Assembly (NCBI RefSeq): GCF_017872555.1
Contig: NZ_JAEDOX010000003.1
Span: forward strand, 1-64,000
Direction of reading: 5' to 3'
Length of the DNA: 64,000 nucleotides
Origin: Ruegeria sp. HKCCSA071
Lineage (GTDB): Bacteria; Pseudomonadota; Alphaproteobacteria; Rhodobacterales; Rhodobacteraceae
Shown here: positions 1 through 64,000 of the stretch, in pieces
Layout of the letters: each line of letters begins with the position of its first letter
How positions within the stretch are numbered: position 1 is the first letter of the stretch
The notes under the pieces: generated by a model
Databases searched by the model: none
The model's input: the letters and a program-made list of their open reading frames with translations, nothing else
What the model was told of the DNA's origin: nothing
Program-made: the position numbers and the translations under genes

Positions 1-67
1 GAGACTTGGGGAAGAAGGGCTCAAGACGCGCCATCTGCGCATCCGTCAGCCAGAAAAGATCAGACAT
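1..67 (-). CDS. IS5 family transposase, N-terminal fragment
   Basis: The minus strand reads MSDLFWLTDAQMARLEPFF from an ATG at 65-67. This is the characteristic start of the small IS5-family transposases common in Rhodobacterales (helix-turn-helix region before the DDE catalytic domain). Only 22 residues are visible, so the catalytic residues, any programmed frameshift and intactness cannot be judged. Confidence 0.75.
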   Translation of the reverse strand, partial: MSDLFWLTDAQMARLEPFFPKS

Positions 68-134
68 GGTCACCGCTCGTTTTTCGAACCGTGAATCACG
101 CCGCAATGCGGAAATCAATGGGTCCTGACCCTAG
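1..134 (-). mobile_element. IS5-type insertion sequence, one end
   Basis: This is the 5' end of an insertion sequence that continues beyond the left edge. It holds the first 22 codons of a transposase (minus strand) and, outside them, the palindrome GGGTCCTGACCC at 120-131, which I take to be part of the terminal inverted repeat. I recall many alphaproteobacterial IS5-family elements ending in a similar sequence. The exact boundary near 131-135 is inferred, and no target duplication can be checked because the other end is missing. Confidence 0.7.
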
Positions 135-157
135 AGAATAAGTCACTCTCCACAGAT

Positions 158-589
158 GTGAAACTTAAAGCGCTCAGAAAAATAGTTCACTACAAAATTA
201 GCAACGGATTGAATCACGCTGAAAAATTAAATATCTTTGACAGCTTATTTGTTACCCTTGCCTCCCCGCACAATTTTATCAGTACGGTTTTTGAATCGTT
301 GATGATGAATGAGTTTGTATTCGGGTATAATTTACCACTTTCAAAGTTCTCCACCATGCAAATGCATGTGAACACTATGGATGCACTGAGAGCAAACTCT
401 TCGCTGTGTATTGAAAAAAACCGGGAAGCATTCGGCAGAATGATGAATTCTGATCATATTAGGGAATCTTTCTTTGCGGCTCATCTGGATGAGGTTCTGT
501 GCAGCCCTCAACTGAAGGCATATATCCTTGAGTACAAAGATGTTATTGAAGTGCGTTCTGAAGGTGAAAGTAAGACCGGAACTGACTGA
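158..589 (+). CDS. Hypothetical protein, possibly 5'-truncated by the IS
   Basis: This frame of about 143 residues begins at a GTG. It is much more AT-rich than its neighbours and rich in Asn, Phe, Met and Ile, which suggests transferred DNA. I do not recognise a family. No signal peptide or membrane segment stands out. The reading frame stays open upstream of the GTG through the junction with the IS end, so the visible start may be an artefact of an insertion that removed the true N-terminus. There is no good ribosome binding site before the GTG. It is either a decayed remnant or an accessory gene. Confidence 0.45.
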   Translation: MKLKALRKIVHYKISNGLNHAEKLNIFDSLFVTLASPHNFISTVFESLMMNEFVFGYNLPLSKFSTMQMHVNTMDALRANSSLCIEKNREAFGRMMNSDHIRESFFAAHLDEVLCSPQLKAYILEYKDVIEVRSEGESKTGTD

Positions 590-669
590 TAGAACTCTTT
601 CCGTCAGCCTGTCGTTTACGATACCCTATCTTACTAGGGCAGCGAACGAGGCAAAGCCCAACCCGACGT

Positions 670-1263
670 CTACAAATCCCTGATCCAGAACTGCAACGGC
701 TTCGGCGTTTCTCCCTCTTCCCCAATATCCTTCCACGAGAATTGGGCGATTGCGCCGGGTAGGGGCTCGTATCCACGGGCGCGCCAGAAGGTATCCAGCG
801 GGCGGTAGTGGTCGGGGCGCAGGGGGTGGTCGGTGGGGCGTTGCACGCTGCAAAAGGCGCATTTGGCAAAGCCCAGAGCGCGGGCGTGCGCCTCGCGCGT
901 GTCGAAGAAAGTGTGGCCGACGCCCTGCCCGCGATAGTCCGGCAGCAGGACGGATTCAGCGCAATAGAAGATCTGCGACAGATCGAGCCCGGTGTCTGCG
1001 AAGGCCGCGGCGAAATCGTCGGCGTGGTCGGTCAGGGGTGCGCCGGTCGAGGCGCCGATCAGGCGGTCGCCGTCGAAGGCGCCGACCACGATGGCCTTGT
1101 CGCTATCGCGGTAGGATTGGAGGTATTTGCGCTCGTATTCCAGATCGCCGTCATAGAGGTAGGGCCAGGCGTGAAACACCCTGATCCGCAGGCGGGCGAC
1201 ATCGTCCAGAGCGGCCCCGAGTGCCGCTCCGGTCAGGGGGCGGACGTCGGTGACGTCAGCCAT
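670..1263 (-). CDS. GNAT family N-acetyltransferase
   Basis: A 197-residue acetyl-CoA-dependent acyltransferase of the GNAT fold, presumably cytoplasmic. The CoA pyrophosphate-binding motif is visible as LLPDYRGQGVGHTFF about two thirds along, preceded by the usual beta-strand with YCAESVLL. The substrate cannot be read from sequence. The ATG at 1263 was chosen because an upstream extension would run through the SnoaL gene; as chosen, it overlaps that gene's stop by 8 nt, so the two are translationally coupled. It is the last gene of the murA-hisD string before the IS. Confidence 0.8.
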   Translation of the reverse strand: MADVTDVRPLTGAALGAALDDVARLRIRVFHAWPYLYDGDLEYERKYLQSYRDSDKAIVVGAFDGDRLIGASTGAPLTDHADDFAAAFADTGLDLSQIFYCAESVLLPDYRGQGVGHTFFDTREAHARALGFAKCAFCSVQRPTDHPLRPDHYRPLDTFWRARGYEPLPGAIAQFSWKDIGEEGETPKPLQFWIRDL

Positions 1264-1654
1264 TCGAGACCTGTTTGGTCCAGTCTGCAAGGTTATAGAA
1301 GGTGGTGACGCGGGTGATCTTGCCGTCCCTGAGGTCAAAGAACGACCCGGCAGGCAGGCGATAGGTCTGGCCGTGCGCGTCGGGCAGGCCCTCGTCGGTT
1401 TCCAGATAGGTGCCGTTGACGATGAACTCGGCCGCGGCGCGGGTGCCGCCCTGAGCCTCGAACACAACGATGTCGGTCAGGTTTTCGCGGTAGCAGCGGT
1501 TCATATGGGCGCAAAAGGCCGCGAACTTGTCCTTGCCGACGCGAATCTGGCCTTCGTTCACGTGATGGGCCACTTCATCGGACAGGCAGGCCAGCATGCC
1601 ATCGACGTCACCGGCGTTGAAGGCATCGAAATAGGTTTTGACGGTCTGGTTCAT
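1256..1654 (-). CDS. SnoaL-like / nuclear transport factor 2-like protein
   Basis: A 132-residue single-domain protein of the NTF2-like cone fold. It starts MNQTVKTYFDAFNAGDVDGM, typical of SnoaL-like polyketide cyclase/isomerase relatives (a helix followed by AxxxGDxxxxxxxL), and ends with the beta-sheet stretch DGKITRVTTFYNLADW. Such proteins bind small hydrophobic ligands or isomerise steroids or ketones; the real substrate is unknown. The start ATG overlaps the stop of the phosphatase gene (ATGA), and the 3' end overlaps the acetyltransferase, so all three are likely co-translated. Confidence 0.75.
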   Translation of the reverse strand: MNQTVKTYFDAFNAGDVDGMLACLSDEVAHHVNEGQIRVGKDKFAAFCAHMNRCYRENLTDIVVFEAQGGTRAAAEFIVNGTYLETDEGLPDAHGQTYRLPAGSFFDLRDGKITRVTTFYNLADWTKQVSNG

Positions 1655-2109
1655 GTCCCCTCCGTTGGTTCGCCCCAGCGGTCTTTCAGATGCTGAATGA
1701 TCTGGTCGCGGGTCTGTCGGTAGTGATGTAGCTTTTGTTCGCGGGTCTCGCCCATCCCGGTAGGGTCCATTATTGGCCAATAATCGACATCGAGGTGAAA
1801 AACACGGGTCAGTTCCAGCGCCTGACGTTGGCTGGCGGGTGAAAGCGCCACGACCAGATCGAACGAGCTGAGGTCATCGCCCCATTCCTGCATCTCGTCG
1901 AAGGAGCGCGAGCGGTGGCGGGACAGTTCCACGCCGACCTCGTGGCAGACGGCGATGCTGAAGCCGTCGATTTCCAGATCGTTATGCACACCGGCGGACT
2001 GGACATAGGTGCCGGTGCCATAGAATTTCTTCATCAGCCCCTCGGCCATCGGGGACCGAACCGCGTTGTGGTCGCAACAGAACAAGACCGACTGCGGCAG
2101 AGGCTTCAC
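1651..2109 (-). CDS. Low molecular weight phosphatase / ArsC-like protein
   Basis: A 152-residue protein of the low-molecular-weight tyrosine phosphatase/arsenate reductase fold. The P-loop is near the N-terminus: FCCDHNAVRSP contains CX5R followed by Ser. The downstream acid loop is IMDPTG. The segment SAGVHNDLEIDGFSIAVCHEVGV is the usual second strand and helix. In related alphaproteobacteria I recall this gene between UPF0262 and infA. Here it follows the UPF0262 gene by 3 nt, but infA is not downstream. The choice between protein phosphatase and arsenate reductase activity cannot be made from sequence alone. Confidence 0.8.
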   Translation of the reverse strand: MKPLPQSVLFCCDHNAVRSPMAEGLMKKFYGTGTYVQSAGVHNDLEIDGFSIAVCHEVGVELSRHRSRSFDEMQEWGDDLSSFDLVVALSPASQRQALELTRVFHLDVDYWPIMDPTGMGETREQKLHHYRQTRDQIIQHLKDRWGEPTEGT

Positions 2110-2112
2110 GCG

Positions 2113-2592
2113 TCAGCCCCCAAAATGCAGAACGCAGATCAGCGTGAACAGGCGGCGGGCGGTGTCGGTGTCGACATCTGCCTTGCCTTCCAGCCGTTCC
2201 TGCAACACGCGGCTGCCTTCGTTGTGGATACCCCGGCGGGCCATGTCGATGGTTTCGATCTGGCTGGGTGGCAGCGATTTCACCGCGTCAAAATAGCTTT
2301 CGCAGATCTGGAAGTAATCCTTGACCACCTGCCGGAAGGGACCGAGCGACAGGTGAAACTCGGCCGCTTTTTCGTTGGCCTCGGTTTCAATGTCGAAGAC
2401 AAGCCGTTTGTCGCGGATCGAAAGCTGAAGGCGATAGGGGCCTTCGGGCACAACGCGGTCGTCGCGTTTGGGCAGCGAGAAGCTGTTTTCTTCAAGCAGA
2501 TCATAGATGGCGACCTTGCGCTCCTGCTCGATCTCGGGCGTGGGCGGCGGCAGATTTCTATCATCCAGTTCGATATGTGAGATGCGGGTCAT
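2113..2592 (-). CDS. UPF0262 family protein
   Basis: About 159 residues, matching the alphaproteobacterial UPF0262 family of unknown function; the N-terminal MTRISHIELDD and the region PEGPYRLQLSIRDKRLVFD are the recognisable parts. The family usually sits directly downstream of hisD, as here. Two starts compete: the internal ATG at 2592, which matches the family N-terminus, and a GTG four codons earlier at 2604, which has an AAGGA only two bases upstream. I prefer 2592. No catalytic residues are apparent. Confidence 0.8.
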   Translation of the reverse strand: MTRISHIELDDRNLPPPTPEIEQERKVAIYDLLEENSFSLPKRDDRVVPEGPYRLQLSIRDKRLVFDIETEANEKAAEFHLSLGPFRQVVKDYFQICESYFDAVKSLPPSQIETIDMARRGIHNEGSRVLQERLEGKADVDTDTARRLFTLICVLHFGG

Positions 2593-2690
2593 CTTTACAG
2601 TCACATTCCTTGCGTCAGCACAGACCTATAACAATGATATTCAACGGGCAACGCACAGAAACGCCATATGCGCCCGGTCTTTGCGTCATT

Positions 2691-3992
2691 TCAGCCATTC
2701 AGGCGGTTCAGGCGCGCGGTGACCGAGAGGCCATGCGCCTCGAGGCTTTCCGAGCGCGCCAGCTGTTCGGCGGCAGGGCCGATGGCACGCAGGGCTTCGG
2801 GGGTCATCTGGCTGAGCGTGGTGCGCTTGAGGAAGTCCATCACGCTGAGGCCCGACGAAAACCGTGCCGAGCGGGCGGTGGGCAACACGTGGTTGGGTCC
2901 ACCGACGTAGTCGCCGATGGCTTCGGGTGTGTACTGACCCAGAAAGATGGCCCCGGCGTGGATGGTTTTTTCGCTCAGCGCGCGCGGGTCGGCCACGCAA
3001 AGTTCCAGATGTTCCGGGGCAATGCGGTTGGACAGGGCCGCGGCCTCGTCCAGGTTGCGCACGGTGATCACCGCGCCGTAGTCGCGCCAGCTGACCCCGG
3101 CGATGGCGCGGCGTTGCAGGGTTTCCAGCCGTTTTTCGACCGCCTGCGCGACGGATTGGCCGAATGCGGCGTCATCGGTGATCAGGATCGACTGCGCGCT
3201 TTCGTCATGCTCGGCCTGGCTGAGCAGGTCCAGCGCGATCCAGTCGGGGTCGTTGTCCTTGTCGGCAATGACCAGAATTTCCGAGGGGCCGGCAATCATG
3301 TCGATGCCGACCTTGCCAAAGACGCGCCGCTTGGCGGCGGCGACAAAGGCGTTGCCCGGTCCGGTGATCTTGTCGACCGGCGCGATGGTGTCGGTGCCAT
3401 AGGCCAGCGCCGCCACGGCCTGCGCGCCGCCGATGCGATAGACCTCGTCCACACCCGACAGCTGTGCCGCCAGCAGCACCAGCGGGTTCACCTGCCCTTC
3501 GGGCGTGGGCACCACGATGGCCAGCCGTTCCACACCGGCCACTTTGGCCGGGATGGCGTTCATCAGCACCGATGACGGGTACGAGGCCAGCCCACCCGGC
3601 ACGTAAAGCCCTGCGGCCGAGACAGCAGACCAGCGCCAGCCAAGGGTGGCCCCGGCCTCATCCGTCCATTCCTGATCCTCGGGCAATTGCCTTTCGTGAT
3701 AGGCCCGGATACGGGAAGCAGCCAGTTCCAGCGCCGTGCGATCTTCGGCCCCGACCAGCGCTACCGCATCCGCGATATCCTGTGCGCTGAAGGCCAGCGT
3801 TTCGGGTGTCAGCGTCAGCCGGTCGAATTTCGCCGTCAGTTCGATAACCGCCGCATCGCCCCGGTTACGCACGTCGTCGATGATCTGCGCCACAACCGCA
3901 TCCACATCCGGGCTGTCCTCGCGCTTGGCCGAGAGCAGGGTCCGGAAGGCGGGTTCGAAATCGGGCGATTTGGTATCAAGGAAAACGGGCAT
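2691..3992 (-). CDS. hisD: Histidinol dehydrogenase
   Basis: 433 residues, the usual length. It catalyses the last two steps of histidine biosynthesis, oxidising L-histidinol to L-histidine with two NAD+ and a bound zinc. The family signature lies near the middle (GPGNAFVAAAKRRVFGKVG, then DMIAGPSEILV), and the catalytic Glu-His pair is in IAPEHLEL in the last third. In this chromosomal string it lies apart from other his genes, which is normal in Rhodobacterales, between murA/DUF2948 and UPF0262. A GNAT gene separates it from DUF2948. Confidence 0.96.
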   Translation of the reverse strand: MPVFLDTKSPDFEPAFRTLLSAKREDSPDVDAVVAQIIDDVRNRGDAAVIELTAKFDRLTLTPETLAFSAQDIADAVALVGAEDRTALELAASRIRAYHERQLPEDQEWTDEAGATLGWRWSAVSAAGLYVPGGLASYPSSVLMNAIPAKVAGVERLAIVVPTPEGQVNPLVLLAAQLSGVDEVYRIGGAQAVAALAYGTDTIAPVDKITGPGNAFVAAAKRRVFGKVGIDMIAGPSEILVIADKDNDPDWIALDLLSQAEHDESAQSILITDDAAFGQSVAQAVEKRLETLQRRAIAGVSWRDYGAVITVRNLDEAAALSNRIAPEHLELCVADPRALSEKTIHAGAIFLGQYTPEAIGDYVGGPNHVLPTARSARFSSGLSVMDFLKRTTLSQMTPEALRAIGPAAEQLARSESLEAHGLSVTARLNRLNG

Positions 3993-4053
3993 GATCTGGC
4001 ACTCCGGGCGTTGCGCATTGGGACATATCGCCCGGAGCGCGCGGCCTCAACCC

Positions 4054-4575
4054 TCAGCCCACGGGGTGTAGCGATTTGTGCATGGCAAAGCAGGACAGAT
4101 CCCCGTGGCCGCAGCACCGGCCGGTAGCCTGCCAGCCGTGGCGCTGATAGAAATCCTGCGCGGTTTTTGTTGCCTCAAGCGAGGCTGAGGAACATCCCGC
4201 CGCGAGCAGTTCCCGTTCCAGCCGGTTCAAAACCGCCGCCCCCAGACCACAGCCCGTATGATCCGGGTCGATGTAAAGCAGAGTGATCTCTCCGGTTTCC
4301 AACAAACCGCCTACGGCAGCCACCTGCCCGGCCCGTTCAGCCTGCCAGATCTGCGATCCAGGTTTGATCCAGCCCCGGATCGTGGCCGGGTCCTTGTTAT
4401 CGGTCCATTGCGCGATGGCCTGCGGGTCACCCTGATGATCGGCCCCGCAGAGCTTCGTGATCGAACGGATCAGAACCCGACTGATGTCGAAAACGTCGAA
4501 AACGGTGGCGCGACGCAGAGTGACACCTTCGGGCACCTTCGAAAACGCCTGAGATATGCCGCGCTTGTTCTGCAT
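4054..4575 (-). CDS. GNAT family N-acetyltransferase
   Basis: 173 residues with a GNAT core. LLYIDPDHTGCGLGAAVLNR holds the strand-4/P-loop that binds acetyl-CoA, and the C-terminal half has the usual ATKTAQDFYQRHGW motif. The ATG follows the DUF2948 stop with no spacer, so it is translated as part of the murA operon. I recall hisD normally following DUF2948 directly, so this gene looks like an insertion into a conserved operon. Substrate unknown. Confidence 0.82.
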   Translation of the reverse strand: MQNKRGISQAFSKVPEGVTLRRATVFDVFDISRVLIRSITKLCGADHQGDPQAIAQWTDNKDPATIRGWIKPGSQIWQAERAGQVAAVGGLLETGEITLLYIDPDHTGCGLGAAVLNRLERELLAAGCSSASLEATKTAQDFYQRHGWQATGRCCGHGDLSCFAMHKSLHPVG

Positions 4576-5052
4576 CTATTCGGGATGATGCGGGGCTTGA
4601 CCGGAGGGGGCCTGATAAGGGCGCGTGACGTCCTTGAGGGTGGCATCCAGCGCCTCGACCGTCAGGCGGATCGCGCCGTCACCGGCCAGCGTCAGCAGGA
4701 CATGGCCCGCGCCATCCTCGCCGGGTTCGAAAACAACCGACAGCAGCGACATGATCATGTCAGTGTCACCGCGATCAATGCCCTGACTGGACACCGAGAG
4801 AACCGAACCGAAGACCAGCACCGACTGCACCCGTTCAAACGGGCGGTCGCGGTGGGCGGCGGCATCCTTGTCTTCCCAGCGAAAGCGGTTCAGCAGCAGG
4901 CCAAAGCGGCGCTGCGCCGGTTGCCACTTCATCTCGGTCACCGGAAACACGGCATCCTGCGCGAGGGTCGAGATCACCTGAAGGTCATCTGCATCCTCGG
5001 CCCCCAGATTAAGCGGCGCCTCGCGCCCGTCTTCAAAGCTTGCGTCTGTCAT
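4576..5052 (-). CDS. DUF2948 family protein
   Basis: 158 residues, recognised as the DUF2948 family found next to murA in alphaproteobacteria. The stretch [17 protein letters not shown] and the ending [15 protein letters not shown] are typical. Function unknown; no catalytic motif, signal peptide or membrane segment is visible. Its start overlaps the murA stop by 4 nt (ATGA), which indicates translational coupling to cell-wall synthesis. Confidence 0.8.
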
Positions 5053-6317
5053 TGGCCCTTGATCCGTTCAATCTTTGCACCCACGCCTTCCAGCTTGCGC
5101 ACCACATGTTCATATCCGCGGTCCAGATGATAGACCCGGCTGACCGTTGTTTCCCCTTCTGCCGCCAATCCGGCAAGGATCAGCGAGACCGAGGCCCGCA
5201 GGTCGGTCGCCATCACCGGCGCGCCTTTCAGACGCTCGACACCGGTCACCGTGGCGGTGCCGCCATGCACCTCGATATGCGCGCCCATGCGCACCAGTTC
5301 GGGGGCGTGCATGAAGCGGTTTTCGAAAATGCGTTCTTCGAGAACCGAGGCGCCCTCAGCCGTGCACATCAGCGCCATCATCTGCGCCTGCAAGTCGGTC
5401 GGGAAGCCGGGGAAAGGTTCAGTCACCACATCCACCGCGCGCACGCGCCCGTTTTTGCGCGCCACTTTCAGACCGCCTTCGGTTTCTGAAACGCTGACGC
5501 CTGCCGCATCCAGTTTGGCCGCAAAGGATTCGACCAGTGACATGCGACCGCCCAGCAGTTCGACCTCGCCCCCACAAATCGCCGGGGCCAGCATATAGGT
5601 GCCCAGCTCGATCCGGTCGGTGACAACCTGATGTGTGGCCCCGTGCAGCCGGTCGACGCCCTGAATTTCGATGGTCGGGGTACCTTCGCCGGAAATCTGC
5701 GCCCCCATCTTGCGCAGGCATTCGACCAGATCGACGATCTCGGGCTCGCGCGCGGCGTTTTTCAGAACCGTGGTGCCCTTGGCCAGCGTCGCCGCCATGA
5801 CGATGTTTTCGGTGGCCCCGACCGAGGCAAAGCGCATCTGGTGCACGGCGCCTTTCAGACCGCCCGAAGCCTTGGCGTGCAGATAGCCGTCCTTCAGCTC
5901 GATCTCGGCGCCCAGCGCCTCGAGCCCTTCGACATGCAGGTCCATCGGCCGTGCGCCGATCGCGCACCCGCCGGGCAGAGAAACAACCGCCTGCCCGAAC
6001 CGCGCCAGCAAGGGGCCCAGCACAAGGTTCGAGGCGCGCATCTTGCGTACGATGTCATAATCGGCGGTCTGGCTGGTCAGGCTGTGGCTGGACATTGCAA
6101 TCACCTGACCGTCTTGCAACGACGACACCTCGGCCCCCAGCGATTGCAGCAGCGCGGTCATGGTCTTGATATCGCTCAGCCGCGGCGCATTGGTCAGCGT
6201 CAGCGGTTCTTCGCTTAACAATGTTGCGGGCATCAGCGTCAGGCACGCATTCTTGGCCCCCGCAATCGGTATCTGACCGTTCAGCGGGCCGTTGCCCGTT
6301 ACCAGAATCGAATCCAT
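5049..6317 (-). CDS. murA: UDP-N-acetylglucosamine 1-carboxyvinyltransferase
   Basis: 422 residues, full length. The enzyme transfers enolpyruvate from PEP to UDP-GlcNAc, the first committed step of peptidoglycan synthesis, in the cytoplasm. The conserved Lys-Asn pair is in [13 protein letters not shown] near residue 22. The loop that carries the catalytic Cys is [16 protein letters not shown] near residue 117; having Cys rather than Asp there predicts fosfomycin sensitivity (inference). A 51-residue lysine-rich gene precedes it by 6 nt, and DUF2948 overlaps its end. Confidence 0.97.
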
Positions 6318-6323
6318 CTGCTC

Positions 6324-6479
6324 TTATCCCTCGTCCTTGTCAGGCTTGTCCCCCGCGGCCGCGCGCGCCTTGGCCTGCGCCTTGCGACGCGCCATGTTGG
6401 CCTTGAGCGCCGCCTTCAGCCGCGCCTCGCGCGCATCGCCGGGTTTACCTTGTTTTTTGGGTGAATTTTTATCCGTCAT
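6324..6479 (-). CDS. Small basic protein upstream of murA
   Basis: A 51-codon frame starting MTDKNSPKKQGKPGDAREAR and continuing with an Ala/Lys/Arg-rich helix (RLKAALKANMARRKAQAKAR) to an acidic tail. It is too short for most gene finders but has a clear start, a normal GC-rich third-position pattern, and lies 6 nt upstream of murA in the same direction. I recall similar small Lys-rich proteins in this position in Rhodobacteraceae. Function unknown; a basic helix could suggest nucleic-acid or ribosome contact, but that is speculation. Confidence 0.7.
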   Translation of the reverse strand: MTDKNSPKKQGKPGDAREARLKAALKANMARRKAQAKARAAAGDKPDKDEG

Positions 6480-6562
6480 GATCTTTCTCTACAGGAGGCG
6501 AAAAAAACCGTCCAGACACCCTTGCGCCGCGTTTCGTTTGAGTCTAATCACCCGCCCACAGC

Positions 6563-6637
<75 letters not shown>

Positions 6638-6910
6638 TCCTTCATATTCCTGCGAAAAAGCGCGCTTTTATCCGGAAGGGTTTGGGTGTTCCGGCGTCTT
6701 TGGCTATTGGCGTGTCAGAGACTTTTGTGGTGCGCGTTTGGTTTATGGGCGGTTCGATACAGCCCGGAGGCGTCGAGCGCTGCGCGTGGTCGTACCACGC
6801 GCTTGGCAAGGGGGACCCGCTGCGCGCCCCCGTTGCATCCCTTGGGCCAGTGGCTCTTTCAGGGCATTGAACCCATTCCAGAGCCATAGATCGTTTCATG
6901 GCGGTCGGGC
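6638..6910. other. Intergenic stretch with a perfect hairpin
   Basis: No convincing gene between the tRNA and gapR. The only clear structure is a perfect 8-bp inverted repeat, GCGCGTGG at 6782-6789 pairing with CCACGCGC at 6795-6802, without a T-run, so it is not a classical terminator. tRNA 3' flanks are common integration sites, but I see no integrase or attachment repeat here. Confidence 0.5.
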
Positions 6911-7174
6911 TTAGGTCATACCCAGCGCTTCTTTGTACATTTCGATGACGGCCTCTTGCTCGGCGATGTCATCCTTGTCCCTTTTTCTGAGGGAAATGAT
7001 GCTGCGCAGGGCCTTTACGTCATAGCCGCGCGACTTGCTTTCAGCGTAGACCTCTTTGATCTGGTCGGCGATGTCTTTCTTTTCCATCTCAAGGCGCTCG
7101 ATACGTTCCACAAACTGGCGCAGCTCGCCCGCGGTGACCTTGTAATTTGCTTCTGCTTCTTCAGACATGCTCAT
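6911..7174 (-). CDS. gapR: GapR-type nucleoid protein (DUF2312)
   Basis: 87 residues, the usual length of DUF2312/UPF0335 proteins. The N-terminal helix contains VTAGELRQFVERIERLEMEK, a coiled-coil dimerisation helix, followed by IKEVYAESKSRGYDVKALR and a basic IISLRKRDKDD segment. In Caulobacter the DUF2312 protein GapR forms a clamp on overtwisted DNA ahead of replication and transcription forks and is needed for normal topology. The gene is monocistronic here. Confidence 0.88.
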   Translation of the reverse strand: MSMSEEAEANYKVTAGELRQFVERIERLEMEKKDIADQIKEVYAESKSRGYDVKALRSIISLRKRDKDDIAEQEAVIEMYKEALGMT

Positions 7175-7420
7175 CTTTTTTGTTCCCGGTTATGGACCTG
7201 CAACCAGAAGAGGTCAGCCTGCGGCTGGCGGTGAACGGCGGTGGCCCGATCAACGGGAGCACCTTCCTGACACGCCTGCCCCAGAGGCTGAAACCCTGGT
7301 GTGGAATGCCGGATACAGTGCTGCCGCCCGGGTCGCAAGCACCCAATGGGCTGGCGCACTTGTATGACCCCAACCGATCCGTTAAGCGCGTGATCAGGTC
7401 ACGAGGATATGCGGGGAACC

Positions 7421-7639
7421 ATGTTTGAATTCATCACCTGGGGCGGTGCGGCCCTGTCTGTGGCCGGGCTTGCCGGTCTGGTCTGGTGCATTCTTCGCGT
7501 GATGCGGGCGCGCAAGGCCGGTCTGTCGGATGACGAGCTGCGCGCGGTGGTTCAGGGCGTCCTGCCCTGGAACCTGGCCTCGCTGTTTCTGTCGGTGCTT
7601 GGATTGATGCTGGTCATCCTCGGGATTTCCCTTGGATGA
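7421..7639 (+). CDS. Small two-helix membrane protein
   Basis: 72 residues from the ATG at 7421, preceded by GGGGA four bases upstream; an ATG four codons earlier at 7409 has a poorer ribosome binding site. It has two hydrophobic helices (about residues 8-27 and 52-71), the second with LFLSVLGLMLVILGISLG, separated by a basic loop RVMRARKAG and an acidic stretch. Probably an inner-membrane protein of unknown function. No homologous family is recognised. Confidence 0.6.
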   Translation: MFEFITWGGAALSVAGLAGLVWCILRVMRARKAGLSDDELRAVVQGVLPWNLASLFLSVLGLMLVILGISLG

Positions 7640-7648
7640 CCATCCGGT

Positions 7649-7864
7649 TCACACCGGCAAGTTATCAAACTGCGCTTCAATCGCATCTTCACACAAGGCC
7701 GCATCCAGACGACGCAGGCGCGAAGGCACCTCCATCCCCTGCTGCCGCATCCGGTCAACAATCTTACTCACACTCGGTTGAAGCGCCAAACGCGTTTCCA
7801 GACCCGCGTTCACAAGCTTACGTTCAAGCTGCTCGGCTTCGGAATAAAGACCAGTCGGTGTCAT
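7649..7864 (-). CDS. Small hypothetical protein
   Basis: 71 residues from the ATG at 7864. GGGAGG sits 6 nt upstream of this ATG and directly abuts another ATG two codons earlier, which decides the start. The sequence MTPTGLYSEAEQLERKLVNA looks helical, with DRMRQQGMEVPSRLRRLDAAL towards the end. Function unknown. It converges on the small membrane protein. Confidence 0.55.
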   Translation of the reverse strand: MTPTGLYSEAEQLERKLVNAGLETRLALQPSVSKIVDRMRQQGMEVPSRLRRLDAALCEDAIEAQFDNLPV

Positions 7865-8068
7865 AACCATCCTCCCAAGTGGCGCCAGTATCCCCAATAT
7901 ACGTAACGGGATTACGACCCGCAGATAATATCGTAGCCTTGTGCGGGAAATTGCCTGCCATGGTCGAAGTTTCGGCAATCTGACGCGGATAGGTTAAAGA
8001 TTAAGCCAGAATTACAGCGGTTGCTTTGACCGGCATCAAATTCAGGTTCGATATTGCATCACATTCCA

Positions 8069-8084
8069 ATTCACATATATGATA
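8069..8084 (+). promoter_or_regulatory. Candidate persulfide-regulator (SqrR/BigR) operator
   Basis: An AT-rich block about 25 bp before the persulfide dioxygenase start reads ATTC-ACATATAT-GATA, that is ATTC, 8 bases, then GATA. From memory the SqrR site is ATTC-N8-GAAT, so the left half is exact and the right half imperfect. A related ATTCATACATAT block lies upstream of the window's own SqrR-like gene at 23740. Confidence 0.4.
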
Positions 8085-8108
8085 TGCGAGACCGAAACGG
8101 AGAAGATC

Positions 8109-8972
8109 ATGACACCGAAAGTGAAAGCGTTTTTTGACGAGCAGACCTTTACGGTTTCCTACGTGGTTCATGAACCTCAGGGACGGGCCTGTGCCATCAT
8201 CGACAGCGTACTGGATTTCGACCATGCCTCGGGGCGGACGTCGACAACCTCGGCGGACAAGATCATCGATTTTGTGCGCGCGCAGGACCTTAAGGTCGAG
8301 TGGATTCTGGAAAGCCATGTCCATGCCGACCACCTGTCGGCGGCCCCCTACCTGCAACAGGAGCTGGGCGGCAAGATCGGGATTGGCGACCAGATCGTCA
8401 CCGTGCAGGACACGTTTGGCAAGGTTTTCAACGAAGGAACCGAGTTTCAGCGCGATGGCAGCCAGTTTGACGCGCTGTTCAAGGAAGGCGACAGCTTTCA
8501 CATCGGCCAGATGCGGGGCGACGTGCTGCACACCCCCGGCCATACACCGGCCTGCATGACCTACGTGATTGGCGATGCCGCATTTGTGGGTGACACGCTG
8601 TTCATGCCCGATTTCGGCACGGCGCGCTGTGATTTTCCCGGAGGATCGTCGGCCACGCTGTTCCAGTCGATCCAGAAGATACTGTCGCTGCCGGACAATA
8701 CCCGTATCTATGTCGGGCATGATTACAAGGCTCCGGGCCGCGACGAATACGCGTGGGAGACGACGGTGGGTGAGCAGAAGGCGCTGAACGTCCATATCGG
8801 ACAGGGGCGCAGCATCGAAGACTTCGTGGAAATGCGCGACGCGCGGGACGCCACGCTGGCCATGCCGCGCCTGATCCTGCCGTCTTTGCAGGTCAACATG
8901 CGGGCCGGTCAGATGCCCCCGGCGGATGAACAGGGCGATGTTTTCCTGAAACTGCCGGTCAACAAGCTGTGA
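8109..8972 (+). CDS. MBL-fold persulfide dioxygenase-like protein (Blh type)
   Basis: 287 residues of the metallo-beta-lactamase fold, closest to ETHE1/Blh-type glutathione persulfide dioxygenases that oxidise sulfane sulfur to sulfite. The metal motif ESHVHADHLS (HxHxDH) is near residue 67, followed by TPGHTPACMTY, a metal-bridging FVGDTLF and YVGHDY. The start at 8109 has GGAGAAG upstream; an earlier in-frame ATG at 8079 lies inside the putative operator. It is the first gene of a four-gene sulfur operon with two YeeE/YedE half-transporters and a TIGR01244 sulfurtransferase. Confidence 0.88.
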   Translation: MTPKVKAFFDEQTFTVSYVVHEPQGRACAIIDSVLDFDHASGRTSTTSADKIIDFVRAQDLKVEWILESHVHADHLSAAPYLQQELGGKIGIGDQIVTVQDTFGKVFNEGTEFQRDGSQFDALFKEGDSFHIGQMRGDVLHTPGHTPACMTYVIGDAAFVGDTLFMPDFGTARCDFPGGSSATLFQSIQKILSLPDNTRIYVGHDYKAPGRDEYAWETTVGEQKALNVHIGQGRSIEDFVEMRDARDATLAMPRLILPSLQVNMRAGQMPPADEQGDVFLKLPVNKL

Positions 8973-9006
8973 CGCGGGCACAACAAATCACAAAGGGAAT
9001 TCCCAC

Positions 9007-9435
9007 ATGAATATTGAGTGGATCTGGGGGCTGTGCGGCGGTCTGGTGATCGGTCTGGCCGGGGCGGTCTACCTGCTGGGCAATGGCCGGATCATGGGCG
9101 CAAGCGGCATTCTGGGCGGCCTTGTCGATGGCAGCGCCAAGGGGAGCATGGCTGAAAAGCTGGCCTTTATTGCGGGGCTTGTCGGAATGCCCGTTCTTCT
9201 GCACCCGTTGATCGCGCCCGAGGCCCAGACGCATCTTACCAGCAATCTGGGCGTTGTCATTCTGGCTGGGCTGCTGGTCGGTATCGGCACACGGATCGCC
9301 AATGGCTGCACCTCGGGGCACGGGGTGTGCGGGATCTCTCGGTTCTCGCTGCGCGGCATCGTGGCCACCGTTTTCTATATCCTTGCCGGGGGCGTCACCC
9401 TTGTGCTGCTGCGTCATGTGATGGGAGTGATCTGA
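9007..9435 (+). CDS. YeeE/YedE sulfur-transport family protein, half 1
   Basis: 142 residues with about four hydrophobic helices and the family motif NGCTSGHGVCGISRFSLRG, whose Cys residues in TsuA-like transporters line the path for thiosulfate or other reduced sulfur. It represents half of a full YeeE. The second half is encoded by the next gene, which starts inside this gene's stop codon (TGATG). Likely located in the inner membrane. Confidence 0.87.
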   Translation: MNIEWIWGLCGGLVIGLAGAVYLLGNGRIMGASGILGGLVDGSAKGSMAEKLAFIAGLVGMPVLLHPLIAPEAQTHLTSNLGVVILAGLLVGIGTRIANGCTSGHGVCGISRFSLRGIVATVFYILAGGVTLVLLRHVMGVI

Positions 9436-9869
9436 TGCGTCTTATCATTGCGTTGATCGCCGGATCACTGTTCGGCGCCGGGTTGCTGATTTCGGGCATG
9501 ACAGACACCACAAAAGTTCAGGGCTGGCTGGATGTGTTTGGCAACTGGGATCCGACGCTGGCCTTTGTGATGGGCGGTGCCATTCTGCCGATGCTTGTGG
9601 CATGGCGGATGACAACAGGTCGCCAGAACGCCCTGACCGGCGGAGCCTTTCCCCCCCCTGCCAAGCCCGAGGTTGATCGCAGGCTGATCGTGGGTTCGGT
9701 TCTGTTCGGGATGGGCTGGGGATTGGCCGGACTGTGCCCCGGACCGGCGATGGCCTCGCTGAGCTATGGCGGGCTGGGCGGGCTGGTCTTTCTGGTTGCA
9801 ATGGCGGCCGGGATGTTCGTGGCACCACCGCTGGGCGCGCAACTGGACAGGGCGGCAAACGCGGCCTAA
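9435..9869 (+). CDS. YeeE/YedE-family (DUF6691) protein, half 2
   Basis: 144 residues, hydrophobic, beginning MRLIIALIAGSLFGAGLLIS. The conserved GWGLAGLCPGPAMASLSYG motif carries the Cys-Pro-Gly-Pro turn typical of the second YeeE/YedE half. Its ATG overlaps the upstream stop (TGATG), so the two halves are presumably made in equal amounts and assemble. In the blh operons I recall, this pair exports or imports sulfur compounds handled by the dioxygenase. Confidence 0.87.
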   Translation: MRLIIALIAGSLFGAGLLISGMTDTTKVQGWLDVFGNWDPTLAFVMGGAILPMLVAWRMTTGRQNALTGGAFPPPAKPEVDRRLIVGSVLFGMGWGLAGLCPGPAMASLSYGGLGGLVFLVAMAAGMFVAPPLGAQLDRAANAA

Positions 9870-9878
9870 GGAATTGGC

Positions 9879-10310
9879 ATGGAGATTCGTCAGATCACCC
9901 CCCGCTATGCTGTCTCGCCGCAGATCACGGTCGAGGATATTCCGGCCATTGCCGAGGCTGGCTTTGCCAAGGTGATCTGCAACCGGCCCAATGCCGAAGT
10001 TCCCCCGGCCATGCAATCCGACGCGATCGGCGAAGCGGTGCGGGCTGCCGGTATGGAATACGAGGTGCTGGAGCTGACCCACCAGACGATGACGCCTGAG
10101 AACGTGAAGCGGCAGCGCGACATGGCGGAAAACGGCAGTGGTCCTGTACTGGCCTATTGCGCCTCAGGCACGCGGTGTTCGGTGGTTTGGGCGCTGGGCC
10201 AGTGCGACCACATGAGCACAGACGACATCCTGAGTGCGACCGGCAAAGCCGGGTATCAGCTGGACAATCTGCGCCCCATGCTGGACCAGATCCGCGGCAC
10301 TAGCGGCTGA
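9879..10310 (+). CDS. TIGR01244 family sulfur transferase (DUF442)
   Basis: 143 residues matching the DUF442/TIGR01244 domain that is fused to the MBL domain in some Blh proteins. The catalytic loop is AYCASGTRCSVVWAL (CX5R, phosphatase-like fold reused for rhodanese-type sulfur transfer). N-terminal PRYAVSPQITVEDIPAIAEA is typical. It probably passes sulfane sulfur to or from a thiol carrier upstream of the dioxygenase. It is the last gene of the sulfur operon and converges on the FliM/FliN-domain gene with a 3-nt gap. Confidence 0.87.
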   Translation: MEIRQITPRYAVSPQITVEDIPAIAEAGFAKVICNRPNAEVPPAMQSDAIGEAVRAAGMEYEVLELTHQTMTPENVKRQRDMAENGSGPVLAYCASGTRCSVVWALGQCDHMSTDDILSATGKAGYQLDNLRPMLDQIRGTSG

Positions 10311-10313
10311 GCG

Positions 10314-11411
10314 TCACTCAGTACTGCTGCCAAGGTCCGTCGGCCCCAGCCCCGCAAGCTGCGTGATTTCCGCGACCATCCGTTCGGAATCGTTCACGAT
10401 CAGATCGCTGTCTGTCAGATCTGACACCCCGGTCGGGACGGTCTGGACGTGCGCATCATACACAGTTGGGTCAACCGGATGATCCTGCGGTGGTATTCCA
10501 CTTTTGCTGGCGATGAAGTCCTGCGCGTCAGCGCCGGTCAGGGCTGGCAATGCAGCGGTTTCATTCAGCCGCACGGCGCGGAGACCACCGCATTGCCCAA
10601 GGCGACCGATACCTGCGCGTGTCCGGTCAATCGTCAGAACCTCGGTCCGGTCCAGACGGGCCCCGCGCAACGGCAGAATGTCCCCGATCCGCAGTCCGCA
10701 CAGGTCGGACAGCGGCAACGACATGCGGCACAGCGCGGTGGTCAGTTCCGCCCGCATTACGCCCGAACACTGATCCATGCGCAGATCAGCCTTGTCCCCG
10801 TTATCTTCTGCTTCATCCGAGGCGGCGGTATGTTCAGGCAGAAAAACCGATATGCGGCCCTGCTGCTCTCCGTTCGCGAGATCGACGGTCAGTTCGAAAA
10901 TGCGATACGCATCTTCCGTCATCGCCAGCGACAGGGTGCGCAAATCCTTGGCGCGCGAGGTAAATTCCAGCCCTGCAAGGCAAATCTGATCGCTTGAGGC
11001 GTCGAACAAAGCGGCGGAACCGGTCAACGCGGCTTCGATCAAGGGGGCCACGATGGCGGCGTCGGTATCAGTAAACGTGCGTGCGCCGGGATCACCGGAC
11101 AGGACCTGACCAATGGTCTGGGCCTGAACAATGGCCGAGACCGCATTCGGGTTGAGACAGGTCGCGGCGCGCCCTTCAGGGCCGTCAAACACCAGCAGCA
11201 GCCAATCCTGCCCCGCCGCGTCCCCCGGCACCTCCTGCGACTGGTTGGATTGCTTTGCCCCGATAACCGCCAGCGGCAGGTTCAGCCGGTCGCCCGCAGC
11301 CCGTGCGAACCCAAGGCGCAGCGCCCGCAGAACCGAGCGCGGGCGATCCCCCAGATCCTTTTGCCCGACGGACAGTTTGCGCGCCAACGCGGCATTGACA
11401 TCTTGTGACAT
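10314..11411 (-). CDS. FliM/FliN C-terminal domain protein
   Basis: 365 residues. The C-terminal part (roughly residues 215-290) reads like the SpoA domain of flagellar switch proteins: LPLSDLCGLRIGDILPL followed by RTEVLTIDRTRAGIGRLGQC. The N-terminal half (DRPRSVLRALRLGFARAAGD) is FliM-like but divergent and lacks an obvious CheY-binding peptide. No other flagellar genes are in the window. It follows the symporter-type histidine kinase by 78 nt on the same strand, so a role in signalling rather than in a canonical flagellar motor is possible. Confidence 0.72.
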   Translation of the reverse strand: MSQDVNAALARKLSVGQKDLGDRPRSVLRALRLGFARAAGDRLNLPLAVIGAKQSNQSQEVPGDAAGQDWLLLVFDGPEGRAATCLNPNAVSAIVQAQTIGQVLSGDPGARTFTDTDAAIVAPLIEAALTGSAALFDASSDQICLAGLEFTSRAKDLRTLSLAMTEDAYRIFELTVDLANGEQQGRISVFLPEHTAASDEAEDNGDKADLRMDQCSGVMRAELTTALCRMSLPLSDLCGLRIGDILPLRGARLDRTEVLTIDRTRAGIGRLGQCGGLRAVRLNETAALPALTGADAQDFIASKSGIPPQDHPVDPTVYDAHVQTVPTGVSDLTDSDLIVNDSERMVAEITQLAGLGPTDLGSSTE

Positions 11412-11489
11412 GACGCCCGATCACCAATTGTTCCAGAACCTGGCAACTGGTTTACACCCTCGGGCGTTACCAAGTTCTTTATGGCCGCG

Positions 11490-14168
11490 TCACTGCGCCG
11501 CCTGCTGGTAGGCCTGTGGCAGGCTGATCCGGAAGGCCGCACCGCCCTGCCCCGGCAGATAGGTGATCTCACCCCCCAGCCGCTGCATGATTTCGCGGCA
11601 GATGGCCAGACCAAGCCCCGCTCCGCCAGCCTTGTCGCCGCCCACGCGGGCAAATTTCTCAAACACCATCGAGCGCGCGCCCGGTGGGATGCCACTGCCA
11701 TTGTCGATGAAATCGACGATGACCCGCCCGCCGACATCATGGGCAGAGATGACCAGCACCGGATCGTCCGCGTCGCAGTATTTCTGCGCATTCGAGATCA
11801 GGTTGATGAACACCTGCCCCAACCGATCCAGATCCGTATGCAGGAAAATACGCTCGGCCGTGCGGGTCCGGCGGACGGTGATCTTTCGGTCCGCCCCGGC
11901 CAGAGCGCTGGGCACGGCGCGGTCCAGAACCGAGCGCAGGCTGTCATCGCTGAGATTGAGGCTGACCTGCCCGTTTTCAAGCACGCTCAGATCCAGCAGA
12001 TCATCGAGCAGCCGGGTCAGGCGCAGGGCTTCGTCATGAATGATCGCGGCGTAGCGGGTCTGCTCCTGGCGGCTGAGGCCATCGGTGTCGCGCATGATTT
12101 CCGAAAACGCCCGGATCGAGGTCATCGGCGTGCGCAACTCGTGACTGACCTGACTCAGGAAGCTGTCCTTCTGTTCAGAAATCTGGGTGAGCTTCGCGTT
12201 GGCTTCGCGCAGCTGGCGTGCGGTTCGGCTCAGTTCGGAGGACTTTTCCTCGAGCTGGCCGGAATATTCCAGCAGTTGCGCGGATTCGTCTGCCACGGCC
12301 AGCAGATCCTCGACCGAGACCGACGATCCGCCCACGATCTGGCCGATCATCGCATGGGCCATGGCCGCACCGACCGAACCGCTGAGCTCGCGTTCCAGAC
12401 GGTTGAGAAAGCCCGGCGTCGGCTCTGGCAGGTGCGAACGGCCACCCTGTTTTTGCGCCTCGGCCTGAAAGAATTCCTGCGTGGGGCCTGTGCCCAGAAT
12501 GCGCTGCGTCATGATCATCAGGTCTTCGCTTTGCGCCACTGACCCGGACCACCCGCGCGGCGCGACCGAGTGATCGAAGACGTTGACGAACTGTGCCCCC
12601 TGCAACCGCTCCAAAGGGCTGGGAAAGCTGAGCAGGGACGCGACGCAGAAGGCAAGCGTGTTCAGGGACAAAGACCACATCACCGTATGCACCATCGGAT
12701 CAATCCCCTCGATCCCGAACAGGGCATGAGGGCGCAGCCAGCCGAGGCCGAACAAGCCGTTTTGCAGCACGGATTCGGGCATCCACGCGCCGCCCATCCC
12801 CGGCAGCAGCAGCGTGTAAATCCACAGCACAAAGCCAACGGTCAGCCCGACCAGCGCCCCGGTCCGGGTCGCCCTGCGCCAGAACAGCCCCCCAACCAGC
12901 GCCGGCAGAATCTGCGAGATACCGGCAAAGGCGATCAACCCGATCGAGGCCAGCGCCGCACCGCCCCCGGACAGCCGGTAGTAGAAAAAACCCAGCGCGA
13001 TGATGGCGGCAATGGAAACTCGGCGTGCCATCAGGACAATGTTACGCACATCACCCGACACCGAGCCGGTGCCTTCCTGCGTGTTCAGCCAGATGGGCAT
13101 GACCACGTGGTTTGACACCATTGTCGACAGGGCCATCGCACTGACGATGACCATCGAGGTAGCCGAGGAAAACCCGCCGATGAAAGACAGCATTGCCAGC
13201 CAGTCATTGCCCTGGGACAGCGGCACGGTCAGCACGAACAGATCGGGGTTGGCGCCCTGGGGCAGCAGGTCCAGACCGACCACGGCGATGGGCACGACAA
13301 ACAGGCTCATGAACAGCAGGTAAAGCGGAAAGGCCCAGGCAGCGGTTCTGAGATGGCCCTCGTCATCGTTTTCCACCACCATCACCTGAAACATCCGGGG
13401 CAGGCAGATAAAGGCGGCGGCGGACAAAAAGATAAATGTCGTCCAGCGCCCGGCATCGACGTTCCACTGGCCGATTTCCGAGGCGTCGATCCGGTCCATC
13501 ATCGGGCCAATGCCGCCCGCGATCCCCCACACCACGAAAACGCCCACGGCGATCAGCGCAAACAGTTTGACAACGGCCTCGACTGCGATGGCCGTGACCA
13601 CACCGTGATGACGTTCGTTCACGTCCAGATTGCGGGTGCCGAACAGGATGGCAAACACGGCCAGTCCAGCCGCGACCCAGAACACGCTGGACCCTTCGCG
13701 ATAGAGGCCTGACGGGTCAGCCTCGGCAAAGATCGAGAATGACAGGGTAATGGATTGCAGTTGCAGCGCGATATAGGGCGTGCCGCCGAGCACCGCCAGA
13801 ATGGTCACGCAGACCGCCAGCGTGTTCGACTTGCCATACCGGGACGACAGCAGGTCGGCGATCGAGGTGACCCGCTGGCTGCGCCCGACGCGCACCAGCT
13901 TGCGCAGCCCCCACCACCAGCCGACCATCACCAGCGTCGGACCGAGGTAGATGGTGACAAATTCCAGCCCCGACCGCGCGGCGTTGCCCACCGCGCCATA
14001 AAATGTCCAGGCAGTGCAATAGATCGACAGGGACAACGTGTAGATCACAGGTGAACGCAGCCATTTGCCGCGCCCGGCCGCAGCCATGCGATCCGCGGCG
14101 AAGGCCACCGCGAACAGGAACACGACATAGGCAAGGCAAACCAGAATCAGAACGTTTATGGTGGCCAT
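11490..14168 (-). CDS. Sodium/solute symporter-type sensor histidine kinase
   Basis: 892 residues. The N-terminal half (about 1-540) is an SSS-type transporter with around 12-13 membrane helices. A STAC-like linker follows (SVEDLLAVADESAQLLEYSG), then a coiled coil, the H-box VSHELRTPMTSIRAF near residue 670, the N-box INLISNAQKY, and ATPase boxes DNGSGIPPG and GGAGLGLAI. There is no C-terminal receiver. CrbS/CbrA-type kinases of this architecture respond to carbon sources such as acetate or histidine. The ATG at 14168 overlaps the stop of the small membrane gene (TGATG). Confidence 0.9.
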   Translation of the reverse strand: MATINVLILVCLAYVVFLFAVAFAADRMAAAGRGKWLRSPVIYTLSLSIYCTAWTFYGAVGNAARSGLEFVTIYLGPTLVMVGWWWGLRKLVRVGRSQRVTSIADLLSSRYGKSNTLAVCVTILAVLGGTPYIALQLQSITLSFSIFAEADPSGLYREGSSVFWVAAGLAVFAILFGTRNLDVNERHHGVVTAIAVEAVVKLFALIAVGVFVVWGIAGGIGPMMDRIDASEIGQWNVDAGRWTTFIFLSAAAFICLPRMFQVMVVENDDEGHLRTAAWAFPLYLLFMSLFVVPIAVVGLDLLPQGANPDLFVLTVPLSQGNDWLAMLSFIGGFSSATSMVIVSAMALSTMVSNHVVMPIWLNTQEGTGSVSGDVRNIVLMARRVSIAAIIALGFFYYRLSGGGAALASIGLIAFAGISQILPALVGGLFWRRATRTGALVGLTVGFVLWIYTLLLPGMGGAWMPESVLQNGLFGLGWLRPHALFGIEGIDPMVHTVMWSLSLNTLAFCVASLLSFPSPLERLQGAQFVNVFDHSVAPRGWSGSVAQSEDLMIMTQRILGTGPTQEFFQAEAQKQGGRSHLPEPTPGFLNRLERELSGSVGAAMAHAMIGQIVGGSSVSVEDLLAVADESAQLLEYSGQLEEKSSELSRTARQLREANAKLTQISEQKDSFLSQVSHELRTPMTSIRAFSEIMRDTDGLSRQEQTRYAAIIHDEALRLTRLLDDLLDLSVLENGQVSLNLSDDSLRSVLDRAVPSALAGADRKITVRRTRTAERIFLHTDLDRLGQVFINLISNAQKYCDADDPVLVISAHDVGGRVIVDFIDNGSGIPPGARSMVFEKFARVGGDKAGGAGLGLAICREIMQRLGGEITYLPGQGGAAFRISLPQAYQQAAQ

Positions 14169-14476
14169 CACTCAGCGCCCGTGTCCGATCCCTCGCGCGC
14201 GGCCATGCGACGGGCGGCCAGCCCAAAGACAAACCCGGCCAGGATCAGCGCGCCCCAGCAGAGGAATATGTAATACATCGCCGAAGACAGGGGCACCGCC
14301 GCATCCCCGCCAGACGGGTCTGGCCACAGCAAAGGAAGCGCCAGCAGCGCCGCACCCAGAAAGGGCAAAATCCGGGCGGCATCCGTCAACCTGTGACGGC
14401 GATAGCTTTGACGTTCCAGAAAAAGCGAGGGGCGTGTGCCCGGTGGTTTGGTCTTGTTGCCCTCGCCGGACATCAT
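14168..14476 (-). CDS. Small membrane protein of the kinase operon
   Basis: 102 residues with two hydrophobic helices (ILPFLGAALLALPLLW and MYYIFLCWGALILAGFVFGL) between a charged N-terminus and a basic C-terminus (LAARRMAAREG). It overlaps both neighbours by a few bases (ATGA with the receiver gene, TGATG with the kinase gene), so it is a fixed part of this signalling operon. Small membrane subunits often precede sodium/solute symporters; an accessory role for the kinase transporter domain is an inference. Confidence 0.75.
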   Translation of the reverse strand: MMSGEGNKTKPPGTRPSLFLERQSYRRHRLTDAARILPFLGAALLALPLLWPDPSGGDAAVPLSSAMYYIFLCWGALILAGFVFGLAARRMAAREGSDTGAE

Positions 14477-14853
14477 AAGCGCGTCGCCTGCGCGTGAAGG
14501 TCACGCACGGCTGTCAGAACTTCGGCATTGGAAAACGGTTTGGTCATGAAGCGGCTGACGCCTGCGTTTTCGGCCATTTCCCGGTCGCGCGACTGACCCC
14601 GTGCGGTCAGCATCAGAACCGGCAAGCCTGCCAGTTCCTCCATTTTTCTGAGTTCCCGCAGGATATCCATACCGTTCTTGCCCGGCAGCATGACATCCAG
14701 AATGACCAGATCGGGCCGCGCCCCCTGGATCACCTGAACCGCATCCGTTCCGTCGCCATGCGTTTCGACCTGCCATCCCTCGCGCGACAGCAGGAACCGG
14801 ATAGCCTCGGCGATGTTCGGTTCGTCCTCAATCAGCAGAACCTTTCGGCTCAT
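14473..14853 (-). CDS. Single-domain response regulator
   Basis: 126 residues comprising one CheY-like receiver: KVLLIEDEPNIAEAIRFLL (acidic pocket), phosphoacceptor Asp in PDLVILDVMLPGKNGMDIL, Thr/Lys switch residues in LMLTARG and FMTKPF. No output domain. The ATG at 14853 has GGAGG nine bases upstream, better than the ATG six codons earlier. Probably phosphorylated by the adjacent SSS kinase and acting by protein contact, perhaps with the FliM/FliN-domain protein or the ScfR-like regulator (inference). Confidence 0.9.
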   Translation of the reverse strand: MSRKVLLIEDEPNIAEAIRFLLSREGWQVETHGDGTDAVQVIQGARPDLVILDVMLPGKNGMDILRELRKMEELAGLPVLMLTARGQSRDREMAENAGVSRFMTKPFSNAEVLTAVRDLHAQATRL

Positions 14854-14930
14854 ATGTTCAGTTCCTCCCATAACCGGTCTTCCATCCCGAGACCGGTTCC
14901 CGCCAGATTAAGCGGTCTGTCATGAACGTG

Positions 14931-16223
14931 TCAAAAACCTTCGCTCAAAATCGACGGCTCGCGCCGGGCCTTGCAATCGCGGTTTGGGCAGACACGGCAA
15001 TTTGGCCCGACCTGAGTGACCGGCACCCCGTCTGACGGGTCCCTGACCGGGCGCACCACCATGACCGAGCGATAGGCCGGGTCCTGATCGTATCCCGACA
15101 CCGCATGCGGCCAGGCATAAGCGACGCAGTCGAACACGGCCGAGGACCTGCCGGTCAGGACGACCTGCTTGCGCACCGGCACCAGCGGACGGCTGAGGGC
15201 CGTGAACAGCGGCCAGAGCGGGCAGACATCCCCGTGTCGGGGCAAAGTAAACCCCTGAATCGGCTTGAGAAACAGGATGCTTCCGGACGCGTCGCACAGC
15301 ACCATGCCAACCGATTGTGACAGGGTGCCATCCGGCAGAAAGGCCAGCCGCCGGAGGACAGTCGCAATGTCGACAGACAGCCGCTGCGCCAATTCAATTG
15401 GGTCCGGTTCACCCTGCTGAACAACCGCTTTGACAGCATCCGGTGGCAGGGCCTGCGCGTCTGCGCGATAGATTCTGAGAACTTCGCGCGCAACGGTGCG
15501 CGCCGCCGAGGTATTGAGCCCGCTCAGGTCAACCGCATCCACATCGCCACCGTCTTCCAGTTCGGAAATCGTGTAGGCGCGGGCTTCAAAGAAGGCTTCG
15601 ACCTCTTCCAGGGGAACGGCACGTGGATCAACCGCCGAGTCGCTTTCGTCGAGGAAGGTCACCAGCGCCTTGGAACTGCCTGCCAGCCGTTCGGCATCCT
15701 GATGCAGGTTCTTGTGAAAACGCTCGCGCCATTCGGCCTCGATATCTTGGGTATCCGCAAGGATCGCGGCGGTCGAGCGTATCGCGGCAGCGGTTGACAG
15801 AACCTCGTGCATCGACGCGGCCAGTTGCGGGTCGTGCGTAAGGCGGTCGGACAGGGTTTCGACGTTCCGCTCCAAAGACACGACACGGCGATGCATTTGC
15901 GCCAGAACACCGGCCCAGCCGGGAAAACGCCCGGCGAATTCCTCGAGCCCGTCAACCTCGGCCTTCTGTCCGACCGCATCCTCGGCCGCCTCGCGCAGGG
16001 CGGAAACCAGAGTTGCCTCGATCCCCTGTGTCAGAACCGAAGGTTCAACGCCCAGCGCCGACGCGATATCGACCAGCAATTTGCCCCCGATCCTGCGGCG
16101 ATTGTGTTCGATCAGGTTCAGATAAGACGCCGATATTCCGGCCTGCCGCGCCAGTTCCGCCTGCCGCAACCCGGCAATTTGCCGTCTTTCGCGAATGCGG
16201 CTGCCTGTCAACGTGTCGCGCAT
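14931..16223 (-). CDS. ScfR/RamB-type short-chain fatty acyl-CoA regulator
   Basis: 430 residues. An XRE-type helix-turn-helix is at residues 8-62 (RIRERRQIAGLRQAELARQA, then ISASYLNLIEHNRRRIGG). A helical middle follows, then a Cys-rich end CRVCPNRDCKARREPSIL. This architecture is that of RamB/MccR/ScfR regulators (DUF2083) that sense short-chain acyl-CoAs and control acetate, propionate or ethylmalonyl-CoA pathways. It heads the minus-strand signalling operon and faces the PAS-LuxR gene across a shared promoter region. Confidence 0.88.
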   Translation of the reverse strand: MRDTLTGSRIRERRQIAGLRQAELARQAGISASYLNLIEHNRRRIGGKLLVDIASALGVEPSVLTQGIEATLVSALREAAEDAVGQKAEVDGLEEFAGRFPGWAGVLAQMHRRVVSLERNVETLSDRLTHDPQLAASMHEVLSTAAAIRSTAAILADTQDIEAEWRERFHKNLHQDAERLAGSSKALVTFLDESDSAVDPRAVPLEEVEAFFEARAYTISELEDGGDVDAVDLSGLNTSAARTVAREVLRIYRADAQALPPDAVKAVVQQGEPDPIELAQRLSVDIATVLRRLAFLPDGTLSQSVGMVLCDASGSILFLKPIQGFTLPRHGDVCPLWPLFTALSRPLVPVRKQVVLTGRSSAVFDCVAYAWPHAVSGYDQDPAYRSVMVVRPVRDPSDGVPVTQVGPNCRVCPNRDCKARREPSILSEGF

Positions 16224-16431
16224 GTTTACTTTCCCTGAATTCAGACCCGTCGAATTTCACGATCGTTTTCTGATTATAGTATCTGTTTCTATAGGTTAAT
16301 CATTTCTTTTCAGCTGGCATTTACAACGTTCACAATCTGACGCAAACCAAAGCATCCGTTTCGGGCGTCAATCTGGCGCAAGACACCGCATCCCCCTTCA
16401 TTTCCGCGCGCTTTCCCGGCACCATACACGC
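16224..16431. promoter_or_regulatory. Divergent promoter region, ScfR-like / PAS-LuxR genes
   Basis: 208 bp between two divergent regulator genes. The part near 16265-16310 is distinctly AT-rich (TTATAGTATCTGTTTCTATA and neighbours), unlike the surrounding DNA, so both promoters probably lie here. The imperfect palindrome TTACAACGTTCACAA near 16321 could be an operator. No start site can be fixed by eye. Confidence 0.4.
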
Positions 16432-16968
16432 ATGAGCGACCCCGCCTTTGAATATGCGCCGATCGGGCTTGTTGAGCTGGAAAACAGGATCATCCGGCGC
16501 TGTAACCTGCAATTTGCCCGCACCTTTGGCGGAGAAGAGAATGACTATCGCAACATGCCGCTGTTGCACCTTTACCCTTCGGTCGCGGATTGGGAGAGGA
16601 TCGGCGAACGCAGCCTGCAAGTGATGCGCGGCACCGGGTATTACACGGATGAGCGCGTCATGCGCCGCCGCAGCGGGGATCTGTTCTGGTGCCGCGCCCG
16701 GGGCCGGTCGCTGACGCCCGACGACCCGTTCCGCCACGGTATCTGGAGCTTTTCCGACATATCCGAGGAACGACCGCTGGTTGAGCTGACCATCCGTGAA
16801 CGCGAAGTGGCCATCCTGTCCTGCCGTGGCCTGTCGGCCAAGGAAATCGGAGCAGAGCTGGGGCTGAGTTACCGCACAATCGAGGCTTACCGAGCCCGTT
16901 TGCTTGAAAAATTCGGCGCGCGAAAGCTGTCTGAACTGGTCGCCAAATTATCGGGGATGCCCCTGTGA
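16432..16968 (+). CDS. PAS domain LuxR-family transcriptional regulator
   Basis: 178 residues. The first two thirds form a PAS fold (FEYAPIGLVELENRIIRRCN, then RRSGDLFWCRARGRSLTP). The end is a LuxR/FixJ helix-turn-helix: LTIREREVAILSCRGLSAKE, then LSYRTIEAYRARLLEKFGARK. PAS-LuxR proteins of this size in alphaproteobacteria sit beside ScfR-type regulators and acetyl-CoA carboxylase genes. Its ligand is unknown. It is upstream of accB by 151 bp, so co-transcription with accBC is possible but a separate promoter is more likely. Confidence 0.87.
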   Translation: MSDPAFEYAPIGLVELENRIIRRCNLQFARTFGGEENDYRNMPLLHLYPSVADWERIGERSLQVMRGTGYYTDERVMRRRSGDLFWCRARGRSLTPDDPFRHGIWSFSDISEERPLVELTIREREVAILSCRGLSAKEIGAELGLSYRTIEAYRARLLEKFGARKLSELVAKLSGMPL

Positions 16969-17119
16969 CCTGTCCGACCCTTTGAAATACGCGTGGAACG
17001 CATGACAGATGGTGCGAGTCGGCGCTTTTCATGCACCGCCGCTTAGCCTATAACCCTGCGTAATTTGATCAGAGCCCGCAAGAAACAGACGGGCCAAAGG
17101 GGAACCGTCGAGGATACTC

Positions 17120-17614
17120 ATGACAGACACCAAACACGAAGCGGATGTGGCATTCATCAAGGCTCTGGCCGAGTTGCTGCGCGAAAACGATCTGACCGAA
17201 TTGCAGGTCAAACGCGAATATGGCGAAGAAGACAGCCTGAACGTGCGCGTCAGCCGTATGACACAGACCGTGGCCGCTCCGGTTCAGGTGGCCGTCCCTG
17301 CGGCAGCGCCCGCCCCCGTTGCGGCACCGGCTGCAGCCCCCGCGGCGGCCCCTGCTGCCGCCGAAGATCCGGCCAGCCATCCGGGCGCTGTAACCTCGCC
17401 CATGGTGGGCACGGTCTATATGCAGCCGGAACCCGGCGCGCCCGCTTTCATTTCCGTCGGCGCGACAGTGTCTGAAGGCGACACGCTGCTGATCGTCGAA
17501 GCGATGAAGACCATGAACCACATCCACGCCCCCAAATCGGGCACCATCAAGCGCGTGCTGGTGGGCGATGGCGACGCTGTTGAGTTCGGCACTCCTCTGG
17601 TCATCATCGAGTAA
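17120..17614 (+). CDS. accB: Acetyl-CoA carboxylase biotin carboxyl carrier protein
   Basis: 164 residues, normal for AccB. An N-terminal helical domain (about 1-50) is followed by a flexible Ala/Pro linker (about 54-85) and the biotinyl domain with the acceptor Lys in [15 protein letters not shown]. It carries the biotin that is carboxylated by AccC and then donates CO2 to acetyl-CoA, starting fatty-acid synthesis. accC follows after 9 nt. Confidence 0.97.
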
Positions 17615-17623
17615 GGCGGGCCC

Positions 17624-18973
17624 ATGTTCGACAAGATCCTGATTGCCAACCGAGGCGAGATCGCCCTGCGCGTCATCCGCGCCGCGCGCGAGATGGGGAT
17701 AAAGACGGTTGCCGTCCACTCCACCGCCGACAGCGACGCGATGCATGTGCGCATGGCGGACGAATCGGTCTGCATCGGCCCCCCGCCCAGCCCGCAAAGC
17801 TATCTGTCGGTGCCTGCGATCATTTCGGCCTGTGAGATCACCGGCGCGCAGGCGATCCATCCCGGCTATGGCTTTTTGTCCGAAAACGCCGAGTTCGTGC
17901 AGATCGTCGAAGATCATGGCATCACGTTCATTGGCCCCACCGCGGAACATATCCGCGTCATGGGCGACAAGATCACCGCCAAGGACACGATGAAGGCGCT
18001 GGGTGTGCCTTGTGTTCCCGGTTCGGACGGTGGCGTTCCCACGCTGGCCGACGCCAAGCGCATCGGTGAGGAATTCGGCTATCCCGTCATCATCAAAGCC
18101 ACAGCTGGCGGCGGTGGGCGCGGCATGAAAGTCGCGATGAACGCGAAAGAGATGGAAAGCGCCTTCATGACTGCGCGCGCCGAAGGCAAGGCCGCCTTTG
18201 GCAATGACGAGGTCTATATCGAGAAATATCTGACCACGCCGCGCCATATCGAGATTCAGGTCTTTGGCGACGGCAAGGGCAATGCGGTGCATCTGGGCGA
18301 ACGTGACTGTTCGTTGCAGCGCCGTCACCAGAAGGTCTTTGAAGAGGCCCCCGGCCCCTGCATCACCGCCGAAGAGCGCGCCCGGATCGGCAAGATCTGC
18401 GCCGACGCGGTGGCCAAGATCAACTATATCGGCGCAGGCACCATCGAGTTCCTGTATGAAAAGGGCGAGTTCTATTTCATCGAGATGAACACTCGCCTTC
18501 AGGTGGAACACCCGGTCACCGAAGGGATCTTTGGCGTCGATCTGGTGCGCGAACAAATCCTTGTCGCAGCGGGTGAACCAATGTCATTCGGTCAGGACGA
18601 TCTGAAGATCAACGGCCACGCCATTGAGGTTCGGATCAACGCAGAAAAGCTGCCGAATTTTTCGCCCTGCCCTGGCAAGATCACGGCCTATCACGCGCCG
18701 GGCGGCTTGGGCGTGCGGATGGATTCGGCGCTTTATGACGGCTATTCGATCCCGCCCTATTACGACTCGCTGATTGGCAAGCTGATCGTGCAGGGCCGCG
18801 ACCGGGCCGAGGCGCTGGCGCGTCTGCAACGCGCGTTGGGCGAGTTGATCGTCGACGGTATCGACACCACCGTGCCCCTGTTCCACGCCCTGTTGCAGGA
18901 GCCCGATCTGCACAGCGGCGAGTACAACATCCACTGGCTGGAGCGCTGGCTTGCGGAGAACATGGAAAAATAA
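17624..18973 (+). CDS. accC: Acetyl-CoA carboxylase biotin carboxylase subunit
   Basis: 449 residues, full length. N-terminal [23 protein letters not shown]-grasp glycine loop [16 protein letters not shown], and catalytic segment [17 protein letters not shown] are all present. It carboxylates biotin on AccB using ATP and bicarbonate. Co-transcribed with accB, and followed by aat after 48 nt, the standard order in this group. Confidence 0.97.
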
Positions 18974-19021
18974 GGGCCAAGTGCCAGAGGGCCCGCGCCC
19001 TCTGGTCGCCCTATCACCGGC

Positions 19022-19663
19022 ATGAGCCTGACCCCAGAACTGCTGCTGCACGGGTATTCCATCGGTATTTTCCCGATGGCCGAACACCGCGACGATCCTG
19101 AACTGTTCTGGGTTGATCCCAAGTTTCGCGGGATATTTCCGCTGGACGGGTTCCACATCTCGCGCAGCCTTGCGCGCCGCATCCGGAACTGCGGGTTCGA
19201 GATTTCAATCAATCGGGATTTCTCCGGCGTTGTTGATGGGTGCGCTGACCGGTCCGACACCTGGATCAACGCGGAACTGCACGCCCTTTATCGCCAGCTG
19301 CACCAATCGGGTCATGCGCATTCACTGGAAGTCTGGGACGGAGCGGCGCTGGTGGGCGGCGTTTATGGCGTGACGCTGGGGGCCGCGTTCTTTGGCGAAA
19401 GCATGTTTTCGCGCCGCACGGATGCCTCGAAAATCGCGCTCGCCTATCTTGTGGACCGGTTGCGGCAAACCGGCTTTCACCTGTTTGACACGCAGTTCCT
19501 GACCGCGCATCTGGCATCCCTTGGGGCGATCGAAATCCCGCGTGGGGCTTACAAGAAAGAACTGGAAGAAGCCCTGAACCAGAGCACCGATTTTGCTGCG
19601 CCGATCACTCAGTCCGCAGAAGGCGTGATACAACGGATGACCCAAACGTCATACCGCGCGTGA
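19022..19663 (+). CDS. aat: Leucyl/phenylalanyl-tRNA-protein transferase
   Basis: 213 residues. It adds Leu or Phe from aminoacyl-tRNA to proteins with N-terminal Arg or Lys, marking them for ClpAP in the N-end rule pathway. Characteristic stretches: [63 protein letters not shown], and [19 protein letters not shown] near the end. The last 55 nt overlap antisense with the DUF2155 gene. Confidence 0.95.
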
Positions 19664-19977
19664 TCCAGCGCATTCAGCGCCGGAGAGGTCGCGATCATCC
19701 AACCGTCAAATAGCTGATCCGCTTTGCCCGTTTCCCAAATGGTCAGATAGGCGAAGGCATCGCCTGTCGGGTTATCCACCGGATACCGGCAATCCCCCAG
19801 CGCCACATCCAGCCCGAACACAGCTTCGGTTTGACCTGTCTGCAATTCGATATCAACCGTCTGGCCACTGACTTTGTCGAGCCCGCGCAGCATGGCGCCG
19901 GGGCCAGAGTTGACTTTCTGCTGCGCGACGGCGCCGGTTCCAGCCAGCAACAGGGCAATCAGGGCGGCGCGCATCAT
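19609..19977 (-). CDS. DUF2155 family exported protein
   Basis: 122 residues with an N-terminal signal peptide ([19 protein letters not shown]) and the DUF2155 core: [59 protein letters not shown]. Probably periplasmic with a disulfide between the two core Cys; function unknown, though I recall it always beside NDUFA12 and MlaD-like genes in alphaproteobacteria. Its start overlaps the mlaD stop by 4 nt. Its 3' end overlaps aat on the other strand. Confidence 0.87.
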
Positions 19978-20426
19978 TCGCTGCCATCTCCGGCTACGAA
20001 CTTGACCAGCAGCGAGATCAGGCTGACCGCACCCTGGGTATCCTGAATCTCGTCTCCGGGTTCAAAAAAGAAGGGCGAACCGCCGGGCATGACTTCGACA
20101 AAGTTTCCACCCAACAGCCCTTCGGACGAGATCACAATGGCGCTGTCATCGGGTACAAGAACGCCTTCGGCAACAGAGAAAGTCGTGTCGGCACGATAGG
20201 TATCCGGGTTCAGCTTGACCCCGGTAACGGTGCCGATTTTCACACCGGCAAGACGGACATCCGTGCCGACGCCAACCCCTTCCAGCGACCGGAACGAGGC
20301 GCCCAGCTCATAGCCCGCAGCACCTTGCGACAGGCCGGTTGATTGGCTGGCATAAACACCAAAAGCAAGGGCACCGGCCAATACGACGCCTCCGACAACA
20401 ACTTCGGTCCAGTTATGGGTCGACAT
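19974..20426 (-). CDS. mlaD: MlaD-type MCE domain protein
   Basis: 150 residues: one N-terminal anchor helix (VVVGGVVLAGALAFGVYASQ) followed by a single MCE domain (ELGASFRSLEGVGVGTDVRL, AGVKIGTVTGVKLN, SEGLLGGNFVEVMPGG). MlaD hexamers in the inner membrane bind phospholipids and work with MlaE/MlaF to keep outer-membrane asymmetry. The mlaE and mlaF partners are not nearby. It lies between NDUFA12 and DUF2155 in one operon. Confidence 0.9.
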   Translation of the reverse strand: MSTHNWTEVVVGGVVLAGALAFGVYASQSTGLSQGAAGYELGASFRSLEGVGVGTDVRLAGVKIGTVTGVKLNPDTYRADTTFSVAEGVLVPDDSAIVISSEGLLGGNFVEVMPGGSPFFFEPGDEIQDTQGAVSLISLLVKFVAGDGSE

Positions 20427-20437
20427 CTTCGCCTCGT

Positions 20438-20821
20438 CTATTCCGGGCTCCAGGCCTCGTAATCCCTGCGCTCAACCGGCTGGGCCCGCCGCAGCGACCC
20501 GGCAGGCGCATAGGCCAGTGCCGTACCTGTCAGGTTCTCCTGATGCGGTTTTTCCCAGGCTTTGTGCGGCAGCGGTTTGTCGGTCGGGGGTTCGTCCCAG
20601 GTGCGGTGCAACCAGCCGTGCCATTCCGGGTCAACCCGGCTGGCTTCGGCCTCGCCATTGAAAATCACCCAGCGCCTGCTGTCGTCGGCGGTGCGATAAA
20701 ACACATTGCCTTCATTGTCTTCGCCCACTTTCACACCCTTGCGCGCCGTATAGAGCTGCGTGTTCAGTGTTGACCCGTTCCACCAGGTCACGGCTCGTAA
20801 AAGACTGTTCAGGATTCCCAT
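20438..20821 (-). CDS. NADH:ubiquinone oxidoreductase subunit NDUFA12
   Basis: 127 residues from the ATG at 20821. It matches the B17.2/NDUFA12 accessory subunit that alphaproteobacterial complex I shares with mitochondria: [61 protein letters not shown] and RDYEAW at the end are diagnostic when taken piecewise. It sits on the peripheral arm of complex I and acts in assembly or stability. An upstream extension would overlap the RidA gene and was not used. Confidence 0.93.
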
Positions 20822-20901
20822 CGGCTGCCTCCGGCATTTCGGTCGAGAGAAGGTATGGACCAAAGGCTCGCCAAGGTCCAGTGCCCCTTGGGCTTCCAGA
20901 G

Positions 20902-21264
20902 TCACTGCGGCAGGAAGGCGGTCACTTCGATCTCGATCCGGTACTTCGGATCAATCAAACCGCATTCGATCATCGTCGCAGCCGGTGGGTTGGCGCCAAA
21001 CGTCTCGGCCAGAACCGGCCAGCACGGCGCGAATTCATTGCGGTCCGGCAACATGTAGGTGACCCGAACCACATCTTCAAAACCCGCGCCCGCCTCAGCC
21101 AGCGCCTTGCCGATGACATCCAGCGCAGACCGGCATTGCGCCACCACGTCCTCGCCCTGCCCGACGGTCCCGGCGACATGAACCCAGCCGCCCGCAACTA
21201 CTGCGCGGCAATAGCCGACTTTTGCCTCAAACTCACCGCCCGAAGAAATGCGCTTCACCGTCAT
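20902..21264 (-). CDS. RidA family protein
   Basis: 120 residues of the YjgF/RidA fold, trimeric enamine/imine deaminases that clear reactive 2-aminoacrylate. Visible motifs: [33 protein letters not shown], and the C-terminal [20 protein letters not shown]. The usual Arg of the active site (R105 in E. coli RidA) is not obvious in the equivalent AATMIEC segment, so this may be a subfamily member rather than a canonical deaminase. Confidence 0.85.
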
Positions 21265-21350
21265 AATCCGTCACCTTTGTTGTTCGAAAGCTTACTTAAG
21301 CTCCCGCTGCCTGATTGCGCATGCCTTCGCGTGCGAACAACGGATCCCCA

Positions 21351-21420
21351 GCTTCATCTGGCTATAAATATCCCGGGGGAGATGCCCGAAGGGCAGCGGG
21401 GGCAGAGCCCCCTGAACCGG
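21351..21420 (+). repeat. GC-rich intergenic repeat between ridA and clpX
   Basis: It begins GCTTCATCTGGCTATAAATA, followed by TCCCGGGGGAG and the inverted pair GATGCCCGAAGGGC, then GGGGGCAGAGCCCCC. The opening resembles sequence after valS (63383) and after argD (47846-47874). It could serve as a terminator or RNA-stability hairpin, although in this copy the + orientation does not follow a + gene. Confidence 0.55.
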
Positions 21421-21459
21421 TTCAACTGAAGTTCCACCGTCGCGGTAAAAAGCCCGGCC

Positions 21460-22728
21460 TCAACCCGCCGAGGCCGATTCCTTGGCCGCATCGGCATAGA
21501 TGAACAGCGGCTGCGCGTCGGACATTACCGCCTCTTCGTTCACCACAACCTCGCTGACGTTTTTCATGCCCGGCAGTTCGAACATGGTGTCCAGCAGGAT
21601 ATCCTCGAGAATAGACCGCAAACCACGTGCACCGGTTTTGCGCTCGATGGCTTTCTTGGCAATTGCCTTCAGCGCGTCATCGGTAAAGCCCAGCTCAACA
21701 TCTTCCAGCTCGAACAGGCGCTGGTATTGCTTGACCAGGGCGTTCTTTGGCTTGGTCAGGATGGTGACCAGTGCTTCCTCGTCCAGATCCTCCAGCGTTG
21801 CCAGAACCGGCAGACGACCGACGAATTCGGGGATCAGGCCAAATTTCAGCAGATCTTCGGGTTCCAGATCCTTGAAAATCTCGCCCACGCCGCGCTCGTC
21901 ATTGTCGCGCACATCGGCGCCAAAACCCATGGCCGAGCCCTTGCCGCGTTGTGCAATGATCCTGTCGAGACCCGCAAAAGCGCCGCCACAGATGAACAGG
22001 ATGTTCGTGGTGTCCACCTGCAGGAATTCCTGCTGCGGGTGTTTGCGGCCGCCCTGCGGCGGAACGCTGGCCACGGTGCCTTCCATCAGTTTCAGCAGCG
22101 CCTGCTGTACGCCTTCACCGGACACGTCGCGTGTGATCGACGGGTTCTCGGATTTGCGGGTGATCTTGTCGACCTCGTCGATATAGACGATGCCGCGCTG
22201 CGCGCGTTCCACATTGTACTCGCTGGCCTGCAACAGCTTGAGAATGATGTTTTCCACATCCTCGCCCACGTAACCGGCTTCGGTCAGCGTGGTGGCATCG
22301 GCCATGGTAAAGGGAACATCCAGTATCCGGGCCAGCGTCTGCGCAAGCAGCGTCTTGCCACAGCCGGTGGGGCCGATCAGCAGGATATTGGACTTCGCCA
22401 GTTCTATATCATTGCCCGCTTTCTGGGCGTGGTTCAGACGTTTGTAGTGGTTGTGGACCGCGACCGACAGGACGCGTTTTGCGGTGGCTTGACCGATCAC
22501 ATAATCGTCCAGCACCTCACAGATATCCTTGGGCGTCGGAACGCCGTCCGAAGATTTCAGCCCGCTGGCCTTTGTCTCTTCGCGGATGATGTCCATGCAA
22601 AGTTCGACACATTCATCACAGATGAAAACGGTCGGGCCTGCGATCAGCTTGCGCACCTCATGCTGGCTTTTGCCGCAGAAGCTGCAGTAGAGCGTGTTTT
22701 TCCCGTCACCGCCTGAATTCGTCGCCAT
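21460..22728 (-). CDS. clpX: ATP-dependent Clp protease ATP-binding subunit ClpX
   Basis: 422 residues, full length. The zinc-binding domain reads [14 protein letters not shown] with a second CDECVELC pair. Walker A is [13 protein letters not shown], Walker B is VYIDEVDKI, and ALLKLMEGT and [15 protein letters not shown] mark the AAA+ and C-terminal lid. It unfolds ssrA-tagged and other substrates for ClpP. It follows clpP on the minus strand with a 132-bp gap. Confidence 0.98.
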
Positions 22729-22860
22729 GATCTACCTTTCGGGCCTCATCCCAGCACCCCCGGCGGGAATGCGTTTTCGCCTGTTCGTGCAGCTTAGGCC
22801 AGCGCTTTGGCCGCTACAATCTCAAAATGGTTCCTGCACCGGTGGTGCAGGCTCCGAAAC

Positions 22861-23493
22861 TCAGACCTCATCCGCGTCCATTTTTGCGCGGTTTTCCACG
22901 ATCTCGTCGATGTGGCCCCATTCCTTGGCCTCTTCCGGGCTCATGAAATTGTCACGGTCCAGCGCTTTTTCAACCGCCTTTTTTGTCTGCCCGGTATGAC
23001 GCACATAGATATCATAAAGGCGATCCTTGAGTTTTTGCGTCTCGGCCGCGTGGATCATGATATCGCTGGCCTGACCCTGATATCCGCCGCTGGGCTGGTG
23101 CACCATGATCCGGCTGTTGGGCAGCGAAAAGCGCATCCCTTTCTCGCCGCCGGCCAGCAGAACCGATCCCATCGAGGCCGCCTGACCGATCACCAACGTG
23201 GAACATTTCGGCTTGATATACTGCATTGTATCGTAAATCGACAAACCGCTGGTCACCACGCCACCGGGCGAGTTGATGTAGATCGAGATTTCCTTGTTGG
23301 GGTTTTCCGCTTCAAGGTGCAGCAGCTGCGCCACGACCAGATGGCTCATGCCATCGTGAATCGGGCCGTTGATGAAGATGATCCGCTCTTTCAGCAGGCG
23401 GGAGAAAATATCATACGCGCGCTCGCCCCGGCTGGTCTGTTCAACGACCATGGGGACAAGCGTATTCATGTAGGTATCTACGGGATCGAACAT
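22861..23493 (-). CDS. clpP: ATP-dependent Clp protease proteolytic subunit
   Basis: 210 residues. Serine protease subunit of ClpXP and ClpAP. The nucleophile Ser is in [14 protein letters not shown], the catalytic His in [13 protein letters not shown], and the N-terminal loop contains [17 protein letters not shown]. Full length with a normal start. It heads the clpP-clpX pair, the usual order. Confidence 0.98.
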
Positions 23494-23694
23494 TCGTAAC
23501 CTGCCTGTTTTGCTGTGGATCGGGACATTATCCCAACAAGTGTTACCTGAGTCTTAGTGTTGGCTCCGGGGGGCTGCAAGGGGGTGTCGGTGAGAACGCG
23601 GAATGAATGTGGACCGCCGTCAATAGGATTGTCACACCTGCCGCTGTTCCGCAGCAGCACCCTATCCGTGATTACGCCCTGCCAAATGGGCTGC

Positions 23695-23724
23695 GGGGAA
23701 AACGGCTGCGGGTTCCCCTTTTTT
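23695..23724 (+). terminator. Orphan intrinsic terminator
   Basis: GGGGAA at 23695-23700 pairs with TTCCCC at 23713-23718 around a 12-base loop, followed directly by six T. It is oriented for a + transcript although no + gene precedes it, so it may end a small RNA or leader starting upstream of clpP. Confidence 0.6.
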
Positions 23725-23739
23725 CATCACGGTTTTTTG

Positions 23740-23760
23740 ATTCATACATATAGCAATAAT
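23740..23760 (+). promoter_or_regulatory. Candidate SqrR/BigR operator of the regulator's own gene
   Basis: An AT-rich block reading ATTCATACATATAGCAATAA shares the ATTCA...CATAT pattern with the block before the sulfur operon at 8069. Autoregulation is usual for this family. The right half-site is poor, so this is tentative. Confidence 0.35.
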
Positions 23761-23852
23761 TGATCGAAACATGTACTGAGGTGGCTCGCAGGCGACGAGC
23801 TTTACGTAACGGAAACTATGCCCGGTCAACGGGTTCACAAGGAACACATTCG

Positions 23853-24194
23853 ATGGCACTTCCACAGCTGTCCCAGGACATGCCGCAACACGATCTGGAT
23901 CGTATGGTCGATAACGCGACACGCGCGTCCAACTTCCTCAAGGCAATCAGTCACGAAGGCCGGCTGATGATCCTGTGCCACCTGGTGTCCGGTGAGAAAT
24001 CTGTCACCGAACTGGAGGAACTGCTGTCCGCCAGACAAGCCGCTGTTTCGCAACAGCTTTCCCGCCTGCGTCTGGAGGGGCTAGTGATACCGCGCAGAGA
24101 GGGCAAAACCATCTTTTACCGGTTGGCCGATGATCGCCCGCGCCGGATGCTTGAGGTGGTGTACGAGCTGTTCTGCGGTGACGACAGAGGCTAG
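23853..24194 (+). CDS. SqrR/BigR-type ArsR persulfide-sensing repressor
   Basis: 113 residues of the ArsR winged-helix family: ISHEGRLMILCHLVSGEKSV, then VTELEELLSARQAAVSQQLS (recognition helix) and KTIFYRLADDRPRRML. Cys42 (in LMILCHL) and Cys108 (in YELFCGD) are 66 residues apart, the same spacing as the two Cys of SqrR (Cys41, Cys107 as I recall) that form a tetrasulfide link on persulfide exposure and release DNA. The ATG at 23853 has AAGGA nine bases upstream. The presumed target operon is 14 kb away. Confidence 0.87.
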   Translation: MALPQLSQDMPQHDLDRMVDNATRASNFLKAISHEGRLMILCHLVSGEKSVTELEELLSARQAAVSQQLSRLRLEGLVIPRREGKTIFYRLADDRPRRMLEVVYELFCGDDRG

Positions 24195-24254
24195 CTCTGG
24201 CTTGGTGTCGAGAAAGGTGCTACCGAATCCGTATCGAGCACTGAGGAGACACAC

Positions 24255-24392
24255 ATGATCCGCGTAATTCTGATTGGCCTGAGCCTGTTTGCACTGACCG
24301 CCTGTGAAACCGCCAAAGGCGCGGGAAAAGATATCGAAAAGGCCGGGGATGCAATCCAGAACGCAGCCTCGGACGTGCAGGAAAGCCTGTAA
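24255..24392 (+). CDS. Entericidin A/B-like small lipoprotein
   Basis: 45 residues: MIRVILIGLSLFALTAC is a lipoprotein signal with lipobox LTAC (Cys17), followed by ETAKGAGKDIEKAGDAIQNA, the amphipathic helix of entericidin EcnA/B-type peptides. GAGGAG lies upstream of the ATG. These small membrane lipoproteins are stress-related and in E. coli form a toxin/antidote pair; no second entericidin gene is seen here. Confidence 0.85.
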   Translation: MIRVILIGLSLFALTACETAKGAGKDIEKAGDAIQNAASDVQESL

Positions 24393-24597
24393 GCGCGCTT
24401 ATCTTGCGGGCGAGCCGGACATTAACGCAATATATGGTTGAAGAGCGCGCCCATACGCAGTAGTCTAGCCCTACAGGTGCATAGACGCGGCATTGCATAT
24501 CTGACACTAAATCGGGGCTCTTTCGCGCACGCAGAAGAGCCCCGTTCCCGTTCGGCAGGGGTGAGTGGTAGCCTGTATGAAACCGAATTTCGGCAAA

Positions 24598-24840
24598 GGA
24601 AAAGGCGTCAGGTGCGCAGACGCGGTCTTTGCATGTACCCTTTCGGATACGCCCTGACGCCTTACCGGGTCGACGTACCCCGAGGAGCACTCCGATCCAG
24701 TCGCCCCAGCCCCCTGAGAGACTGCAGCCGCCGCTTTGTCCCCTAAGGTCCACCGCGACATGCATTGGCCGTCTGAGAAGATGGCCACCCGACCTGGGTC
24801 TACGACCCATTTCCGGCTGATCACCTACCGGTAAGCCCTT
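24598..24840 (-). ncRNA. Candidate structured noncoding RNA
   Basis: On the minus strand a chain of perfect hairpins is visible: TGGGTC-gta-GACCCA (24809-24795), GGAG-tg-CTCC (24693-24684), and a three-way unit closed by GGCGTCAGG (24661-24653) with CCTGACGCC (24612-24604). That unit encloses GTATCC-GAAA-GGGTAC (24650-24635, a GNRA tetraloop only on this strand) and AGAC-CGC-GTCT (24628-24618). TTTTCC follows immediately, as at an RNA 3' end. I do not recognise tmRNA, RNase P, SRP or a riboswitch. The 5' end is a guess. Confidence 0.45.
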
Positions 24841-25164
24841 GCAGCTAAACGCAAATCCTAAGATCCGCCCTTCTCTACTCAGGCCCCCTTGGCCTTTGCG
24901 CCCCGCCCCGGTTCCGAAGACCCTGTGCGGTGAGATGACTGTTGCACCACGCCCTGCATCCGACAAGAAAATAGCACTGCAGCATGAAAATTAGACGGGG
25001 ATAAGATGTTGATATCTGGCGGGAGAGTTTTGTGGATAACCCGAGAATCCCCGATCCCGCGAAGGGTTGAGGGCGGAAAAAACCGGACGTGACCCCGGCA
25101 CCCGAAATTCCTGCGATGCTGCGGGTGCAAAACGCTCCGTGCGGACCGTTAGGCCGAAATTGTG

Positions 25165-25208
25165 CGATTTGTACAACGCTCGGACCCCCAATCTTACGAA
25201 TCGTACAG
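25165..25208 (+). promoter_or_regulatory. Candidate operator repeats before the Phd-like gene
   Basis: Two similar 12-mers, CGATTTGTACAA (25165) and CGAATCGTACAG (25197), match at 9 of 12 positions and lie 32 bp apart, about three helical turns, shortly before the start codon. Direct repeats of this kind suit autorepression by an antitoxin dimer. Inference only. Confidence 0.35.
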
Positions 25209-25222
25209 ACGGAGATTCGCCG

Positions 25223-25639
25223 ATGCGCTGCACCATTTCCTACGCCCGCGCCCATCTGGGGCCGCTGATCACCCGCGCCCAGGACCCGCACGAGGTGATC
25301 ATCCTGACCCGGCACGGCAAGCCGCTGGCCGCGCTGGTCTCGATGACCGAGGCCAACCGGATCTGGCAGTTGCAGGATGACGAGGAGATCGGATGGAAAC
25401 ACCCGCTGTCGGGGCTGCGCGGGATGTGGTCAAAAGGGCGCAACATCCCCGGCATGGAACCGGGACCGGACGGCCGCTATGTCACCGCGCGCGAGGCCGC
25501 GCTGAAGGTCCGCGAGATCCAGATGACCCGCGCCGAGGAACGCCGCATTCTTGCGCGGGGCGGTCTGGATCCTGTCGCAGGCGGTGAACTGGCCGCCCGG
25601 CCTGTCTCCTCACTCTGGAGACGCTGGTTCCGTTTCTGA
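25223..25639 (+). CDS. Phd/YefM-family antitoxin-like protein
   Basis: 138 residues. The first 55 or so form a Phd/YefM antitoxin fold: MRCTISYARAHLGPLITRAQ, then EVIILTRHGKPLAALVSMTE. The remainder is an unusual extension with a Trp-rich part (WQLQDDEEIGWKHPLSGLRG) and basic helices ending SLWRRWFRF, where an antitoxin would normally end in a short toxin-binding tail. GGAG sits 8 nt before the ATG. No RelE/Doc-like toxin gene follows, so it is a solitary regulator or has a distant partner. Confidence 0.75.
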   Translation: MRCTISYARAHLGPLITRAQDPHEVIILTRHGKPLAALVSMTEANRIWQLQDDEEIGWKHPLSGLRGMWSKGRNIPGMEPGPDGRYVTAREAALKVREIQMTRAEERRILARGGLDPVAGGELAARPVSSLWRRWFRF

Positions 25640-25740
25640 GAAGCGTTCCGGCCCGGCGGTGGTACCAACACCCCCTCCGCCGCAATCCGTGAGCAACGGC
25701 GGCTTATACCCCTTAACAACCCGACCGGGCCGGAAACGCT

Positions 25741-26190
25741 TCAGTTCACCTGACGTTCCAGAACGGTGCTGTAAGTCGTTCCGTTCCGCAGGCTACGGAA
25801 GTCGGCATAGATCTTGCCATCCGCGTACCGCGCATCAATCAGCGCATTGGCCCCGATCAGCAGAGGGGCGGTTTCGACCATACCGATTTTGCCTGATCCA
25901 TCGAGGCTGATGGTTCCGGTGGCCTCGTTTTCATACCATTCGGTATCGCCATCGCGGCGCCATTTGCTGGGCCCCCAGAACACATTGCCATCCTGCACCT
26001 GGACATCGAGCATCCATTCGGCCTGATTGATCCGGGGTTGATCGCCTTTGTGATAATGGCTGGGTTGAACAGTGGTATAGCTACCCGTCCATGTGCCCCG
26101 CAGATCGGGCATGGTATCGGCCAGCGCGGCCGTTCCAAGGGCGAGGGTCGTGGCCAAAGCGGCTGCTCCGGCAGTCATGTATCTGGTCAT
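25741..26190 (-). CDS. Exported hypothetical protein
   Basis: 149 residues with a clear signal peptide (MTAGAAALATTLALGTAALA, cleavage after ALA-D). The mature part begins MPDLRGTWTGSYTTV and contains NVFWGPSKWRRDGDTEWYEN and a repeated Gly/Thr beta-strand pattern (GTISLDGSGKIGMVE). This looks like a small periplasmic beta-barrel or lipocalin-like domain in which LRGTWTG opens the first strand. Function unknown. Confidence 0.7.
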   Translation of the reverse strand: MTRYMTAGAAALATTLALGTAALADTMPDLRGTWTGSYTTVQPSHYHKGDQPRINQAEWMLDVQVQDGNVFWGPSKWRRDGDTEWYENEATGTISLDGSGKIGMVETAPLLIGANALIDARYADGKIYADFRSLRNGTTYSTVLERQVN

Positions 26191-26451
26191 AGGCTCTCTC
26201 CTTTTGAGTTCACGGCCGTTGCTGGCCTGCTGAACAGATTGGGAGGGCGAGAGGCTGTTACAACTTACCTAAGGGAAACTTCATCAAGGGTTCATGCGCG
26301 GGAAAGGTGGGCAAGAAGAAAACCCCACCCTGCCCGGTATTGCGCATTGCGTTTTTCCTTCCAACACCGCGCGCCACAACTTAAACAGGGATTTCAAACA
26401 ACTGCCCTCATCCGGGGCGTCCGATCCAACTTGAAAAGCCCCAGACAGAAC

Positions 26452-27216
26452 ATGCGATTTCCAAAACGACAACATCGAGAGTTCAAGAGCGTTGTGCGCA
26501 GGTTCCGCAACGAGTTTTCACTGTTCGTGCTGGAACAAAGCCGCGGACAGGTGCTGTGCGGGCCGATGAAGGGGTTTCGCTTTGTCGAAAACGCATTCTG
26601 GGGCGGGCATTCGGATACGGCCACGAAAATCTTTGGCCTGTATGAGCAGCAGAACCTGAAGGTGCTGAGCAGCTCGGACAAGCCGGTGCTGGTGGATATC
26701 GGGGCGGCGGACGGCTTTTGGGGCGTCGGGCTGGTGGCCGCGGGGCAGTTCGAAAAAAGCGTGTGCTTTGAGGTTTCGGCAAAAGGCCGGGATGTCATCC
26801 GGGAAACGGCGGAACATAACGGTGTGGGCGACCGCGTGACGGTGTTTGGGGATGCGCTGACGGACACGGTTGAAAACATCGCAAGCGTGGCCCCCGACCC
26901 GGCGGACATCTTCTTTCTGATCGATATCGAGGGCGTCGAATTCCGCCTGTTGACCGAAGATTTTCTGACGCATTTCCGCAGATCGGAATTCCTGATCGAA
27001 CTGCACCCCCAGATGGTGGAGGATGGCGATGCGAAACTGAAAGCGATCGAAGCGTTCTGCGCCGGGTATTTTGATATCGCCTATGTGGACGGAAGCGTGC
27101 GCGACACGTCCGAAATGGATGAGATTATCCGGTTGGGGGATGATTTCAAATGGCCGATCTTGTCCGAGGGGCGCGGCTTTCCGATGCAATGGTTGCATTT
27201 GGTCCCGCGCGGGTGA
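26452..27216 (+). CDS. FkbM-type SAM-dependent methyltransferase-like protein
   Basis: 254 residues. A Rossmann-type SAM site is visible in PVLVDIGAADGFWGVGLVAA followed by the acidic end of strand 2 (KSVCFEVSAKGRD), then FFLIDIEGVEFRLLTEDFL, which resembles the FkbM DIEGxE motif near the active site. Product uncertain: FkbM relatives O-methylate sugars or secondary metabolites. The ATG at 26452 was chosen because the upstream extension looks noncoding. It stands alone. Confidence 0.65.
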   Translation: MRFPKRQHREFKSVVRRFRNEFSLFVLEQSRGQVLCGPMKGFRFVENAFWGGHSDTATKIFGLYEQQNLKVLSSSDKPVLVDIGAADGFWGVGLVAAGQFEKSVCFEVSAKGRDVIRETAEHNGVGDRVTVFGDALTDTVENIASVAPDPADIFFLIDIEGVEFRLLTEDFLTHFRRSEFLIELHPQMVEDGDAKLKAIEAFCAGYFDIAYVDGSVRDTSEMDEIIRLGDDFKWPILSEGRGFPMQWLHLVPRG

Positions 27217-27544
27217 GGTGTGGTTTCGGCGGTTGACCCGCAGACCCGAAGGTAGCGAACGGCCAGAACCCAACGGCGCAAGCGCAGATACAACCGCCAA
27301 ACCAACCCCGCCCCGTAGGGCGGGCTTCAGCCCGCCACCGGACACAGCCGATCCATGCGCGGTGGATTGGGGTTGGAGAAATGGGGGAGTGGTGGATTGG
27401 CGGGCTGAAGCCCGCCCTACGGGTGGTCGATGAAACCGAAGAGGGGCGCAAACGCGCCGCCCGTTTTGCCGGAGGCAAACCTTCGGTTTGACGGGGGCGG
27501 GTCGGCGCGGCCCGGCGGTGCCGCCGGGCGGGTGGGTTGGCGAA
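27217..27544. other. Repeat-rich intergenic region
   Basis: 328 bp of GC-rich DNA with no gene. It contains a large inverted pair (27312-27423, annotated separately), a CAAAC-cttcg-GTTTG hairpin near 27478-27491, and CCCGGCGG-tg-CCGCCGGG near 27510-27529. The density of hairpins marks a junction between core DNA and the AT-rich module that follows. Confidence 0.6.
27312..27423. repeat. Inverted palindromic repeat pair (GGGCTGAAGCCC family)
   Basis: A 26-bp arm at 27312-27337 is exactly inverted at 27398-27423. Each arm is itself palindromic around GGGCTTCAGCCC / GGGCTGAAGCCC and carries a GTAGGG / CCCTAC edge. The spacer of 60 bp has no homology I recognise. The same core occurs at 32021 and inside valS at 61437 and 61483. 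Confidence 0.85.
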
Positions 27545-27928
27545 CTAAGGCTGAAAGTCTAGCCCATATGATCCTGCTTTTTTGGCCAGCCTCTTTGCCT
27601 TTTTCTTTCGTTGACTGACACCATGCGGGCTATAATCCGCCAACGCATGGGCAGGGTTATCGTCAACTTCGTCCGGAAAACAAATAATCTCTTCGCCAGA
27701 AAAATCAGCGCACATAACGCCGCAAACCCCGACAGACTTGTTTCCTCGTGAAGTAAATATTGAAAAACTCCGCTCAGCGTCATGGATAGAAGACCGATCG
27801 ACGCTCAACTTATATTCATGGTTCTCCGAAGGGTTAAACGCAGAGCTATTGACCCTGCCGTTGTCATAATCCGTCGGATGCAAGTTATGGAACAAACGCT
27901 CGTCAGATGGGATACATTCTTCACTCAT
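27545..27928 (-). CDS. Small partner protein of an uncharacterised two-gene module
   Basis: 127 residues, AT-rich. Recognisable stretches are RLFHNLHPTDYDNGRVNSSAF, KLSVDRSSIHDAE, SVGVCGVMCADF, and near the end DDNPAHALADYSPHG with a Lys-rich KKKAKRLAKKAG. I recall small proteins with HP...GRVxSxAF...LSV and NPAHAL motifs in many bacteria, often next to a larger partner like the one upstream here; no function is known to me. Its ATG overlaps the partner's stop by 4 nt (ATGA). No membrane segment or signal peptide. Confidence 0.65.
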   Translation of the reverse strand: MSEECIPSDERLFHNLHPTDYDNGRVNSSAFNPSENHEYKLSVDRSSIHDAERSFSIFTSRGNKSVGVCGVMCADFSGEEIICFPDEVDDNPAHALADYSPHGVSQRKKKAKRLAKKAGSYGLDFQP

Positions 27929-29043
27929 GAAACGAATCCATCGATATCAGAAAGTGCAGAAAGTAACTTAGGCGATAATCCGAAAAAGACTTGGCTGTTC
28001 AACGTATCCATCTCATCATCAAAAACTTCAATTTCTATGTATTTTTCGCGACAGTTGACTTCAATGTCCCAATCGCCCTTTGAAAACTCCAAAGTGATAC
28101 TGCCATCCACCTGAGGAAAAATTGAAATCTGTTGATATATTCCACAGATAAAGCCGCCAACATCGGACGCGAAAGTTAGCGCTGCATCTGAAAGGCTTTG
28201 ACCCGAACCATTTTTCCATCCCTCTGGAAAAGATCGAAACTCTTCAATCTTTCCGCGAATCCGGTCATATTCCACCCCGGGGTCCAATACCCTAATGCCG
28301 TGTTGGGATTCGACCGATTTTATCAACCCGTTTGCTTGCAAGACTGCCTTAATCGAGAACTCGCAAAAACCAGCAATTGGGTACTTGTTTGCTCTTAACT
28401 CTTGCCTGCCGACAAAATATTTAAACTTACCAACTTCTGAGAGAACTTCGATCTCCTCAGAACCGTCAAGGATAGACCGGACAATCCCGATACTATCGAT
28501 GTTCTTAACTCGATTATCTACGGCACTATCGAGAATACGGTCCCTCGTCTTCTCGCTAAATCTGACCCGCGGATGCTTTGTATCCCTACCCGTTTTCGAA
28601 ACGAATTCTAAACGTTCATCTGATCGTAGGTCAGCAAGCAGAGCTTTTAGAGAGTTGCGAGCTTTTGCAGGGACACCCTCTATTTTGCGGTTCTCGTTAG
28701 CTGCCCTTGCAGTCTCCAGAAATCTAGATTGCGCCAACGCCATGTAATTTAGAGAGAATTCATCCGGAAGCAGACCCGGCGAGATGGACTCGTCCCTCTT
28801 CAAAACTGCAACCGCGCTACCGTCTTCTATGTGAGAGAAGGACAGTGAGAGGTTCTTTCGAAAGTTACTTGGAAGCCTTTTTCGTTCTGGGTTCTTTTCC
28901 CGCCAAATTTCTTCGGCGAGATCCAGCAACAATTCTTGGTAAGCCTTGATATTGTCGAGCATCGATACAGGCAAATTTGCCCGTTCGAACCTTATACCTC
29001 GAAAATCTATGGAACCAAAAAACTCTTTTATATCTTCAGACAA
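27925..29043 (-). CDS. Large protein of an uncharacterised two-gene module
   Basis: 372 residues, markedly AT-rich against its lepA neighbour. The N-terminal region (residues 1-85) has FRGIRFERANLPVSMLDNI, then AEEIWREKNPERKRLP and IEDGSAVAVLKR. The middle includes PRVRFSEKTRDRI and a beta-rich part. The C-terminal 90 residues contain FRSFPEGWKNGSGQSLSD, QISIFPQVDGSITLEFS and DWDIEVNCREKYIEIEV, like a widespread domain with a GW..G.G motif followed by a beta-sheet. No enzymatic motif is visible. It lies 5 nt from lepA's stop but is probably a separate insertion. Confidence 0.65.
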   Translation of the reverse strand: MSEDIKEFFGSIDFRGIRFERANLPVSMLDNIKAYQELLLDLAEEIWREKNPERKRLPSNFRKNLSLSFSHIEDGSAVAVLKRDESISPGLLPDEFSLNYMALAQSRFLETARAANENRKIEGVPAKARNSLKALLADLRSDERLEFVSKTGRDTKHPRVRFSEKTRDRILDSAVDNRVKNIDSIGIVRSILDGSEEIEVLSEVGKFKYFVGRQELRANKYPIAGFCEFSIKAVLQANGLIKSVESQHGIRVLDPGVEYDRIRGKIEEFRSFPEGWKNGSGQSLSDAALTFASDVGGFICGIYQQISIFPQVDGSITLEFSKGDWDIEVNCREKYIEIEVFDDEMDTLNSQVFFGLSPKLLSALSDIDGFVS

Positions 29044-29048
29044 ACAGA

Positions 29049-30848
29049 TTACCCATCCATTTTCAATGCAGAGATGAATGCCTCCTGCGGTATATCAACT
29101 TTCCCGAACTGACGCATCTTCTTTTTGCCCGCCTTCTGCTTGTCCAGCAGTTTGCGTTTCCGGGTGGCGTCGCCTCCGTAGCATTTGGCGGTCACGTCCT
29201 TGCGCAGGGCGGACAGGGTCTCGCGGGCGATGACCTTGCCTCCGATGGCGGCCTGGATCGGGATTTTGAACATGTGGCGCGGGATCAGGTCCTTGAGCTT
29301 TTCGCACATTGCGCGGCCCCGCATCTCGGCCCGGTCGCGGTGAACCATGGTCGACAGCGCATCGACCGGTTCGTCATTCACAAGGATCGACATCTTGACC
29401 AGCGCGTCCTGACGGTAGCCGGTCATCTGGTAGTCGAAGCTGGCATAGCCCTTGGTCACCGATTTCAGGCGGTCGTAGAAGTCAAAGACGACCTCGTTCA
29501 GGGGCAGGTCATAGACGACCATGGCGCGCTGGCCCGCATAGGTCAGGTCCATCTGGATGCCGCGGCGGTCCTGGCAGAGTTTCAGCACGTCGCCGAGATA
29601 TTCGTCGGGCACCAGAATGGTCGCCTTGATGCGCGGTTCCTCAAGGTGGTCGACCTTGGACAGGTCGGGCATATCGGCGGGGTTGTGCAGCTCGATCATC
29701 GCACCGTCTTTCATGTAGACGTGATAGATCACGCTGGGCGCGGTGGTGATGAGGTCGATATCGTATTCACGCTCGATCCGGTCGCGGATGACCTCGAGGT
29801 GCAGCAGGCCAAGGAAGCCGCAGCGGAAGCCAAAGCCAAGCGCGGCCGAGGTTTCCATTTCATACGAGAATGAGGCGTCGTTCAGCGCCAGCTTCTCGAT
29901 CGCGTCGCGCAGGTCTTCGAATTCGGCGGAATCCACCGGGAAGAGGCCGCAGAACACCACCGGCTGTGCGGGTTTGAAGCCCGGCAGTGCGACTTCGGTG
30001 CCGTTGCGGTCATTGGTGATGGTGTCGCCGACGCGGGTGTCGCGGACCTGCTTGATCGAGGCGGTGAGAAACCCGATCTCACCCGGGCCGAGGCTGTTGA
30101 TCATCTGCATTTGCGGGCGGAAGACGCCGACGCGGTCGACATGGTGCAGGGTGCCGTTCGACATGAACTTGACCCGCATCCCCTTTTTCAGCGTGCCGTC
30201 CATGATGCGGACCAGAACGATGACGCCCAGATAGGCGTCGTACCACGAATCCACCAGCATCGCCTTGAGCGGCGCGTCCAGAGTACCCTGCGGCGCGGGC
30301 AGTTTGTGCACGATCGCTTCCAGCGTCTCGTGGATGCCCTGCCCGGTCTTGGCGCTGACCCGGATGGCGTCGCTTGCGTCGATGCCGATCACGTCCTCGA
30401 TCTGTTCGGCCACGCGGTCACAATCGGACGCGGGCAGGTCGATCTTGTTGAGGACCGGCACGATCTCATGATCGGCGTCGATGGCCTGATAGACGTTCGC
30501 CAGCGTCTGCGCCTCGACCCCTTGGGTGCTGTCCACAACCAGCAGCGAGCCTTCGACCGCACGCATCGACCGGCTGACCTCGTAGGCGAAATCCACGTGG
30601 CCGGGGGTGTCGATCAGGTTCAGCACATATGTCTCGCCATTATCGGCGGTATAGTCGATGCGGACGGTGTTGGCTTTGATGGTGATGCCACGCTCGCGCT
30701 CGATATCCATGCTGTCGAGCAGCTGTTCCTTCATGTCACGATCCTGCACTGTCCCGGTCTCTTGGATGAGCCGGTCAGCAAGGGTGGATTTGCCATGGTC
30801 GATATGCGCGACGATGGAGAAATTGCGGATATGAGCGAGGTCTGTCAT
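29049..30848 (-). CDS. lepA: Elongation factor 4 (LepA)
   Basis: 599 residues, full length. Ribosomal GTPase that back-translocates or aids 30S biogenesis. G1 is [16 protein letters not shown]3 is [14 protein letters not shown]4 is [10 protein letters not shown]. The unique C-terminal domain is intact ([20 protein letters not shown]). Both flanks carry lower-GC accessory genes. Confidence 0.98.
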
Positions 30849-30884
30849 GTTCCGCGTATTAGCGGGTTTTTTAAGGCGGTCAAG

Positions 30885-32015
30885 GTGGAGAACGACAGCA
30901 ACCTGAACCTGAGCAAAGAAACAATTGAGGCATGGCAGCTGAACGCCAGCGAATCCGTATTGCGCGATGTACTGCGCCGAAATGCCGTGAGATCAGTACC
31001 AGCCGCGACCAGTATTGCCACCCGACTGGCGGACAAAAAAAATGTGCAACGCTTACGCGCTTTCCTATGCGCCTATCTCAACCTGCTTGTCAGTGCCGTC
31101 GGAGCCCCGGAAGCACACGCACTCGTTCCCCTGAAGCCGCGGCGCGACGAATTTGATCGTGTCGCCAAAGAAGAATCCGGCGAGTTCGACTTTCGGTTCG
31201 GAGTATTGCGGGAAACGGTCTCGGGGCTGACAGGCGAACGTGAACTAAATTCCTGCAGCCGAGCGTCCATCTACAGGCTGAACAGTTATTTTCGAGGGGC
31301 CGCCGGTGCAGATGGCGAATTACGAGGAGACGCTACACGTCTGCTTCATCGCGCGGTCAAGGACGATTTCTCTGCCGAAGACCCTTTCGTCTTGAAATTG
31401 TGGTCTGAAGAAAACCCATTTGCATCATGGCGTGCCAATCGATTGATGACGATCATCACTCATGAGTTTGGCACTGATTGGTTTCGGGAATGGTACTCGG
31501 GGTTCCTTGTTGGTCGCCCGTTGGATTGGGATCAACAACTCCGGGTGGCACAAATCGACGACGCCGTGTGGAACATTGGTCCAAGAGCGGTGGCGGATGC
31601 AATTGAACGCATTCGTGCTCGATTTCAGGTCGAGAAAGCCTTGGCGGACCTGGGTAGAAGCTTGACAGTCCAAACCTCAGCACGCCACGGCATCGGGGGG
31701 AACAACCCTCCTGAGAGCATCGAAGATGAACGTTTGTCCGGCGCGATAACCTTGATCTGGGAAGCGACCGAAGAACTCTCGACGGCTTTGGAAGAGGAAC
31801 GCCCTGCTCGCGAGCGGATTGAAGCAATTCTGGGCAAGTTCAAATCTGGATTGGCAGGATTTCTCAAATGGTGTGCAGGCAAAGGCGATCTTGCGGTCGA
31901 TACTTTGATCAAGTGGGGAATTCCTGCGACAGGAGCAGGGTATGCTGCAAAGTATCCAGAGAAAATTGAAGCGTTGATCAAAGCCATCGAAGACTGGCTG
32001 CCGTACTTGCACTGA
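30885..32015 (+). CDS. Hypothetical accessory protein with [10 protein letters not shown] motif
   Basis: About 376 residues. Start uncertain: GTG at 30885 with AAGG upstream is preferred; an in-frame ATG at 30831 lies inside lepA on the opposite strand. The N-terminal half is helical. The middle has [20 protein letters not shown] and [37 protein letters not shown] acts as a hinge, then a helical tail ends in a mildly hydrophobic [20 protein letters not shown] segment. I have seen the [10 protein letters not shown] hinge in hypothetical proteins of mobile regions; no function known. GC content is lower than in core genes, and a palindromic repeat follows 5 nt after the stop. Confidence 0.65.
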
Positions 32016-32020
32016 CCAAT

Positions 32021-32045
32021 GCCGGGCTGAAGCCCGGCCTACGGG
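32021..32045 (+). repeat. Palindromic repeat, GGGCTGAAGCCC family
   Basis: GCCGGGCTGAAGCCCGGC (32021-32038) is a perfect palindrome followed by CTACGGG. The core and the CTACGGG edge match the arms at 27312-27423. It lies just past the accessory gene's stop codon, where it could also act as a 3' stabiliser. Confidence 0.8.
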
Positions 32046-32188
32046 GGTGGTGGGAATGTATCGTTTCCGGATCGTGCAATCACTTTTTCGCAACGTATGA
32101 TTGATCCGCGGGCCCGTTTGATTCATACTCCGCTGCAGACCGAGAGGGGCGCAAGACCCGTCCGGGCAGGCAAAAACGAGGCTCGAGT

Positions 32189-32497
32189 ATGAAACAGTTC
32201 CTCATTATCGCATTTTGTGCGGCATCGCTGACGGCGGTGGCTCAGGTCGCGGATGCGGCGCAGATCAGGCAGGCGTGCATGGCGTCGGACCGCTCGGCCG
32301 CGACGCGGGACCGGTGCAGCTGCATTCAGCGCGTGGCGGATCAGGCGTTGACGCGCAGTGATCAGAAGACCGTGGCGAAATGGTTCAAGAACCCGCATCA
32401 GGCGCAGGTGCTGAAGATGTCGAAAACCGCGCGCGATGATGCGCTGTGGGATCGGTACCAGAACTTTGGCCAGATGGCGCAGGCGATCTGCAGCTAA
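32189..32497 (+). CDS. Small exported protein with conserved Cys
   Basis: 102 residues. Signal peptide MKQFLIIAFCAASLTAVAQV with cleavage near ADA-A. The mature part has QACMASDRSAATRDRCSCIQ and SDQKTVAKWFKNPHQAQVLK. I recall this type of short periplasmic protein, with a C.C pair and a W/F-F-x-x-P motif, in many Rhodobacteraceae; its function is unknown. Monocistronic. Confidence 0.75.
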   Translation: MKQFLIIAFCAASLTAVAQVADAAQIRQACMASDRSAATRDRCSCIQRVADQALTRSDQKTVAKWFKNPHQAQVLKMSKTARDDALWDRYQNFGQMAQAICS

Positions 32498-32562
32498 CCC
32501 GTTCAGAATGCTTGACCTGATCCACGCTGCGTCCCAGAAAGGCGCAGCGAAAGGTGTGTTGC

Positions 32563-33516
32563 ATGGTAATGAAAGGGCTGACCCTGCGGGGCCTTGAAGT
32601 GTTCGAGGCTTTGGCGCGGACGGGATCGGTGGCGCAGGCCGCCGAGATCACGGGGCTCAGCCAGCCATCCGTTTCGCAGCAATTGCGCAATCTGGAAAAC
32701 GCATTGGGGGCCGAGTTGGTCGACCACGGACGGCGGCCGATGCGGCTGACGCAAGCGGGGCGCAGTTTCCTTGCGCGGGCCGAGGCGGTTCTGGCCGAGC
32801 TGCACATGGCCCAGAGCGAGCTGTCGGTCATGGATCTGGGGCATCTGACCACGCTGTCGATCGGGCTGATTGACGATTTCGACAATGACCTGACGCCGCG
32901 GCTGGCCACCCTGCTGGCCGACAGCCTGACCCGGTCGAAATTCAAACTGATCACCCTGTCGAGCCTTGATCTGTTTGAGGCCCTGGCCGAGCAGCGCCTT
33001 CACATGGCGGTCACCGCCCATAGCGGCGAAGTGCTGGAGGGGGTGGTCGAATACCCGCTGGTCCACGATCCGTTCATTCTGGTGGCGCCGCAGGGATCGG
33101 GCGGGGTCGAGGCCGTGCAGGAGCGACTGCCGTTTCTGCGCTATGCCCGCGAACAGTTGATCAGCCGCCAGATCGAGGCGCATCTGGCGCGCCGCTCGCA
33201 GGTGTTCGAGGAGCGGTTCGAGATCGGCTCGCACATGGCGCTGATGGCCATGGTGGCGCGGGGTCTGGGCTGGGCGATCACCACGCCGCTGGGCTTCATG
33301 CGCGCGGCGCGGTTCCATGAGGGGCTGGAGGCGCACCCTGCCCCGTTCGGAGAATTCTCGCGCAACATATCGCTGCTGGCGCGAACCGAGTGGTCCGATC
33401 AGGTCCCGCGGGAGGTTGCGGGCATGACCCGGCGTCTGATGCAGAACCAGATCGTGGACCCGGCGGTCGCCAAGCTGCCCTGGCTGAGCGGCCAGTTGCG
33501 GGTGACCGGCGGCTAG
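32563..33516 (+). CDS. LysR family transcriptional regulator
   Basis: 317 residues. N-terminal winged helix: TLRGLEVFEALARTGSVAQA, then AEITGLSQPSVSQQLRNLEN. The effector domain starts near residue 90 (LTTLSIGLIDDFDNDLTPRL). The ATG at 32563 has AAAGG eight bases upstream; a second ATG two codons later is possible. Target unknown: neither neighbour is an obvious catabolic operon, and the next gene converges, overlapping the stop by 4 nt. Confidence 0.9.
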   Translation: MVMKGLTLRGLEVFEALARTGSVAQAAEITGLSQPSVSQQLRNLENALGAELVDHGRRPMRLTQAGRSFLARAEAVLAELHMAQSELSVMDLGHLTTLSIGLIDDFDNDLTPRLATLLADSLTRSKFKLITLSSLDLFEALAEQRLHMAVTAHSGEVLEGVVEYPLVHDPFILVAPQGSGGVEAVQERLPFLRYAREQLISRQIEAHLARRSQVFEERFEIGSHMALMAMVARGLGWAITTPLGFMRAARFHEGLEAHPAPFGEFSRNISLLARTEWSDQVPREVAGMTRRLMQNQIVDPAVAKLPWLSGQLRVTGG

Positions 33517-33956
33517 CCATCCAGATGGGCGGCAAGCCCGTCAACCGCTGCTTCGATCAGGTCCAGCGCGCCGTCGAAATCCCGCGTGTAATACGGATCG
33601 GGTACGTGATCGGCACCGGTCTGAGGGGCGAAATCCGTTAGCAGGCGAACCGGCGTGCTGTTGCCCGGCGGGCGCAGGCCTTCGATATCGGCAATGTTTT
33701 GGTCATCCATGCCGATGATCAGGTCGAACCGGTCGAAATCCGCAACGGTGAACTGGCGCGCGCGCAGGTCGCCGAGGTCAATGCCTCTGCGGATTGCGGC
33801 CTTCTGCATCGGGCCTTAGGGCGGATTACCCGCGTGCCAGCCCATGGTTCCGGCACTGTCGGTTGCATGATGCGGTGCGCGGGCGCGAATGACGCCTTCG
33901 GCCGCGGGAGAGCGGCAGATATTGCCCAGGCAGACAAAGAGGATACGGTGTGTCAT
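33513..33956 (-). pseudogene. Low molecular weight protein-tyrosine phosphatase, interrupted by a stop
   Basis: Two minus-strand pieces in the same frame make one phosphatase. Residues 1-46 (33956-33819) carry the active-site loop FVCLGNICRSPAAEG and SAGTMGWHAGNPP. Then a TAA stop (33818-33816) is followed by GPMQKAAIRRGIDLGDLRARQ through the acid loop DPYYTRDFDGALDLI to the C-terminus. Relatives, as I recall, have Tyr or Asp in the NPP-x-P turn, so a TAC/TAT to TAA change fits. No frameshift is needed. Either a real recent nonsense mutation or a sequencing error. Confidence 0.85.
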
Positions 33957-33983
33957 GGCCAAGGTGTAACGCGCGGAGGGGAT

Positions 33984-34682
33984 ATGGGAAAGATCGTCAT
34001 TCTGACCGGGGCCGGGATTTCGGCTGAAAGCGGGCTGAGCACCTTCCGCGACGAAGGCGGGCTGTGGGCGCAGCACCGGATCGAGGATGTGGCCACGCCC
34101 GAGGGCTTTGCCCGCGATCCCGCCTTGGTGCAGGGGTTTTACAATGCGCGCCGCGTTCAGGCCGCCGCTGTGCAGCCCAACGCGGCCCACATGGCGCTGG
34201 CCCGATTGCAGCAGGGCTGGCCCGCAGAGGTCGTGATCGTGACCCAGAACGTCGACAGCCTGCATGAAGCGGGCGGTGCGACGGGTGTCATCCACATGCA
34301 TGGCACATTGGCGGGTGCCTTGTGTTCCGGGTGTGATCATCGCTGGCCGGCACCGCCCGAGATGGCCGTTGCCGAGCCCTGCCCCGCCTGCGGCCAGCCC
34401 ACCGCCCGGCCCGATGTGGTCTGGTTCGGTGAGATGCCTTATTACATGGACGACATCTACGACCACCTTGCCAGCGCATCGATCTTTGCCGCCATCGGCA
34501 CCTCGGGTCAGGTCTATCCGGCGGCGGCCTTTGTCCACGAGGCGCAGGCGGCGGGTGCGCGGACGGTCGAGATCAATCTGGAACCGACGACCGGGCCGTC
34601 GGGCTTTGACGAGCGCATTGTCGGCAGGGCATCCGAAACGGTTCCGCGATGGGTCGGTCAGCTTCTTGCGGAAAATTCTTAA
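33984..34682 (+). CDS. cobB: NAD-dependent protein deacylase (sirtuin)
   Basis: 232 residues, class III sirtuin like CobB. The NAD site is ILTGAGISAESGLSTFRDEG, catalytic His in THAN-like VTQNVDSLHEAGG and IHMHGTL, zinc Cys pairs CSGC and CPAC, then RPDVVWFGEMPYYMDDIY. The Ala/Tyr/Arg desuccinylase signature is partly present (YNARRVQ), so desuccinylation is plausible. The ATG at 33984 has GGAGG close upstream. Divergent from the broken phosphatase gene. Confidence 0.93.
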   Translation: MGKIVILTGAGISAESGLSTFRDEGGLWAQHRIEDVATPEGFARDPALVQGFYNARRVQAAAVQPNAAHMALARLQQGWPAEVVIVTQNVDSLHEAGGATGVIHMHGTLAGALCSGCDHRWPAPPEMAVAEPCPACGQPTARPDVVWFGEMPYYMDDIYDHLASASIFAAIGTSGQVYPAAAFVHEAQAAGARTVEINLEPTTGPSGFDERIVGRASETVPRWVGQLLAENS

Positions 34683-34744
34683 GCTACAGACAACGCTGGC
34701 TTAATTTGTGTACACTATCTGCGATAGCGACTGGAGGATGCGCC

Positions 34745-35353
34745 ATGACTGATCAAGACCCCCGCACCGGTGAAATCCTGGATGACGGCAGCATGGCCGG
34801 GCGCGACATGCTGGGGGAACAGCTTTCCAGCCTGTGGTGGACTTTTCTGCTGCGCGGGGTGCTGGCCGGGCTTGTGGGCATCGCGGCGCTGTTCTGGCCA
34901 TCGGGCAGCATCGCGCTGCTGCTGCGGCTGGTCGGTGTTTTGCTGATCCTCGACGGTGGGCTGACGCTTTTGGGTGTTGGCCGTCGCGGGGTGCTGGGTG
35001 GTGCCGCGATCGGCGCGCTTCTGATCGGGCTTATCCTGCTGATCTGGCCGGAGGGCACGGTGAAACTGGCGTTTTTCCTGTTGGGTGCATGGGCGCTGAT
35101 CATCGGGATCGGATCCCTGGCGGCTGCCGGGCAGATGCATCCAAGTGACCCGCAACGCGGTTCCATGCGCGTCTCGGGATTTGTCGCGCTTGTGGTCGGG
35201 CTTGTTCTGATGATCTGGCCGGCAGTGGCGCTGGTTGCACTGGGATGGGGTATCGCATTCTCGGCGCTGGCCATGGCCGCTGTGATGTTCTGGCTGGCCT
35301 CGCGGTTCCGGCAGGCGGGCGACCGCGTCGGTATGAAAACCATCAACAAATAG
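34745..35353 (+). CDS. HdeD family (DUF308) membrane protein
   Basis: 202 residues with six hydrophobic helices in three pairs, for example LLRGVLAGLVGIAALFWPSG and VGLVLMIWPAVALVALGWGI. The repeated FWPSG / IWPEG / IWPAV turns are typical of HdeD/DUF308 proteins, which in E. coli are linked to acid stress. It follows cobB by 62 nt with its own ribosome binding site (GGAGGAT). Confidence 0.85.
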   Translation: MTDQDPRTGEILDDGSMAGRDMLGEQLSSLWWTFLLRGVLAGLVGIAALFWPSGSIALLLRLVGVLLILDGGLTLLGVGRRGVLGGAAIGALLIGLILLIWPEGTVKLAFFLLGAWALIIGIGSLAAAGQMHPSDPQRGSMRVSGFVALVVGLVLMIWPAVALVALGWGIAFSALAMAAVMFWLASRFRQAGDRVGMKTINK

Positions 35354-35372
35354 CACTATCCGCAGCCGCGTG

Positions 35373-35400
35373 GAAAACAGGCCGGGCAAAGCCCGGCCTG
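35373..35400 (-). terminator. Intrinsic terminator of the copper-chaperone gene
   Basis: GGCCGGGC (35380-35387), loop AAA, GCCCGGCC (35391-35398). Read on the minus strand, the hairpin is followed by TGTTTTCC, so it ends the PCu(A)C transcript. A second hairpin, GGGCCGC/GCGGCCC at 35413-35429, lies between it and the gene. Confidence 0.7.
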
Positions 35401-35445
35401 ACGCATGGATGAGGGCCGCAGCGCGGCCCGAAGACAGGCGTTGCC

Positions 35446-35919
35446 CTAGTTCGAATGTGATCCGTGGCCGCCTTTGTCCTGACGCTCCAGATCCACGGGG
35501 ATCTCGATCTCGACCTCGCCTGCCTTTTCAAAGATCAGCGTGACCGGCACCATGGCGTCCTGTTCGAACGGGGCCGTCAAACCCATGAACATCACATGGT
35601 CGCCGCCGCGTTTCAGCATGTGGGTTTCACCGGCCGGAATGGCAAAGCCTTCTTCGACATGCACCATCTTGGCCACACCGTTTTCATCGACCTTGTGGGT
35701 GTGCAATTCCACACGCGCTGCCGCGTCCGAGGTTGCACCGATCAGCCGGTCATCAGCGTCGCCCTGATTGTGGATCATCATGAACGCGGCACCGGCGATG
35801 GCGGTCTTGCCCGAGGACCGGGCATAGGCGTCGTCAACCTTGATGGGGCCTTCGGCAAAGGCGGGGATGGCCAGCGACACGGCGGCCAGAGTTGCAAGCA
35901 GAGTGGTTTTGAGGGACAT
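35446..35919 (-). CDS. Periplasmic copper chaperone PCu(A)C
   Basis: 157 residues. Signal peptide MSLKTTLLATLAAVSLAIPA ending AFA-E. Cupredoxin-like fold with the DUF461 copper motif: His in VELHTHKVDENGVAKMVHVE, then GETHMLKRGGDHVMFMGLT, giving the H(M)-x10-M-x21-H-x-M ligand set, with minor spacing variation. It delivers Cu(I) to the CuA site of cytochrome oxidase. A His-rich tail GGHGSHSN is extra. It follows a DUF2946-like gene by 38 nt. Confidence 0.92.
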   Translation of the reverse strand: MSLKTTLLATLAAVSLAIPAFAEGPIKVDDAYARSSGKTAIAGAAFMMIHNQGDADDRLIGATSDAAARVELHTHKVDENGVAKMVHVEEGFAIPAGETHMLKRGGDHVMFMGLTAPFEQDAMVPVTLIFEKAGEVEIEIPVDLERQDKGGHGSHSN

Positions 35920-35957
35920 CGTGCCTCTCCTGTATAAAGGTTTGAAAAGGGTGGGTT

Positions 35958-36308
35958 TCAAACGCTGACAGGAGGCGCGCGGGCCGGGGCTGCGGAAACC
36001 GGCAGGGCGATCTGGTTGCCCAGATGCCGCAGCGGAGCTGGCTGCGCCCGTTCCGGCGCGGCTGGCAGTGCTGGTTGCGCGACAGCAACAGCACCCAACA
36101 GGGATATTGCATAGTCCGGGCAGTAATGCGGCGTGGCGGTCGGTTGCCCGTTTTCGTCCATATAGACGACGACCGGTCCGGTGCCCGTACACAGCACCAT
36201 CTGACCCACGGCCTTGTCCATGCCGCGCGACATGGCCAGCCCCTGCCCGGTCAGAATCAGCAGCAGGGACAGCGCATAAGGCAGAAATCTGGTAACAGCA
36301 GGTCTCAT
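35958..36308 (-). CDS. DUF2946-like small membrane/exported protein
   Basis: 116 residues. An N-terminal hydrophobic segment (FLPYALSLLLILTGQGLA), then VGQMVLCTGTGPVVVYMDEN and HYCPDYAISLL, two Cys in a pattern reminiscent of DUF2946, and a Pro/Ala-rich tail. Members often sit next to copper proteins; the PCu(A)C gene follows in the same direction. A role in copper delivery is inferred from that neighbour only. Confidence 0.65.
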   Translation of the reverse strand: MRPAVTRFLPYALSLLLILTGQGLAMSRGMDKAVGQMVLCTGTGPVVVYMDENGQPTATPHYCPDYAISLLGAVAVAQPALPAAPERAQPAPLRHLGNQIALPVSAAPARAPPVSV

Positions 36309-36377
36309 TCTGACTCAGCTATAGGTCAGCAGCGGGAAAAGCTTCAAGCGCCAAAGGGTCGCGCTTGAAGCTGTTTT

Positions 36378-36527
36378 TCAGTAATCCAGTCCGGGTCTTT
36401 TTACCGTGTCTGCGGTGAAGCTGGTATGGGACCGGTTCACCCAGCGCTGCATCCGCGTGCAGGTTGCAATCGCCTTGCGGAATACCGCGGCCAGAAACAG
36501 GAAAAGATAAAAACTTTTTAACGTCAT
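36378..36527 (-). CDS. Small basic membrane-associated protein
   Basis: A 49-codon frame: MTLKSFYLFLFLAAVFRKA is a hydrophobic helix, then a basic amphipathic part (CTRMQRWVNRSHTSF) and a short tail ending GLDY. It has a plausible start but only a weak GGGGGC upstream. It lies alone between DUF2946 and rpmB. Function unknown; it could be spurious, although codon third positions look coding. Confidence 0.45.
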   Translation of the reverse strand: MTLKSFYLFLFLAAVFRKAIATCTRMQRWVNRSHTSFTADTVKRPGLDY

Positions 36528-36664
36528 AATGTGGCCCCCGCCTGATGAATGACAGTGACGTTAGGTCAGATTCGGAAACCTGTATGTGAAGAAGTTCACC
36601 AATGGCGAAAAATTAGTTCCAGATTGAGAACAATGGGGGCCGAAAGGGGCTGGCCCAACAGAAA

Positions 36665-36693
36665 AGGCCCCGCACCGAGAGGGTGCAGGGCCT
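36665..36693 (-). terminator. Intrinsic terminator of rpmB
   Basis: On the minus strand AGGCCCTGCACC pairs with GGTGCGGGGCCT, followed by TTTTCTG. It sits about 25 bp after the rpmB stop. Confidence 0.8.
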
Positions 36694-36716
36694 GAAATTC
36701 TGTTGGTTGAAAGACC

Positions 36717-37004
36717 TTAGGCCGAAGCTTGCGCCTTGGCGATTTCTTTCTTCACTTTCAGAGCGTTTGCCGACAGCTCATCATCCTTGGCTTTAGCCAG
36801 GAACGCGTCCAGACCACCGCGGTGGTCAACCGAACGCAGCGCAGCCGCCGAGATGCGCAGCTTGACACCACGGCCCAGAGTTTCGGACTGCAGGGTAACG
36901 TCATTCAGGTTCGGCAGAAAACGACGACGAGTTCTGTTTTTGGCGTGGCTGACATTGTTGCCAGTCATCGGGCCTTTTCCGGTCAGTTCGCAACGGCGCG
37001 ACAT
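36717..37004 (-). CDS. rpmB: 50S ribosomal protein L28
   Basis: 95 residues, typical of alphaproteobacterial L28. N-terminal [20 protein letters not shown], then [17 protein letters not shown] and [20 protein letters not shown]. It lacks the zinc Cys set and is a Cys-poor form apart from Cys4. Single gene with its own terminator. Confidence 0.97.
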
Positions 37005-37236
37005 GGTTTCTTCCTTTGTTTCTGGAGGCCGGGCTGGATACCCGCGGCCAAATCACAAGGGGCGCAACCCGAAGTCGCGCCCGAAAACTGGTTGGATGCG
37101 TGTAGTGGGAATCGCGCGGGGGGTCAAGACGGGCTACGCGAAATCTTTCATTTTGCCTGCCATGCAGGAATGGCCCGGACGGGCCATGCCGTTGGCAAGA
37201 GTATTTGGCAAAAGGTGAAACGTCTATGGCGGCCCT

Positions 37237-38208
37237 TTAGCCGAGCGTGTCCAGAAGCTGACCGGCAGCGACCGCCGGGCTGAGTCGCCCTTGCGAGACT
37301 TCGTCGTTCAGGCGCTCCATCTCGGCGCGGGCCTGCGGTGTGTCGAGGCGGGCGAGAAGGGCGTGGCGGACCTCCTGATCGAACCAGTAGCGGGCCTGGG
37401 CGGCGCGGTTTGCCTCCCAGACACCGGTGTCGCGGCGCCATTTGGTCAGGGTTTGCATTTCGTCCCAGGCCTGTTCCAGCCCGTGTTCTTCGACAGCGGA
37501 AACGGTCATCGCCTTGGGGAAGCCTTCGGGGTCCTGTGGGCGTTTGCGCAGCAGCCGCAGGGCGCCGGCATAATCCGCGCAGGTGCGGGTGGCGGTGGCT
37601 TTCAGGTCGCCATCGGCCTTGTTGACCAGAATGATATCGGCCATTTCCATGATGCCGCGTTTGACGCCCTGCAACTCGTCCCCGCCCGCCGGGGCCAGCA
37701 GCAGCAGGAACAGGTCTGACAGTTCGGACACCACCGTTTCCGACTGTCCCACACCCACAGTTTCGATCAGCACCACGTCATAGCCTGCGGCCTCGCACAG
37801 GGCGATAGCCTCGCGGGTGCGGCGGGCGACGCCGCCAAGGTGGCTCTGGCTGGGAGAGGGGCGGATGAAGGCGTTCTGCTCGCGGCTCAGGCGTTCCATC
37901 CGGGTCTTGTCGCCCAGGATCGAGCCGCCCGAGCGGGCCGAGCTGGGGTCGACCGCCAGAACCGCGACGCGCAGCCCCTGCCCGGTCAGCATCATGCCAA
38001 AGCTTTCGATGAAGGTGGACTTGCCCACACCGGGCGTGCCTGACAGACCGATACGCAGCGCCTGACGCCCCGAACCGGCAAGCTGTGCCAGAAGGTCGCT
38101 GGCCTGTGCCCGGTGATCGGCGCGGTTGCTTTCAACAAGGGTGATCGCACGCGCCAGCGCCCGGCGCTCGCCCTTCAGAATTCTGTCGCTCAGGCTGTCT
38201 GTCTGCAT
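37237..38208 (-). CDS. meaB: Methylmalonyl-CoA mutase-associated GTPase MeaB
   Basis: 323 residues of the ArgK/MeaB G3E GTPase family. P-loop LSGTPGVGKSTFIESFG; AVDPSSARSGGSILGDKTRM is diagnostic; G3 VLIETVGVGQSETVVSELS; G4 VNKADGD. MeaB protects and loads B12-dependent methylmalonyl- or ethylmalonyl-CoA mutase. The mutase gene is not in the window, but the ScfR-like regulator at 14931 fits a species using these acyl-CoA routes. Confidence 0.95.
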   Translation of the reverse strand: MQTDSLSDRILKGERRALARAITLVESNRADHRAQASDLLAQLAGSGRQALRIGLSGTPGVGKSTFIESFGMMLTGQGLRVAVLAVDPSSARSGGSILGDKTRMERLSREQNAFIRPSPSQSHLGGVARRTREAIALCEAAGYDVVLIETVGVGQSETVVSELSDLFLLLLAPAGGDELQGVKRGIMEMADIILVNKADGDLKATATRTCADYAGALRLLRKRPQDPEGFPKAMTVSAVEEHGLEQAWDEMQTLTKWRRDTGVWEANRAAQARYWFDQEVRHALLARLDTPQARAEMERLNDEVSQGRLSPAVAAGQLLDTLG

Positions 38209-38380
38209 TCTTGTCCCGATCCTAGAGGCAGGAACAGTTGCCGTGCTTGGGGGCGTTTGTCCAGACCGGAGGCGGCAGGAATTGCGAAGATCGCGCAGCC
38301 TGCGTCATTTCGTGCGGGGCGATTTGCTGATGTGAGCGCGGAAACTGGACGCCACCTGCGGGATCGCGGATAAGGGCCGG

Positions 38381-40834
38381 ATGATCCTACGCCTGCCCAT
38401 AGACGACGCCATACCCGGCCTGCTGGACACCCTGCGCGCGCAGGGGCGGGCCGTGCTGCAAGCGCCACCCGGTGCGGGCAAGACCACGCGGGTTCCGCTG
38501 GCGATGCTGGAGGCGGGTCTGTGCGGCGGCAGGATCGTGATGCTGGAGCCCCGGCGGCTGGCGGCACGGGCCGCGGCAGAGCGAATGGCAGAGACGCTGG
38601 GAGAGCGCGCCGGCCAGAGTGTCGGCTATCGCGTGCGGGGCGATGCGAAAGTATCAAAAGACACAAGGATCGAGGTGGTGACCGAGGGCATTCTGACCCG
38701 GATGCTGCAATCGGACCCTGACCTGCCGGGCATCGGGGCGGTGATCTTTGATGAATTCCACGAACGCTCATTAAACGCGGATCTGGGGTTGGCGCTGTGC
38801 CTTGAGGTCACGGGCGCGCTGCGGGACGATCTGATTCTGCTGGCCATGTCGGCCACGCTGAATGCAGACCCGGTGGGGCGCCTGATGGCCGCGCCGCTGG
38901 TTACGTCGGAAGGGCGGAGTTTTCCTGTCGAGATGCGCTGGCTGGATCGGCCATTGGGGCCACAGGCGCGGCGGCTGGATGCATTGGTCGATCTGGTCGT
39001 TGAAGCCGAGCGCGAGACCCGCGCCACCGGCGGCGGGATCTTGGTGTTTCTGCCTGGTGAGGGTGAAATCCGGCGGGCTGAGGCAGCTTTGACCGGACGC
39101 CTGCCCGCCAGTTGCACGGTGCGCCCGCTGTTCGGGGCAATGCCCTTTGCGGCCCAGCGCGAAGCGATTGCCCCGGTTGAGACCGGGCGCAAGGTGGTTC
39201 TGGCGACGTCGATTGCAGAAACCTCGCTGACGATCCCCGATATCCGGGTGGTGGTGGATATGGGGCAAGCGCGGCGGGCGCGGTTTGATCCGGGCTCGGG
39301 CATGTCGCGGCTGGTGACCGAGAGGGTTACACGGGCTGAGGCCACGCAACGCGCGGGTCGTGCGGGACGTGTGGCCGAGGGGTTTTGCTACAAGCTTTGG
39401 TCAAAGGGGGAGGATGGCGCGCTGGCCGCGTACCCACCCGCCGAGATCGAAGCCGCCGATCTGACCGGGCTGGCGCTGGAGCTGGCCCTGTGGGGCGCGG
39501 ATGCCGCCGATCTGGCCTTTCTGACCCCGCCACCCGAAGGCGCGATGGCCGAGGCGCGTGCCCTTCTGGCGATGCTGGGCGCGCTGGACGGCAAGGGGCG
39601 GATCACCGAACACGGGCGGGCGCTGGCGGCGCTGCCGTTGCATCCCCGGCTGGGGCATATGCTGGTGCGGGCCGGACCGAATGCCGCGCCTTTGGCCGCC
39701 TTGATGGCCGAGCGCGACCCCCTGCGCGGCGCGCCGGTGGATATCGCTTTGCGGCAAGAGGCACTGCGGGATGTGCGCACCTTTCAGCGCAACCGGGTCT
39801 GGCAGGTGAACTTGGGGGCCGTGGATCGGATCAATGCCGAGGCCAAACGGTTGAGGAAACAGGCCGGGACCGAGAAGAATGATCTGAGCGCTGCCGCCAT
39901 GGCCGCCCTCGCCTATCCCGACCGCATCGGGCAGCGGCGCAAGGGCGATGCGCCGCGTTATGTGCTGTCGGGGGGCAAGGGTGTCGTGCTGGACAGCGGC
40001 GATTCACTGGGGGCCGCGCCTTTTCTGGTTGTCACCGACACCGATGGCAACCCGCGCGAGGCAAAGGTGCGGATGGCCACCCAGATTTCGGAACGCGAGA
40101 TCCGCGAACTGTTCACCGACCAGATCGATTGGGTCGAGGTTTGCGCCTGGTCGAAACGCGAACGGCGGGTCGTTTCCCGGCAGCAGGAGCGGTTCGGGGC
40201 GATCACGCTGGACGACCGCATCTGGAAGGACGTCCCGGACGACGCCGTGGCGCGTGCGATGCTGGACGGGGTGCGCGATCTGGGGTTGCGGCTGGACGGG
40301 GCCGCCGCACGGCTGGCCGCGCGGGTGGAACTGGTGCGTGCCGACGGGGTGGATCTGCCCGACTTTTCGGTCGAGGGTCTGATGGCCGAGCTGGACGGCT
40401 GGCTGTTGCCGATGCTGTCCGGTGTCAAAAGCGCAGAGGACTGGAAACGGTTCGACCTGCTGCCCGCCTTGCGCGCGCGGCTGGACTGGGCCCAGACCCA
40501 GGAACTGGACCGGCGCGCCCCGGGATCGTTTGAAACACCTCTGGGGCGCAAGGTGCCGATCGATTATGGCGCGGCGGTCCCCGAAATCTCGGTTCGGTTG
40601 CAGGAGCTGTTCGGCGTGACCCGGCATCCGGTGGTTGGCGGACAGCCCCTGAAGATCACGCTGCTGTCGCCGGCGCAGCGCCCGATCCAGATTACCCGCG
40701 ATCTGCCGGGGTTCTGGGCCGGGTCTTATGCGGATGTGCGCAAGGATATGCGGGCGCAATACCCCAAGCACCCCTGGCCCGAAGACCCGACACAGGCCGA
40801 CCCGACGCTGAGGGCCAAGCGCAGGCAGGGATAG
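38381..40834 (+). CDS. hrpB: ATP-dependent helicase HrpB
   Basis: 817 residues, full length for this DEAH-family RNA helicase. Motif I APPGAGKTTRVPLAML, motif II as DEFH in VIFDEFHERSLNADLGLA, motif III AMSATLNADP, motif VI ATQRAGRAGRVAEGFCYKLW. The HrpB-specific C-terminal domain is present (PHRLGHML-like PLHPRLGHML, then DLPGFWAGSYADVRKDMRAQ near the end with YPKHPWPEDP). Role in RNA metabolism is uncertain. Divergent from meaB. Confidence 0.95.
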   Translation: MILRLPIDDAIPGLLDTLRAQGRAVLQAPPGAGKTTRVPLAMLEAGLCGGRIVMLEPRRLAARAAAERMAETLGERAGQSVGYRVRGDAKVSKDTRIEVVTEGILTRMLQSDPDLPGIGAVIFDEFHERSLNADLGLALCLEVTGALRDDLILLAMSATLNADPVGRLMAAPLVTSEGRSFPVEMRWLDRPLGPQARRLDALVDLVVEAERETRATGGGILVFLPGEGEIRRAEAALTGRLPASCTVRPLFGAMPFAAQREAIAPVETGRKVVLATSIAETSLTIPDIRVVVDMGQARRARFDPGSGMSRLVTERVTRAEATQRAGRAGRVAEGFCYKLWSKGEDGALAAYPPAEIEAADLTGLALELALWGADAADLAFLTPPPEGAMAEARALLAMLGALDGKGRITEHGRALAALPLHPRLGHMLVRAGPNAAPLAALMAERDPLRGAPVDIALRQEALRDVRTFQRNRVWQVNLGAVDRINAEAKRLRKQAGTEKNDLSAAAMAALAYPDRIGQRRKGDAPRYVLSGGKGVVLDSGDSLGAAPFLVVTDTDGNPREAKVRMATQISEREIRELFTDQIDWVEVCAWSKRERRVVSRQQERFGAITLDDRIWKDVPDDAVARAMLDGVRDLGLRLDGAAARLAARVELVRADGVDLPDFSVEGLMAELDGWLLPMLSGVKSAEDWKRFDLLPALRARLDWAQTQELDRRAPGSFETPLGRKVPIDYGAAVPEISVRLQELFGVTRHPVVGGQPLKITLLSPAQRPIQITRDLPGFWAGSYADVRKDMRAQYPKHPWPEDPTQADPTLRAKRRQG

Positions 40835-41026
40835 GCCTATTGCCACGTCACTTTCAGCAAGCGGCTTGGGCTTTCGGGGCTGTTGCACGAAATCTCACAA
40901 ATCACGGTAAACTTACCGAAGAACCGGTCACAATCAGAAATAAGCGGACATTTCATTGAAGTCTGGCATTATTGTTGTTACGTCACACAGGTTTCGAAGA
41001 CAGAAACAGGATTTGAAGAACATCAC

Positions 41027-41485
41027 ATGAGTGCTTGGCTGCGAAATATCTGGGAAGAGGTCGGACGCCCCTTGTTCCTGCGCCCCCAAAGGGTGCAGTT
41101 TGCGGCCCTGTGCACCCGCAGGCATGAGGATCAGGACGAGGTTCTGCTGATCACCAGCCGCGAAACCGGGCGCTGGATCATCCCGAAAGGCTGGCCAGTC
41201 AATGGTCTGGACGGGTTGGAGACGGCGCTGCTGGAGGCGTGGGAAGAGGCTGGCGTGCGTGCAGATGCGGTTGACAAGGAGCCCGTCGGCCAATTCACCT
41301 ATGACAAGATCTTCAAGGGGGGAACGGCCCAATCGGTCCTGACCCGTGTCTACCGGGTTTCCGTGCGCGAGCTGGCCGATGATTTTCCCGAAGTGGACAA
41401 GCGCAAACGTCAGTGGTTTTCACCGGCAGAAGCCGCCAAACGGGTTCAGGAGCCCGAGTTGCAGGCGCTGCTGCGACAGATGTAG
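41027..41485 (+). CDS. Nudix hydrolase
   Basis: 152 residues. The Nudix box is at about residues 60-80: PKGWPVNGLDGLETALLEAW then EEAGV. The terminal EAWEEAGV keeps the metal-binding Glu residues, but the canonical first Glu and the Arg of REUXEE are both Leu. I recall the alphaproteobacterial subfamily (DIPP-like) as KGWP...EAWEEAG, so this may be normal for it. Likely a hydrolase of a polyphosphate or dinucleotide. The ATG at 41027 is chosen; the upstream extension looks noncoding. Confidence 0.85.
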   Translation: MSAWLRNIWEEVGRPLFLRPQRVQFAALCTRRHEDQDEVLLITSRETGRWIIPKGWPVNGLDGLETALLEAWEEAGVRADAVDKEPVGQFTYDKIFKGGTAQSVLTRVYRVSVRELADDFPEVDKRKRQWFSPAEAAKRVQEPELQALLRQM

Positions 41486-41574
41486 CCGTTTCGCAACAAT
41501 TTGATGGCTGCGCGCTTGCCCCTGAACCGGGAAACCGTTAGCTGCGGGCGATCTGCGAAACTTTGACAAAACCC

Positions 41575-43053
41575 ATGTCTGACACAAACTCAAAACCGCG
41601 CTGGCAGGCGCTTGACACTGACCTGCAACGTATCTCGCGCGTCGAAATTGCCAATCTTCATGTCGCCCGCCCGCTGCTGGCGCCGGGAATCGCACTGGCG
41701 TTCATGGTGCTTGCCGGATTGATGGCGGCGGTGCTGTTCGGACGGGCCGACGGTACCTATATCGTCGTGGCTGCGGCCGCGTTCGGGGCCTATATGGCGA
41801 TCAATATCGGCGCCAACGACGTGGCCAACAACATGGGTCCCGCGGTGGGTGCGAACGCGCTGACCATGGGTGGTGCCATCGTGATTGCCGCCGTTGCCGA
41901 AAGCGCGGGCGCGTTGCTTGCGGGGGGCGATGTGGTCTCGACCATCTCGAAGGGGATCATCGACCCGGCCTCGGTGCAGAACAGCAACGTGTTCATCTGG
42001 GCCATGATGGCGGCGCTGATCTCGTCCGCCATGTGGGTCAATCTGGCGACCTGGATCGGTGCGCCGGTGTCGACAACACATTCGGTTGTGGGCGGGGTCA
42101 TGGGCGCGGGGATTGCCGCTGCCGGGCTGAGCGCGGTGAGCTGGGGCACGATGGGCGCGATTGCGGCCAGCTGGGTGATATCCCCGGTTCTAGGCGGCGT
42201 GATTGCGGCGGCATTCCTGGCGCTGATCAAGACCAAGATCCAGTATCAGGACGACAAGATCGCCGCCGCGCGGCGTTGGGTGCCGATCCTTGTGGCGGTG
42301 ATGGCGGCAGCGTTCGCCACCTACCTGTCGGTCAAGGGTCTGAAGCGGATCGTGAAGATCGAACTGGAGGTGGCGCTGCTGATCGGTCTGGGCAGCGGTG
42401 TGCTGGTCTGGGCGCTGACGGTTCCCTGGGTGCGTCGCAAGTCCGAGGGGCTGGAGAACCGGACCCGGTCGCTAAAAACCCTGTTTGGCCTGCCATTGGT
42501 GATATCGGCCGCGTTTCTGAGTTTTGCCCATGGCGCAAATGATGTGGCCAACGCGGTCGGCCCCCTGGCGGCGATTGTCCACGCGGCAGAGTTCGGGGAT
42601 TTCGCCCAAAAGGTTTCGATCCCGTTATGGGTGATGATCATCGGCGCGTTCGGGATATCGTTCGGTCTGTTCCTGTTCGGGCCCAAGCTGATCCGGATGG
42701 TCGGCAGCCAGATCACCAAGCTGAACCCGATGCGGGCGTTTTGCGTGGCACTGTCGGCGGCGATCACTGTCATTGTGGCCAGCTGGCTGGGCCTGCCGGT
42801 CAGTTCCACGCATATCGCCGTTGGCGCAATCTTTGGCGTCGGGTTCTATCGCGAATGGCAGTCGGATCGCAGGCGGAAACAGAACAATGGGCGAAACGCC
42901 ACAGCGCTGAAGCTGGCCCCCGAAGAATTCCGGCGGCGCAAGCTGGTGCGGCGGTCGCATTTCATGACGATCGTTGCGGCCTGGGTCGTGACCGTGCCTG
43001 CCGCCGCCGCCATGTCGGCCGTGATTTTCTGGACATTGACAAGGTTCGTCTGA
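41575..43053 (+). CDS. Inorganic phosphate transporter, Pit family
   Basis: 492 residues with 10-12 membrane helices. The duplicated PD001131-type signatures are both visible: NIGANDVANNMGPAVGANAL in the N-half and SFAHGANDVANAVGPLAAIV in the C-half, with GAPVSTTHSVVGGVMGAG and GLPVSSTHIAVGAIFGVG. Low-affinity H+- or metal-coupled phosphate uptake. The ATG at 41575 was preferred to a TTG four codons upstream. No PhoU-like DUF47 partner is adjacent. Confidence 0.93.
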   Translation: MSDTNSKPRWQALDTDLQRISRVEIANLHVARPLLAPGIALAFMVLAGLMAAVLFGRADGTYIVVAAAAFGAYMAINIGANDVANNMGPAVGANALTMGGAIVIAAVAESAGALLAGGDVVSTISKGIIDPASVQNSNVFIWAMMAALISSAMWVNLATWIGAPVSTTHSVVGGVMGAGIAAAGLSAVSWGTMGAIAASWVISPVLGGVIAAAFLALIKTKIQYQDDKIAAARRWVPILVAVMAAAFATYLSVKGLKRIVKIELEVALLIGLGSGVLVWALTVPWVRRKSEGLENRTRSLKTLFGLPLVISAAFLSFAHGANDVANAVGPLAAIVHAAEFGDFAQKVSIPLWVMIIGAFGISFGLFLFGPKLIRMVGSQITKLNPMRAFCVALSAAITVIVASWLGLPVSSTHIAVGAIFGVGFYREWQSDRRRKQNNGRNATALKLAPEEFRRRKLVRRSHFMTIVAAWVVTVPAAAAMSAVIFWTLTRFV

Positions 43054-43062
43054 CGACTGCGA

Positions 43063-44037
43063 TCAGAGCCTGATCTGTTCCGGGGACAGCGGATGATCGG
43101 GCGCGTGTTTGATCAGGTCTGACACTTTCGTACAGAGAGGGGTGGGCACCCCGGTTTCATGCCCCAGCCGAATGATATGGCCCTGAAGGCTGTCGATTTC
43201 CGTTTGCCGCTCGGCCATCAGGTCATAGGCCATCGAGGTCCGGGCGGTGGGGTCGATGGTGAGCATCCGCGCCGCGATCCGGCTGAACAAAGGTGTCGGC
43301 AGCCGCAGGATATGCGGCGTCATCCACACCGGAAGCGGCGTTGTCGAGGCCACCGGATGCCCCGCCGCCTTGAGAACGGACAGCGCCTCGGCCATCTGAT
43401 CGGCCATAAGGTTGCGCCAGTCACGGCTGAGCAGCTGATCCACAAGCGGCAGGCCCGACAGCGCGTTCAGCGCGTTGTTGAGGTTGATCACCAGCTTGCC
43501 CCATTGCACCGCCTCGATCCGGTCAGTTGCGATAACGGGCAGGTCCGGGCTGCTGAGGGCGGTGGCCAGATCGCCGGGGCCGTTCTGGATGACGATTTCG
43601 CCCGATGTGGCCCGGTGATAGGTGGCGGGGCCGTTCGGGACCACGTTGAAGGGGACCATGCCCGCGCGCACATCGCGACCGGGCAGCGCCTTGCGCAGGG
43701 TTGCCGCATTGTCGATCCCGTTTTGCCAGGACAGGACGGGTGCGTCCCAACAGGCGGCGTCCGCGATATGTCCGGCCATATCCGCCGTCGCCCCGGATTT
43801 GACGGTGACGATGACCAGTTCGGCCTGATCCAGGCAAGCAGGATCGGTGCTGAGTGTCAGGGTTTCCGCCGCAACATGGGCATTGAGGTCATCGTAATCC
43901 GTGACCGTCAGCCCATGTTCGCGAATGGGGTCCAGTACACGGGCACGACCCAGCAAGGTCACCGCATGCCCTGAGCGGGCCAGTAAACCGCCGCAGTAGC
44001 AGCCGATGCTGCCCGCGCCTGCGATGACAAGTTTCAT
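43063..44037 (-). CDS. 2-dehydropantoate 2-reductase-like protein
   Basis: 324 residues of the KPR/PanE family. N-terminal NADPH site KLVIAGAGSIGCYCGGLLAR, then VIVTVKSGATADMA, catalytic Lys region VQWGKLVINLNNALNALSGL. PanE reduces ketopantoate in pantothenate synthesis, but the family includes paralogues with other substrates, and no pantothenate genes are nearby. Converges on the phosphate transporter with a 9-nt gap. Confidence 0.85.
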   Translation of the reverse strand: MKLVIAGAGSIGCYCGGLLARSGHAVTLLGRARVLDPIREHGLTVTDYDDLNAHVAAETLTLSTDPACLDQAELVIVTVKSGATADMAGHIADAACWDAPVLSWQNGIDNAATLRKALPGRDVRAGMVPFNVVPNGPATYHRATSGEIVIQNGPGDLATALSSPDLPVIATDRIEAVQWGKLVINLNNALNALSGLPLVDQLLSRDWRNLMADQMAEALSVLKAAGHPVASTTPLPVWMTPHILRLPTPLFSRIAARMLTIDPTARTSMAYDLMAERQTEIDSLQGHIIRLGHETGVPTPLCTKVSDLIKHAPDHPLSPEQIRL

Positions 44038-44082
44038 GATACCCCCTCTGGTATACCAGAAAGGATCACCGCAAACGGACGG

Positions 44083-45078
44083 TTACACAAGCCCACCCGC
44101 CCCTGACGCCGCGCGCGGGCGGGCCAGCCGGGGCTTTGTCCGCTCAAACTGTTCTGAAATGGCGATAAATTCGCGGTCATCCCCTGTCGGAAGGCGGAAG
44201 GCGCCATTGACCCAATCGGCGCTTTTCCACTCATGAATCGCCGTCTCGATCTTTTCTTTCGAGGATGAGACGAAGTTCCACCAGATATAGCGATCCTTGT
44301 TCAAAGTGGCGCCGCCCAGCAGCATCAGCCGCGCACCCTGCGCCCCTGCCCGGGCCGATAGCCTGTCACCGGGGCGGAACACCATCATGCGGCCTTCGTC
44401 GAACATGTCGCCTGCAATCTCGATCGATCCTTGCGTGACATAGACACCGCGGTCCTCGTGGTCGTCGGGCAGCGGGAAAGACGCACCGGGGGCGAGCTGA
44501 ACATCCAGATAGAAGGTCTCGGACGGCATCGTCACGGGGCTGGTTTCGCCATAAGCCGTGCCAAGGATCAGCCGTGCGCTGATGCCCTTGTCTTGGATAT
44601 GGGGCAGCGCAGCCTGTTTGTGATGCTCGAAATCGGGGGCCATATCCTCCTGCGCTTCGGGCAGGGCAAGCCAGGTCTGGATGCCGAACAGCTTGTGGCC
44701 TTTGCCGCGTGTTTCTTGGCTGGTGCGCTCGGAATGGGTCACGCCCCGGCCTGCAACCATCCAGTTGACCTCGCCGGGGTAAATCATCTGGTGGGTACCG
44801 AGGCTGTCGCGATGTTCGAATTCGCCCTGATAAAGGTAAGTGACGGTTCCCAGCCCGATATGCGGGTGCGGTCGCACGTCAATGCCGCCTTCGGTGACGA
44901 ATTCTGCCGGGCCGACCTGATCAAAGAAGATGAACGGGCCAACCAGTTGGCGTTTGACCGAGGGTAGCGCGCGGCGCACCTCGAACCCGCCCAGATCGCG
45001 GGCGCGGGGAATGATGAGCGTTTCCAGCGCATTTTTTTCGGAGGCGCATTCGGGGTCATGGGTGGGGTTCCAACTCAA
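44083..45078 (-). CDS. Pirin family protein
   Basis: 331 residues from a TTG start at 45078, chosen because LSWNPTHDPE matches the pirin-like N-terminus and GGAG lies 7-10 nt upstream; an ATG 13 codons earlier is less likely. The bicupin metal motif is in FIFFDQVGPAEF and VRPHPHIGLGTVTYL (HPHI), then VNWMVAGRGVTHSER. Some pirins have quercetinase activity; here the role is unknown. Confidence 0.88.
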   Translation of the reverse strand: MSWNPTHDPECASEKNALETLIIPRARDLGGFEVRRALPSVKRQLVGPFIFFDQVGPAEFVTEGGIDVRPHPHIGLGTVTYLYQGEFEHRDSLGTHQMIYPGEVNWMVAGRGVTHSERTSQETRGKGHKLFGIQTWLALPEAQEDMAPDFEHHKQAALPHIQDKGISARLILGTAYGETSPVTMPSETFYLDVQLAPGASFPLPDDHEDRGVYVTQGSIEIAGDMFDEGRMMVFRPGDRLSARAGAQGARLMLLGGATLNKDRYIWWNFVSSSKEKIETAIHEWKSADWVNGAFRLPTGDDREFIAISEQFERTKPRLARPRAASGAGGLV

Positions 45079-45352
45079 TCCTGATCTCCTTTTTTTGATC
45101 CTGCGAGACGGGTTCATGTTCGCCCATACTCAAGGTATTGGGAAAGTGTCGCATGAAAAGTGCATTTTTGCACAGTGATCGTGAAGCCCCTGGAACGATT
45201 TGCAGATACTCACAAAGGCGTGGAAGGGTGTATTTGGTTTGCTCCTTCGCGGCTCTCGGAATCATGAACAATCGTGCTATCTTTAGACATCGGGTGTCGC
45301 CGGTTCAGGGAAGCCAGTCGAAGATGGGATTCAACCGACAGGAGTGGATGCA

Positions 45353-45841
45353 ATGGCCCGACTTGAAATCAACCGCCGCAAGCTTGTTGCGACCGGGATT
45401 GGTACAATTGCAGCCGGTATGGCCGGTTTTATCACACCTGCGCACGCCGCCGGTCTTGCGCCGACACCGTCGATGCGGGGCGGGTCGAACAATTACAGGC
45501 CCGGTGCGCCGATCGTGGAGCGCATCGGCGGTGGCGGGTTCTGGATGACCGGCACCGTGCGGCGTGCGGGCGACGGAGCCCCCCTGCCCGGCCAGCGCAT
45601 CCAGATATGGGCCCACACGACCGAAGGGCATGAACGTGACCAGCGCAGCCATGGGGCGACACTAACCGATTCGAACGGAGAGTTCCGGTTGGAAATGCCT
45701 CAGATTGTGCCTGCTTTTGGTCAACCGCACGGACATCTGGCCTATGACAGCGGTGAATTTGAGACTGTGTTCCTGCGCCCTGTGATGTCGAGCGCGAAGG
45801 ACAAAACCCTTGCTGCACATTTCGTGCTGCAACCTGTCTGA
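45353..45841 (+). CDS. Tat-exported intradiol dioxygenase-like protein
   Basis: 162 residues. Twin-arginine signal EINRRKLVATGIGTIAAGMA ending near AHA-A. The mature part resembles the beta-sandwich of intradiol ring-cleavage dioxygenases: GGGGFWMTGTVRRAGDGAPL, QRIQIWAHTTEGHERD, TLTDSNGEFRLEMPQIVP, GQPHGHLAYDSGEFETVFL. The His-x-His ligands are kept (PHGH), but positions that carry the two iron-binding Tyr appear as His and Phe. GGAG is 9 nt before the ATG. It forms a pair with the membrane reductase-like gene 9 nt downstream. Confidence 0.75.
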   Translation: MARLEINRRKLVATGIGTIAAGMAGFITPAHAAGLAPTPSMRGGSNNYRPGAPIVERIGGGGFWMTGTVRRAGDGAPLPGQRIQIWAHTTEGHERDQRSHGATLTDSNGEFRLEMPQIVPAFGQPHGHLAYDSGEFETVFLRPVMSSAKDKTLAAHFVLQPV

Positions 45842-45850
45842 CAGGTGTTA

Positions 45851-46441
45851 ATGCGCATTGCGATCTGGGCGGCATTGATCGCCGCACTTCTGGTACCGAT
45901 CGTAGCAGCGGCTTTCAGCCCCTATCTGGCGTGGCGAGAGCCGATTTACATCGTCGCCGGGTTTGCAGGCATCATCGGGATGTGTCTTCTTCTGCTGCAA
46001 CCCTTGCTGGCCGGGCGCTGGCTGCTTGGACTTTCTCCGGTCAACAGCCGCCATTGGCACAGGCGGTGTGGCTTGGCCCTTGTTGCAAGCATTATGATCC
46101 ATGTGACCGGCTTGTGGATCACAAGCCCGCCTGATGTGGTGGACGCATTGCTTTTCGTGTCTGCAACACCTTTTTCGACATGGGGGGTCATCGCCATGTG
46201 GGCGGGATTTGCGGCAGCGGCAATGGGGATTTTTCGGCAGCGACTAAACTTGCGGTTTCGGGTCTGGCGCTTGGGCCATGCAGGACTGGCCATGGTAACC
46301 ATTTTGGGTAGCGTCATTCACGCACTGCTGATCGAAGGTACGATGGAGACGATGACCAAGGTCGCTCTGTGCGCGCTGGTGGTATTGGTGAGCGTGGGAA
46401 CACTCGCCAGGTTGCGGATTTGGGAGGTGCAACGGCGTTAA
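45851..46441 (+). CDS. Ferric reductase-like transmembrane protein
   Basis: 196 residues with about six membrane helices. Paired His suitable for two b-type haems are in SRHWHRRCGLALVASIMIHV and RLGHAGLAMVTILGSVIHAL, the pattern of the ferric reductase-like domain (FRD, as in MsrQ/YedZ and NOX). It lacks the FAD/NAD domains, so it would take electrons from a quinone or partner. Its neighbour is a Tat-exported intradiol-fold protein, suggesting it reduces a periplasmic partner, by analogy with MsrPQ. Confidence 0.8.
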   Translation: MRIAIWAALIAALLVPIVAAAFSPYLAWREPIYIVAGFAGIIGMCLLLLQPLLAGRWLLGLSPVNSRHWHRRCGLALVASIMIHVTGLWITSPPDVVDALLFVSATPFSTWGVIAMWAGFAAAAMGIFRQRLNLRFRVWRLGHAGLAMVTILGSVIHALLIEGTMETMTKVALCALVVLVSVGTLARLRIWEVQRR

Positions 46442-46469
46442 ACCCCCGAGGCACGCTGCCGGGTCCGCG

Positions 46470-46814
46470 TCAACCTGCCAGCCGCTTTGCATAGGTGGCG
46501 CGAGTCATCTCGACATCCTGCACGGTGATGCTGCCGACCTCGGGCATGGTCTGGGCCAGAACGTCCAGAATGATGGCGTTAAGCTCGGCCCGCGTGGGCT
46601 CATCGCGGCCACGCATCAATAGCAGCGTGGCATGCACGAAGGTCTGCGGTTGCGTTCCGATGTAGGAATAGGCAATCGGCGCAGCGCGGATCTTGAGCGC
46701 TGAGGCGTCGATTTCATCATGTTTTGCGAGAACGGCGTGCAGCTGCTCGCAAATCATCTGGAAATCATGGGTGTCGTCCAGAGATTTGGAGAATTCCAGC
46801 GTTACGTGAGGCAT
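46470..46814 (-). CDS. 5-carboxymethyl-2-hydroxymuconate isomerase-like tautomerase
   Basis: 114 residues of the CHMI branch of the tautomerase superfamily. N-terminal MPHVTLEFSKSL presents the catalytic Pro after Met removal. QTFVHATLLLMRGRDEPTRA and MPEVGSITVQDVEMTRATYA are typical. HpaF acts in homoprotocatechuate degradation, but no other hpa genes are nearby, so the substrate is open. Converges with the reductase-like gene. Confidence 0.85.
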   Translation of the reverse strand: MPHVTLEFSKSLDDTHDFQMICEQLHAVLAKHDEIDASALKIRAAPIAYSYIGTQPQTFVHATLLLMRGRDEPTRAELNAIILDVLAQTMPEVGSITVQDVEMTRATYAKRLAG

Positions 46815-46872
46815 TCAGTGCTCCGGGGGTCATGAGAGAGCCTGATGGCCCTCTCTAAACTGCATGATGATC

Positions 46873-47799
46873 CTAAACGCCCAGACACCAGCGCATTACG
46901 GCCTTTTGTGCGTGCAGGCGGTTTTCGGCCTCGTCGAAGATGACCGAGTTCGGGCCGTCCATGACCTCGGAGGTTGCTTCTTCCTCGCGATGCGCGGGCA
47001 GGCAGTGCATGAACAGCGCGTCGGGTTTGGCATGTGACATGAGTTCCGCGTTGACCTGATAGGGGCGCAGCATGTTGTGGCGGCGTTCCTTGGCGGACTG
47101 GCTGTCATGCATCGAAACCCAGGTGTCGGCAACCACCAGATCGGCGCCCTCGACCGCTTTGTGCGGGTCCCGTTCGATGACGACTCTGGACCCCTTCTGG
47201 CGGGCAAACCCCATGAACTCTTCTTCCGGATCAAGCTGGACCGGGCCGGAGAAGGTCAGATCGAAGCCGAACTGACCGGCGGCGTGCAGGAACGAGGCGC
47301 AGACATTGTTGCCATCGCCGGTCCAGACCACTTTCTTGCCCGCGATAGGGCCGCGGTGTTCCTCGAACGTCAGCACGTCGGCCATGATCTGGCAGGGATG
47401 GGTGCGATCGGTCAGGCCGTTGATGACGGGCACGTCGGAATATTCAGCCATCTCGGTCAGGATGGTCTCATCGAAGGTGCGGATCATGATCATGTCGACA
47501 TAGCGCGACAGCACACGGGCGGTATCGGCAATGGTTTCGCCGTGACCCAGCTGCATGTCCTTGCCCGACAGCACCATGGTCTGGCCGCCCATCTGGCGCA
47601 CGCCCACGTCAAAGGACACGCGCGTCCGGGTCGAGGGTTTTTCGAAGATCAGCGCGACCATGCGGTCTTTCAGCGGCTGTTCGTCATCAGCGGCGGCCTT
47701 GGGACGGCCCAGACGCGCCTGTTTCATCGCGCCCGCCTGATCGATCATGGACCGCAGCGCGGTGGCATCGGTTTTGTGGATGTCGAGAAAATGGTTCAT
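46873..47799 (-). CDS. argF: Ornithine carbamoyltransferase
   Basis: 308 residues from the ATG at 47799. Makes citrulline from ornithine and carbamoyl phosphate. Carbamoyl-phosphate loop [20 protein letters not shown], then [16 protein letters not shown] (HPCQ) and the C-terminal ornithine motif [17 protein letters not shown]. Downstream of argD on the same strand, with a repeat-containing 75-bp spacer. Confidence 0.96.
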
Positions 47800-47845
47800 A
47801 TCGCTTCGCTTTTGGCTGGTCGGGCGGTGGGGGCCAGCCCCCACA

Positions 47846-47874
47846 CCCCCGGAGTATTTGGGAAAAGATGAAGC
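47846..47874 (-). repeat. Stop-proximal GCTTCATCTTTTC repeat after argD
   Basis: Directly after the argD stop the minus strand reads GCTTCATCTTTTCCCAAATA, then CTCCGGGGG. The same order (stop, CTTCATCTTTTC, A-rich, TACTC) follows valS at 63383. Just beyond it, GGGGGC/GCCCCC can form a hairpin. It lies inside the argD-argF operon. Confidence 0.65.
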
Positions 47875-49062
47875 TCAGGCAGTTGCGAGCTGGGTTTCTA
47901 TCTGATTGGCCGCCTTTTCGAGGCGGATCATGGCCTGGGCGATGTCATCCTCGGTCAGGGTCAGGGGGGGCAGCAGGCGGATGACGTTGTCGGCGGCGGG
48001 GACAGTGATGACCAGATTGTCATAGCCCGCATTGACCACGTCGATATTGAGCGCCTTGCATTTCAGGCCGAGCATCAGGCCCGATCCGCGCACGTCTTCG
48101 AAGACCTCGGGGTGATCGGCAACCAGGCCTTCGAGTTTCTGGCGCAACAGGCCGGCCTTGCGGTTGACACCTTCGAGGAAGGCGGGTGTGGCGACCTGAT
48201 CGATCACAGCACAGCCCACGGCGCAGCCCAGCGGGTTGCCGCCATAGGTGGAGCCATGTGTACCTGCGGTCATGCCGGATGCCGCGTCTTCGGTTGCCAG
48301 CACGGCACCGAGAGGAAAACCGCCGCCGATGCCTTTGGCGACCATCATGATATCCGGGGTGATCCCGGCCCATTCATGGGCGAAGAGCCTGCCGGTCCGA
48401 CCGACGCCGCATTGCACCTCGTCCAGGATCAGCAGCAGACCGTGTTCGTCACAAATGCCGCGCAGGGCCCTGAGTTCGGCATCGGGCACGGGGCGGATGC
48501 CTCCCTCGCCCTGAATCGGTTCGATCAGGATGGCTGCGGTATTTTCGGTGATGGCGTTGGTGACACCGTCGAGATCGCCAAAGGTGACGTGGACAAAACC
48601 CGGCAAAAGCGGGCCAAAGCCTTTGGTCATCTTCTCAGACCCGGCCGCTGCGATGCCCGCCGACGACCGGCCATGGAACGAGCCGTCAAAGGTGATGATC
48701 TCAACCCGCTCGGGCTGGTCTTTGTCATAGAAGTACTTGCGGGCCATTTTCACGGCCAGTTCACAGGCTTCGGTACCGGAATTCGTGAAGAATACCGTAT
48801 CCGCAAAGGTGTGTTCGACCAGCTTGTCTGCCAGTGCCTGCTGTTGCGGGATGTTGTAGAGGTTCGAGACATGCCACAGCGCATGGGCCTGTTCCGTCAG
48901 TGCGGCCACCAGCGCCGGATGGGCGTGGCCCAGCGCGTTCACAGCGATCCCTGCGCCAAGGTCCAGAAAACGTCGGCCATCCGCCTCGGTCAGCCAGGCG
49001 CCTTCGCCCTTTACAAATGACAGGGGCGCGCGGTTATAGGTCGGCAGAACGGACGGGATCAT
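47875..49062 (-). CDS. argD: Acetylornithine aminotransferase
   Basis: 395 residues from the ATG at 49062; longer in-frame versions lack family similarity. Class III PLP aminotransferase of arginine (and possibly lysine) biosynthesis. FTNSGTEACELAVKMARKYF, ILDEVQCGVGRTG, and the PLP Lys in MMVAKGIGGGFPLGAVLA with GTHGSTYGGNPLGCAV are visible. First gene of argD-argF. Confidence 0.96.
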   Translation of the reverse strand: MIPSVLPTYNRAPLSFVKGEGAWLTEADGRRFLDLGAGIAVNALGHAHPALVAALTEQAHALWHVSNLYNIPQQQALADKLVEHTFADTVFFTNSGTEACELAVKMARKYFYDKDQPERVEIITFDGSFHGRSSAGIAAAGSEKMTKGFGPLLPGFVHVTFGDLDGVTNAITENTAAILIEPIQGEGGIRPVPDAELRALRGICDEHGLLLILDEVQCGVGRTGRLFAHEWAGITPDIMMVAKGIGGGFPLGAVLATEDAASGMTAGTHGSTYGGNPLGCAVGCAVIDQVATPAFLEGVNRKAGLLRQKLEGLVADHPEVFEDVRGSGLMLGLKCKALNIDVVNAGYDNLVITVPAADNVIRLLPPLTLTEDDIAQAMIRLEKAANQIETQLATA

Positions 49063-49304
49063 GGGATCATCCTTTTCGGGTCGTTTGAGCCTCGTGAGTG
49101 ATACACGAAGGCCCGGTTCGTCAACAGATTTGGTGAGATTTGTGCCAATTTGGCAGGCACATGGTATCAAACAGGCCGATTACGCAGAGAGGCGTCGGCG
49201 TCGGAGCAGCTGGATATGTGCGCGTTTGATCATGGCCGCTCTATAGACGTGAAAAGACAGCCTGAAAACCCTGTTATTGCCAAAGGGTCAAAATTGCCGC
49301 CAGA

Positions 49305-49565
49305 TCATTTCGCCGGGCGCCAGCGGTCGAGCTTGCCCATGCCGCGGGTGAAAGCCCATGCAAGGATTCGGGGCATGCCTTTGGCGGCGAGGGCATCGAC
49401 GCAATGAGACTGGAACTCTTCCAGTGAAGCGTCGGGATGGCGGAATGCACCGTTTTCGTAACACAGCGAGCAGTAACGCGTGCTGCGCCCGCCGTCAGCT
49501 TCGGACCCGCCGCCCTGGGGATCTTTTGACAGCGGCATGCCGCAACTTTGGCATTTGGGACCCAT
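49305..49565 (-). CDS. Putative zinc ribbon protein
   Basis: 86 residues. Zinc ribbon Cys are in GPKCQSCGMPLSKDPQGGG and TRYCSLCYENGAF (CxxC...CxxC). The helical end DALAAKGMPRILAWAFTRGM is amphipathic. It matches the short putative zinc-ribbon family (PF12674-like, from memory). Divergent from the MerR regulator across about 75 bp, so the regulator may control it. Confidence 0.75.
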   Translation of the reverse strand: MGPKCQSCGMPLSKDPQGGGSEADGGRSTRYCSLCYENGAFRHPDASLEEFQSHCVDALAAKGMPRILAWAFTRGMGKLDRWRPAK

Positions 49566-49639
49566 GGTGCTTGTCCTTGCAGAGAATGACTGTCTGACAT
49601 AGGATCAAAACCATGGAGTTAAGTCAACGGTTTTGAAAC

Positions 49640-50005
49640 ATGCGGATCGGGGAACTTGCGCGGCGCAGCGGGCTGAGCCGTGACACGCTGAGGTTTTATG
49701 AACGCCAAGGGCTGATCCGGTCAGGTCCGGGGCCGGACAACACCAACAGCTATCGCGACTATCCCGAAGACGCGCTGATCACGCTGGAACAGGTTGCTGA
49801 TGCACAGGCGGCAGGCATCAGCATTGCAGAACTGGTCATGTTGCTGGGGCAGTTGGAAGCCGCCGATCCCGACAGCTTTGACGGCGAGGCGTTTCTGCAG
49901 GACCGGATTGACGAGGTCGAAGCGCGGATTGTGCGGGCAGAGCGGTTTTTGGACAGCCTCAAACAAGCCAAGGCGGCGCTGGCGGCCCCTCCGGTTTTGC
50001 GCTGA
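49640..50005 (+). CDS. MerR family transcriptional regulator
   Basis: 121 residues: winged helix MRIGELARRSGLSRDTLRFY, then ERQGLIRSG, NSYRDYPEDALITLEQVADA, and a dimerisation coiled coil RIDEVEARIVRAERFLDSLK. There is no Cys cluster after the helix, so it is unlikely to be a metal sensor of the MerR/CueR kind. Effector unknown. Confidence 0.9.
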   Translation: MRIGELARRSGLSRDTLRFYERQGLIRSGPGPDNTNSYRDYPEDALITLEQVADAQAAGISIAELVMLLGQLEAADPDSFDGEAFLQDRIDEVEARIVRAERFLDSLKQAKAALAAPPVLR

Positions 50006-50057
50006 GCGCAGAATTGCGTCTTGCCATGGCCCCCGTTTTGGCGCACCGCTTTCGCCC

Positions 50058-50942
50058 ATGTTCACCCCGAAGGCGCAAAATCCTGCTCTGGCCGCAGGGC
50101 TGATCTTTGTCGCGACCGCCTTTATCGCGGCGACGACGCTGCTGGCCAAGGCCTTGGGGACGGATACACTCGGGCCACCCTTGCACGCGATGCAGATCAG
50201 TCACGGGCGGTTTCTGTTTGCCCTGCTTGCCATCCTGTCGGCGGTCGCGGTGCTTCGTCCCCGGCTGGGGCGGCCCCATTGGGGGCTGCATATCGGGCGA
50301 ACCAGCTTTGGCTGGGCCGGGGTGACGTTGATGTTCGCGTCTGTTGCGTTCATTCCGATGGCGGATGCGACGGCGATCTCCTTTCTGAACCCGGTCTTTG
50401 GCATGGTCCTGGCCATTCCGCTATTGGGGGAGCGCGTCGGCCCGTGGCGCTGGCTGGCGGCGGCCGTGGCCCTTGTGGGTGCAGTGATCCTGCTGCGCCC
50501 GACAGCTGCAAGTTTTCAGCCCGCCGCCCTTCTGGCGCTGGCTGCGGCTGCGTTTATCGGGATGGAGCTGATCTTTATCAAGAAACTGTCGGGGCGCGAG
50601 GCCCCGATCCAGATTCTGCTGATCAACAACACGATGGGGCTGGTGATCGCTACGGTCGCGGTCAGCTTTGTGTTTCACATGCCGACGCCGCAGCAATGGG
50701 TTGCGCTGGTGGGGATCGGCCTGCTGATGGCCTGCGCACAGGTTTGTTTCATAAACGGCATGGCACGTGCGGACGCGTCATTCGTGGCCCCGATCAGCTA
50801 TGCCACACTGATTTTTGCCGCGCTGTACGATTTTGCGGTGTTTGATGTGATCCCCGACCGGATCAGCCTGATTGGCGCGGTCACGATTCTGACCGGAGGG
50901 CTGATCCTGGTCTGGCGCGAGGCGGTAAACCGCCGGACCTGA
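50058..50942 (+). CDS. EamA/DMT family transporter
   Basis: 294 residues with ten membrane helices in two EamA repeats; FLNPVFGMVLAIPLLGERVG and SYATLIFAALYDFAVFDVIP are the repeat ends that usually carry the Pro-Glu motif. Likely an inner-membrane metabolite exporter. The ATG at 50058 is the family start; it follows the MerR gene by 52 bp. Confidence 0.88.
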   Translation: MFTPKAQNPALAAGLIFVATAFIAATTLLAKALGTDTLGPPLHAMQISHGRFLFALLAILSAVAVLRPRLGRPHWGLHIGRTSFGWAGVTLMFASVAFIPMADATAISFLNPVFGMVLAIPLLGERVGPWRWLAAAVALVGAVILLRPTAASFQPAALLALAAAAFIGMELIFIKKLSGREAPIQILLINNTMGLVIATVAVSFVFHMPTPQQWVALVGIGLLMACAQVCFINGMARADASFVAPISYATLIFAALYDFAVFDVIPDRISLIGAVTILTGGLILVWREAVNRRT

Positions 50943-51048
50943 CAGAAAAAACCGCCCTTGCGGTTCAGGGGCGACCTTTGTGTCGCAAATCCCCATGAAT
51001 GGCGAGGTGGCCGGCGCATTCTGGGCTGAGTTGATTTGCGAGTTTGTT

Positions 51049-52284
51049 ATGCATGAACGCCGAATACCTGAATGGGTTCGCCACGCGCCTGCCCCATCGG
51101 TGCGCGATTTCGGGATTCTGGCCGGAATCGAAGCCGTTGTGCGCGGCATCCTGATTTCGGTCTTTCCGCTGGCGATGTACCGGGCGCTGGGCGATGCCTC
51201 ATCCGTGTCATTCCTGTATTTCCTGATTGGCATCCTGTCTCTGCTGGTCGGGTTGATGGTGCCGTTCCTGATCCGTTTTGTACCGCGCAGATGGGCCTAT
51301 TCCACCGGATGCGTCATGTTCATCTGTGGTGCATCGCTGGCGATCGTGGGCAGCCCCGAGGCCGTGGTCGGGGCATTGGCCCTGAATACCATGGCCGCGG
51401 TTGTCACTTTCATCTGCTTCAACACCTATGTGCTGGATTACATCAGCAAGATCGAACTTGGCCGGTGCGAGACCAGCCGCATGTTCTACAGCGCTTTGGG
51501 ATGGACGGGCGGCCCAATGGCCGGTGTTCTGCTGATGGAGCTTTGGCGCCCTGCCCCGTTTGTCATCAGTGCCGGAGCGGCGCTGGTCATGCTGGCGCAG
51601 TTCTGGCGCATGCGTCTGGGCAATGGCAAGCTGATCACCAAGGCTCGTGGTCCGGCCAAGAACCCGTTGGCCTTTCTTCCCCGGTTCTTTGTCCAACCCC
51701 GACTGGTTGCCGGATATCTGTTTGCAATGATCCGGTCCTGCGGGTGGTGGATATATGTGGTCTACCTGCCCATTTTCGCCATCCAAAACGGGCTGGGAGA
51801 ACAACTGGGTGGCATCCTTCTGTCGTGCACAAACGCCATGCTGCTGGCCGCCCCATTAATCCTGCGCTGGGTCCAGACGCGGTCGCTCAGGTCGGCTGTT
51901 CGCATCGGGTTTGTTGCCGCGGGGGGCTGCTTTTTCGCAGCCGGATTGGTCGCGGGATGGCCGGTTGTCTCGGTCGCTGCGCTGGTTCTGGGGTCTGTCT
52001 GGCTGATCGTTCTGGATATTTGCGCCGGATTGCCCTTCCTAATGGCTGTAAAGCCGTCTGAGCGAACCGAGATGTCGGCGATTTATTCCAGTTACCGCGA
52101 TGTCTCGGGCATTCTGACGCCCGGTGTTGCATCTCTGGTCTTGCTGGTGGCGCCGGTGGCCGGTGTGTTCGCGGCAGGCGGGATTGCTTTGTTTGGCGCT
52201 TGGGCTGTGTCGGCCCGCTTGCATCCGCGGCTGGGCGAATCCAAGCCTTCCCTGCCGCCCGACAGGTTGGCAGAGACCGGTTAA
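51049..52284 (+). CDS. MFS transporter
   Basis: About 411 residues from the ATG at 51049, with around 12 membrane helices. SVFPLAMYRALGDASSVSFL lies near the first helices, and RMFYSALGWTGGPMAGVLLM in the middle. Start uncertain: a GTG at 50980 with AGGGG upstream would add 23 residues that do not look like a family N-terminus. Substrate unknown. Its stop overlaps the converging ABC permease by 4 nt. Confidence 0.82.
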   Translation: MHERRIPEWVRHAPAPSVRDFGILAGIEAVVRGILISVFPLAMYRALGDASSVSFLYFLIGILSLLVGLMVPFLIRFVPRRWAYSTGCVMFICGASLAIVGSPEAVVGALALNTMAAVVTFICFNTYVLDYISKIELGRCETSRMFYSALGWTGGPMAGVLLMELWRPAPFVISAGAALVMLAQFWRMRLGNGKLITKARGPAKNPLAFLPRFFVQPRLVAGYLFAMIRSCGWWIYVVYLPIFAIQNGLGEQLGGILLSCTNAMLLAAPLILRWVQTRSLRSAVRIGFVAAGGCFFAAGLVAGWPVVSVAALVLGSVWLIVLDICAGLPFLMAVKPSERTEMSAIYSSYRDVSGILTPGVASLVLLVAPVAGVFAAGGIALFGAWAVSARLHPRLGESKPSLPPDRLAETG

Positions 52285-53084
52285 GCCTTAAGCCGATAAC
52301 CGGTACGCAGCATTTGCCAGGTGATCAACCCGATGGCCAGCGTGGCAAAGCCACAAACCGCCATGCCCAACCACGGAGAGCTGTCGGACACGCCGATCAT
52401 GCCGTAACGCAGCCCATCGATCAGGTAGAAGACCGGGTTCAGGTGGGTCAGGCGGTTCAGGACAGGAGGCAGCGCCTCGACCGAATAGAAGGTGCCCGAC
52501 AGGAAAGCCAGAGGTGTGACGATGAAGTTGGTGATCGCGGCCATCTGATCGAACTTGTTTGCAAAGATCCCGGCAAACAGGCCCAGCGCGCCCATGAATG
52601 CGCCCCCCAGAACAACAAAGATCAGTGCAATCAACGGGTGCTGGGGCGCGATGGACAGCAGGACCAGCAACGCAACCGAAATCACCAGCGCGATCATCAG
52701 GCCACGGGCGATGCCACCGGCAAGATACCCCAGCAGGATCTCGAGCGGGGACAGCGGCGGCATCAGCGTGTCGACGATATTGCCCTGCACCTTGGCAATC
52801 ACCATCGAAGAGGAGGTATTGGCAAAGGCGTTCTGGATCACAGTCATCATCAGGATTCCCGGTGCCAGAAAGACCACAAACGGCACGCCCATGACGTCAG
52901 GGCGGCTGGGCCCAATGGCGATGGTGAAGATCAGCAGGAACAGGCCAGCCGTGACCAGAGGCGCCAGAACGGTCTGGGTCCAGACCGAAAGAAAGCGCCG
53001 GATTTCGCGCTGCGCCAGCGTGTAAAGCCCCATCCAGTTGACCGCCCCAAAGCTGCGTTCGGTCTGTTCTGCGGGATTCTGCAT
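52281..53084 (-). CDS. ABC-2 type transporter permease (YadH-like)
   Basis: 267 residues with six membrane helices and the ABC-2 signature near the end: PLAFLSGTFYSVEALPPVLN, then LTHLNPVFYLIDGLRYGMIG. The partner ATPase gene is not adjacent in the window, so it must be elsewhere. Such YadG/YadH pairs export lipids, polysaccharide or drugs. Confidence 0.9.
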   Translation of the reverse strand: MQNPAEQTERSFGAVNWMGLYTLAQREIRRFLSVWTQTVLAPLVTAGLFLLIFTIAIGPSRPDVMGVPFVVFLAPGILMMTVIQNAFANTSSSMVIAKVQGNIVDTLMPPLSPLEILLGYLAGGIARGLMIALVISVALLVLLSIAPQHPLIALIFVVLGGAFMGALGLFAGIFANKFDQMAAITNFIVTPLAFLSGTFYSVEALPPVLNRLTHLNPVFYLIDGLRYGMIGVSDSSPWLGMAVCGFATLAIGLITWQMLRTGYRLKA

Positions 53085-53100
53085 GCTTTGCCCTCAACCT

Positions 53101-53178
53101 GATTCGAAGACAGCTTGTAACTCGGGCTGCAGTGTTTAGAATAGGGGGCTGAGACGAATTCCCAAGGCGGCCCGAATC
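53101..53178. promoter_or_regulatory. Two GANTC methylation sites upstream of gcrA
   Basis: GATTC at 53101-53105 and GAATC at 53174-53178 lie 106 and 33 bp before the gcrA start. In alphaproteobacteria CcrM methylates GANTC and GcrA acts at methylated promoters, so these sites may give methylation-dependent control of gcrA. The presence of sites is seen; their function is inference. Confidence 0.5.
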
Positions 53179-53210
53179 CGGGGCCGCTTTCCGCTTTTGA
53201 AAGGCTGACG

Positions 53211-53780
53211 ATGTCCTGGACAGACGAGCGCGTAGAACTGCTGAAGAAGATGTGGGGCGAAGGCCAGTCGGCCAGCCAGATCGCCAAGGAACTGGGCGGC
53301 GTGACCCGCAATGCGGTGATTGGCAAGGTCCACCGCCTGGGCCTGTCCAACCGGACAGCAGGCGCAGCACCGGCCAAGTCCGAACCGAAAGAGAAACCGG
53401 CACCCGCGCCCAAGGCCGAAGCCAAACCCAGACCCACACCAAAGACAGAACCGGCGCGCCCGGCTGCTGCTGCCGAGGCGAAACCCGCCGTTCCGGCGCG
53501 CCGCCAGATCATCCCGGCCGGCCAGCCGCTGCCACCACAGCCCTCGGCCAACGAGATCAGCCCCGAGGCGCTGGCCAAGGTCAACGAGATCGAGAAGAAA
53601 GCCAAAAAGCTGACGCTGATGGAACTGACCGAGAAAACCTGCAAGTGGCCCGTGGGCGACCCCGCGACCGAGGATTTCTGGTTCTGCGGCCTGCCGGTTG
53701 AGGCAGGCAAACCCTATTGCGAGGCGCATGTGGGCGTGGCCTTCCAACCCATGAGCTCGCGCCGGGATCGTCGGCGGTAA
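53211..53780 (+). CDS. gcrA: GcrA cell cycle regulator
   Basis: 189 residues. The N-terminal DNA-binding domain reads SWTDERVELLKKMWGEGQSA, then VTRNAVIGKVHRLGLSNR. A long Ala/Pro/Lys linker (about residues 50-105) follows, then the C-terminal sigma70-binding part LTLMELTEKTCKWPVGDPA, WFCGLPVEAGKPYCEAH. GcrA recruits sigma70 holoenzyme to CcrM-methylated promoters. Single gene. Confidence 0.97.
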   Translation: MSWTDERVELLKKMWGEGQSASQIAKELGGVTRNAVIGKVHRLGLSNRTAGAAPAKSEPKEKPAPAPKAEAKPRPTPKTEPARPAAAAEAKPAVPARRQIIPAGQPLPPQPSANEISPEALAKVNEIEKKAKKLTLMELTEKTCKWPVGDPATEDFWFCGLPVEAGKPYCEAHVGVAFQPMSSRRDRRR

Positions 53781-53799
53781 TTGCGAACACCAGAACCTA

Positions 53800-53940
53800 A
53801 GTTATTACTATAGAACGTGAAAAGGGCGCAGGCGTTTCGCCACGCCTCTTACCGGAAGCGTTGGATAGTCAAGAACGACGCAAGACGTAACGAGCTCTTA
53901 CAAAGAAAACACCCTCGCTGAATGCTGCGAGGGCGTTTTA
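53800..53940 (+). ncRNA. Candidate small RNA or 3' UTR after gcrA
   Basis: 140 bp between the gcrA stop and a terminator (CCCTCGC at 53912-53918 pairing with GCGAGGG at 53927-53933, then CGTTTTA). It is AT-richer than its surroundings, begins with a possible -10 (TATAGA near 53811) and contains a GCGCAGGCG / CGCCACGCC hairpin-like stretch. It may be an independent sRNA or the gcrA 3' UTR. No frame is coding. Confidence 0.4.
53912..53940 (+). terminator. Intrinsic terminator
   Basis: CCCTCGC, loop TGAATGCT, GCGAGGG, then CGTTTTA. Clear rho-independent form in the + direction, 132 bp after the gcrA stop. Confidence 0.85.
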
Positions 53941-54046
53941 GTTCGGAGCGTCAACTTTGCGGACGAACCCGACATTACATTCTTTCATCCACATTTTTTG
54001 CGGAAGCGGATAAACAGACCTTGGTTCGATTTGGGGAGTACTCTGC

Positions 54047-55564
54047 ATGCGCTACTTTATTGCCGCCGCTGTTCTGTCGTTGTCGGTCGGTCTGGCCCAT
54101 GCGCAAACTTACGACCTTGTCATCGAAGGCGCGCGCGTTGTCGATCCCGAGACCGCACTTGATCAGGTCAGAAATATTGGCATCACCGGCGATGAAATCG
54201 CGATTGTGACACCAGAGCCGATTACCGGCGCTTCGGTGATCGATGCGACGGGCCTCATCGCAGCGCCGGGCTTCATCGACCTGCATGCGCATGGGCAAGA
54301 CCGGTATAGCGAGAAAGTCTCGATTTTCGATGGCCGCACCACACAAATGGACCTCGAAGCGGGGGCGTTGCCGGTGTCTGACTACTTCGCCGCCAAGGCA
54401 GGCGTGTCCCTGTCCAACTACGGTGTTTCGGTGTCTCATGCCGCGGCACGCCTGATGGTGATGGACGGTATCAATGCGCAAGGCAGCCCGATGATGACCC
54501 ACGCCCTTCAGAAAGCAGGCGCTACGGGGAACTTGTGGGCTGTCCAACGGGCCACCGACGCGCAACTGGACCAGATTGACGATCTGGTGAGACAGGGCGT
54601 GGAAGAAGGGGGGATCGGCATCGGAGTGATGGTGGGGTACTACCCGAATGCGCAAAGCGAGGGTGTCACGCGTATGGCGCAACTTGCCGCTGCGGAGGGC
54701 AGCTTCCTCACGACGCATCCCAGATATCTGAGCATCATCTCGCCCAGTGGCGTGCTTGGTCAGGAAGAGTTTGTGGCGCTCGGCATGGCCTATGACGTGC
54801 CGATTTTGCTGCACCATGTGCCCACGAACGCCTTGTCCGCGACGGAGCAGGCGCTGGATATCATCGAAGCGGCCAACCGCAACGGCGGCAATATTCTCGG
54901 AGAGGCGTTTCCTTACGTCAGAGGATCAAGTTTCATCGCAGCGGAAATTCTCGCCGAAGGCTGGCAGGAGCGCACAGGCATGGATTACGACGATCTGATC
55001 TGGGTCGAGACCGGCGAAACGTTGACGCAAGAGACCTTTGAAAAGTATCGCAGCGAACGGCCCGATGGGTTCTTTCTGATGGAGCACATCATGCGAAAGG
55101 ACATGCTAGCTGCAGTTCTTCACCCCGACATCATCATTGCAAGCGACGGCATGCCACTGGTTGATGACGCAGGTGCCTCGCTGCCTTTTGCAACCCCTTT
55201 CGGCGTCGGTAACGGCCATCCGCGCAGTGCTGGGACTTTTGGTGCCTATTTGCGGATAGCAATTGACGACGGCAGTCTGACAATGCCGCAAATCATCGCC
55301 AAGACCGGTTTCATACAAGCGAAGTTTCTGGAGCCATTTGCTCCGGAGATGCACAAACGCGGACGACTGCAAGCCGGTGCATTTGCCGATATCACGATCT
55401 TCGACCCGGACACTGTAAAGGGAGTTGCAGGATACACGCCCGGAACCAACAGCCTGCCATCGGAAGGCTTTGTGCATGTTATCGTCAACGGGCAACCTGT
55501 CGTGACCGGAGGACAACTTGTCGAGGATATCTTTCCGGGCGTAGCCATCAGAGCGAGCCGATAG
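54047..55564 (+). CDS. Exported N-acyl-D-amino-acid deacylase-like amidohydrolase
   Basis: 505 residues. Signal peptide MRYFIAAAVLSLSVGLAHA-Q, unusual since most relatives are cytoplasmic. The amidohydrolase barrel has metal motif APGFIDLHAHGQD (HxH), the catalytic-site segment HHVPTNALS, the metal Asp in IIASDGMPLVDD, and the closing sheet LQAGAFADITIFDPDTV. Closest to D-glutamate or N-acyl-D-amino-acid deacylases. Likely periplasmic turnover of D-amino-acid derivatives, for example from peptidoglycan. It is slightly lower in GC than its neighbours. Confidence 0.85.
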   Translation: MRYFIAAAVLSLSVGLAHAQTYDLVIEGARVVDPETALDQVRNIGITGDEIAIVTPEPITGASVIDATGLIAAPGFIDLHAHGQDRYSEKVSIFDGRTTQMDLEAGALPVSDYFAAKAGVSLSNYGVSVSHAAARLMVMDGINAQGSPMMTHALQKAGATGNLWAVQRATDAQLDQIDDLVRQGVEEGGIGIGVMVGYYPNAQSEGVTRMAQLAAAEGSFLTTHPRYLSIISPSGVLGQEEFVALGMAYDVPILLHHVPTNALSATEQALDIIEAANRNGGNILGEAFPYVRGSSFIAAEILAEGWQERTGMDYDDLIWVETGETLTQETFEKYRSERPDGFFLMEHIMRKDMLAAVLHPDIIIASDGMPLVDDAGASLPFATPFGVGNGHPRSAGTFGAYLRIAIDDGSLTMPQIIAKTGFIQAKFLEPFAPEMHKRGRLQAGAFADITIFDPDTVKGVAGYTPGTNSLPSEGFVHVIVNGQPVVTGGQLVEDIFPGVAIRASR

Positions 55565-55695
55565 CAGTCCGCCGGACCCGAGAATGCGGATCAATTATTT
55601 CTGGGCAAGAAACTTCCGGAACGAACTTCCGCCTTGGGCTCGAACCTGACATTGAAGTGCCGGTGATCTTGGTGTCAGTGGCACATGGTAGCCTT

Positions 55696-56772
55696 TCACT
55701 GCGCGGGATGTGTCGGCAGGTTCGGCATCGCCACCCAGCCCGGCAATTCATCCGGTGCGACCGAGACATGCAGGCGTTCCGACTGGTCCCGCCCGACCTT
55801 GCGGTGTTTGCGCAGCAAAAAGATCTTGCCCCAGCCGCGCCAGGTTCCAACCGATTGCGCATGGGCATCCGTCGGGAAACGGGTGCGCCAGCCTTCGGGC
55901 ATCGGCAGCCCGTGCATCTCGGCCTTGTCCAGCATCCAGATCAACGAGATATTGCTGAGCGGTCGGGCCTCTTCATACCCGTTCAACTGGCCGCCGATAT
56001 CGCCGTGGGTGCCACGGAACCAGACCTGTTCCACATGGCCATTGAACTCGGGCTTGCATCGCCACAGAACCGGCTCGAACACCTCGCGCGTTTCGTCGAG
56101 GGCCAGCGCGTGATAGCCATGCAGAGTGGCGGGGCCCAGTTGGTGGTTGTGAAAGGCATGGCGATCCTCGGCCCAGCGCCACAGAAGCGGCAGGCGCAGG
56201 CCCAGCGCCTTGACCGTGTCCCAGACACCGACCATCTCGATCTTGACGTTGTCATGGCAGAACTTGCGGCGGAAATCGCGGGCGGCGGTGCCGCTGACAT
56301 TGCATTCATAGTGGCGGTAGGCTTGCAGGATGTTCCGCTCGGTCGCGTGTTCGGCCTTGAGCAGGCCGATCATGTCGATCACCCCGGCCAGACTGCGCAC
56401 GCCGTAGGCTCCACGGGAATAGCCGATGAAATAAATCCGGTCACCGGGCTTGTAGCGCGACGCCAGATAGCCATAGGCGCGGCGAATCTGGCGGTTGATG
56501 CCCCGGCCCATCATCACGTCCATGGTGGATTTCCAGCTTTCCCACTGCACGCCTGCCTCGTAGAACACCGACACCTTGCTGCCCATTTCGCAGCACAGGC
56601 GATAGGTCTGTCCGGCATGGGTTTCGAACCCCGGTTCGAGGGTGGACATGGTGCCATCTAGAATAATGACGTGGCTGATCGGCTCACGGTGCCGCGTTTC
56701 GGCGGAGTGCTCGGACCGTAAGGGCCGCCCGAGCCATCCCAGAACCTTCCTACTTAGCCGCGACAGATTCAT
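55696..56772 (-). CDS. DUF2235 alpha/beta-hydrolase family protein
   Basis: 358 residues. DUF2235 signature: SHVIILDGTMSTLEPG (the nucleophile-side strand), then RIYFIGYSRGAYGVRSLAGV (GxSxG with the catalytic Ser), VGVWDTVKALGL (acid) and the His in WFRGTHGDIGGQLNG. DUF2235 includes T6SS Tle-type phospholipases, but no secretion genes are near, and the gene overlaps the 3' end of a CoxL-type gene by 23 nt, implying coupling. Confidence 0.88.
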   Translation of the reverse strand: MNLSRLSRKVLGWLGRPLRSEHSAETRHREPISHVIILDGTMSTLEPGFETHAGQTYRLCCEMGSKVSVFYEAGVQWESWKSTMDVMMGRGINRQIRRAYGYLASRYKPGDRIYFIGYSRGAYGVRSLAGVIDMIGLLKAEHATERNILQAYRHYECNVSGTAARDFRRKFCHDNVKIEMVGVWDTVKALGLRLPLLWRWAEDRHAFHNHQLGPATLHGYHALALDETREVFEPVLWRCKPEFNGHVEQVWFRGTHGDIGGQLNGYEEARPLSNISLIWMLDKAEMHGLPMPEGWRTRFPTDAHAQSVGTWRGWGKIFLLRKHRKVGRDQSERLHVSVAPDELPGWVAMPNLPTHPAQ

Positions 56773-59041
56773 GCGTCAGCAATTCCCAAACCTTGTGAGG
56801 TGTGAAAGGCATATCCGCCTGCCGCACCCCGTGATCCCAGAGCGCGTCCTGAACCGCGTTTGCCACAGCGGCCAGAGCGCCCACCGTGCCGGCCTCGCCG
56901 CATCCTTTCATCCCCATCGGGTTGGAAGTTGACGGCACCGGCGCCGAGGTAAACTTTATCATGGGTACGTCCACCGCGCGGGGCAAGGCGTAATCCATAA
57001 ACGATGCCGTGAGCAGTTGTCCGTGATCATCATGCACCACATGTTCCGACAGCGCCTGCCCGATGCCCTGAACCACCCCGCCATGCACCTGCCCTTCGGC
57101 CAGCATCGGGTTGATAAGATTTCCGAAATCATCAACCACGGTGTAGCGGTCCACACGGGTTTCGCCGGTGACGGAATCGATCACGACCTCGGCAACATGC
57201 GCGCCGTTGGGATAGCTGCGGGCATCCAGTTGCGCGCGGGACTCATGCGTCAGCAAGTCCAAACGCCCGTCGGCGCGCGCCATGGCCGCGGCTTCGGTCA
57301 GGGTTGGCGTCAGGTTCGAGCCCGGCGCGCGGAATGTTTCATGGTCAAATCGCACATCACTGTCCTCGACCCCCATCTTATCGGCCAGATAAGGCGTGAA
57401 TGCGGCGATCATCTTGTCAATGGTGGCGAGGGTCGCGGTACTTTGCACCGTCACCGAGCGCGAGCCACCGGTTCCGCCGCCATGGCCAAGCCGGTCGGTA
57501 TCACCCTGAATGACGGTGATCCTGTCCATCGGGACGCCGGTCTGATCGGACAGGAACTGGGCATAAACCGTCTCGTGCCCCTGCCCGTTCGATTGTGTGC
57601 CGACATAAAGGTTCACCGTGCCATCCTCGCAAAACTCGACCTTCGAGTTCTCGGAAGGGTCCCCCAAAATACTTTCGATATAGTAACAAAGACCCTGCCC
57701 CCGGATCAGACCGCGTTCGGCATCGGCGGCCTTGCGGGCTTCGAACCCGCTGGTCTGGCTGGCCGCGCGGCGCAGGACCATGTCGAAATCGCCGACGTCA
57801 TAGGTTTCACCCGTGGCAGAGGTGTAGGGGAAATCGCCGGGTCTGATGAAGTTTCTGCGACGCAACTCCCACGGGTCAAGGCCCAGTTCGCGTGCGGCGC
57901 GGTCCATCACGCGTTCCAGCACATAGATCGCCTCGGGGCGTCCGGCGCCGCGATAGGCGTCGACCTGTGTTGTCGTGGTATAGAACCCCTCGACCCGGAG
58001 ATAGGTGGTCTGAACGTCATAGACCCCCATCAGCACCTTGCTGAACAGGCTTGTCTGGATCGCCTGCGCGAAATGGCTGTTATAGGCACCAAGGTTGACT
58101 TTGCTGTGGACGCGGTAGGCGGTGATCCGGTGGTCGGCATCAAAGGCCAGCTCGGCCAGAGAGGTCAGGTCGCGGCCGTGGTGATCGGACAGCATTGCCT
58201 CGGACCGGTCGGACATCCAGTGCACGGGTTGACCCAGTTTCATCGCGGCCACGGCCACGCAGAAATATTCGGGATATGGCATCACCTTCATGCCGAACCC
58301 GCCCCCCACATCCGGGGTGGTGACACGGATCGCATCCGCATCGAGTTTCAGCTTTTGCGCCAGCTGTGCCTTCATCGCCCAGACACCCTGCCCGCCATAG
58401 GAAAAGTGCAGACGCCCGCCAGACCAATCGGCCTGACAGCCCCGCGGCTCGAGCGAGCTGATGATGACGCGGTTGTCGTGCACGTTCAGCGACACGGTAT
58501 GGGCGGCGGCCTGAAAGGCGGCCTTGGTCGCGGCCTCATCACCCAGACCCCAGTCAAACGCGCGATTGTCGGGCGCTTGCGGGTGCAGGGCCTCACCCCC
58601 CGCTTTCACGTCCAGCTTGGCGGGGCGTTCCCGGATATCCATCCAGATCAGCTCGACCGCGTCCTGCGCCTGTACCAGCGTATCCGCGATGACAACGGCC
58701 ACGGGTTCGCCCACAAAGCGCACACGGTCCTTGGCCAGCATATGCCGATCCGGCGCGGCAGAGCCGGTCCCGTCGCGGTTGGTCAAGGTTGCTGCATTCA
58801 TCACCGTGTCGATGCCCGAGGCGGCAAGATCGTCCAATGTTATGACCAGCCGCACCCCGTCGGCGCTCCGCGCGGATTCAAGATCCAGCGCAGTGATATC
58901 GCCATGGGCCACTGGGCTGCGGAAGAAAGCGGCAAACAGCGCATTGCCGGGCACGGCATCGTCCATATAGCGCCCCTGCCCGGTCAGGAACCGCTGATCT
59001 TCGGTCCGTTTGACGGGCTGGCTTTTGCCGAATTTTTCCAT
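56750..59041 (-). CDS. Form II CoxL-like molybdenum hydroxylase large subunit
   Basis: 763 residues from the ATG at 59041. Xanthine oxidase/CO dehydrogenase family, molybdopterin-cytosine-binding subunit: QRFLTGQGRYMDDAVPG at the start, TPDVGGGFGMKVMPYPEYF, and the active-site loop VDAYRGAGRPEAIYVLE. AYRGAGR is the form II signature, whereas AYRCSFR marks true CO dehydrogenase. The Glu of MKGCGEAGTVGALAA is the catalytic base. The small [2Fe-2S] and medium FAD subunits are absent nearby. Substrate unknown. Confidence 0.92.
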   Translation of the reverse strand: MEKFGKSQPVKRTEDQRFLTGQGRYMDDAVPGNALFAAFFRSPVAHGDITALDLESARSADGVRLVITLDDLAASGIDTVMNAATLTNRDGTGSAAPDRHMLAKDRVRFVGEPVAVVIADTLVQAQDAVELIWMDIRERPAKLDVKAGGEALHPQAPDNRAFDWGLGDEAATKAAFQAAAHTVSLNVHDNRVIISSLEPRGCQADWSGGRLHFSYGGQGVWAMKAQLAQKLKLDADAIRVTTPDVGGGFGMKVMPYPEYFCVAVAAMKLGQPVHWMSDRSEAMLSDHHGRDLTSLAELAFDADHRITAYRVHSKVNLGAYNSHFAQAIQTSLFSKVLMGVYDVQTTYLRVEGFYTTTTQVDAYRGAGRPEAIYVLERVMDRAARELGLDPWELRRRNFIRPGDFPYTSATGETYDVGDFDMVLRRAASQTSGFEARKAADAERGLIRGQGLCYYIESILGDPSENSKVEFCEDGTVNLYVGTQSNGQGHETVYAQFLSDQTGVPMDRITVIQGDTDRLGHGGGTGGSRSVTVQSTATLATIDKMIAAFTPYLADKMGVEDSDVRFDHETFRAPGSNLTPTLTEAAAMARADGRLDLLTHESRAQLDARSYPNGAHVAEVVIDSVTGETRVDRYTVVDDFGNLINPMLAEGQVHGGVVQGIGQALSEHVVHDDHGQLLTASFMDYALPRAVDVPMIKFTSAPVPSTSNPMGMKGCGEAGTVGALAAVANAVQDALWDHGVRQADMPFTPHKVWELLTHESVAAK

Positions 59042-59205
59042 GGGATGCTCCTGTCGCTGCCTTGATGGCGACACTAGCCCTGTGCTTGCTTATGTCCAGC
59101 GCCTTGCATGAAAGCGTGTGGCGACACCGATGTCGTAAACAGGATTGCGGGAGCCGCAGAGGGATTCGTAGGCTGTTTTAAGATACAGCCTGCCGGAGGT
59201 CCCCC

Positions 59206-60105
59206 ATGCCCGAACCCATTTCCCTGTCACAGGGCCGTCTGGACGCCCCATCGGTCGACGCGTATTGGCAAGACGGGTTTGCCTTTCCCATCACTGTCTT
59301 CTCGCCGGATGAGACCGCACAGTTCCGGGCCGAGCTGGAGCAGATCGAGGAGACCTGGCGCGTGGCTGACCTTCCGCTGCCGCTGAACATGTACAAGCGC
59401 CTGAACGCCCATGTGGTGATGCCGCTGGTCGCCCGTATCGCATTGGATCCAAGGGTTCTGGACGTCGTCGAAGGAATACTGGGACCGGATTTGCTGCTGT
59501 GGTCTGCGGAACTGTTCATCAAAGAGCCACGCACGACGCAGGTTGTTGGAATGCATCAGGACCTGACCTATTGGGGGATGGGCGAAACACCGGATCAGAT
59601 GACCGCGTGGATCGCATTGTCGCCTGCCACGGTAGCAAGCGGCTGCATGGACTTTGTCAGAGGCAGCCACAAAAACCCGATCCTGCCCCATAACGATACG
59701 TTTTCAGACAACAACCTGCTGTCGCGCGGGCAGGAGGTGGCTGTCGATGTGGCAGACGAGGACAAAACGCATATCGAATTGCAGCCGGGTCAGATGTCGC
59801 TGCACCATGGCCTCACGATCCATGGCTCGGGGCCGAATATGTCGGACGATCGGCGGATCGGGCTGGCAATCCGGTATCTGAACCCGAACGCACAGCAAAA
59901 AGTGGCGGACCGCGATTACGCGGTCTTGGCGCGGGGTGAAGACCGTATGGGCAACTTCATCCTCATCGAACCGCCAACCGAGTTGTTCTCGCCGCCAGCC
60001 TTGGCGCTTCATGCCCGCATCCGGGAGGATCAGGCCAAGGCGATGACACAAGGCGCGGCGCAAAGCACGCACCTTTACGGAAACGAGGCGACCGGCACGG
60101 GGTGA
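59206..60105 (+). CDS. Phytanoyl-CoA dioxygenase (PhyH) family protein
   Basis: 299 residues of the non-haem Fe(II)/2-oxoglutarate PhyH fold. Iron ligands appear as HxD in VVGMHQDLTYWGMGETPDQM and the distal His in SLHHGLTIHGSGPNMSDDRR, with the 2OG-binding Arg in the following RRIGLAIRYLNP. WIALSPATVASGCMDFVRGSH is typical. Such enzymes hydroxylate lipids, ectoine or natural products; substrate unknown. Divergent from coxL and upstream of valS by 94 bp. Confidence 0.9.
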   Translation: MPEPISLSQGRLDAPSVDAYWQDGFAFPITVFSPDETAQFRAELEQIEETWRVADLPLPLNMYKRLNAHVVMPLVARIALDPRVLDVVEGILGPDLLLWSAELFIKEPRTTQVVGMHQDLTYWGMGETPDQMTAWIALSPATVASGCMDFVRGSHKNPILPHNDTFSDNNLLSRGQEVAVDVADEDKTHIELQPGQMSLHHGLTIHGSGPNMSDDRRIGLAIRYLNPNAQQKVADRDYAVLARGEDRMGNFILIEPPTELFSPPALALHARIREDQAKAMTQGAAQSTHLYGNEATGTG

Positions 60106-60199
60106 CTTCGGCAATCGTCGCCGCACAGGGCCTTCCCCTTCCTGTCTCCATTCGCTATTGCAGGCGCTGACCCGAATTTGTTGACGCAGGACGCATCCC

Positions 60200-63100
60200 A
60201 TGGCGATGGAAAAGACATTCAACGCGGCCGAGGCCGAGGCCCGTATCTATGAGGCCTGGGAACAGGCCGGAGCCTTCAAGGCAGGCGCGAACCGTTCGCG
60301 CGAGGAAAGCTTTACCATCATGATCCCGCCGCCCAACGTGACGGGCGCGCTGCATGTGGGTCATGCGTTCAACAACACGTTGCAGGATATCCTGATCCGC
60401 TGGCACCGGATGCGGGGCTTTGACACGCTGTGGCAGCCCGGTCAGGACCACGCGGGCATCGCCACGCAGATGCAGGTGGAAAAGATGCTGGCGGCGCAGG
60501 GTAACGAAGGTCGGCGCGAGTTGGGACGCGAGAAATTCCTTGCGAAAGTCTGGGAGTGGAAGGGCGAATACGGCGGCACGATCATTGAACAACTCAAGCG
60601 TCTGGGCGCCAGCTGCGACTGGTCGCGCAATGCCTTTACCATGGCGGGCGCACCAGGTGACCCACGCACCGGGCACGAAAACTCACCCAACTTCCATGAT
60701 GCCGTTATCAAGGTCTTTGTCGACATGTACGAAAAGGGCCTGATCTATCGCGGTAAGCGACTGGTCAACTGGGACCCGCATTTCGAAACGGCGATTTCGG
60801 ACCTTGAGGTCGAGAATATTGAAACACCGGGCCACATGTGGCACTTCAAGTACCCCTTGGCGGGCGGCGAGACATATGAGTATTTGGAAAAAGATGAAGA
60901 TGGGAATGTGATCTTCCGCGAAGAGCGGGATTATATTTCCATTGCAACCACGCGGCCCGAAACCATGCTGGGCGACGGTGCTGTGGCCGTGCATCCGTCG
61001 GATGAGCGCTACGCGCCGATCGTCGGCAAACTGTGCGAAATCCCGGTTGGACCGAAAGAGCATCGCCGCCAGATCCCGATCATCACCGATGAGTATCCCG
61101 ATCCCGATTTCGGCTCGGGTGCGGTGAAGATCACCGGCGCGCATGACTTCAACGACAATATGGTCGCCAGGCGCGGCGGTATTCCCATGTACCGCCTGAT
61201 GGACACCAAGGGCGCGATGCGGGCTGATGGCGCGCCTTACGCCGAAGAGGCGGGCAAGGCGCAGGAATATGCGCGCGGCAAAGCGTTCACCGAGAATGAG
61301 ATCGACGCGATCAACCTGATCCCGGATCACCTGCGCGGACTGGACCGGTTCGAGGCGCGCGCCAAGGTGGTTGAAGAGATCACCAGCGAAGGTCTGGCTG
61401 TCATGTGTCCAGCGGACGATCCGCGTCTGGGATCAAGCCGGGCTGAAGCCCGGCCTACAGAGGACGATGACGGTGGGCAGGACTTCAGCCCGGCACTTGT
61501 CCCACTGGTCGAGAGCAAGCCGATCATGCAGCCCTTTGGCGACCGCTCGAAAGTCGTCATAGAGCCGATGTTCACCGACCAGTGGTTCGTGGACGCCGAA
61601 AAGGTCGTCGGCCCCGCACTGGATGCGGTCAGGGACGGCACGGTCAAGATCATCCCCGAGTCGGGCGAGAAGACCTATTACCACTGGCTGGAAAACATCG
61701 AGCCCTGGTGCATCTCGCGCCAGCTGTGGTGGGGGCACCAGATTCCGGTTTGGTATGGTCTCGACCTGTCAGCGGAAGACTTCATTGACGACGAGAATGA
61801 TGGCGACCTTGATCTGGTTGAATTGGGCCGGCTGCTGAACGAAGGCGGCATGCTGCACCGTGGCAATGTCATGGAATGTGCCGCGAGCTTTGAGGCCGTT
61901 ACCGAAAAGTTCCTGGACGACAATGCGGACACTCCCAGCCCTCTGAGCCACGCGACCGTGATCGAAGTCGCCGACAAGCAGGAGGCGATCCATCGGTTCG
62001 CCGAAAGCCTGGCGCAGTACGCCGTTGAACAAGATCCGACCAAGCTGGTTTACCCGGTGTGGCGCGACCCTGACGTGCTGGACACGTGGTTCTCCTCCGG
62101 CCTGTGGCCCATCGGCACGCTGGGCTGGCCCGAACAGACCGAAGAGTTGCAGCGCTACTTCCCCACGGACGTTCTGATCACCGGCTTCGACATCCTGTTC
62201 TTCTGGGTCGCCCGGATGATGATGATGCAACTGGCCGTGGTCGATCAGATCCCGTTCCACACCGTCTACCTGCACCAGCTCGTCCGCGACGAGAAGGGCA
62301 AGAAGATGTCCAAGACTACCGGCAACGTCATCGACCCGCTTGAAATCGTGGACGAATTCGGCGCCGACGCGCTGCGGTTCACCAACGCCTCGATGGCGGC
62401 GATTGGCGGCGTGCTGAAACTGTCGCGTGAACGCATCACCGGCTATCGCAACTTTGGTACCAAGCTTTGGAATGCCGTCCGCTTTGCCGAGATGAATGAG
62501 GTCTTTACCGACGCTGTGCCGCAGCTGGATGTGGCCGACCTGAAACCTAAGGCCGCCGTCAACCGCTGGATCATCGGCGAAACCGCCCGCGTGCGGGAAG
62601 AGGTCGACGCGGCGCTGGAAAGCTATCGCTTCAACGATGCCGCCAACGGGCTTTATGCCTTTGTCTGGGGCAAGGTCTGCGACTGGTACGTGGAACTGTC
62701 CAAACCGCTGCTGCAAGGCGACGACGCCGCGGCGCAGACCGAGACCCGCGCCACCATGCGCTGGGTTCTGGATCAGTGCATGGTCCTTCTGCACCCGATC
62801 ATGCCCTTCATCACCGAAGAGCTGTGGGGCCTGACCGGCAACCGCGCGAAAATGGTCGTCCACGCCGACTGGCCGACCTACGGCACCGAACTGGTCGACG
62901 CCGACGCGGATCGTGAAATGAACTGGGTGATCTCGGTGATCGAGAACACCCGCTCGGCCCGTGCCCAGATGCGGGTTCCTGCTGGCCTCTACGTACCGAT
63001 GCTGGTGACCGAGATCGACGCCAACGGCCAAGCCGCGTGGGACCGCAACGAGGCGCTGATCAAACGTCTGGCCCGCATCGACAGCCTGACCAGAGCAGAC

Positions 63101-63382
63101 ACGCTGCCCAAGGGCACCATCTCGATTGCCGCCCCCGGAGCCTCCTTCGGCCTGCCGCTGGCGGATATCATCGACATCGGCGCGGAAAAGGAGCGGCTGG
63201 AGAAAGCCAAGGGCAAGCTGGCCAAGGAACTGGGTGGCTTGCGCGGGCGTCTGAACAACCCCAAATTCGTGGCCTCGGCCCCGGAAGAGGTGGTCGAGGA
63301 AGCCAAAGCCAACCTCGCCGCCCGCGAGGAAGAAGAAGCCAAGCTGAACGAGGCGCTGGCCCGTCTGGCCGAGATCGCCTGA
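60200..63382 (+). CDS. valS: Valyl-tRNA synthetase, with an in-frame palindromic insert
   Basis: 1060 residues. HIGH motif as [20 protein letters not shown] near residue 51; KMSKS motif as [18 protein letters not shown] near residue 706; LWCISRQ-like [20 protein letters not shown]-terminal coiled-coil [19 protein letters not shown]. About 25 residues near 410-435 ([20 protein letters not shown] and neighbours) come from a palindromic repeat element, between [10 protein letters not shown] and [20 protein letters not shown] in the editing/linker region. The frame is kept, so the enzyme is presumably functional. Confidence 0.97.
61429..61503 (+). repeat. 75-bp palindromic element inside valS
   Basis: Arms GCCGGGCTGAAG (61437-61448) and CTTCAGCCCGGC (61483-61494) are exact inverse complements; the outer edges GGGATCAA and TTGTCCC also pair imperfectly. 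The left arm continues CCCGGCCTAC, matching the repeats at 27312-27423 and 32021-32045. Length 75 bp is a multiple of three and no stop is introduced, so it is translated. Confidence 0.85.
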
Positions 63383-63405
63383 TCTTCATCTTTTCAAAAA
63401 TACTC
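63383..63405 (+). repeat. Stop-proximal CTTCATCTTTTC repeat after valS
   Basis: TCTTCATCTTTTCAAAAATA then CTC follows the valS TGA directly, matching the sequence after argD. It precedes the valS terminator. Confidence 0.6.
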
Positions 63406-63415
63406 ATACCCCGAA

Positions 63416-63445
63416 CCCCGCCGCTGATCCGGCGGGGTTTTCTTT
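63416..63445 (+). terminator. Intrinsic terminator of valS
   Basis: CCCCGCCG (63416-63423) pairs with CGGCGGGG (63430-63437) around CTGATC, then TTTTCTTTT. Strong rho-independent terminator. Confidence 0.92.
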
Positions 63446-63517
63446 TGCGCGTTCAGACCTTGCCCGCCCCTGCCGCCGCTTGTTAGCAATCACCAACCCC
63501 AACCGCCCGAGGCTGTC

Positions 63518-64000
63518 ATGACCCAGTTTGCCCCACCGCTCCAGACAGTCTCGACCGGGCTGGTTGTCGCCATTGTCGGGTTCTTCAGTTCCTTTCCGAT
63601 CGTGTTGCAGGGGCTGGCCGCGATGGGGGCGTCTCCGGCGCAGGCGGCCTCGGGTCTGATGATGGCGGCCATCGCAATGGGACTGACCGCCATTGTGCTG
63701 AGCCTGTGGTACCGGCAACCGATCAGCGTCGCCTGGTCGACGCCGGGGGCGGCGCTGCTGGTGGTGTCCGCGACACCGGCGCTGGGGTTTGCCGAGGCAA
63801 CGGGCGCCTTCCTGTGTGCAGGGGCGCTGACGGTGCTGGCCGGGCTCTGGCGGCCACTGGGGCGGCTGGCGGCCGCCATTCCGACGACACTGGCGCAGGC
63901 CATGCTGGGCGGCGTTCTGCTGCCGCTTTGCATTCTGCCCTTTCAGGCCGCAGCCGAATTGCCCGCGCAAGCCCTGCCGGTGATCCTGACATGGTTCATC
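63518..64000 (+). CDS. BenE-type benzoate/H+ symporter, N-terminal part
   Basis: The frame from the ATG at 63518 stays open to the right edge (161 codons). MTQFAPPLQTVSTGLVVAIV, then FFSSFPIVLQGLAAMGASPA and RQPISVAWSTPGAALLVVS fit the BenE/YdcO family of benzoate-type proton symporters of the NCS2-like fold, with several hydrophobic helices. The C-terminal part is outside the window. Confidence 0.85.
   Translation, partial: MTQFAPPLQTVSTGLVVAIVGFFSSFPIVLQGLAAMGASPAQAASGLMMAAIAMGLTAIVLSLWYRQPISVAWSTPGAALLVVSATPALGFAEATGAFLCAGALTVLAGLWRPLGRLAAAIPTTLAQAMLGGVLLPLCILPFQAAAELPAQALPVILTWFI

Follow-up and report, generated by a model that had tools for sequence, protein, structure and literature searches.

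The valS gene of the window, by which we mean the whole 64,000-nucleotide stretch of DNA analysed here, carries a palindrome in frame within its intact coding sequence. This palindrome is a REPIN, a pair of inverted REPs tagged with GTAG, and its translation inside valyl-tRNA synthetase (ValRS) is well supported. Taking the genus and family comparisons together, it is very probable that the REPIN landed in a variable ValRS loop, kept the reading frame and encodes a probably functionless peptide, and that this loop has captured REPs repeatedly in the family. The recurrence at one loop is what lifts the valS REPIN above a curiosity.

The gene occupies 60200..63382 of the plus strand, encodes 1060 amino acids without interruption, and scores 1171 bits against the valine--tRNA ligase profile NF004349 (cut-off 704). 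A protein search of the genome returned it as the single full-length valS match. Outside the insert, valS is under strong constraint: between carriers, pS is 0.33-0.35 and pN 0.023-0.034, and the resulting pN/pS of about 0.07-0.10, together with the intact ORF, fits a working gene. The REPIN lies at 61437..61494 (plus strand), has a layout of 22+14+22 nt with the tails inside, and codes for valS residues about 413-432 (about 20 residues). Its left REP (61437..61458, minus strand) reads GCCGGGCTGAAGCCCGGCCTAC on the plus strand and is one of 18 exact copies of this 22-mer in the genome. The 14-nt spacer (61459..61472) is made of acidic codons. The right REP (61473..61494, plus strand) is decayed, with its core at 61480-61491 containing one mismatch and the whole unit carrying three substitutions relative to the copies in two sister genomes, G045 and G046, each of which alters an amino acid. 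Since both sister copies have the identical layout with both units perfect, the window copy is the decayed one.

The original prediction of a palindromic repeat translated in frame within valS, without a stop, therefore stands, with the 1060-codon frame intact, and the element is shorter than predicted (58 bp instead of 75 bp). Its exact outer arms are indeed 12 bp long in the window copy, as had been proposed, and reach 22 bp in the sister copies. What had been taken for imperfect outer edges of the element is host sequence that differs from the corresponding sequence in the two sister genomes.

The palindrome belongs to a family that is repeated well beyond this gene. Five occurrences of GGGCTGAAGCCC with at most one mismatch are found in the window, whereas 100 shuffled versions averaged 0.73 and never attained five. 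In the whole genome, GCCGGGCTGAAGCCCGGC occurs 18 times exactly and its reversed control not at all, and the reversed control of the 22-mer is likewise absent. The unit GTAGGCCGGGCTTCAGCCCGGC forms a palindromic hairpin about 20 nt long that bears GTAG at one of its ends, as is characteristic of GTAG-tagged REPs. The intergenic copies expected at 27312-27423 and 32021-32045 are real: the former comprises a GGCGGG variant (27315..27336, plus strand) and its partner (27399..27420, minus strand) in a head-to-head dimer, and the latter is a single exact 22-mer (32021..32042, minus strand) located 5 nt past an ORF ending at 32015. Exact 12-nt cores number 24 in the genome, one of which (C31:75681) has no tag and resembles ordinary coding sequence. 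Among the 23 tagged cores, four lie in genes with homologues (one in valS, one in a carboxylase gene and two in a RAYT gene), and the ORFs across the remaining tagged cores look, by inspection, like antisense, hypothetical or upstream-extended frames. The REPs of this genome are thus mostly extragenic. Dimers are also common, with 17 tail-to-tail pairs (including the two sister valS copies) and 15 head-to-head pairs in the loci read. The 15 other tail-to-tail dimers have spacers of 9 or 12-14 nt, and the three valS copies have spacers of 14 nt, consistent with the inverted, short-spacer arrangement of REPINs. None of the further dimers listed from the loci read has the spacer of the valS REPIN.

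A potential source of mobility is encoded in the same genome. An intact RAYT gene of 199 amino acids (contig C26, 421-1017; 421-1041 in loci L014 and L374) was found with profile NF047646 (174.9 bits, cut-off 80) and by protein search. A REP dimer lies beside one end of it, with a gap of about 20 nt to the nearer unit; beyond the opposite end, the 1.8-kb locus contains no exact REP. Two further REPs lie inside the gene. RAYT matches are likewise present in both other carrier genomes, G045 and G046. A reading based on PF01797 (Y1_Tnp), according to which the genome has no REP transposase, was rejected on the strength of these matches; PF01797 gives the RAYT gene a weak E-value of 0.029. In a separate observation, 30 RAYT loci were read (L014, L374 and L375-L403), 24 of which have the frame between the HUH motif (PDHxH) and WQRRFWEH intact, and 18 of these 24 carry GTAG-REP hairpins in frame between the two motifs. 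REP copies are thus encoded by the gene for the RAYT transposase itself, and they may be what the enzyme acts on.

Comparisons within the genus reveal that the valS insert is a sporadic feature. All 54 genus genomes have a valS match (that of G046 is partial, at a contig end), and the insert is present in three, namely the window genome, G045 and G046 (the latter two 89% and 95% complete). The other 51 have two main forms of short, acidic, non-palindromic loop, no loop (G026 and G029) or a long unrelated one (G032). The REP thus lies wholly inside an ORF whose homologues mostly lack it, and neither of the outcomes that would have spoken against an insertion was observed: relatives do not generally have an equally long segment here, and the genome copies are beyond chance. 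The exact 22-mer is also commonest in the three carriers, with 18, 16 and 20 copies as compared to 0-12 in the other 51 genomes of the genus. On the genus tree, from which locus L083 was omitted, the three carriers require two changes, and a single origin may remain compatible with this tree. The unrelated insert of G032 (L081), about 60 residues at the same ValRS loop, has no strict GTAG hairpin. Elsewhere in the protein, residues ~520-620 of the window ValRS form a second segment with very different versions among species of this genus, a pattern resembling the exchange of entire segments.

The length of the loop indicates how the element was accommodated. Measured from anchor to anchor in 51 of the 54 genus rows, the segment is 62 amino acids long in the carriers and 54 or 52 in the two common non-carrier forms, a net gain of 8 or 10 residues instead of the roughly 25 anticipated, with the element itself encoding about 20. 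So small a gain means that part of the older loop was replaced, the 58-bp unit having displaced roughly 28-34 nt. Because the element replaced sequence instead of simply adding to it, a clean empty site with a target duplication is not demonstrable.

A search of the genome for further in-frame copies, as had been suggested, uncovered them in the RAYT gene and in an acyl-CoA carboxylase carboxyltransferase gene (PF01039; contig C11, 1168102-1168123 in L008, with loci L404-L416), which we take to be probably methylcrotonyl-CoA carboxylase beta. In 13 of the 54 genus genomes, this gene contains the REP or what is left of it after decay (two of the 13 copies are partly decayed), translated as AGLKPGL or a variant of that peptide. 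The 13 carriers and 17 non-carriers were read as DNA, and the other 24 non-carriers were assigned by match, being one codon shorter. Here too the REP took the place of an older loop and lengthened the gene by one codon net. The 13 carriers do not form one clade on the carboxylase tree, which requires five changes, at least two of them forced.

The small net change in length in both genes raises the alternative that no transposition was involved and that recombination or gene conversion assembled the REP from a segment of the loop that happened to resemble one. The REP core, CTGAAGCCC, is a possible spelling of the LKP codons in the older loop, and a non-carrier (L054) has GCTGAAGCCCG in register. 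However, the core is read in different frames in the two cases (LKP as opposed to AEA), the spacer length and the second arm match a whole REPIN unit, and no such core occurs in the older carboxylase loops that were read. We therefore regard this origin as improbable, even though it fares best among the alternatives to insertion of a REPIN.

Under the preferred reading, the inserted element, an inverted pair of GTAG-tagged REPs of a kind thought to be moved by RAYT proteins such as the one encoded in this genome, would have been transposed by RAYT. The REPIN would have landed in a length-variable ValRS loop following the editing (CP1) region, displacing part of that loop. Retention of the reading frame could be explained by the fact that four of the six reading frames of the REP unit are open, with frame-breaking events being eliminated in an essential gene. 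In an alignment to the solved chain 1gax, a valyl-tRNA synthetase (of Thermus thermophilus), the insert falls in an unaligned gap between chain residues 329 and 350, and the preceding stretch aligns weakly. We assume this position to be after the editing region of the ValRS fold. Judging from this gap and from the variation in length, the inserted segment is predicted to be a surface loop, which would be exposed and tolerant of insertion, and the inserted residues are probably functionless in themselves.

Substitution patterns within the insert bear on whether the sequence is retained for some other reason. Across its 20 codons, compared without gaps, pN is 0.044-0.131 and pS 0.068-0.138, implying that amino acid change is not restrained relative to silent change, although few codons are involved. 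Silent change is itself low within the insert, on small numbers. The sister copies of G045 and G046 agree at all 44 arm positions (44 of 44), whereas 3 of the 14 spacer positions have changed between them (p 0.012); this contrast is weak against the window copy (p 0.05 and 0.14). If real, it misfits a plain dead insertion. The carboxylase gene presents a similar picture: fourfold sites differ among the 13 carriers by 0.15 in the REP codons and by 0.43 in the rest of the gene, with the REP stretch and one overlapping window tying for the lowest value of 114 windows (it should be noted that these pairwise comparisons are non-independent). All 13 retain the CTA codon in which the GTAG tag lies, CTA being rare elsewhere in these genes (3% of leucine codons). 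Gene conversion from REP copies, the action of RAYT or selection for the hairpin could each account for the silent-site conservation in the carboxylase gene.

These observations form part of the case for a second alternative, in which the repeat is kept for a role at the DNA or RNA level, for example as an mRNA hairpin that slows ribosomes once the editing domain has been synthesised or as a RAYT or gyrase site. The predicted hairpins are strong, with the perfect 22-bp sister copies folding at -52.7 and -52.1 kcal/mol and the window copy at -39.4 kcal/mol (z -6.5 in the folding computation). The low silent change of the valS insert relative to the rest of that gene, along with the carboxylase fourfold sites and the retained CTA codon, points in the same direction. 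Yet 51 of the 54 genus genomes do without the valS insert, the right arm of the window copy has decayed through three amino acid changes, and gene conversion from other REPs would yield equal silent-site conservation in comparisons that are in any case non-independent. Such a role is improbable, and marginally more so than an origin by recombination.

To place the insert in a wider context, the same loop was surveyed in other genera of the family. Of 244 loci given to the loop reader, 235 were read, yielding 191 distinct loops (32.4 kb), and 36 of a further 40 loci were read, with one loop among these 40 already in the earlier set. Under a strict hairpin rule (GTAG, at most 1 nt, a perfect stem of at least 7 and a loop of 2-7), 19 GTAG sites occur in 14 of the 191 distinct loops. 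The rest of the same open frames (404.8 kb) contains four such sites, none of which lies within residues ~520-620, and 100 codon-order shuffles gave a mean of 0.04 sites and a maximum of one. With a looser hairpin rule, the loop again yielded 19 GTAG sites, and the remainder of the frames 12 (Fisher 2e-14). Two of the 36 further loci have a strict GTAG hairpin in the loop. In a sample of nearly one genome per genus, valS matches were obtained in 377 of 394 genomes, 142 of these were read at the loop, and 13 of the 142, counting the window genome, carry a strict site. Because the loci were taken by similarity to a query that contained a REP translation, the carrier fraction is inflated where REP types close to that of the query are concerned.

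Different genera have different inserted families, including GTAGGCCGGGC types, GTAGGGCGGGGTTCACCCCGCC and GTAGGGTGGGY types, in the form of one unit or two. The inserted type is clearly repeated in its own genome in 9 of the 12 other carrier genera that were tested (carriers G416 and G394 were left out). For example, 61, 27, 25 and 24 copies were counted in G073, Marivita sp. S6314 (G446), G385 and G400, respectively, each with a control of 0, and copies also exceed controls in G421 (75 vs 7), G380 (44 vs 7), G160 (19 vs 7), G439 (15 vs 3) and G170 (11 vs 0). The result is weak in G064 (10 vs 7). In G330 there is one GTAGGGTGGGY as against 12 control matches, and in G181 there are seven copies in all, with the exact type occurring once, in valS itself; neither of these two genomes has a RAYT match, although both carry a valS REP. 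The element of G380 (L121) is REP-like with a long inner loop and was missed by the strict rule; it is included in the own-genome, tree and length tests and lies outside the counts of 14 and 2. Segment length does not differ significantly between carriers and non-carriers across all genera (p 0.051; 13 carriers, with L121 in and L109 and L298 out, and 169 non-carriers).

Palindromes of other kinds, some tagged with CGTC, were noticed by eye in the same valS loop (L273, L277, L317, L347, L357, L446 and L452), translating for instance as AGLDPATS or PDQVRD. The CGTC-like types have 5-26 copies in five genomes, with controls of 1-4. They were excluded from the GTAG counts because the same count in two genomes without such a valS insert also gave copies above control (18 vs 6 and 10 vs 2).

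As similar repeats occupy the same stretch of the enzyme across several related genera, selfish DNA seems to have settled more than once in a single variable loop of ValRS. In the other genera of the family, this loop would have captured REPs repeatedly, in most tested cases of types that recur elsewhere in the genome concerned. Many carriers have the insert at a similar position, directly following the conserved DPRLG, which might instead point to a single ancient insertion in the ancestor of the family, rewritten by the REPs of each genome and lost in most lineages. On a 180-row tree of the loop flanks, however, the 15 carriers require 13 changes, at least six of which are forced by well-supported branches, as compared to an average of 14.6 changes when carrier labels are shuffled; support for this tree is thin, with 20 of 177 inner branches well supported. 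Marivita sp. S6314 is filled, whereas the five other Marivita rows compared have a uniform 59-amino-acid segment without a REP, and the REP families, their orientations and the use of single or double units vary. A single ancient insertion is thus very unlikely. That the palindrome is ordinary ValRS sequence or a chance product of a GC-rich, variable loop is practically out of the question, refuted as it is by 18 genome copies of an identical 22-mer (control 0) and by absence from 51 of the 54 genus genomes.

Repeated insertion into a tolerant loop hence remains our preferred reading. A more far-reaching version, which we would put forward as speculative and on present evidence rather doubtful, is that the ValRS loop is a family-wide landing place for REPs and that the valS, carboxylase and RAYT copies stay live members of the REP population, with their silent sites and GTAG tag held by gene conversion or RAYT action. 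If true, selfish DNA would be well protected inside an essential gene, since sloppy excision kills the host. With one site in one essential enzyme occupied on several occasions, the REP families and reading frames varying from case to case, and with empty relatives alongside, the system offers a replicated natural experiment in how selfish palindromes become protein. It makes testable whether RAYTs prefer such sites, whether the peptide is merely tolerated and why REPs within genes seemingly resist silent change.

The REPINs and RAYTs of Bertels and Rainey in 2011 and of related work are reportedly described as extragenic, whereas the valS and RAYT copies described here are translated. In other respects, the elements closely resemble the REPINs and RAYTs in the covered parts of Nunvar et al. 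2010 (PMC2817692) and PMC8049555, sharing an inverted REP pair, a short spacer and a RAYT gene beside REPs. The QMITEs of Coxiella burnetii are also short inverted-repeat elements, some of them in frame in ORFs, but they are a different element, described as a MITE, with no REP/RAYT layout seen in the portion of that paper covered (PMC5896051). None of the literature matches listed dealt with REPs of Ruegeria or with REPs inside valS.

The original prediction likened the insert to the Rickettsia palindromic elements (RPEs), a comparison that holds for inclusion in frame and fails for identity. As far as the source was covered, the R. japonica genome paper (PMC3767692) describes RPEs of 100-150 bp that are incorporated in frame into proteins, isoleucyl- and phenylalanyl-tRNA synthetases among them, and different RPE types at one locus across species, with the question of hotspots left open by its authors. 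RPE sequences of R. conorii end in CGTC, and CGTC repeats are described without association to transposase genes (PMC3733652, in the parts covered). The valS element, in contrast, is 58 bp long, GTAG-tagged and accompanied by a RAYT gene; it works like an RPE yet is none.

The closest precedent is that of the REP-decorated proteins of Di Nocera et al. 2013 (PMC3733652). In the parts of this paper covered, GTAG and CGTC REPs are reported inside ORFs of several species, with GTAG palindromes or dimers in known genes and intragenic REPs in tRNA synthetases of X. oryzae, E. litoralis and S. alaskensis; tolerance in loops is suggested, and the recB genes of X. campestris and X. oryzae contain different REPs at about the same site. 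Given these reports and those on RPEs in PMC3767692, as covered, in-frame REP events are of a known kind, described in 2013 with tRNA synthetases included, and the claim that no such event had been described for repeats of this kind must be abandoned. The words 'Ruegeria', 'Rhodobacter', 'valS' and 'valyl' do not occur in the main text of PMC3733652 as covered, the genes themselves being listed in its Additional file 3. Neither that main text nor the literature matches listed, a coverage to which the 2013 supplementary gene list does not belong, deal with a recurrent valS loop across a family, decorated RAYT genes or silent-site conservation. Relative to the covered parts of PMC3733652, the present case differs in that one loop has been struck in many genera, loop sequence has been replaced and the RAYT genes themselves are decorated.
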